From a virus: 24,475 nt of DNA. The notes beneath the pieces were generated by a model, which saw only the letters and a program-made list of their open reading frames with translations, was not told where the DNA came from and ran no database searches. Location of the stretch: positions 1 through 24,475 of the IMG/VR virus record IMGVR_UViG_3300046413_000887; one strand, written 5' to 3'. A program made the translations under genes and the position numbers. This document shows positions 1 to 24,475 of this stretch, one piece after another (position 1 is the stretch's first letter; every line of letters starts with the position of its first letter).

Positions 1-962
1 ACCTCGATCAATGCGGTATCAAGCATTGCGGTAAACCTACCCATTGTTCCTATGTTTCCAGACATTGCCTCCTTGAACTCACCGAAACCAGAATTGTTAA
101 TTCTTTTTTCAAAGATTTCCGCAACCGTGTCTTGACCTCCTGCACCATCAATCGTTGATTTCAAACGAGTCTCTAATGCATTTCTTTGTTCTTGTGGCAT
201 TGCTCGACCTCGGTCAGTTTTATAAAACTTATTTAATTCCTCCTGCAATTGACCTTGGCTAAAGAAATTTGTCTGCTTTAAGTATGGTGATTCTAGATCA
301 TCCGGATTATCTTTTCGATAAAAAGATTGTTCTGCCTCAGATACTCTTTCTGGACTATACCTACCTAAACTAAGTTTCTTATTTGTTTCACGAATAACTT
401 GAGGTGCGAGCGGATCATTGCTTTCAAATCCACCAGTGGGGTCATCAGAAAGCATTCTTTTAGTCCCATCCTTATTGTCACTATTTAAGTGGGTAAAATA
501 ATCATTTTGAAGTTTACTTAATCTTTCTTTTTTTTCTAATTCATCTAATAAATAATTATTTTTTGCAATTGTTTGATTATGTTGTTTTGTCTGTTGTGCA
601 AATTGTTTTTGTTGCATTTCAGTCTGCTGAAAGTCTTTCATCTGTGAGTTAAACTTCTCAATACCACCTGCATCATTTATGATGTCGTACATCATCTTAT
701 TCGCCTTCTTAGGGTCTTCTGCCATGCTCGCAACTTCTTCCTTACTCATACCATTAGCAACTAGCATATTCTGCCCTTGTGGAGTTTTCACAATCTCTTG
801 TGCTTTTCTCTCCATATTTTTTCTTTCAAAGTAAGCACTACCAATTTGACCAATTGCACGAAATCCAGATGCATATGCCTCACCCATTGCTCGACCTCCT
901 GCTTGGAGGGCAGAGAAGTCCTGCTTCTGTAAATTTATATTTTGAAAATAAGGTGATGCCAT
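1..962 (-). CDS. Q-rich candidate internal virion/ejection protein, 3'-truncated by window edge
   Basis: Open reading frame entering from ATG at 962 and staying open to the left edge, so only about the first 320 residues are seen. Its start follows AGGAGG by 9 nt; the Shine-Dalgarno lies inside the end of the upstream 639-residue gene, whose stop is one base upstream, so translation is probably coupled. The product begins MASPYFQNINLQKQDF, is rich in Gln, Lys, Glu and Ala, and has a Q-rich predicted coiled coil at roughly residues 105-165. No enzymatic motif is visible in the visible part. Position after a GNAT-like gene and a Q/A/M-rich gene matches T7 gp14-gp16 internal virion proteins; that is an inference from order and composition, not recognised homology. 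A lysozyme-like or transglycosylase domain could lie in the missing part. Confidence 0.8.
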   Translation of the reverse strand, partial: MASPYFQNINLQKQDFSALQAGGRAMGEAYASGFRAIGQIGSAYFERKNMERKAQEIVKTPQGQNMLVANGMSKEEVASMAEDPKKANKMMYDIINDAGGIEKFNSQMKDFQQTEMQQKQFAQQTKQHNQTIAKNNYLLDELEKKERLSKLQNDYFTHLNSDNKDGTKRMLSDDPTGGFESNDPLAPQVIRETNKKLSLGRYSPERVSEAEQSFYRKDNPDDLESPYLKQTNFFSQGQLQEELNKFYKTDRGRAMPQEQRNALETRLKSTIDGAGGQDTVAEIFEKRINNSGFGEFKEAMSGNIGTMGRFTAMLDTALIE

Positions 963-963
963 C

Positions 964-2883
964 TTAAATTACCTCCTTGATTTTTGAGGTCATCCAGTTC
1001 CGAATTACCTTTTTTAATCTTGGTTTGTTTTTAATAAATTTAGCGAACCTTTCACCGTACTTGAGGTAAGTTGCCTTAAACCAAGATGGTGCTTCTTCAT
1101 CTAACCAGTCTCTAAACAACAACCACATTGGATTATCCTCACCGTATACTTCTCGTGCTACCCAACATCTTTTAATTCCTGCTGATGCTATAGTTCCTAC
1201 CATGCCTGTCAAACCGCCAAATATCGCACCTTTCTTTTGTTGGTCAGCAGAGTACAAGTTGGCATTAAAGTTGTTAAGACCTGCCGTTTGGTTGGCAATG
1301 AATTCAGCACCCTGTGATGGATTGTATAAATTAGGTGATGCGGTAATACCACTCTGACCATTGCCATAAACATTTTGCCCACCTTGTGATCCAGTAAAGT
1401 TTCTTCCAGTTATTGCCATAAATGGATCAGCACTTGTGGCTTGCTCAATGCCAATCAATTGTGCTCGTGATGCACGATCTGCTTGCAGTGCTTGCATGTT
1501 AAACTGACGATTCATATTTTGAATAGCTAGGTCTTCATCTGAATCCTGTGCGAAACCAGTCAACTGTTGTGCCATGCCTTGCATGTCCCTTTGCTGATTT
1601 GCCATTTGTGCCTGTTGCCCAAATTGAGCATTTGCCATTTGTGCTTGGAGACCTCGGTTCAGCATGTCTTGGCTTGCACCTTGATTTGCCATTTGAGCTT
1701 GCATGTCAGTTGACACCTCTTGCCCTCGCATCCCTGCCTCCATTCCACCAATAGATTGTGCATATGCTCTTGCTTCGTTTTGTCTCTCCCTTCGCAACGA
1801 TTCTTTGTTGGCAACCTCATCTACTACACTTGAAAAATTTCTAGAGACACCTCGTGCGGTTTGGGATGCCCTAGCATCCTGCTCTACTTGCCTTAATTCC
1901 TGTGCTGACAAGTTACCACCAGTTTTTAGTTCAGATAACGCATCATTAGAAAGCCCACTTCTTAGTCCATTAAGGTCACCTATATATGCTTGATTAACAG
2001 TGCTTGCTTGCCCACCTCCTGCTATACTTGAACCGGATATCCCACCTATACCAGAAGATAATTCTTTTGCTTTATCATATCTGCCCCCAGAACCAACAAT
2101 ACTCTGACCACTTGAGTCTTTATTGGCTAAGTCTTTAAAGCCAGAGATAGCACTCGACATATCATCTGTCCGTAAAGCATCTGTTAATTCATCACCGTAC
2201 TTATCTGCTAATAGCGTTGTTTGCTTTAAAGAGTCTGACTGTTGCCTAAACTTTAAATCAGCATCCAATTGATTAACACCTAAGAAATTTCCTTTATTAT
2301 CGAACCCTGCTTTTCGTTTACCTTCACCGTCAAAGTACTCGGTCATCTGGTTTCCTGCCATGAGTCCAACTGCACCACCAGTGCCTTCAGTCATTCCTTT
2401 TTTGAAATTATTTACAATTACATTACCTGCATCATCTGTTTTGTAAACTGCTTCGTCCTTTTGTTGACTAATCCATTCATCCGCTTTTTCTCTAGAGGAA
2501 AATTGCATGTTCTGACCTCTGCCCTTGACATTAAATACTGGATCACCTCCACTAATTACACCGTTGTCTAATACCGTTCCTCCATTTCTTGTACCAACTC
2601 TTCTTTGACGATCTTGTGAACCTGCTTCCGTTATAGCAAAATCATCAGCACCAGTTCTGTAACCAGTGATTTGCCTACCTTGATCGTCATATGTGATTTG
2701 ATCACCTAGTAAAGAGTTATTTATTAACTCTTGCTCTAAACGAGCATAAGCAGGTCTACCATAATTGTAATCTGCTTCTGCGTTAAATAAATCCGGTGCT
2801 AGATCAATTTGTGCCTCTAGTGCCTCACGAGTAGTATCACCATAATCGTTTGTTATATATGTTGGTTTATCATCACTGCACAT
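964..2883 (-). CDS. Candidate internal virion protein with C-terminal CWVAREVYG domain (639 aa)
   Basis: ATG at 2883 preceded by AGGAGG 5 nt away. Residues 1-55 form an acidic N-terminus, 270-300 a Gly/Ser stretch, and 390-445 a Gln/Ala/Met-rich helical region with QAQMAN-type repeats (QAQMANQ, QAQMANA, QAQMANQ). Around 551-571 is a Gly/Ala hydrophobic segment (AIFGGLTGMVGTIASAGI) that could be a membrane-active helix. Residues 573-639 form a distinct, Trp/Lys-rich module starting CWVAREVYGEDNP and containing YGERFAKFI. From memory, this C-terminal module recurs at the ends of tail fibre/S74-peptidase-type proteins in marine phages; its function is unknown to me. Neighbours suggest a T7 gp14/gp15-like ejected protein. 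Role is inference; the gene call itself is firm. Confidence 0.85.
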   Translation of the reverse strand: MCSDDKPTYITNDYGDTTREALEAQIDLAPDLFNAEADYNYGRPAYARLEQELINNSLLGDQITYDDQGRQITGYRTGADDFAITEAGSQDRQRRVGTRNGGTVLDNGVISGGDPVFNVKGRGQNMQFSSREKADEWISQQKDEAVYKTDDAGNVIVNNFKKGMTEGTGGAVGLMAGNQMTEYFDGEGKRKAGFDNKGNFLGVNQLDADLKFRQQSDSLKQTTLLADKYGDELTDALRTDDMSSAISGFKDLANKDSSGQSIVGSGGRYDKAKELSSGIGGISGSSIAGGGQASTVNQAYIGDLNGLRSGLSNDALSELKTGGNLSAQELRQVEQDARASQTARGVSRNFSSVVDEVANKESLRRERQNEARAYAQSIGGMEAGMRGQEVSTDMQAQMANQGASQDMLNRGLQAQMANAQFGQQAQMANQQRDMQGMAQQLTGFAQDSDEDLAIQNMNRQFNMQALQADRASRAQLIGIEQATSADPFMAITGRNFTGSQGGQNVYGNGQSGITASPNLYNPSQGAEFIANQTAGLNNFNANLYSADQQKKGAIFGGLTGMVGTIASAGIKRCWVAREVYGEDNPMWLLFRDWLDEEAPSWFKATYLKYGERFAKFIKNKPRLKKVIRNWMTSKIKEVI

Positions 2884-2892
2884 AATTGCCTC

Positions 2893-3255
2893 CTATAATT
2901 GTTTGTAAAAAATATTTGTCTCCCATATATGATTAAATCCAAATTTTTCCATATGACCCATAAAGGGACTATGATTGTTACATGCCATAAAATATTGATT
3001 TAATCCCATATTTGACATCATTGATTCAACCGAAGAGTTAACGATCATACTGTCTTTTGCACTTACTTTTTTAGTATGATGCCAAGCTAAAACTAAAGGC
3101 ATTTGTGCAATCTGCCATCCTCCTACAATCTCATTGTTTTTTAAGACAACATGAGATGGCATTTGCATATTATCATTATCATCTTTTGCAGTTTTTGCTA
3201 CTGCATCCTTCATTTTAGGATCAATGATTTTTCTTAATGTAGGGATTCTACTCAT
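2893..3255 (-). CDS. GNAT-like protein in the T7 gp13 position
   Basis: 120 residues from ATG at 3255, ending 9 bases before the 639-residue gene. It has the feel of an N-acyltransferase fold: a central GGWQIAQMPLVLAW strand-like segment and a C-terminal HSPFMGHMEKFGFNHIWETNIFYKQL-like layout (residues about 94-120), which parallels the H..FL...G...E....GQF.LF tail of GNAT-type phage proteins such as T7 internal virion protein A (gp13). The classical acetyl-CoA binding R/Q-x-x-G-x-G/A loop is not visible, so catalysis is doubtful. Location between the fibre genes and the candidate internal virion proteins fits gp13. Function is inference. Confidence 0.6.
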   Translation of the reverse strand: MSRIPTLRKIIDPKMKDAVAKTAKDDNDNMQMPSHVVLKNNEIVGGWQIAQMPLVLAWHHTKKVSAKDSMIVNSSVESMMSNMGLNQYFMACNNHSPFMGHMEKFGFNHIWETNIFYKQL

Positions 3256-3276
3256 ATTACTATTGGTTTAGTTAGT

Positions 3277-5817
3277 CTACAAAAGTGCAGGAATCAGTTT
3301 TGTGTTTTTATCAATGGTTTCAATTAATGGAGCATTTGTAATATAGACTGGTGAGTAGTCTATTTGTATCGAGTTACTCGTTGATGCGATAATTGTAGAT
3401 TCATCAGTCCTATAAAGTCTCCCTCCAGTTAAGAACAGAGGAGTAGATTTAGTATTGTCTAATTTTAAATCAACCTTACTTACATCAATTAAAATTTGAT
3501 TCGATGCGATCCATGAAATTGCACCAAATAAATTAGATATTCCGTCACTGGACATAAGTTCAGAATAATACCATGAACCAACTCTTTGAATTTGTGTTGA
3601 ATTATCAGTGTCAGAAATATCTACTTCAATTTTCCCTCCAACTAAATCTAGACTGAACTCTGAAATGGAACTACCGTCAGTATTGAAAGCATTATATTCA
3701 GTTGCATCTATTTGATTTGCAGAAACCTCCCAACTAGGCACTCGACAGGTGACGAAAAATTCCTGTGGTTGTTTTGCGACCACTCCACTTTGGTAGGTTA
3801 TTCTAACTCGAATGGAATCACCCTCTGCCATTTCAGTAATAAATCCTTGGTTCAAAGATGTGCTATTAACGACACCATTAAAAACTTCAGTTCCTCGTGT
3901 CACATTGTAAACTTGAATGCGTGATCCAGAGATTAAATTTGAGATCGAATAAGCACCAAATGAGCGAGTGCCAGAACTGTCGGTTATCGATCCTGCATAT
4001 GATGTCGAGTTGATAGTAACAAGACCAGTAGTAATAATTGTCCCATTAAAACTAGATGCGTTTAAAGTTATCGTGTTCCCACTAATACTGAATGGACTTG
4101 TTGCAGTGGTATCGAAAATAATATTATATGAACCTGCATTTATCGCTGATCCGTCTCGACTTACAATTGGTGAAGTTTCACCTAAATAGTTATCAACCAA
4201 ATAAGACTTTGCCCTATCGTAAAATTTTTGAGGAGTATCAATTGCCGTATAGGAATCAACCACAGTCTTACTGATTTCTGTAACTAGAAAATCTGGTTGC
4301 AAGACAACATCGATTTCTGACCCATCTGCACCTCGCAAAGCGATTTCAGTAGAAAAAATATTTCGTGCATAAGAGATTATCCCATAATCAAATATGTCAT
4401 CGGTGTAAGGTTGATTGTAATAATATTTCTTAGGATTTTTCCCTCGACTCCTAACCCATCCATTAACATCTCCTTGTGGTGAATACCCCTCACCTATTAA
4501 AACTTCAAATTCGGCAACCTCACCGTTTAAGTCAGTTGTTTTTTCATAAGTTCGCTGAGTGGTAGCAGGGTTAGTATCAAAATTAGTAAGTACATGATCT
4601 GGGCGAGCGAATAACTCTGCAATTTCAGTAAAGGTATTACCTAGTAAACTCCAATCTGCTACATCCGGTTGGGAGTAGTTTTGTGAAGTAGTTGATTTAT
4701 AATACTGACTATTAAAATAAACATAATTATTTCCACCATATTTTTTACCCTGCACCCAATTGAGAACATTGAATCTTGTTATGTAAACTGTTCCGCTATC
4801 TGTCACATAATCACCTTGCGATAATTCGCCAACTGAAAATGGAGTGCTTTGACTTGTTGCATCTGCCAAGTCTGCTAATGCAATTGATGGATCATCTTTT
4901 AAGTAAAACTTCGCATCAGCAATTGAGTTGTACTCATCATCAACAGTTTTAATTTTTAAGGTTTGAGTAACTTCGAGCGATCCTGCTGAATAATTTGTTG
5001 AATTATTGTTTAAGTGTCCTGCCCAGATAAATCTCGTGCCATTAATCGCATTCTTTACTCCTGTTTTCCATCCCCCAAACTGTGAAATGTCTGCTCTTGC
5101 ACCAGTATCGGAATCTAGTTTTTCAATAATTTGAAACACGCTAGATTCATTATTAAACGAATCCCTAGCACCATATATTTGCACATTACTAATAGTTGGA
5201 TTTCCCCCTCTAAATGTAATACCACTTGTACCACTCGCATACATCTTACAGTCAACCATTTCGGTGGTATTTGAAATATTAAATTGTATGTCTCCATCGT
5301 TCCCAATTTTATCAATAATGCAGTTCTCAAATCTGACACTCCCAGTAACTGTTGCTGAAAACTCACCTCTAAAATTAACACCAATAAAATTACTTTTCCC
5401 ATTGGAATTATCATCAACTCTTAGTGCTTTTGAATTCCATCCCATGCCAGAACCTTCGATAGCATAAATGATATCACCCACCTCTGGATTAAATGAAAAT
5501 GCATTTTCAGTCTGTGGACTTTTTAACTGAAGTGTACCAGAATTTTTTACATATAATCTTTCACGGTGACCAGTGCCTTTAAATATCCAGATTTGCCTAC
5601 CAAAATCAATATCCAAATCACCCTCAATGTGAAGTGCATTTCCGCCAAAATCTATGACCTTAAATGTACTGTGAGATTGGTCTCCAACCGTAGTTACATT
5701 TACTGAACTGATACTCTCCATCGCAGTTAAAAATGATGCAGTGTCATCAGTTCCACTTTGTGTAATTTTAGGGTAAGTATTACTACTGTAATTGAATGTG
5801 CCTTCTAAAAAACTCAT
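3277..5817 (-). CDS. Long tail fibre/spike-like protein with beta-helix-like N-terminal half (846 aa)
   Basis: ATG at 5817 overlaps the TGA of the upstream gene (ATGA). The N-terminal region, about residues 80-240, alternates short hydrophobic strands with Asn/Gly turns and includes phrases such as NFIGVNFRGEF, VRFENCIIDKIG and ISNVQIYGAR, typical of right-handed beta-helix (pectate-lyase-like) phage spikes. The middle is beta-rich with no recognised catalytic motif. The C-terminal ~110 residues (SWYYSELMSSDGISNLFGAI, DLKLDN, GGRLYR) look like a module I associate with the ends of marine phage structural proteins. Probably a host-recognition fibre or spike. Whether it depolymerises a surface polysaccharide cannot be told from sequence alone. 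Confidence 0.8.
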   Translation of the reverse strand: MSFLEGTFNYSSNTYPKITQSGTDDTASFLTAMESISSVNVTTVGDQSHSTFKVIDFGGNALHIEGDLDIDFGRQIWIFKGTGHRERLYVKNSGTLQLKSPQTENAFSFNPEVGDIIYAIEGSGMGWNSKALRVDDNSNGKSNFIGVNFRGEFSATVTGSVRFENCIIDKIGNDGDIQFNISNTTEMVDCKMYASGTSGITFRGGNPTISNVQIYGARDSFNNESSVFQIIEKLDSDTGARADISQFGGWKTGVKNAINGTRFIWAGHLNNNSTNYSAGSLEVTQTLKIKTVDDEYNSIADAKFYLKDDPSIALADLADATSQSTPFSVGELSQGDYVTDSGTVYITRFNVLNWVQGKKYGGNNYVYFNSQYYKSTTSQNYSQPDVADWSLLGNTFTEIAELFARPDHVLTNFDTNPATTQRTYEKTTDLNGEVAEFEVLIGEGYSPQGDVNGWVRSRGKNPKKYYYNQPYTDDIFDYGIISYARNIFSTEIALRGADGSEIDVVLQPDFLVTEISKTVVDSYTAIDTPQKFYDRAKSYLVDNYLGETSPIVSRDGSAINAGSYNIIFDTTATSPFSISGNTITLNASSFNGTIITTGLVTINSTSYAGSITDSSGTRSFGAYSISNLISGSRIQVYNVTRGTEVFNGVVNSTSLNQGFITEMAEGDSIRVRITYQSGVVAKQPQEFFVTCRVPSWEVSANQIDATEYNAFNTDGSSISEFSLDLVGGKIEVDISDTDNSTQIQRVGSWYYSELMSSDGISNLFGAISWIASNQILIDVSKVDLKLDNTKSTPLFLTGGRLYRTDESTIIASTSNSIQIDYSPVYITNAPLIETIDKNTKLIPALL

Positions 5818-6119
5818 GCGTAATTTTTTGTTATTGAAGCAAGATTAAACGATGAGTCATAACCTAAATTTTGAGTCAACGAGGTATTTCCATTTTCATC
5901 GGTTACACTAATTCCAGTTAATATCCCACTAGTGTAAGATAATGTTTTCGTTTCAACTAAAACAGTTTTAGTATTATCCTCCCACTGAGTAATAACTGAA
6001 ACATCACCACTAGAATTATAAGTAATTTCTTTATAGGAGTCGGAGTTGCTGACACCAGTGGATAACGACTTGAACTCCTGCCCAAGTCTCGCTCCTATTT
6101 GTGCCAAAATATCAGACAT
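5814..6119 (-). CDS. Small fibre-associated protein, N-terminus paralogous to next upstream gene
   Basis: 101 residues. Start ATG at 6119 coincides with the last base of the upstream stop (1-nt overlap), and its own stop overlaps the start of the 846-residue fibre by 4 nt. The first 19 residues (MSDILAQIGARLGQEFKSL) closely resemble the start of the upstream 215-residue protein (DILGKIGEKVGSEFNNF). The rest is beta-rich with YD and NGNT turns (residues 29-101), reminiscent of RHS/YD-type or short trimeric fibre segments. Likely a fibre component or adaptor; exact role unknown. Confidence 0.7.
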   Translation of the reverse strand: MSDILAQIGARLGQEFKSLSTGVSNSDSYKEITYNSSGDVSVITQWEDNTKTVLVETKTLSYTSGILTGISVTDENGNTSLTQNLGYDSSFNLASITKNYA

Positions 6120-6766
6120 TATAAATTATTTATAAAAGCAGTTTCAAAAGTTGAATAATTCCCTAGCGAAACATTATTGATTATTATATCTGACCCACTA
6201 CCAACTTTAATTTTTCCGGCATTAACTTCTCCAACATTTAGATCAGCATCAGTAGTACCTTTTTTAAGCTGAAATAGTCCGCTTGTATCGTTCCAAATGA
6301 CCTGTGCTTTATCCTGCCCAACACCACGGTTGACTTCAAGACCTCCTGTCTGTGCAGTCTCACTACCATCGGACTGTAAGTTCACTTCAATAATATTATC
6401 TTCAACACTCAAGGTAGCAGTGTTAATAGTAGTAGTAGTTCCAGTAACAGTGAGATCACCAATCTCTGCCCTTGTTGCAGATAGGTCAGAAAACACGGTT
6501 GAACCATTAAGCATATTTCCGACTGAAACCTGTGATGCCTTTAGATTAATCGAGTTTTGTAAAGTTGTCTGGAGGTTACCCAGTGACACCTTACTTGCTT
6601 TATTATTTTCTAAGTTAGTTATGCTTCCAGAGTTAGTTGAAACATCATTTGACACATTCGCTAAACTTACTTTTGTCGAGTAAATATTAGCAATGCTTAC
6701 ACCAAAATTATTAAACTCACTCCCTACCTTTTCACCTATTTTCCCTAGTATATCTGTTGCACTCAT
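6119..6766 (-). CDS. Tail fibre protein with TVTGTTTTINTATLSVEDN motif
   Basis: 215 residues from ATG at 6766. It starts with the DILGKIGEKVGSEF motif shared with the next gene downstream, followed by a low-complexity coiled-coil-like region with repeated VSL-N and KAS-VS-GN phrases (about residues 30-90). Residues about 100-130 carry LTVTGTTTTINTATLSVEDN, a phrase widespread in phage tail fibres just before the shaft. The C-terminal part is beta-rich. Probable short structural fibre or fibre-linking segment. Confidence 0.8.
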   Translation of the reverse strand: MSATDILGKIGEKVGSEFNNFGVSIANIYSTKVSLANVSNDVSTNSGSITNLENNKASKVSLGNLQTTLQNSINLKASQVSVGNMLNGSTVFSDLSATRAEIGDLTVTGTTTTINTATLSVEDNIIEVNLQSDGSETAQTGGLEVNRGVGQDKAQVIWNDTSGLFQLKKGTTDADLNVGEVNAGKIKVGSGSDIIINNVSLGNYSTFETAFINNL

Positions 6767-6770
6767 ATTT

Positions 6771-7013
6771 TTATATTTTTGTTAAATCAAACCACATGTT
6801 AAAACTTGTTTCATCACCGTATTCATCACGAATTGTTTGCAGTTGAGAATCACTCATATAAGGAAGGTCATTCCATGAAGTGAACCCATCACCTAATTTA
6901 AATTTTTTAGCATCGAGATCGACACCGACTTCACCCTGCCTTAATGCCGGATTGCTTGAACTCCAGTTAAGTGAAGAATCCCTGCGAAGTAATATTCGTC
7001 TGAAAGTAGTCAT
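6771..7013 (-). CDS. Short tail-fibre head protein (RRDSSLNW...GEVGVDLDAKKFKLGDG type)
   Basis: 80 residues, ATG at 7013 overlapping the upstream TGA by 4 nt. The sequence LLRRDSSLNWSSSNPALRQG followed by EVGVDLDAKKFKLGDG and SWNDLPY is the familiar N-terminal head module of phage fibre and major-tropism-determinant-like proteins, normally used to trimerise or attach a fibre. Here the module is essentially a stand-alone protein, followed only by a short acidic tail. It ends 4 bases before the next fibre gene, so the two may act as one functional fibre split over genes. Confidence 0.8.
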   Translation of the reverse strand: MTTFRRILLRRDSSLNWSSSNPALRQGEVGVDLDAKKFKLGDGFTSWNDLPYMSDSQLQTIRDEYGDETSFNMWFDLTKI

Positions 7014-7741
7014 GCCCTACCTCCATCAATATCCAACATTTCAATGTGGATTGTGTCCGCATGACCACCATCTATAAGACCATCCACAAAATCATTTACC
7101 GGTACTGACTCCCATAATCCACGAGTTGCATTGTACTGGATTGCACTCAAGTCTTCAATAGGAGTGCTGATATCCATGTCCTCTAGTTCAGCTAAACTAG
7201 TGGTATAATCTTGAGTGAAATTAATCCACTTTGTACCAGACCATTGTAGAATTTGACCTACCTCAATATTAGTTAATTCAGTGTCGTGCAGTTGAGTAAG
7301 ATTTTCCACACCTGCTTGGTCAACTGCATTAATCCAGTTTGTTCCATCAAACCTAATGGACTGACCAATTGTTGGTGTGCCAATCTGCACATTGTTTAAA
7401 CCTTCTAAACCTACGGTTTGTGTTCCTTCTTCATCAGCAAGGTTAGTCCACCGTGCACCATCCCATTTTAAAACTTGACCAGACTGCAATGATGATAGTT
7501 GAACATCATTCATGTTTGCGAGTCCAGTTGCCACTCCGCTTGGTTGTGGTAGACCACTCCCAATTAGAGTTCCATTAACAACTAGTGTACCGTCAATTTG
7601 CAGAGTCTCACCACTATCAATTTTTATTTGATCGGTTGGAACAAAAACTCTTGGTGTAGCTATTTGCTGAAATGTATCAGCAGTGACCTCTGTTCCAACT
7701 TGGGGAACACCTTGAGGTATAACTGTAGCTTCAATTGCCAT
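7010..7741 (-). CDS. Fibre protein with four degenerate internal repeats (243 aa)
   Basis: ATG at 7741 overlaps the upstream TAA by one base. Four repeats at about residues 75-100, 113-138, 149-174 and 184-212 follow the pattern L-x-x-V/T-x-L, then GQ-L-W/F-G-W-N (for example SGQVLKWDGARWTNL, IGQSIRFDGTNWINA, VGQILQWSGTKWINF). This DGTxW repeat is common in phage fibre shafts. A short segment at 43-62 (GETLQIDGTLVVNGTLIG) looks like a trimeric beta turn. Structural component of the fibre network; repeat expansion or contraction probably varies its length between relatives. Confidence 0.8.
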   Translation of the reverse strand: MAIEATVIPQGVPQVGTEVTADTFQQIATPRVFVPTDQIKIDSGETLQIDGTLVVNGTLIGSGLPQPSGVATGLANMNDVQLSSLQSGQVLKWDGARWTNLADEEGTQTVGLEGLNNVQIGTPTIGQSIRFDGTNWINAVDQAGVENLTQLHDTELTNIEVGQILQWSGTKWINFTQDYTTSLAELEDMDISTPIEDLSAIQYNATRGLWESVPVNDFVDGLIDGGHADTIHIEMLDIDGGRA

Positions 7742-9279
7742 TAGGTAAAATCTCCTGTGGTTCTTGAACTAGCATAAGCCTCCAAGGATACGCTTTTAAA
7801 TTTAGCAAATCTTAGATCATTGTTAAATACATTATCAAACTGATCGAAACCAAACTCCAGTTCCACATTCGCAGTGTGTCCTCTTTGTGATACATTAAAT
7901 CTTGAAAGTGTAGTTTCATCTTCATCAAAAGATACATCTTTAGATACAACAGTTGAGTCTGGATTTTTTGTGTTAGTTGAAATTTTTAAATTAACTCCAT
8001 CACTAATTTCATAACTACAACTACCTCTTACGAATTTTTTAATTTCTCGTGAATTTAAAATGTAATCTCGTGTAATAAATCTACCACGAATCTCTGCATT
8101 TTTGTCACTCAGTCCGTCTTCATATTTAAAAGTATCCGTGTCCGTTAGTAAATAAAGGTCTTTGTCTAATGAACCAAAATCACGAATATCTATATCATAA
8201 TCAAAAGTATCGATTGATACCCATTTACTTAAAAGTGAATCATAGATTGCAATTGTGTTACAGTTCTCAGAATCAATACCAAATGTAAAATAAACTTTAT
8301 TTCGATGATAATGAACAACCGATTTATTTAGTGACCTTAAATCGATCTGATCGATAGTGTCTTGTATTTCTCTAGATAAAGGTTCTTGGTCAAGTGTTAC
8401 TTGGCTAAGAGCAATGCCCATGCCTTTTGATGGATCACTACTAGGAACAATTACTTGGATGTTCCCCTCGTTTGAAATAAAATAAATATAAGAACCGTTT
8501 TGGGCAAAAGCCTTGTGTCCGGCAATTCCGTACTGTCTTGTTATTTCAAAGTTAGTAGAATTAGCACCAAGTGAATGAGTGTTGGAAATTATATGAATCG
8601 AGTTTCGATTAAATACAATTGCTTGGTTTGATGTAAAACCACAGATGGCAAGTGTGATGTCACTAGTACCTTTGTTACAGAAAAAAGTATTAGTGAGCGT
8701 AAATTGGTTAGGTTCAAGTAAATCAGAAAAAGCAACCGTGCTAGGTGAGTCATCATAATATGGAACGACTAGTCTGTTGGATAGGTACTGACCAAATGGA
8801 ACTGTAGGGCAAACAAAATTAATTGCAGAATTTGCCGGAGTTCTTGATAAGTCATAAATAATATTTCCACTTGTGGGAGTCCATGCTTTTGGAGTCTTAC
8901 CACTTGCAAATAATAATATTTGCTCAAATGCTTGAACCCCATAAATTTGGTCAGTCGAGTCAAATGGATTATTAATCTGTAGGGACTGTTGAGTTGTGAC
9001 ACCCTCAACTTTGTCTGGATAAATAACAAGTAAATCTTCAACTCCAGAATTGGGATCGGAAAATTTCATAAATCCAATACCACCTGCTTTTTCATCAACT
9101 GAGGTTAATCCTTTTCTTAAAGATATTACACCTTTGTCAAACCGCACATTCTCCGCTAACTGCACCATACCTGCTTCAAGTAACAATGGTTCAGTTCTCT
9201 GGTCTAGACCAGTAAACGCAGGATCACCATCCTCAATATAAGGATCGTCTAGTTGCCCAGTTGTACGAAAAGTTGGCAT
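7741..9279 (-). CDS. Tail tube/nozzle-like structural protein (gp12-like candidate, 512 aa)
   Basis: ATG at 9279 overlaps the upstream TAA by one base. The N-terminal LDQRTEPLLLEAGMVQLAENVRFDKGVISLRKGL (split: Q-R near residue 27, then A-N-R and R-K-G) is the pattern seen at the start of podoviral tail tubular protein B/nozzle-like beta-propeller proteins: a Q-R, a short loop, an A-x-N-V-R then a G-x-x-x-x-R-x-G. The body is dominated by short beta strands and contains DSLLSKWVSID-like propeller blades. Assignment as a gp12 analogue is from this pattern and from the neighbouring gp11-like gene; moderate certainty. Confidence 0.7.
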   Translation of the reverse strand: MPTFRTTGQLDDPYIEDGDPAFTGLDQRTEPLLLEAGMVQLAENVRFDKGVISLRKGLTSVDEKAGGIGFMKFSDPNSGVEDLLVIYPDKVEGVTTQQSLQINNPFDSTDQIYGVQAFEQILLFASGKTPKAWTPTSGNIIYDLSRTPANSAINFVCPTVPFGQYLSNRLVVPYYDDSPSTVAFSDLLEPNQFTLTNTFFCNKGTSDITLAICGFTSNQAIVFNRNSIHIISNTHSLGANSTNFEITRQYGIAGHKAFAQNGSYIYFISNEGNIQVIVPSSDPSKGMGIALSQVTLDQEPLSREIQDTIDQIDLRSLNKSVVHYHRNKVYFTFGIDSENCNTIAIYDSLLSKWVSIDTFDYDIDIRDFGSLDKDLYLLTDTDTFKYEDGLSDKNAEIRGRFITRDYILNSREIKKFVRGSCSYEISDGVNLKISTNTKNPDSTVVSKDVSFDEDETTLSRFNVSQRGHTANVELEFGFDQFDNVFNNDLRFAKFKSVSLEAYASSRTTGDFT

Positions 9280-9518
9280 TAGTTATTATTTCTTCTCCAG
9301 TCTAGCAACTTATCCAACTTATCTTCGATGCCATCTAAGCGTTTAAACAGTGTCTCGTTTTCACTTGTGTTCCGTGCCATGTCAACTTCCAGTCTATTTA
9401 TTCGCTTTCCGTAAGTGTCCATACGGTTAAATAATCCCTTAATTACAAATCCACCGACTGCAAACAACACTCCACTTACAACTTGTAAAGCTGAAAATAT
9501 TATACTTCCTTCTTCCAT
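9279..9518 (-). CDS. Small membrane protein with TM helix plus coiled coil (79 aa)
   Basis: I choose ATG at 9518 (MEEGSIIFSAL) rather than the upstream in-frame ATG at 9596, because the longer version would only read the preceding gene's TM-coding region in another frame. It overlaps the end of the preceding gene by 19 nt and the next start by one base. Residues about 5-27 form one hydrophobic helix (IIFSALQVVSGVLFAVGGFVI); residues 31-75 form a charged coiled coil (RINRLEVDMARN...LFKRLDGIEDKLDKLLDW). It resembles XhlA-like holin-associated proteins but with the order of TM and coiled coil reversed. Together with the previous gene it might be a lysis or tail-membrane accessory pair; no endolysin is nearby. 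Confidence 0.65.
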   Translation of the reverse strand: MEEGSIIFSALQVVSGVLFAVGGFVIKGLFNRMDTYGKRINRLEVDMARNTSENETLFKRLDGIEDKLDKLLDWRRNNN

Positions 9519-9928
9519 TTTTCTTTTTGTTTTTTGGAATGCCAGTGTGTGTAAATCATGGGAACTAGAATCCAGAGACCAAGTCCGATTACGCATAATT
9601 TTATTACTCCGTAAACTTCAGTTAACACTCCATCAAAGAATCCATTGTTTTTAGCTTCATCTAATTTAGCTTCAACTACCTTGTTTACATCTCCAGTTGT
9701 TAGTGCCTCTAAAACACGAACCTCGGATTCTACTTTGTCTGAACCTTGCACTAACAAAGTACCTGCCCCTGCTCCCAAACCTGCTCCCAGACCTGCCGTA
9801 ACTGGGTTGCCTCCTAGTGCTCCAATGCCTCCTCCTACCACACCAAGAGTGGCAGGTAGGAGAGGCTTGAAACTCATAGACTTACAACCACCACACAACA
9901 ATAAAATTAATAACAAGAGTTTCCACAT
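9500..9928 (-). CDS. Lipoprotein-like, glycine-zipper protein with C-terminal TM (142 aa)
   Basis: ATG at 9928 overlaps the upstream TAA by one base. Residues 1-15 (MWKLLLLILLLCGGC) form a signal peptide ending in a Gly-Gly-Cys, suggesting lipidation at Cys15, although the -3 residue is Cys rather than the usual Leu or Val. Residues 26-58 are a glycine-zipper-like stretch (GGGIGALGG, GLGAGLGAGAG). A helical acidic part follows (65-95), then a second hydrophobic helix at 106-126 and a basic tail (SKKQKEKWKKEV). Could be a membrane-interacting virion or lysis protein; spanin, holin-like or tail-tip lipoprotein roles all remain open. Confidence 0.65.
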   Translation of the reverse strand: MWKLLLLILLLCGGCKSMSFKPLLPATLGVVGGGIGALGGNPVTAGLGAGLGAGAGTLLVQGSDKVESEVRVLEALTTGDVNKVVEAKLDEAKNNGFFDGVLTEVYGVIKLCVIGLGLWILVPMIYTHWHSKKQKEKWKKEV

Positions 9929-10335
9929 TAATCCATTTGGATTGTGAATCCACTTGCAGGAATCTTAAAAATGTCTCCAGTGTTAATCGCTACAGAAGTA
10001 GTAAGAGCACCGTAAAGTAATACATTACCTGCGGTAGATGCATCCATGAGTGCTATGTGTGTGATGTCACCCCAGTTACCTGTTGCATCATCAAATCTAA
10101 ACTCACCTGCGTTTGTCGCTTGACCAGTAGAGTCGATTGTAAAATCACCTTGATTCGTGTCACCTACTTGTACTCTTGCGTACCCTCCTCCTGTGCATTC
10201 AGTTCCACTACTAGAATCGGTAGGTGCTGAAGTTAGTAGTGCAATGTAAGGCTTGCCACTACTGAGCGTTATCGATGTTCCTCCTAACAATCCAGTAAGG
10301 ACTGCATTTTCCATATAATCACTTGCTTGTGCCAT
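9928..10335 (-). CDS. Small tail fibre/tail structural protein (135 aa)
   Basis: ATG at 10335. It reads MAQASDYMENAVLTGLLGG, then PYIALLTSAPTD, then GTECTGGGYARVQV. The phrase IALLTSAPTD followed by E-x-x-GGGYAR is a recognisable signature of small phage structural proteins found in tail-fibre clusters of podoviruses and cyanophages. The remainder is beta-rich (ITHIALMDASTAGNVLLYGAL). Ends with a 1-nt overlap on the lipoprotein-like gene. No further function can be assigned. Confidence 0.75.
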   Translation of the reverse strand: MAQASDYMENAVLTGLLGGTSITLSSGKPYIALLTSAPTDSSSGTECTGGGYARVQVGDTNQGDFTIDSTGQATNAGEFRFDDATGNWGDITHIALMDASTAGNVLLYGALTTSVAINTGDIFKIPASGFTIQMD

Positions 10336-10364
10336 AATTTTATTTGTTGTATGTTAAAAAAGTT

Positions 10365-11492
10365 TTATGCGTAATGGTTAATAATTTGGGGATTTATTTC
10401 GTATGAGTTTATGTCCTTAAGTAATATGCTAGTGGGATCAGAACCACTAAGCCCACTAGCAGTGACGGTAATCGGTGGTGAATACCCTACTATAAGGTTT
10501 GGTTGTCCAGTAACTACTCTCCAATTGGTAATAGTTCCAGATGTCTGCGACATGTATTGTGCTCTAGTTCCGGTTGCTTCCCAATCTAAAGAAATATTAG
10601 ATAATGGTTGTCCGCTTGAAAAATTTCCCCATTGATTTTGTTCCAACAACACTTTCACATAGGTAGTTCCTGCGTAATTAAGATTAGTAGTATGACCCAA
10701 CTCATTAGCTACATTATCATATGGGAAAAGAGTTGTTTTAGAATATACACTCGGTTGCTGTAAATTAAGCCACAAATCCCCACCAACTGGTGTGTAGTAT
10801 TGGTGTGGAGTAGTATTACTTTCAATATGTAATACCGTGTCTGCAATTTTTGGTGCAGGATTTATATATAAGGGAAAATAGGCATATGGATTATAACTAG
10901 AAGTGCTCCACTCCCATTTCTGATAGGATATATCAGTGTTTAATGGATGTTCAACAAGAGTACTTTCTGATGTAGCAAGTCTAAAAGTTGGAAGTGGAAG
11001 TGTTCCGTGTGGCATTATTGGCACTTCCACCGCATTAGCATTTTCTGCTCCATGAGCTAACTTCCAAAACATATCTCCAGTATTCATTGGATTTCTGTTT
11101 CTCGGTGCATTCGCAGGATTGGCTTGAGTAGTGTTCTTATATGTCCCATAACCACTATAAGTGTTATCAAATTGATCAGAGCCATTGCCATATGAATGCA
11201 ATGATGGTTCATAGTTGCTAGAGTTTAAAGTCTGTCCCCCTCCATAAGGATAGGGTGTCCATGTATAGTCATAAATTGTTCTAGTTCCTGTGTAAGCACC
11301 ACCAACTGAAACATCATTGCGTGAAGCGTGGGAGTGTGTCCAACCTACACCCATACTGTTATTTGCAGTAATATTAAAATTTATTTTACTTATATACTGT
11401 CCGTCTGCAATAACTACCCTTGTTCCTAAATTTGCATTAATAACAGGATTAACATTATTCTGATTCCCAACCGTTGCTTGGACACTAGGCAT
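10365..11492 (-). CDS. Tail fibre-like protein, Asn/Tyr/Gly-rich (375 aa)
   Basis: ATG at 11492 overlaps the TAA of the collagen-like gene by one base. The protein is rich in Asn, Tyr, Thr and Gly with few charges, for example the stretch GTRTIYDYTWTPYPYGGG near residues 68-85, and multiple His residues (GWTHSHASRND, about 50-60). It looks all-beta and has no enzyme motif. Neighbours on both sides are fibre genes, so it is probably a receptor-binding or fibre protein. No family recognised. Confidence 0.7.
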   Translation of the reverse strand: MPSVQATVGNQNNVNPVINANLGTRVVIADGQYISKINFNITANNSMGVGWTHSHASRNDVSVGGAYTGTRTIYDYTWTPYPYGGGQTLNSSNYEPSLHSYGNGSDQFDNTYSGYGTYKNTTQANPANAPRNRNPMNTGDMFWKLAHGAENANAVEVPIMPHGTLPLPTFRLATSESTLVEHPLNTDISYQKWEWSTSSYNPYAYFPLYINPAPKIADTVLHIESNTTPHQYYTPVGGDLWLNLQQPSVYSKTTLFPYDNVANELGHTTNLNYAGTTYVKVLLEQNQWGNFSSGQPLSNISLDWEATGTRAQYMSQTSGTITNWRVVTGQPNLIVGYSPPITVTASGLSGSDPTSILLKDINSYEINPQIINHYA

Positions 11493-12169
11493 TATATTGT
11501 CGTAAAGGTTAATGTGCCATTAGATATGGTCATAGTTACACCTGCCGTGCCGGGAATATTTGATACACCGTCTGCACCGTCTGCACCGTCATCACCTTTT
11601 ACTCCTTGGATACCTTGGATGCCTTGGATGCCTTGAAGATCAGTGTAAGCACCATATGACCCATCTGGATTTTCAAATCTTAATTCAGTACCATTCCACT
11701 GGTGTGATGGTGGACTACCGTCATCACCTTTTACTCCTGCACTTCCGTCATTCCCAGTATTACCTTGGATACCTTGGATGCCTTGTATGCCTTGGATACC
11801 TTGTATTCCTTGACTTCCTGCGGATGCAAATAAATCCCAACACGATGTATAGCTAACCGGATCGTAATTAGCTACAGTGGTGTCTGTTGCGATATAAACA
11901 TTCCCATTATATTCAACTAAATCGTTTTCAGAATATATAAGTGAATTACTCCAAGCACCGTGCCAAGTTAAGTTTATACCAGTTGTATTACCAGTAACCT
12001 CTAGGTCACCTGTGATCTTTACTTTACTACTACTTAACTCAAGGGCAGATGATGTACCTTCTCCATCACTAACTGCTCGAAGAGTGCTATCAACACCAGT
12101 ATTATTATTCGATACCTGCAAAAGGTCTTTGTATGTATTTGCAATAGTTTTATTAGTTAAGTCTGCCAT
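11492..12169 (-). CDS. Collagen-like tail fibre protein (225 aa)
   Basis: ATG at 12169. Residues 1-65 form a fibre-type N-terminus with KVKITGDLEVTGNTTG. Residues 70-115 (GAWSNSLIYSENDLVEYNGNVYIA...CWDLFA) resemble a carbohydrate-binding module of the CBM5/12 kind: aromatic-rich, with Y-x-x-N-D-x-V-x-Y-x-G-x-x-Y. From residue 118 come collagen-like Gly-x-y triplets: five to six GIQ units, then GNTGNDGSAGVKGDDG; an interruption at 152-178; then GIQGIQGIQGVKGDDGADGADG to about 201. The C-terminus (TMTISNGTLTFTTI) is a short beta cap. Such Gly-x-y segments form trimeric triple-helical shafts in phage fibres. Confidence 0.85.
   Translation of the reverse strand: MADLTNKTIANTYKDLLQVSNNNTGVDSTLRAVSDGEGTSSALELSSSKVKITGDLEVTGNTTGINLTWHGAWSNSLIYSENDLVEYNGNVYIATDTTVANYDPVSYTSCWDLFASAGSQGIQGIQGIQGIQGIQGNTGNDGSAGVKGDDGSPPSHQWNGTELRFENPDGSYGAYTDLQGIQGIQGIQGVKGDDGADGADGVSNIPGTAGVTMTISNGTLTFTTI
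11604..11637 (-). repeat. Tandem 9-bp repeats encoding GIQ triplets (second collagen block)
   Basis: On the plus strand the unit is CCTTGGATR, repeated three times and then decayed. It encodes Gly-Ile-Gln on the minus strand in the collagen-like fibre gene. Prone to slippage, so copy number probably varies between relatives. Confidence 0.85.
11763..11815 (-). repeat. Tandem 9-bp repeats encoding GIQ triplets (first collagen block)
   Basis: About six units of CCTTGKATR on the plus strand with third-position changes, encoding five consecutive GIQ triplets plus one decayed copy. The near-identity at DNA level suggests recent expansion or recombination rather than long-standing protein selection only. 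Confidence 0.85.
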
Positions 12170-12177
12170 AATAATTT

Positions 12178-14016
12178 TTATCCTGTGTATGAAATTGTTA
12201 GTTGCGTAAAATAGAAATTACCGTCTTGGATTGAGTTATCTAATGTGAAACCATTACCACTAAATGATCCATCGTTGTACGGTGCGGTATGAGTATTAAT
12301 TAGTATCATTTGGCTTGATCCAGATGGTTGATAATTAAACTCAGTTTGGGTCACATAAATCATGTCTCCGTCCGATGACATATATTCACCGTACCAGTTC
12401 TGAGACCACATATTTGGGTCTCCATATTGTGTGGAAAATGTGTCTGCATCAAATACTTTACTAGTAAAAGCGGAACTGTTTGAACCACCTATTTCTTTAA
12501 AACTGTCATTCCAAAGTTGATTTGCATTATTCCAGTTCAAAGCGGAACTGTAACCGTTTGAAATAAATGAAATATTTAATCCGAAGTTTAAATTAGCACT
12601 AGCACTTATATTAGAATTAGTTCCATTAACTATAGGTTGAACATTTAATCCAAAGTCCAAACTTGCATTGGCACTTCTCTCGACTACTGAAGAAACATTT
12701 ATATTAAAAGATATACTGATGGTAGGTTGTGCCATCGCATATGCTCTTATTTCACCAGTGTTAATCGACTGATGTGCTTTACCTGTAGTGAACTTAAAGT
12801 TTATTACTACCGTTGCATCTTTTGTAACTCTGCCCCCACCAATAATCGTACTGTATAAAATAAAGTTAACAATCTTTACGGTTTCTTGGACTACTTTATT
12901 TTCTGCAATTAAGTTACTAGTATTAACTTTAAAAGCGATATCAGAACTACTTTGTTTTACAACATTGCGACCAGAGATATCGCTACTAGTTAATTTAAAA
13001 GTAAGGTCACTAAGTCCTTCTTTTACCCCTCCAATTTGTTCATCAGTAATATCGGTTATTGAATTACCACGAGCATTAATCCTGCGATACGGTTCGCTTG
13101 GAATCGCATAAGGCATAGCACGGTCTTGTTGATTATTTAATTTGTCAACCTCACGAACCAAAAGGTCTAAACCGTGGATGTCCTGCAACTGAGATTTCTC
13201 ATGTTGACCTGCCCCAATTAACCACCCTCTGTAAGCATATGCTTTAATTGCAGGTACTAAAAAGTTTGGCACTTCCTCAGTAGTAGAAGTCGAGGTAAAA
13301 GTAGGTGCTTCCTTTCGGTATCTTATCCACAGTGAATTTTGATCTTCATTCAAGGTAGATATGTAAATTCCTTCTGCACCTTCTCTCCAGTTCAATGGTT
13401 GTACATTATTGTACCTTGGATCACCAGTGTGCACTGATAAAATAGTTCCTATTGTATTTTTACCAGTTTGTTCGTAAGGGATATATCTTTCAAAAGTTGT
13501 GTCCAGTTCTTTAAAATAAGTTGTAAACAATGGGGTTATTCCGTCCCACTCATAGTTTACCAAATCAACTCCGGATGGAGTAGTTCCTGCTAATTGCTCA
13601 ATGCACAGATAGGTTTTATCTTCATACTTAACGACTGCACCTAATTTATATGTTCCTTTTTCAGACCATTCAACGGTGCTAATATAATCACCTACCTCAT
13701 GCCATTCTACCCCAGATTGAGGTGGTGTACCAAGTCCCATTCCTTGAAACATAGCGTTCCAAAGTTTCCAGTATTTACCCTCATGGTAGACTTCAGCACC
13801 TTCTGCATAAGTAACATTGACATCAAACTCATCTCTAAAATATCTTTCCTCAGTTACAGTAAATTCTGCCCAAGGGTAATAATCCCAACAAAACCGAATA
13901 GCATCATTGATGTACTCGGCAATCATTACTTTCTCGTGTGCTAAAACATTAGTAGGGTCAATCCCTGCGGTGGAAGCTACACCTCTTTCCAACGCACTGT
14001 AAGTTGTAGACCTCAT
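12178..14016 (-). CDS. gp11-like head-tail adaptor/tail tubular A protein with repetitive C-terminal extension (612 aa)
   Basis: ATG at 14016, four bases after the previous gene. Residues 1-60 (DPTNVLAHEKVMIAEYINDAI, RFCWDYYPWAEFT) match the start of podoviral gp11-like adaptors as I know them in marine phages. Two CBM5/12-like or chitin-binding-like inserts are seen: 67-107 (YAEGAEVYHEGKYWKLWNA) and 113-160 (WSEKGTYKLGAVVKYEDKTY). The adaptor helices resume at about 250-300 (FLVPAIKAYAYRGWLIGAG...LLVREVDKLNNQQDRA). Residues 335-490 hold about seven degenerate 20-30 residue repeats of an F-x-L/F-x-I-N beta type (DLTFKLTSSDIS, DIAFKVNTSNLI, VINFKFTTG, SISFNINVSS, SLDFGLNVQ, NLNFGLNIS). The final part (NWNNANQLWND on) is a separate cap. 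The fusion of adaptor and repeats is unusual next to 200-residue T7 gp11. Confidence 0.7.
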   Translation of the reverse strand: MRSTTYSALERGVASTAGIDPTNVLAHEKVMIAEYINDAIRFCWDYYPWAEFTVTEERYFRDEFDVNVTYAEGAEVYHEGKYWKLWNAMFQGMGLGTPPQSGVEWHEVGDYISTVEWSEKGTYKLGAVVKYEDKTYLCIEQLAGTTPSGVDLVNYEWDGITPLFTTYFKELDTTFERYIPYEQTGKNTIGTILSVHTGDPRYNNVQPLNWREGAEGIYISTLNEDQNSLWIRYRKEAPTFTSTSTTEEVPNFLVPAIKAYAYRGWLIGAGQHEKSQLQDIHGLDLLVREVDKLNNQQDRAMPYAIPSEPYRRINARGNSITDITDEQIGGVKEGLSDLTFKLTSSDISGRNVVKQSSSDIAFKVNTSNLIAENKVVQETVKIVNFILYSTIIGGGRVTKDATVVINFKFTTGKAHQSINTGEIRAYAMAQPTISISFNINVSSVVERSANASLDFGLNVQPIVNGTNSNISASANLNFGLNISFISNGYSSALNWNNANQLWNDSFKEIGGSNSSAFTSKVFDADTFSTQYGDPNMWSQNWYGEYMSSDGDMIYVTQTEFNYQPSGSSQMILINTHTAPYNDGSFSGNGFTLDNSIQDGNFYFTQLTISYTG

Positions 14017-14019
14017 CGT

Positions 14020-14352
14020 TTAAACAACGATATTACTAGACACACTTTTTATTTTAACGAGGTCACCAAACCTCTTTTCAATCCAGTCCAAAAAGGCTTT
14101 ATCCTTCCAACAGGAATCACCTAGTTTGTTTGCCCAGAAATGATAAACATCTGGGCAGACTCTCATTCTCAATCTTCCGAATGATAGGTTTTTTCGTTCA
14201 CCTCCAGAGACTCTCTTTTCTGCCTCCATAAGTTTCTTTTGCTCGATCTCAGCGTTATCCAGATCGGCACGGTAAATATCGGCTAATGCTCCGAAGACAT
14301 CTTTGGTGAGGTTCTCACCACCAATATTAATTTCTTGATCCGTGCCAATCAT
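14020..14352 (-). CDS. Conserved-looking small head/tail protein of unknown function (110 aa)
   Basis: I start it at ATG 14352 (MIGTDQEINIGG); a TTG two codons upstream is also possible. The N-terminal half is acidic and helical (GALADIYRADLDNAEIEQKKLMEAEKR), followed by SFGRLRMRVCPDVYHFWANK and a Trp-rich end (WKDKAFLDWIEKRF). It lies between the major capsid gene and the gp11-like adaptor, where small completion or decoration proteins are common. I do not recognise the family. Confidence 0.75.
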   Translation of the reverse strand: MIGTDQEINIGGENLTKDVFGALADIYRADLDNAEIEQKKLMEAEKRVSGGERKNLSFGRLRMRVCPDVYHFWANKLGDSCWKDKAFLDWIEKRFGDLVKIKSVSSNIVV

Positions 14353-14375
14353 GGACAACTACTACCCCAACTAAA

Positions 14376-15425
14376 TTAGGAGAGAGTGTACTTACCGTGG
14401 TCAAGACCACCAGAGTACGACTTCAAACTGAATACCGATTCAATGATTGAACGAGCACCTCCACCAAGGTCTGGTAACTCACGAACAGAAGTTTCTTCTG
14501 CAAAGCAAGCTTCCAACTGTGGCATATTCAATATGAACAATGTGTTCTGTCCAACGCTCGCATCGTAAGCACCACCTGTCCTTGCATCTTGTTCTAAGAA
14601 AGAACTAAGATTCAAAGTAATTGTTCCGAAGTCACTCTCAATGATATCAACAGAAGCAGATAATCGACCTTCATCAGTGTCACGATTAGAAACAACAAGG
14701 TTGTTGGTTCTTGGAGTGAACAATGTGAAGTTGCTGATTGTCTTCTTAACTTGCGTTCCGCAAAGACCGTAAAAAGTCTTATCAGATTCACCAGTTTGCT
14801 CATAGATACTCTGAAGAATATCACGCAAATCCTCTTCCTTAGCATTTGCAGTGGTTGAAGTTTTGATTGACCCAGATGGTGTAAGGAAATCAGATGGCAC
14901 TGGAAGTGTAGACTGAGCGGATGAACTAACCCATTTACCTAACCCACGAGTCTGGTATGGTGTGGAAGAAGTTTCCTGTGCAGTTTCTTGCGAAGAACAA
15001 AGAGTACTTTCAATATCTCGTTTTGTCGCAACAAGTGCTTTAGCAATACTATTTGCCATTTCCTTTTTGTACCCAACTCCTGCAACATCAGAAACCATAT
15101 TTGCCAAGCGAGATACTTTGGGCACTCGTCTTGTGTACTGTAAATAGACAGAACATTTAACACGATCATCGTAATTTTCAAAATCCGCAGAAGTGATATC
15201 ATCACCGTCCTGTGGTAAATTATTTGAAATTCCAGATGCATAAGTTGCAGTGCGAACAAGGTTGTCTTTGTGCTTATCTAATCCCCACTCAACAAAACTG
15301 TTTTTGGGTGCTGAACCCTTTTTTACTGCACTCATAAACGGTGTAGATTTTCTGTCTACCACGGTTAACAAGTCGCTTAATGATTCCCTTTTAAGGGACT
15401 GTGATCTTTCCACTATTCCTGCCAT
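14376..15425 (-). CDS. Major capsid protein, SU10/DUF5309-like (349 aa)
   Basis: ATG at 15425 with a perfect AGGAGG 8 nt upstream, one of the best ribosome sites here, fitting high expression. The N-terminus (SLSDLLTVVDRKSTPFMSAVKKGSAPKN, split here in reading) has the S-D-L-x-x-x-x-x-x-x-x-TPF pattern of SU10-type HK97-fold capsid proteins, followed by E-W-x-L-D and a GD-D-I-x-S-A-D-F segment. The end has GGARSIIESVFSLKSYSGGLDHGKYTL, like the last strands of this family. Directly follows the scaffold gene, as expected. No obvious N-terminal delta domain longer than about 20 residues; the scaffold is separate. Confidence 0.85.
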   Translation of the reverse strand: MAGIVERSQSLKRESLSDLLTVVDRKSTPFMSAVKKGSAPKNSFVEWGLDKHKDNLVRTATYASGISNNLPQDGDDITSADFENYDDRVKCSVYLQYTRRVPKVSRLANMVSDVAGVGYKKEMANSIAKALVATKRDIESTLCSSQETAQETSSTPYQTRGLGKWVSSSAQSTLPVPSDFLTPSGSIKTSTTANAKEEDLRDILQSIYEQTGESDKTFYGLCGTQVKKTISNFTLFTPRTNNLVVSNRDTDEGRLSASVDIIESDFGTITLNLSSFLEQDARTGGAYDASVGQNTLFILNMPQLEACFAEETSVRELPDLGGGARSIIESVFSLKSYSGGLDHGKYTLS

Positions 15426-15445
15426 AATATTTTCCTCCTAAGATT

Positions 15446-16411
15446 TTAAAGTATTGATTCAATGTAACTACTTGCATCTTCGATATCGCCAGAACCTGCG
15501 TTAGCTAAAAGGGACTTTTTAGTTTTGCCTCTTCCTTTTACGACTGATGGTTTCGCCCTATTTGGGACTGATGGCATAGAGGGTGCGGTTTTAGTAACTG
15601 GACTTTTAGCTTTCTTGGAATTTATAACTTTTATACCTTCCATTGCGTAACCCAGTGTTAAAACTGCATATGGGTCTTTCTTGTAATAACTCGCTAAGTG
15701 TGGATTCAGTTGTAAGACTTTATTAAACTCAACCATCTCGATTGAGGACTCATCTTTCATCCAATCAAAAGTCTGGTGAGCAACTTTTACATTGTTCTCC
15801 TTTTGTTGGATTTGCTGAATTACTTTAGGAATATTTTTGCGAAGATCACGGTCAGTCTGTGCCATCAATTTTCTTGCTTGCTCATACTCAACTTCATGTT
15901 CTTCACCAGAAAGGTCTTTATATTCACCACCGTCCGGATTTTCTAGCAACCAGTCACGAAGATGTTCTGCATCCTCTTCCCTTTGCTTGACCTCCTTAAT
16001 TGTGGTTAAGTCCTCAAAACGATCCATGCCTTTCTCCTCGGCTTTTTGCCTAGCAGGTTCAGCATTTTCTAGTTCCTCAATTCTAGAACGAAGTTCAGCA
16101 GTTTCTTCTTCCGCTTTATTTCGTGCTTCAATTAATTTACCAATGCGTTTTTTGACTCCATCCGAATCACTTTTTGCTTCCGGTTCTTCACCTTCAACAA
16201 TCTGCTCTTCTTCAGTTTCTTCCCCCATTTCCTCTGTTGACTCATCATTGGATTCCTCCGAATACTCAGCGGACTCCTCTGGTTCATCTTCAGATGCACT
16301 TTCAAATAACGATGCCACTCCGCTTGCCTCGGCAATATCTCCGAAACTTACTAGATTTGGACTTTCTTGTTCTTCTGCTTTTAGAGGTGCGACCTCATTA
16401 GATTCTGTCAT
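15446..16411 (-). CDS. Scaffolding protein (acidic, coiled coil)
   Basis: About 321 residues if started at ATG 16411 (MTESNEVAPLKAEEQ); upstream in-frame ATGs at 16441 and 16453 add 10 or 14 residues, and none has a clear Shine-Dalgarno, so the start is uncertain. Residues 30-90 are extremely acidic (Glu/Ser/Asp), then a long charged coiled coil (about 90-150, EARNKAEEETAELRSRIEELE) and a further helical region; the C-terminus is basic (KSPVTKTAP, KPSVVKGRGKTKKSLL), the usual capsid-binding end of scaffolds. Position between portal-associated genes and the major capsid protein supports the call. Confidence 0.8.
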   Translation of the reverse strand: MTESNEVAPLKAEEQESPNLVSFGDIAEASGVASLFESASEDEPEESAEYSEESNDESTEEMGEETEEEQIVEGEEPEAKSDSDGVKKRIGKLIEARNKAEEETAELRSRIEELENAEPARQKAEEKGMDRFEDLTTIKEVKQREEDAEHLRDWLLENPDGGEYKDLSGEEHEVEYEQARKLMAQTDRDLRKNIPKVIQQIQQKENNVKVAHQTFDWMKDESSIEMVEFNKVLQLNPHLASYYKKDPYAVLTLGYAMEGIKVINSKKAKSPVTKTAPSMPSVPNRAKPSVVKGRGKTKKSLLANAGSGDIEDASSYIESIL

Positions 16412-16471
16412 TTTATATCTAGACGATTGATAGTTACTCATGCATTTCGGCATGGACGATTACTCATCAAT

Positions 16472-16492
16472 CGAGTCAAATATAATGACTCG
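16472..16492. repeat. Perfect inverted repeat CGAGTCA-N7-TGACTCG
   Basis: Two 7-bp arms with a 7-bp AATATAA centre, in the ~60-105 bp between the stop of the 82-residue gene and the scaffold start. It could be an operator, a processing hairpin or a weak attenuator. No T-tract follows on the minus strand, so a classical rho-independent terminator is not supported. Confidence 0.5.
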
Positions 16493-16515
16493 CAAATGAT
16501 CCGTTTGAGTTGCGG

Positions 16516-16764
16516 TTACTTGCGGTTTATGAACCTATACCAGACTTTTCGAGTGCACTGATTTAAGTTTGAGTCCCAACTACTCCCTCGGTGTACTTCA
16601 ACAATATTATCAGCAATTGCTTTTTTAAGTTGCTCGTAAGATTTTCCACGACCGTAACTAGAATTTTCTTGAAACTCTTTTGCCGTGAACCAGTCTTTAC
16701 CCTCTGGAGGATTTCCCTCCTTACTGTTTAAACGATCAATATTTTTTGCCCAATTTATTGCCAT
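16516..16764 (-). CDS. Small hypothetical protein (82 aa)
   Basis: ATG at 16764 overlaps the end of the phosphoesterase gene by 10 nt. The protein reads like a small winged-helix or DNA-binding domain: DWFTAKEFQENSS, KSYEQLKKAIADNIVEVHRG, then CTRKVWYRFINRK. W-F-T-A-K-E-F and R-K-V-W-Y-R-F suggest a conserved small phage protein of this layout, but I cannot name a family. It lies in the head module, so a role in packaging or assembly, or a regulator of the late operon, are both possible. Confidence 0.7.
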   Translation of the reverse strand: MAINWAKNIDRLNSKEGNPPEGKDWFTAKEFQENSSYGRGKSYEQLKKAIADNIVEVHRGSSWDSNLNQCTRKVWYRFINRK

Positions 16765-17468
16765 AAGAATTTTCCGTCAAATCTGCGAACTGGATATATT
16801 GCCCAACTTTTATTAGAATAAAATCCGTAAACCCAACCTGCCTCATGGGCTAATCTATTAACCTTTGCTCGATTCCAGTCCATTGCCGTAGTTGCCAAAC
16901 ATCCTGCGGAAATTCCGGTGCATCCACCCATCTTAGGAATTGATGCAAACTGGAATGAGTGAATGTGTCCATGAACAACTGCACCACCTTGTTTTCCAAA
17001 TGTTTCAGCATGTCTTTTAGTTGCAGTCACACCGTGATAAAAACCGTGCACGAAATTTATTTTTCCTAAACTTAAAATACCTTTATCGACATCATAAGGA
17101 AATATTTTACACTTCATGGCTCGACATATATTTTCTATATCCCTTATACCCATTTTGGCGGTATCCCTAATTAAACCTATGGAATGTTTTTGTGCAGTTT
17201 GCCACAACCGATCATCGTGGTTTCCTAGCAAGAAATAATGTGGTTTCCAGTTTTTTAAAAATTCCATACCTGCCTCCACATCTGCTTCCATTGATGCATT
17301 TCTTTCAGCAGGATCAGCATTTCTCATTAGTGGAGAAAAATCAAAAAGGTCTCCTCCAAAAACTCTTACATCCGGCTTAAATTCTTCAGTAAATTTTAAT
17401 AGCTCAGATGTAGCTTCATAGTCCTGCTTATCACCGTGCAAATCTGAGCAATATATAAATGATTTCAT
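16755..17468 (-). CDS. Calcineurin-like metallophosphoesterase (237 aa)
   Basis: ATG at 17468 overlaps the TGA of the upstream 54-residue gene (ATGA). All hallmark metal-binding motifs are present: D9-x-H11 (SDLHGD), G-G-D40 (FGGDLFD), G-N83-H84-D (GNHDD), H141 (VHGFYHG) and G-H168-x-H170 (HGHIH). This predicts a two-metal phosphodiesterase, phosphatase or nuclease with an intact active site. The family includes nucleic-acid processing enzymes, cyclic nucleotide phosphodiesterases and nucleotide hydrolases; the substrate cannot be read from sequence. Its position between portal and scaffold, where many phages have a maturation protease, is noteworthy. Confidence 0.9.
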   Translation of the reverse strand: MKSFIYCSDLHGDKQDYEATSELLKFTEEFKPDVRVFGGDLFDFSPLMRNADPAERNASMEADVEAGMEFLKNWKPHYFLLGNHDDRLWQTAQKHSIGLIRDTAKMGIRDIENICRAMKCKIFPYDVDKGILSLGKINFVHGFYHGVTATKRHAETFGKQGGAVVHGHIHSFQFASIPKMGGCTGISAGCLATTAMDWNRAKVNRLAHEAGWVYGFYSNKSWAIYPVRRFDGKFLWQ

Positions 17469-17629
17469 TTTTTTTCTGGTGTAAACTCGACTTCACCAAG
17501 ATTGTAAATAAGTTCAAATTTTAATGTGTCTAAGACTCCACAACATTGTCGAACCGTGAATCCTTTTTCTATCTGCTCTTGAACAATTTCATTTAAGCGT
17601 TCTTGTAATTCGTCTTCCCATTCTTCCAT
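17465..17629 (-). CDS. Small acidic helical protein (54 aa)
   Basis: Short frame from ATG at 17629, MEEWEDELQERLNEIVQEQI then EKGFTVRQCCGVLDTLKFEL and a short tail ending PEKK. Its TGA overlaps the ATG of the phosphoesterase gene, and its start lies 36 nt inside the previous gene's 3' end, so it fills the only gap there. The first half is an amphipathic acidic helix; the rest looks like a small second helix with CC. No family recognised. Coupling to the phosphoesterase suggests co-expression. Confidence 0.7.
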   Translation of the reverse strand: MEEWEDELQERLNEIVQEQIEKGFTVRQCCGVLDTLKFELIYNLGEVEFTPEKK

Positions 17630-17889
17630 TGGCGGTATTCCTCTATTTTGGATTTTAAGGTACTAATTGCATCTACTCTTCCACTAGCATGAGAACGACC
17701 ATGAGAGTCCAACTTAGGATCAGAAACATCATTAACCGCAGACAAAAGATGTGAGTCAATTAATGTGTCAATTGCTTGCCAAATTTTTGAGTCATCACCG
17801 TACTCAGAAAATATTCTACTAATATCTTCACCATTCATAGGTTCTGGATATTTCACTAATGTTGCTCTCCGTTTAAACAGGTTAATCAT
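17593..17889 (-). CDS. Hypothetical protein (98 aa)
   Basis: ATG at 17889, two bases after the stop of the 38-residue gene. Predicted mostly helical: EDISRIFSEYGDDSKIWQAI, then DSHLLSAVNDVSDPKLDSH, then ASGRVDAISTLKSKIEEYRQW. The layout with H-L-x-x-A, then P, then G-R-x-D-A-x-x-x-L is one I associate with small genes next to phage portals, without a name. Its 3' end overlaps the next gene. Confidence 0.75.
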   Translation of the reverse strand: MINLFKRRATLVKYPEPMNGEDISRIFSEYGDDSKIWQAIDTLIDSHLLSAVNDVSDPKLDSHGRSHASGRVDAISTLKSKIEEYRQWKNGKTNYKNA

Positions 17890-17891
17890 TT

Positions 17892-18008
17892 TTATCGTTT
17901 TTTAACTTTAACGCATTTATCTTTTCCGTTTTTTGTTCCAGAAAACCGATAACCCTTCCAACACGCTTTTCCGTCAGCACCCTTTTTCTTTTTTTTAGTT
18001 CTAGGCAT
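17892..18008 (-). CDS. Lysine-rich 38-residue peptide
   Basis: ATG at 18008 just after (2 nt past) the portal stop. It begins MPRTKKKKKGADGKACWKGY and ends DKCVKVKKR, with 13 Lys and 3 Arg in 38 residues, an ACWKGY core and a second Cys. From memory, similarly short basic CWKGY-type proteins occur near structural genes of marine phages. It might bind DNA or the portal; function unknown. Snug spacing on both sides supports that it is a real gene. Confidence 0.7.
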   Translation of the reverse strand: MPRTKKKKKGADGKACWKGYRFSGTKNGKDKCVKVKKR

Positions 18009-18010
18009 CT

Positions 18011-20128
18011 CTACCCTCCCATTACTGGTTTTACTCCAACTCTTCCAATTTGTGCATTTTCCTGTTGGGAAATTCCAAATTGTAAATATTTCATTCGATT
18101 ATCTGCCAACTGTTTTACTAATGGTTTCTGTGCCATCTTTTCTTGGAGTTCTTGAGATGATTGAATTATTTGTTGAGCTACTTGTGAGCGAAGTTCAAAG
18201 TTCACACCTTCTTTTGGTGGAGGTTCGATTTCATTCATTATCCTCACCCAACTTAATTGCTCATCCTCGATCTCTTTTTGCGAAGCACTTTGCTTGTCCA
18301 TGACCACTTGTTTTGCAAGCATCGGATCAATTGATTCTGCAATAATTTCAAGGAGTTTTGTACGGTCTAATGCACCAGTAACATCGAACTGGGTTAGCTT
18401 AGTTACCGCATCTAATTTCTTCTCCATAAATTCTTGATTGAGCACATCAACTGAGAACCTCAAAGAAAGGTCATACCGTCCTGCAATATCATCCTGCTGA
18501 ACCGCAATTTCCTCCACCGAACCACCAGTTAACCGTGCAACAAACTCCGGAGGTAGATACTGTTGGCAAAGACTTAACGCTTGCGATAAAGCCTCTCTCC
18601 ATGAGTCCAACCAACGGTTAACCATGCACTGTTGATAAAGTTGTTTCGCCTCTGGTTTCTCTGGGTTGCCAAAGTACCTTTCCGCATCCATGATTGTTGC
18701 CTGTTCTGCTTCAATGCTCCCCTGTGATGGTACTGGTGGATTCAACCACTGGATGTCATCTGGACGAGTAATTGTCATTTGTGAAGCAGGTGCGACAAGT
18801 AAATTTAATCCACCCCTACGAGCATTAACTAAGAGTGGTGGTATGACACTAATTTGACTTGCATCGTTCCTTAAATCTCGTTGTACCTTCGCTTCATACT
18901 GGTTCGTGGCAACTAATTCTGGAATTCCTCTGGAGTCAAAAATGGATCGTGATAATCGTTCACGAGAAAATAAAACAAACGGCATTTGGTTGTGACCATA
19001 CTGCAACATTTCGTGCTTACCGTAATTACCTTGTACATGACTAGAAAATGCAGTGCACCAAATTGCCGGAACATTCGTGTCTTCATCATATTGTCTCTGG
19101 TATGCATAAAAAATTTCGTAGAGGTCATTAAAATCTCCCTCTGTTCCTTTACCTACTACATTGACACCAATCTGTATTGGTGACCGATAATCATATTCAG
19201 CAACTCCAGAAAGACCTTCGGCTTTTTCTAAAACCTCTTCAACGAAATCTTCATCAAATCCTTCAGTAACAATTTTTTCTCGAAGCTCAGATTCACTAAG
19301 CCACTCTCTTCTCATTATTACACGAGCACGGTCTAAATCGGTGCAATTTGCATCAACAAAAATATCATCGTATAACTTATGTGCTACAAATCTTGGACGG
19401 TTCTCATGTTGCGTTGGAGCAGGTAATGATGTCTGTCCAGTTTCACGAAATTCTTTAAGACCTTTTTTTAGTACCTTTTCTTTTACTCCAACAAAAACTT
19501 GAGATAATATTGCTAGTGCCTCAGTTTCCATATCTGGGTCTCTTAGCACAGTAATTATTTGTTGAACATCTTCCTCTGATCCACCTCGTTGCTGAACCAT
19601 CATCATAACATCCTGCATTGAGAATTTTTTCATTCTCATAATAACTTCCTGTTGCCAGTAGACACCCAGAATGCCAATTGCCGGAGAACCGGAAAACATT
19701 TCCTGTGCTAGTAATTCTACTTCTCTTCGGAGTTCTGGTAGCATTCTTTGCTCCAAAAAGTAAGATAGGCAATCTCTCCAGTAAGATGCTTTTTTAGTGT
19801 CACCTATTTCCACTCCAGTGATATTCATATTAGACCTAAAAAAGGATTCAGTGACCATATGAATATGCTCATTCACTAAACGATCTGCCAATCTGATTTG
19901 TATATCAGATGCATTCTCCCAAGGTGTAGGACGGTGACCTAAATGTTCTTCATGCTTTCTACCGTCATCAGACTGTCCCTCCCAACGGCAATATCTTACA
20001 TCCTCGTAGTCATCTCTCCTGCGTAAATTTCTACCTGCATCTTCTAGAATATCAGCAAGCTCAGACTGCAAGTCATCAATGTCTGGCTCATTAGAAACTT
20101 TATTTTTGTCAGAGTCGTACTGGTTCAC
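18011..20128 (-). CDS. Portal protein (705 aa)
   Basis: Starts with GTG at 20128, supported by AGGAGG 5 nt upstream; the sequence reads MNQYDSDKNKVSNEPD. The length and all-helical, charged composition, with ENASDIQIRLADRLVNEHIHMV near the N-terminus, DDIFVDANCTDLDRARVIMRREWLSESELRE (long helix then ms-x-x-E-L-R), GNYGKHEMLQYGHNQMPFV and a Gln/Glu-rich C-terminal barrel helix, match podovirus portals. It forms the dodecameric DNA gate at one capsid vertex. It is preceded by a small HTH gene with a 20-nt overlap and followed by the 38-residue peptide. A terminase large subunit is not in the window. Confidence 0.85.
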   Translation of the reverse strand: MNQYDSDKNKVSNEPDIDDLQSELADILEDAGRNLRRRDDYEDVRYCRWEGQSDDGRKHEEHLGHRPTPWENASDIQIRLADRLVNEHIHMVTESFFRSNMNITGVEIGDTKKASYWRDCLSYFLEQRMLPELRREVELLAQEMFSGSPAIGILGVYWQQEVIMRMKKFSMQDVMMMVQQRGGSEEDVQQIITVLRDPDMETEALAILSQVFVGVKEKVLKKGLKEFRETGQTSLPAPTQHENRPRFVAHKLYDDIFVDANCTDLDRARVIMRREWLSESELREKIVTEGFDEDFVEEVLEKAEGLSGVAEYDYRSPIQIGVNVVGKGTEGDFNDLYEIFYAYQRQYDEDTNVPAIWCTAFSSHVQGNYGKHEMLQYGHNQMPFVLFSRERLSRSIFDSRGIPELVATNQYEAKVQRDLRNDASQISVIPPLLVNARRGGLNLLVAPASQMTITRPDDIQWLNPPVPSQGSIEAEQATIMDAERYFGNPEKPEAKQLYQQCMVNRWLDSWREALSQALSLCQQYLPPEFVARLTGGSVEEIAVQQDDIAGRYDLSLRFSVDVLNQEFMEKKLDAVTKLTQFDVTGALDRTKLLEIIAESIDPMLAKQVVMDKQSASQKEIEDEQLSWVRIMNEIEPPPKEGVNFELRSQVAQQIIQSSQELQEKMAQKPLVKQLADNRMKYLQFGISQQENAQIGRVGVKPVMGG

Positions 20129-20318
20129 ACAAACCTCCTGTCTCTAATAAAGTTTCGATATCTTTTCGGACAAAGAATGCCCTTGCACCTTTGCGTAGAT
20201 ACCTAGGGATAATTACCCCTTCTTTGACCCATGCAGTCATTTCGTGATCGGCTAAACCCAACCACTCCATAACCTCCCCTCGCCTTAATAAGGCTTTTTT
20301 TGGTTCAACTCCTGCCAT
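20109..20318 (-). CDS. Small HTH (excisionase/MerR-like) DNA-binding protein (69 aa)
   Basis: ATG at 20318; the end overlaps the portal start. It reads LLRRGEVMEWLGLADHEMTAW (one helix-turn-helix, about residues 10-31), EGVIIPRYLRKGARAFFVRKDIETLL, the common wing layout of HTH_17/excisionase and of small terminase-type N-terminal domains. DNA-binding is likely. Immediately upstream of the portal, a role in DNA packaging or late gene control is plausible; a terminase small subunit is an alternative but the protein is shorter than most. Confidence 0.65.
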   Translation of the reverse strand: MAGVEPKKALLRRGEVMEWLGLADHEMTAWVKEGVIIPRYLRKGARAFFVRKDIETLLETGGLCEPVRL

Positions 20319-20355
20319 GCCTTAAAAGGCACAAGCAGAAAAAAACCAAGTCAAA

Positions 20356-20565
20356 TCATTTCTTTAATTTAGCCTTGACAACCATCATGTCGATGGTTCT
20401 TCCAACACCTTCTTTTTGACTTAATAACCAGTGTTTTGTTTCTTGTGCAATTGTTGTAGTAAGCTGAGTCCTCTTAAATTCCTCTGGCATTTTTGGTCTA
20501 CCAGACTGATTACTACGCTTTCCACCCCACCTGCCTTCGTCTTCAATTTTTTTAGATTCGCTCAT
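20356..20565 (-). CDS. Small basic protein, GRPK / ribbon-helix-helix-like (69 aa)
   Basis: ATG at 20565, overlapping the previous gene's end by 14 nt. Starts with an acidic/basic linker and SNQSGRPKMPEEF (GRPK at 22-25), followed by KRTQLTTTIAQETKHWLLSQ and GVGRTIDMMV. The last part resembles a ribbon-helix-helix repressor: one strand (QLTTTIA) and helices. Likely a DNA-binding regulator of unknown target. Confidence 0.6.
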   Translation of the reverse strand: MSESKKIEDEGRWGGKRSNQSGRPKMPEEFKRTQLTTTIAQETKHWLLSQKEGVGRTIDMMVVKAKLKK

Positions 20566-20764
20566 TTGAGTTAATCTTGGTTTTAATTATTGGATTAGGC
20601 AAGCTACAAATGATTTTTGTATTAGAATTTATATAAATCAGTTTACCCTCCATAGCATGATCTACTAATGCATCTTCAGTTTGCTCACCAGATGCTGATA
20701 TAGGTAAACCTAGTATATCCAAGAATCTACCTGCAACCTCTTCTATTAATTCATCTTCACTCAT
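20552..20764 (-). CDS. Hypothetical protein (70 aa)
   Basis: ATG at 20764 overlapping the upstream TGA (ATGA). Acidic N-terminal helix (SEDELIEEVAGRFLDILG) and a beta-ish C-terminus (KLIYINSNTKIICSLPNPII). No family recognised. Coupled on both sides. Confidence 0.65.
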   Translation of the reverse strand: MSEDELIEEVAGRFLDILGLPISASGEQTEDALVDHAMEGKLIYINSNTKIICSLPNPIIKTKINSNERI

Positions 20765-20937
20765 TTAGTTAAACTTTCTTTTAGTAACTCCACTTCAGCT
20801 TTGAGTTTTATAATAATATCAGCAATAGAATTTTGTTCCGGCTTTTTTATTAATTTTGCGTTAAGTTTTTGTTCCGCTTGTCTGCGGTACTCGTTATAAT
20901 TTGACTCATCTCTAGGACTGTAATTTGTTTCGATCAT
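20761..20937 (-). CDS. Small coiled-coil protein (58 aa)
   Basis: From ATG at 20937; starts MIETNYSPRDESNYNEYRRQ and ends AEVELLKESLTK. Its stop overlaps the next ATG by 4 nt and its start lies 26 nt inside the previous gene's end, leaving no gap. Predicted coiled coil at about 39-57 (ADIIIKLKAEVELLKESL). Role unknown. Confidence 0.65.
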   Translation of the reverse strand: MIETNYSPRDESNYNEYRRQAEQKLNAKLIKKPEQNSIADIIIKLKAEVELLKESLTK

Positions 20938-21094
20938 TTAATATTTTCCTTATTTCTGCTAGTCTATCTGCTAGTAATATTTTTGTTGGTGGAAGAAGAC
21001 AGTCGTTTTTTTCATCATCTGCCTTCACTCCAAGGTAGTTTTCAAGTAAAGCGTTTAAACGCTTAGTTGGCATTTCAGTTAATGGTATGCTCAT
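20912..21094 (-). CDS. Hypothetical protein (60 aa)
   Basis: I use ATG at 21094 (MSIPLTEMPTKR): it overlaps the stop of the 27-residue peptide (ATGA), whereas the longer frame would only read the end of that peptide. Helical, with RLNALLENYLGV and ILLADRLAEIRKIL. No family recognised. Confidence 0.6.
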   Translation of the reverse strand: MSIPLTEMPTKRLNALLENYLGVKADDEKNDCLLPPTKILLADRLAEIRKILNDRNKLQS

Positions 21095-21174
21095 AATAAT
21101 TCTGAGCGAATGCACCAGAGAATTAAAAGTATCTCTGATGCAAACGCTATTGTTAGTATTGTGTCTGGGTTCAT
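21091..21174 (-). CDS. 27-residue single-TM micro-protein
   Basis: Frame starting MNPDTILTIAFASEILLILW and ending CIRSELL. Start ATG overlaps the SprT TGA and stop TGA overlaps the next ATG (ATGA at both ends), and it exactly fills the gap between the two genes. The core ILTIAFASEILLILWCI is one hydrophobic helix with one Glu. Could be a tiny membrane or lysis-associated peptide; function unknown. Confidence 0.6.
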   Translation of the reverse strand: MNPDTILTIAFASEILLILWCIRSELL

Positions 21175-21767
21175 ATTAAAGGGGCGTATAAAGGATTACC
21201 GCATGACCAACAGTTAAAGTGTTCGTCTTCAATTTCTTGGATCACTTTGCGTGATGCACGAACTTTAAATCCGCAACACTCACACTCGATTTTAATCATG
21301 CGAGTAGTTTGCTTTTTATCCTGCTTAGTCAAATCGATGCGAGCATGAGGATAGTCACCGTATCGCTTTACATACTTTGCAAGTGCATCGTAAAGAGGTG
21401 TACCTTCCTTTGCAGTGCACTGGGTAGGTTTGCCCTCAAGCCCAACTGCACGAGCAATTTTAACAAAGTCTTTACCGTGACCAGATTCGCAATCGTCAAT
21501 CGCATGGCATAACTCGTGCACCAAAGTTGCTAAAACTAGAATTGAGTCATCAATGGTTGGTGACACAAATACCTCATTAACTTTTGCAACACTGCAAGCC
21601 CTTGAGTAGCACTGACCAATTGTACGCTTTTTACTAGCAAACGCTTTTCTGCTTGGCAAAGAGCATGACACTCTAACATCAGCAGGAACGGTTTGACCGT
21701 TTTTCGTGAATAATGATTTGGACAACCTTTCTGTTGCCTTGCGTAAGTATGTTTCTCTGTCGTTCAT
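21171..21767 (-). CDS. SprT-like zinc metallopeptidase (198 aa)
   Basis: Start at ATG 21767, immediately downstream of a conserved promoter. The longer in-frame start at 21803 is in the promoter and is not supported. H84-E85-L-C-H88 (VHELCHAI) is the zinc-binding motif, with H97 (ESGHGKDF) as third ligand as in SprT/Spartan-type peptidases. The C-terminus has a zinc ribbon: C162, C164/C165 and C186-W-S-C189. Spartan-family proteases cleave DNA-protein crosslinks, and SprT-like proteins occur in phages, but substrate is unknown here. The N-terminal half (1-70) is basic. It leads the run of genes that includes the portal module. Confidence 0.85.
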   Translation of the reverse strand: MNDRETYLRKATERLSKSLFTKNGQTVPADVRVSCSLPSRKAFASKKRTIGQCYSRACSVAKVNEVFVSPTIDDSILVLATLVHELCHAIDDCESGHGKDFVKIARAVGLEGKPTQCTAKEGTPLYDALAKYVKRYGDYPHARIDLTKQDKKQTTRMIKIECECCGFKVRASRKVIQEIEDEHFNCWSCGNPLYAPLI

Positions 21768-21774
21768 GATTAAG

Positions 21775-21833
21775 ACAATAATATTAATTATTATATAAAG
21801 CAAGCACTAAATAAAAATATCCTGTGTCATAAA
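21775..21833 (-). promoter_or_regulatory. Promoter copy A, before the SprT-like gene
   Basis: Minus-strand reading: TTGCTT (21798-21803), 17 bp spacer, TATTGT (21775-21780), then 7 bp CTTAATC and the ATG at 21767. An upstream TTTATGACACA element (21823-21833) overlaps the TGA stop of the upstream gene. The AT-rich run between element and -35 could be an UP-like element. Three copies with the same layout occur in the window. Confidence 0.65.
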
Positions 21834-22069
21834 GTTGCGATGTCTTTTATACCTCTGATTTCCTTTAGGTATTTGATTTGTATCACCAAATCTCCGCTAA
21901 GAATATTAATTGCTTCCAATTGTTTTAGGGTATCACCCTTTCCAGATTGGCATTTATTTGCCAATTTCTGGATGGTCTTCTTAGCATTAAATATTCTTTC
22001 CTTAGTTTCAGAAAATTCTTCATCACCTTTCCACTCCCAGAGTGCCTTTGCGTTTTCTTTATTCATCAT
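21827..22069 (-). CDS. Small helical hypothetical protein (80 aa)
   Basis: ATG at 22069, overlapping the end of the previous gene by 11 nt (a second ATG lies one codon on). Predicted helical and charged: KEETKERIFNAKKTIQKLA-like segment, then KQLEAINILSGDLVIQIKYL. It ends in the upstream element of promoter A. Function unknown. Confidence 0.65.
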   Translation of the reverse strand: MMNKENAKALWEWKGDEEFSETKERIFNAKKTIQKLANKCQSGKGDTLKQLEAINILSGDLVIQIKYLKEIRGIKDIATL

Positions 22070-22301
22070 CAGTCAAAGTTTCCCTCAGTTCGTCCCAGTT
22101 TATTTCTTTTAAATCTAAAAGGTCACTGAAGAATCTGTATGCCGTTGTGAAGTGAGATGGCACTGGGTCAGTCAGAGAATTTTGTGCCTCTTCCAGTTCC
22201 TCTTTTATCCAATCAAGGTCATCTGGTTTTGGTTCGTACCAAGCAACGATTAACCAAGTGGCACGGTTCGTCCACCCATTGTATTTTGTATTTTCACTCA
22301 T
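22059..22301 (-). CDS. DUF7249-like small phage protein (80 aa)
   Basis: ATG at 22301. Residues 7-16 read YNGWTNRATW, the conserved N-x-W-T-N-x-x-T-W signature that I associate with a family of small phage proteins (DUF7249-like). The remainder is acidic and helical (LDWIKEELEEAQNSL). Role unknown; typical of accessory genes near the early region. Confidence 0.7.
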   Translation of the reverse strand: MSENTKYNGWTNRATWLIVAWYEPKPDDLDWIKEELEEAQNSLTDPVPSHFTTAYRFFSDLLDLKEINWDELRETLTDDE

Positions 22302-22303
22302 AT

Positions 22304-22426
22304 TTAATTCCTAGACTTAAGAGATGTATTGACATTTAAGAATATTTTCTTGAATGCCCAAAAGAGTATTAAGTCTTTTTGGCGAGGTGTCTTGCACCGT
22401 GATTTGGTTTGTTGTTGGTAACTCAT
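22304..22426 (-). CDS. 40-residue basic peptide, coupled
   Basis: ATG at 22426 overlaps the TGA of the previous gene (ATGA) and the TAA lies 2 bases before the next gene's ATG. Begins MSYQQQTKSRCKTPRQKD, then LILFWAFKKIFLNV and SLKSRN. An amphipathic or membrane-active basic helix (about 19-32) is possible. It exactly fills the interval between the two neighbouring genes. Confidence 0.6.
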   Translation of the reverse strand: MSYQQQTKSRCKTPRQKDLILFWAFKKIFLNVNTSLKSRN

Positions 22427-22647
22427 CTGTAATTATTAAGCCATTTAAGTAATTGTTTTTTATTGGTAGGAATATCGACAGGTTTTACCTCATGTAATAA
22501 TTCTTCAGTCCAGTTAGGTGTACCCTTTTCTTTCAAGACATCTCGGTTTAGTTCGTTACAATATTTTTTCGCCTTTGCCCTACAAGTAAACCAAGTTGTC
22601 ATTAACTCACTAAGGTCACTCCATTCCTCTACTTTATAAAATCTCAT
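22423..22647 (-). CDS. Hypothetical protein (74 aa)
   Basis: I use ATG 22647, giving a TGATG overlap with the previous gene's stop; a GTG three codons upstream (22656) is possible. Starts MRFYKVEEWSDLSELMTTWF, with CRAKAKKYCNELN. Probably helical. Unknown function. Confidence 0.65.
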   Translation of the reverse strand: MRFYKVEEWSDLSELMTTWFTCRAKAKKYCNELNRDVLKEKGTPNWTEELLHEVKPVDIPTNKKQLLKWLNNYR

Positions 22648-22892
22648 CAGTTCCACTTAGCCTTTCCTCTAAGTATGATGGCATTGCCAACAATTCTACG
22701 ATTCGCAATCAGTGTTGCCATTCCGTTAATATCTAAACCTTTTAATAAACCTTCTTCATTGACCAACATCTGGTCACCGTCAGAAAGTTCAATTAGCTCA
22801 ACGAATCCTCCTACCATTTCTTGAGCTTTTTTTAAGCTAGGTTTCTCTTCTGCAATTACCCAAACACTTGGGTCTTCTACTGGTTTTTCCAT
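22647..22892 (-). CDS. DUF3846 domain protein (81 aa)
   Basis: Started at ATG 22892 (MEKPVEDPSVWVIAEE), preceded by AGGA and two bases after the upstream stop; the longer reading would just run through the previous gene. Core residues 18-75: LKKAQEMVGGFVELIEL, VNEEGLLKGLDINGMAT, IVGNAIIL, matching DUF3846 (L-x-x-L/A-Q-x-x-V-G-G-x-x-E, N-E-E-G, N-x-x-A-T, I-x-G-x-A). DUF3846 proteins are often found in phage accessory genes; the function is not established. Confidence 0.85.
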   Translation of the reverse strand: MEKPVEDPSVWVIAEEKPSLKKAQEMVGGFVELIELSDGDQMLVNEEGLLKGLDINGMATLIANRRIVGNAIILRGKAKWN

Positions 22893-22894
22893 AA

Positions 22895-23161
22895 TTATTG
22901 TTCCTGTATTTTTTCGATTACTGACTCTGATAAATTTTTTATACTTTGTAATTGCCGTTGCAGTTCTCCTTGGGCAATCCTGCAACCTTTAGGAGCAACA
23001 TCACTTCGGACATAGTGGTTTCTTGCGTGAAAACTTTCGTGAGGAAAACTCTCAATAACTGCACTAAGTTTTGAACCAAAGTTATACCACTCCTCTAAGA
23101 GTGAGTTTTTAGAATTTCCGTTGCAATGAACGGTAGGTGTAATTTCTTCTGGGTTAATCAT
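22895..23161 (-). CDS. Hypothetical protein (88 aa)
   Basis: ATG at 23161 (MINPEEITPTVHCNGNSK), 5 nt after the previous stop; the longer frame starts inside the previous gene. Contains HESFHARNHYVRSDVAP and a helical C-terminus (LQRQLQSIKNLSESVIEKI). No family recognised. Confidence 0.65.
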   Translation of the reverse strand: MINPEEITPTVHCNGNSKNSLLEEWYNFGSKLSAVIESFPHESFHARNHYVRSDVAPKGCRIAQGELQRQLQSIKNLSESVIEKIQEQ

Positions 23162-23166
23162 AATTT

Positions 23167-23427
23167 TTAGTTGATGTAGCAGGTCAATTCGTACCTGCCG
23201 GATGATAGACGATAGATAACCACACAAGCATACTTTCTGGTGTGCCTGTCCTTAATGGTATCGACCTTAAAGTTCCAACGCTCAGTGGTCTCATATGTGA
23301 CACCTCTCCAAGTTTCGTCATCGAACTCAGATGACTTAGCATCGTTGAGACGAAGTAGGTTAATGCGGACATCTGCAATGCAATCTGCGAGAGTGTCGTG
23401 GTAAGATGATGTGCGGTTCTTGATCAT
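23167..23427 (-). CDS. Hypothetical protein under promoter C (86 aa)
   Basis: ATG at 23427 (MIKNRTSSYHDTLADCIADV); the in-frame ATG at 23463 lies in the promoter. Predicted alpha/beta: ADCIADVRINLLRLND, then ERWNFKVDTIKDRHTRKY and VVIYRLSSGRYELTCYIN. No family recognised. Its ATG is exactly 7 bp from the -10 hexamer of promoter C. Confidence 0.7.
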   Translation of the reverse strand: MIKNRTSSYHDTLADCIADVRINLLRLNDAKSSEFDDETWRGVTYETTERWNFKVDTIKDRHTRKYACVVIYRLSSGRYELTCYIN

Positions 23428-23434
23428 GTTTAAT

Positions 23435-23482
23435 ACAATAAATTTATTTATTTGAAATAGCAAGTGGTAGTTGTGTCATAAA
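23435..23482 (-). promoter_or_regulatory. Promoter copy C, before the 86-residue gene
   Basis: Minus-strand reading: TTGCTA (23458-23463), 17 bp, TATTGT (23435-23440), 7 bp ATTAAAC, ATG at 23427. The upstream TTTATGACACA element (23472-23482) lies 8 bp upstream of the -35 and overlaps the TGA stop of the preceding gene. Confidence 0.65.
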
Positions 23483-23787
23483 CTTATTTTTTCCATTATT
23501 TTCTCAAACGATAAACCATCGTTTTCATGCGGTTGGATTTTAGACTTCCACTTAGCGAGAAATTTTTCTAATTGTCTCTTATCTTTTACAAAGTGTTTAT
23601 AATCTTCTTCACTTGGGTCAGTCACTGATACTGAATCATTCGCCCAGTAAAGATGATATTTTGCCTCATCAATGAGGTACTTGTCACCGTAATGTTTATC
23701 GGCATTCTCCTCCGATATGCGATCTACATTATTAAACTGATGTTCCAGTTCTGCCACTTTAAAGGCATCTTTTATTATTTCTCTCAT
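23476..23787 (-). CDS. Hypothetical charged protein (103 aa)
   Basis: ATG at 23787, two bases after the stop of the 55-residue gene. Helical and highly charged: KDAFKVAELEHQFNNVDRI, then DKHYGDKYLIDEAKYHLYW, KDKRQLEKFLAKW. The TTA-TGA end is part of the upstream element of promoter C. Unknown function. Confidence 0.65.
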   Translation of the reverse strand: MREIIKDAFKVAELEHQFNNVDRISEENADKHYGDKYLIDEAKYHLYWANDSVSVTDPSEEDYKHFVKDKRQLEKFLAKWKSKIQPHENDGLSFEKIMEKISL

Positions 23788-23789
23788 AA

Positions 23790-23957
23790 TTATTTTTCGA
23801 TTAATTTAAAAGTCTCTCTAAGTTCTACTATCTGATCCTTAATTTCTTGAATAGTTAGTGGTGATTGTATTCCACTTTGCTTTATTACAGATAATGCAAT
23901 TCCAAGTATGATAACTGAATTTTCTGCAACCTCTTTGCGTGTTAATTTTTTGTCCAT
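23790..23957 (-). CDS. Small hypothetical protein (55 aa)
   Basis: ATG at 23957, two bases after the stop of the 95-residue gene and ending two bases before the next ATG. Reads MDKKLTRKEVAENSVIILGI then ALSVIKQSGI and QEIKDQIVELRETFKLIEK. A short hydrophobic segment (15-25) precedes a charged helix. It fills the interval exactly, supporting a real gene; function unknown. Confidence 0.65.
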   Translation of the reverse strand: MDKKLTRKEVAENSVIILGIALSVIKQSGIQSPLTIQEIKDQIVELRETFKLIEK

Positions 23958-23959
23958 GA

Positions 23960-24247
23960 TTAGTCTGATATATGGTATAGTGATACGAATGGTTTTGGGT
24001 CTTTTGCAGTACCGTACAACTTGTTTAAACGGTCTGCCTCGGCATCTGCCTTTTCACCGTCCAGATCAAATGATCCGCAGAATGCCTTAAAGTAATACTT
24101 AGGATAAGAGTAATACCTGCCGTAGTGCGTGTGACCTCCAAAAAGTTTATCAGCACCGTGATGCCATCCCTCGCCCTTTTTGGCTTTATTGAAAGGGGTT
24201 ACCCTATCGCATAAATATTGAATAAAATAAAAATCAAATGTGTTCAT
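23960..24247 (-). CDS. Hypothetical protein (95 aa)
   Basis: ATG at 24247 (MNTFDFYFIQYLCDRVTPF), at promoter B. Tyr/His/Gly-rich middle (GWHHGADKLFGGHTHYGRYY, residues about 27-46), then a charged helix (DLDGEKADAEADRLNKLYG). The His cluster might bind metal, but no known motif is matched. Confidence 0.7.
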   Translation of the reverse strand: MNTFDFYFIQYLCDRVTPFNKAKKGEGWHHGADKLFGGHTHYGRYYSYPKYYFKAFCGSFDLDGEKADAEADRLNKLYGTAKDPKPFVSLYHISD

Positions 24248-24254
24248 AATTAAG

Positions 24255-24312
24255 ACAATAATTTATATTAGTATGTAATGCAAGTATAAAATAAAAATTC
24301 TTGTGTCATAAA
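24255..24312 (-). promoter_or_regulatory. Promoter copy B, before the 95-residue gene
   Basis: Minus-strand reading: TTGCAT (24278-24283), 17 bp, TATTGT (24255-24260), 7 bp CTTAATT, ATG at 24247. The upstream TTTATGACACA element (24302-24312) is here in intergenic sequence, not over a stop codon, and abuts the iteron-like inverted repeat. Confidence 0.65.
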
Positions 24313-24432
24313 TTACACTTTTACACTTTTTACACTTATTTTGGACTTACTATATAAAATATTAGCCTATATTCACCCTTTTACCTTTTTGTATTAACTA
24401 AAAAAAAAAGCGTAAAAAGTGTAAAAGTGTAA
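24313..24432. repeat. 21-bp perfect inverted repeat of TTACACTTT iterons around an AT-rich core
   Basis: Left arm 24313-24333 and right arm 24412-24432 are exact reverse complements; the arm begins TTACACTTTTACACTTTTTA on the plus strand. Each arm contains two to three tandem ACACTTTT units. The 78-bp core is AT-rich and contains TATATAAAATATTA and a run of ten A. Candidate origin, replication-protein or repressor binding region; it is the only long non-coding stretch in the window (24248-24475). Confidence 0.65.
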
Positions 24433-24434
24433 AA

Positions 24435-24455
24435 TGTACAACTTCTTGTACAACT
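24435..24455. repeat. Two direct copies of TGTACAACT, 12 bp apart
   Basis: Copies at 24435-24443 and 24447-24455, each containing the palindrome TGTACA. The spacing is close to one helical turn, as expected for a protein-binding pair on one DNA face. Function not determined. Confidence 0.45.
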
Positions 24456-24475
24456 AATACCCTCCCCCAGTGCTT

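Follow-up and report, generated by a model that had tools for sequence, protein, structure and literature searches.

A long inverted repeat at the terL junction of an uncultivated temperate phage is a lineage-specific, replaceable spacer beside a conserved predicted promoter

The window analysed here is the whole 24,475-base sequence of an IMG/VR virus record, a fragment of a temperate phage in which all main genes are oriented on the minus strand. It ends inside the terL gene, which is 548 aa long in overlapping contigs and matches Pfam Terminase_6N and the PHROG terminase large subunit. The whole gene is present in overlapping contigs L004 and L006, with its C-terminus, ...LSTGGGY*, at the junction studied here. 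Genes for integrase (int), Erf, O-like and DnaC-like proteins are found in contigs overlapping the window. In L006, the region upstream of terL comprises an integrase, an Erf-like protein, an O-like protein, an IstB/DnaC-like ATPase and small genes, the O-like label being based on gene position and internal repeats, with no family match. An array of 8-bp ACACAAAC-like units was also observed there, at the start of an HTH gene (L006:5252-5308), in the window lineage only. Reference phages gave no DNA match to the window and only distant TerL relatives, and no Rfam family was found in it.

The start of the integrase gene overlaps the 3' end of a tRNA-Cys in eight contigs (L006:11305-12510, minus strand, and seven others), and this overlap is the likely attP. 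With the likely attP located there, a role of the inverted repeat described below as recombination or integrase attachment site, raised in an earlier note on this DNA, was not supported. In the genome collection, one contig matched the tRNA-Cys sequence, at its very end; this contig belongs to an uncultured Opitutales MAG, so the phage host is probably a member of Opitutales. No prophage was found in a TerL profile search of genome contigs, nor in an integrase search of 42 genomes of the likely host family, which returned a few weak matches besides short N-terminal ones, the latter probably to the tRNA-Cys end.

The inverted repeat lies in a non-coding gap (24248-24453) between two minus-strand genes (Table 1). 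The earlier description of perfect 21-bp arms flanking 78 bp of AT-rich core that includes a ten-A run was confirmed in all parts and positions. The arms are composed of TACACTT units in 8- and 9-bp steps, are perfectly complementary and can be extended to 30 bp at 93%. Even when 3 mismatches are allowed, the window contains no further copy of the arm sequence. When the window was remodelled 25 times with a second-order Markov model, the longest arm was 16 bp (usually 10-12 bp), and shuffling the local AT-rich gap 2000 times gave 15 bp at most; arms of 21 bp are thus well beyond chance. The fold of the repeat reaches -41.5 kcal/mol (z -4.5 against dinucleotide shuffles). Three near-identical contigs that extend past the window end carry the repeat, one of them beginning within its core. 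All four known copies are near-identical, with 9 or 10 A in the A run, and represent no independent conservation.

Table 1. Features at the terL junction and related sites in the window.
Feature	Coordinates	Strand	Basis or remarks
Third upstream-site copy TTTATGACACAGG; its TGA is the stop of gene 21827-22069	21821..21833	-	
Second upstream-site copy TTTATGACACAAC; its TGA is the preceding gene's stop; -35 at 23463, ATG at 23427	23470..23482	-	
First accessory gene, 95 aa, MNTFDFY..., starts at 24247	23960..24247	-	ORF list, module search
-10-like TATTGT, 17 bp after -35, 7 nt before ATG	24255..24260	-	sequence
-35-like TTGCAT, 27 bp downstream of TATGACAC start	24278..24283	-	module search
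Upstream site TTTATGACACAAG, abutting repeat	24300..24312	-	one of 50 non-redundant fixed-geometry promoter modules
Left arm of perfect 21-bp inverted repeat, TACACTT units	24313..24333	+	repeat search, shuffles
AT-rich core	24334..24411	.	imperfect arm extensions 24334-24342 / 24403-24411; ten-A run 24400-24409
Right arm of perfect 21-bp inverted repeat	24412..24432	+	repeat search
Small hairpin TGTACAA-GAAG-TTGTACA, 7-bp stem, 4-nt loop, directly after terL	24435..24452	-	sequence, fold
terL 3' end, stop codon 24456-24454, cut by contig end	24454..24475	-	overlapping contigs L004/L006

The repeat had been described as adjoining a promoter, and the comparison bears this out: the conserved element at the locus is the predicted promoter that abuts the repeat, not the repeat itself. 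The site TTTATGACACARG precedes a TTGCWT -35 hexamer in 50 non-redundant promoters, many of which are interrelated and do not amount to 50 independent events. The distance from the TATGACAC start to the TTG is 17 bp in 9 promoters and 25-28 bp in 29, while in 12 the site is inverted at 21-22 bp. About one helical turn separates the two direct spacings, with the inverted spacing half a turn between them. In all 50, the ATG, often in the form ATGAACAAY, follows 34-36 nt after the -35 start, within a search window that allowed 32-39 nt. Three copies of the module are present in the window, at 24310, 23480 and 21831 (modules 24247-24312, 23427-23482 and 21767-21833). The third has its -35 at 21803 and the ATG of a SprT-like gene, named from a database match, at 21767. 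At 21803 and 23463, the TTG codons that the ORF list gives as starts belong to -35 hexamers. In the window copy the ATG lies 7 nt past the end of the -10-like hexamer, so the mRNA of the first accessory gene is probably leaderless, as far as the sequence can tell. Divergent transcription, which the earlier note had considered in view of a plus-strand promoter pair, was not supported, as the promoter scan did not report this pair and no plus-strand gene follows.

In Class I activator-dependent promoters, such as CRP-dependent ones, the activator site is located upstream of the -35. Positions of the upstream site one helical turn apart are a feature common to these promoters and the phage module, but the phage site is also used inverted with a 5-bp shift, and the likeness is a candidate one only.

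The 13-mer site is present 11 times in 42 genomes from the family to which the Opitutales MAG belongs, the same number as its reversed control. Six of the matches were examined in full and represent one homologous locus, to which two more (G051 and G052) map. A locus-based search revealed its presence in 18 genomes (L139-L156, e.g. L145:1500-1832, plus strand, and L146:1361-1693, minus strand). At 17 host-family loci TATGACA[CT] is positioned exactly 17 bp before TTG, and phage and host sites have sequence and this one spacing (17 bp) in common. Downstream of the host site follows a conserved structured leader with 33 predicted pairs, 8 of them with changes on both sides. Its similarity to the SAM-I/IV riboswitch is sub-threshold (about 30 bits, gathering 41.1), and it is possibly an undescribed riboswitch variant. 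In the loci examined, the leader is followed by an ORF that encodes about 80 aa and has the motif NNNGTWWxHYTVYPTP. The common site suggests that one host protein may bind both phage and host sites.

The terL stop codon on one side of the repeat and a block of variable accessory genes on the other agree with the earlier proposal that it marks the start of a gene block. The earlier note had also named absence of the repeats from close relatives with the same gene order as evidence against its readings, and such absence was found in close relatives whose gene order is similar. Four relatives with 97% identical TerL (L010, L011, L013 and L014) have another spacer without the repeat, while retaining TTGTACAAGAAGTTGTACA after terL and TTTATGACACAAGA before the next gene. 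The small hairpin after terL is kept in these four and in L025, and with one G-T wobble also in L012, where an extra gene is inserted behind terL and the hairpin stays at the operon end, after the extra gene. More distant relatives show arrays with units of 10-11 bp (for example L017, L023, L024, L028, L029, L033, L076, L094 and L100), several of them significant against shuffles, or other hairpins at the terL junction. Only 5-8 bp, effectively no spacer, are left at the junction in L015, L026, L078 and L088. Differences occur even between L026 and L028, whose terL genes are 98.8% identical: the former has no array and the latter a 164-bp spacer. L022 carries the array of L032 inverted (alignment score 27, shuffle maximum 13), and an array with an inverted counterpart recurs in L028 and L100. 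In six large contigs, non-coding short-period arrays were detected solely at the terL junction (G002 and G004). As a separate observation, a second partial copy of the terL 3' end lies just after terL in L021, a sign of recombination at the junction.

Because relatives carry a different spacer, other arrays or none, the repeat is a lineage-specific, dispensable and rapidly replaced spacer. Its assignment to an operon boundary rests on a comparison of spacers. At the terL junction their median is close to 137 bp, an approximate value as the group labelled terL in this comparison includes three other long genes, whereas between accessory genes the upstream site usually shares bases, in a fixed register, with the stop codon that ends the preceding gene.

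Several other identities were considered for the repeat and rejected. A MITE-like mobile element does not fit a single copy in the window and relatives that show a replaced spacer, not an empty site. A packaging (pac) array at the terL junction was considered because the units in the arrays of several relatives recur at close to one helical turn, but some phages have no array. For an intrinsic terminator, the scan reported no site, the stem is AT-rich and the loop is long. The arms are not extra copies of the conserved upstream site, having no weight-matrix match to it.

The earlier note had further listed an origin of replication as possible, and short repeats arranged as inverted arms on either side of AT-rich DNA do resemble one. 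The lambda origin is laid out as iterons and an AT-rich tract within gene O (PMC7466680). Short repeats adjoining AT-rich DNA are shared by the window's repeat and lambda-type origins, but the phage group of the window has its origin-like region within the O-like gene and the repeat is located elsewhere. Eight of the nine O-like genes compared contain repeated words mid-gene followed by an AT-rich tract, as in lambda; in that of L031 no 8-mer is present at three copies. The words vary between phages and are mostly palindromes or occur in both orientations (GTGGTATCAC, TAGTACTA, GTGACAGC, TGGCCCCA, GTGAGGTC, ACCAAATC and GAGATATCTC in L006:8141-8806, minus strand, and its homologues in G001-G005, G008 and L029). 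The repeat is several kb away from the O-like gene, and its units are not the iterons of that gene. Moreover, the repeat is missing from G001 (L010) and G005 (L025) despite their related O and DnaC genes (DnaC about 91% identical). In the unrelated phages L108 and L111, similar ACACTTTT-type arrays, partly in both orientations, adjoin genes judged from their sequence to be replication helicase-like (L108:7736-7759 and L111:7871-7894), and in L108 similar units run on into the 3' end of the helicase-like gene. These arrays would fit an origin, or an origin-derived remnant of another replicon, yet with origin-like iterons inside the O-like gene and the repeat missing from relatives whose O and DnaC genes are closely related, the repeat is probably not the replication origin, and either form of this explanation is very improbable.

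The best-supported statement on the repeat is that it is an exchangeable spacer at an operon boundary, filled in a lineage-specific manner between terL and the promoter of the accessory operon, both on the minus strand. If it works at all, it would most likely do so as a weak hairpin insulator, a reading to which we assign a probability of about 0.5. Behind the small hairpin at the terL 3' end, the long AT-rich hairpin would weaken read-through from terL into the accessory operon. Sequence-specific regulation would take place beside the repeat, at TTTATGACACAAG, perhaps bound by a host regulator, before the sigma-70-like promoter of a putatively leaderless gene. The spacer-and-insulator reading is supported by the location between the terL stop and the accessory gene, the spacer lengths at the junction, the strong fold (z -4.5), the small hairpin that stays at the operon end in L012 despite the extra gene, and the relatives whose TerL is 97% identical, in which both flanking motifs are retained around a differing spacer. 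Against it stand the lack of a terminator-like site in the scan and a hairpin loop that is long for an intrinsic terminator. Selection at the RNA level is not indicated, because the spacers of 25 relatives fold no better in sense than in antisense (mean z -1.6 and -1.7), and insulation cannot be essential, because four relatives have no spacer.

Weak insulation is the likeliest action, at about even odds against a binding array or no function. As an operator array, the TACACTT units would cooperatively bind a putative phage regulator beside the accessory promoter. Short units in 8-9 bp steps directly upstream of a promoter, the significant 10-11 bp unit arrays at the same place in several relatives, and the inverted array in L022, which suits DNA binding, are consistent with this. 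However, units differ completely among lineages while the promoter is unchanged, some relatives lack an array (L026 compared with L028), and the arm units do not match the adjoining conserved regulatory site. The analysis gave no positive evidence for the repressor operator array of the earlier note, and we regard a binding array as unlikely. The repeat could also have arisen incidentally, through slippage and inversion of repeats at a junction that tolerates such changes. Presence/absence and copy-number differences among close relatives, unit sequences unrelated between lineages and the gain of the 8-bp array at the HTH gene in the window lineage speak for such an origin without function, but the restriction of detected non-coding arrays to the terL junction in the six large contigs, and the recurrence of an array with its inverted counterpart, suggest more than drift, and we consider absence of function fairly unlikely.

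The exchangeable-spacer reading can be compared with known phage arrangements. Like phage operon-boundary hairpins, the repeat lies behind the final codon of an operon and ahead of a same-strand promoter, and it folds strongly; unlike them, it is AT-rich, has a very long loop and no terminator in the scan, and is replaced in close relatives. The accessory block resembles phage moron loci, in which accessory genes with their own promoters are set among late genes, in its variable genes between terL and portal with their own promoters, but here many genes use a single stereotyped promoter type and have the upstream site in common, and terminators are putative at most. Tentatively, the many putatively leaderless promoter copies, whose upstream site matches that of one conserved host promoter, may drive the accessory genes as a set that one host regulator would switch, with the spacer isolating this regulon from the late genes.

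Recognition of the repeat as a replaceable spacer removes a tempting false replication origin. A fixed promoter code marks accessory genes in these uncultivated, probably Opitutales, phages and aids the correction of start codons. With a regulatory site common to the phage and its likely hosts, accessory gene expression of the phage may follow a host signal.
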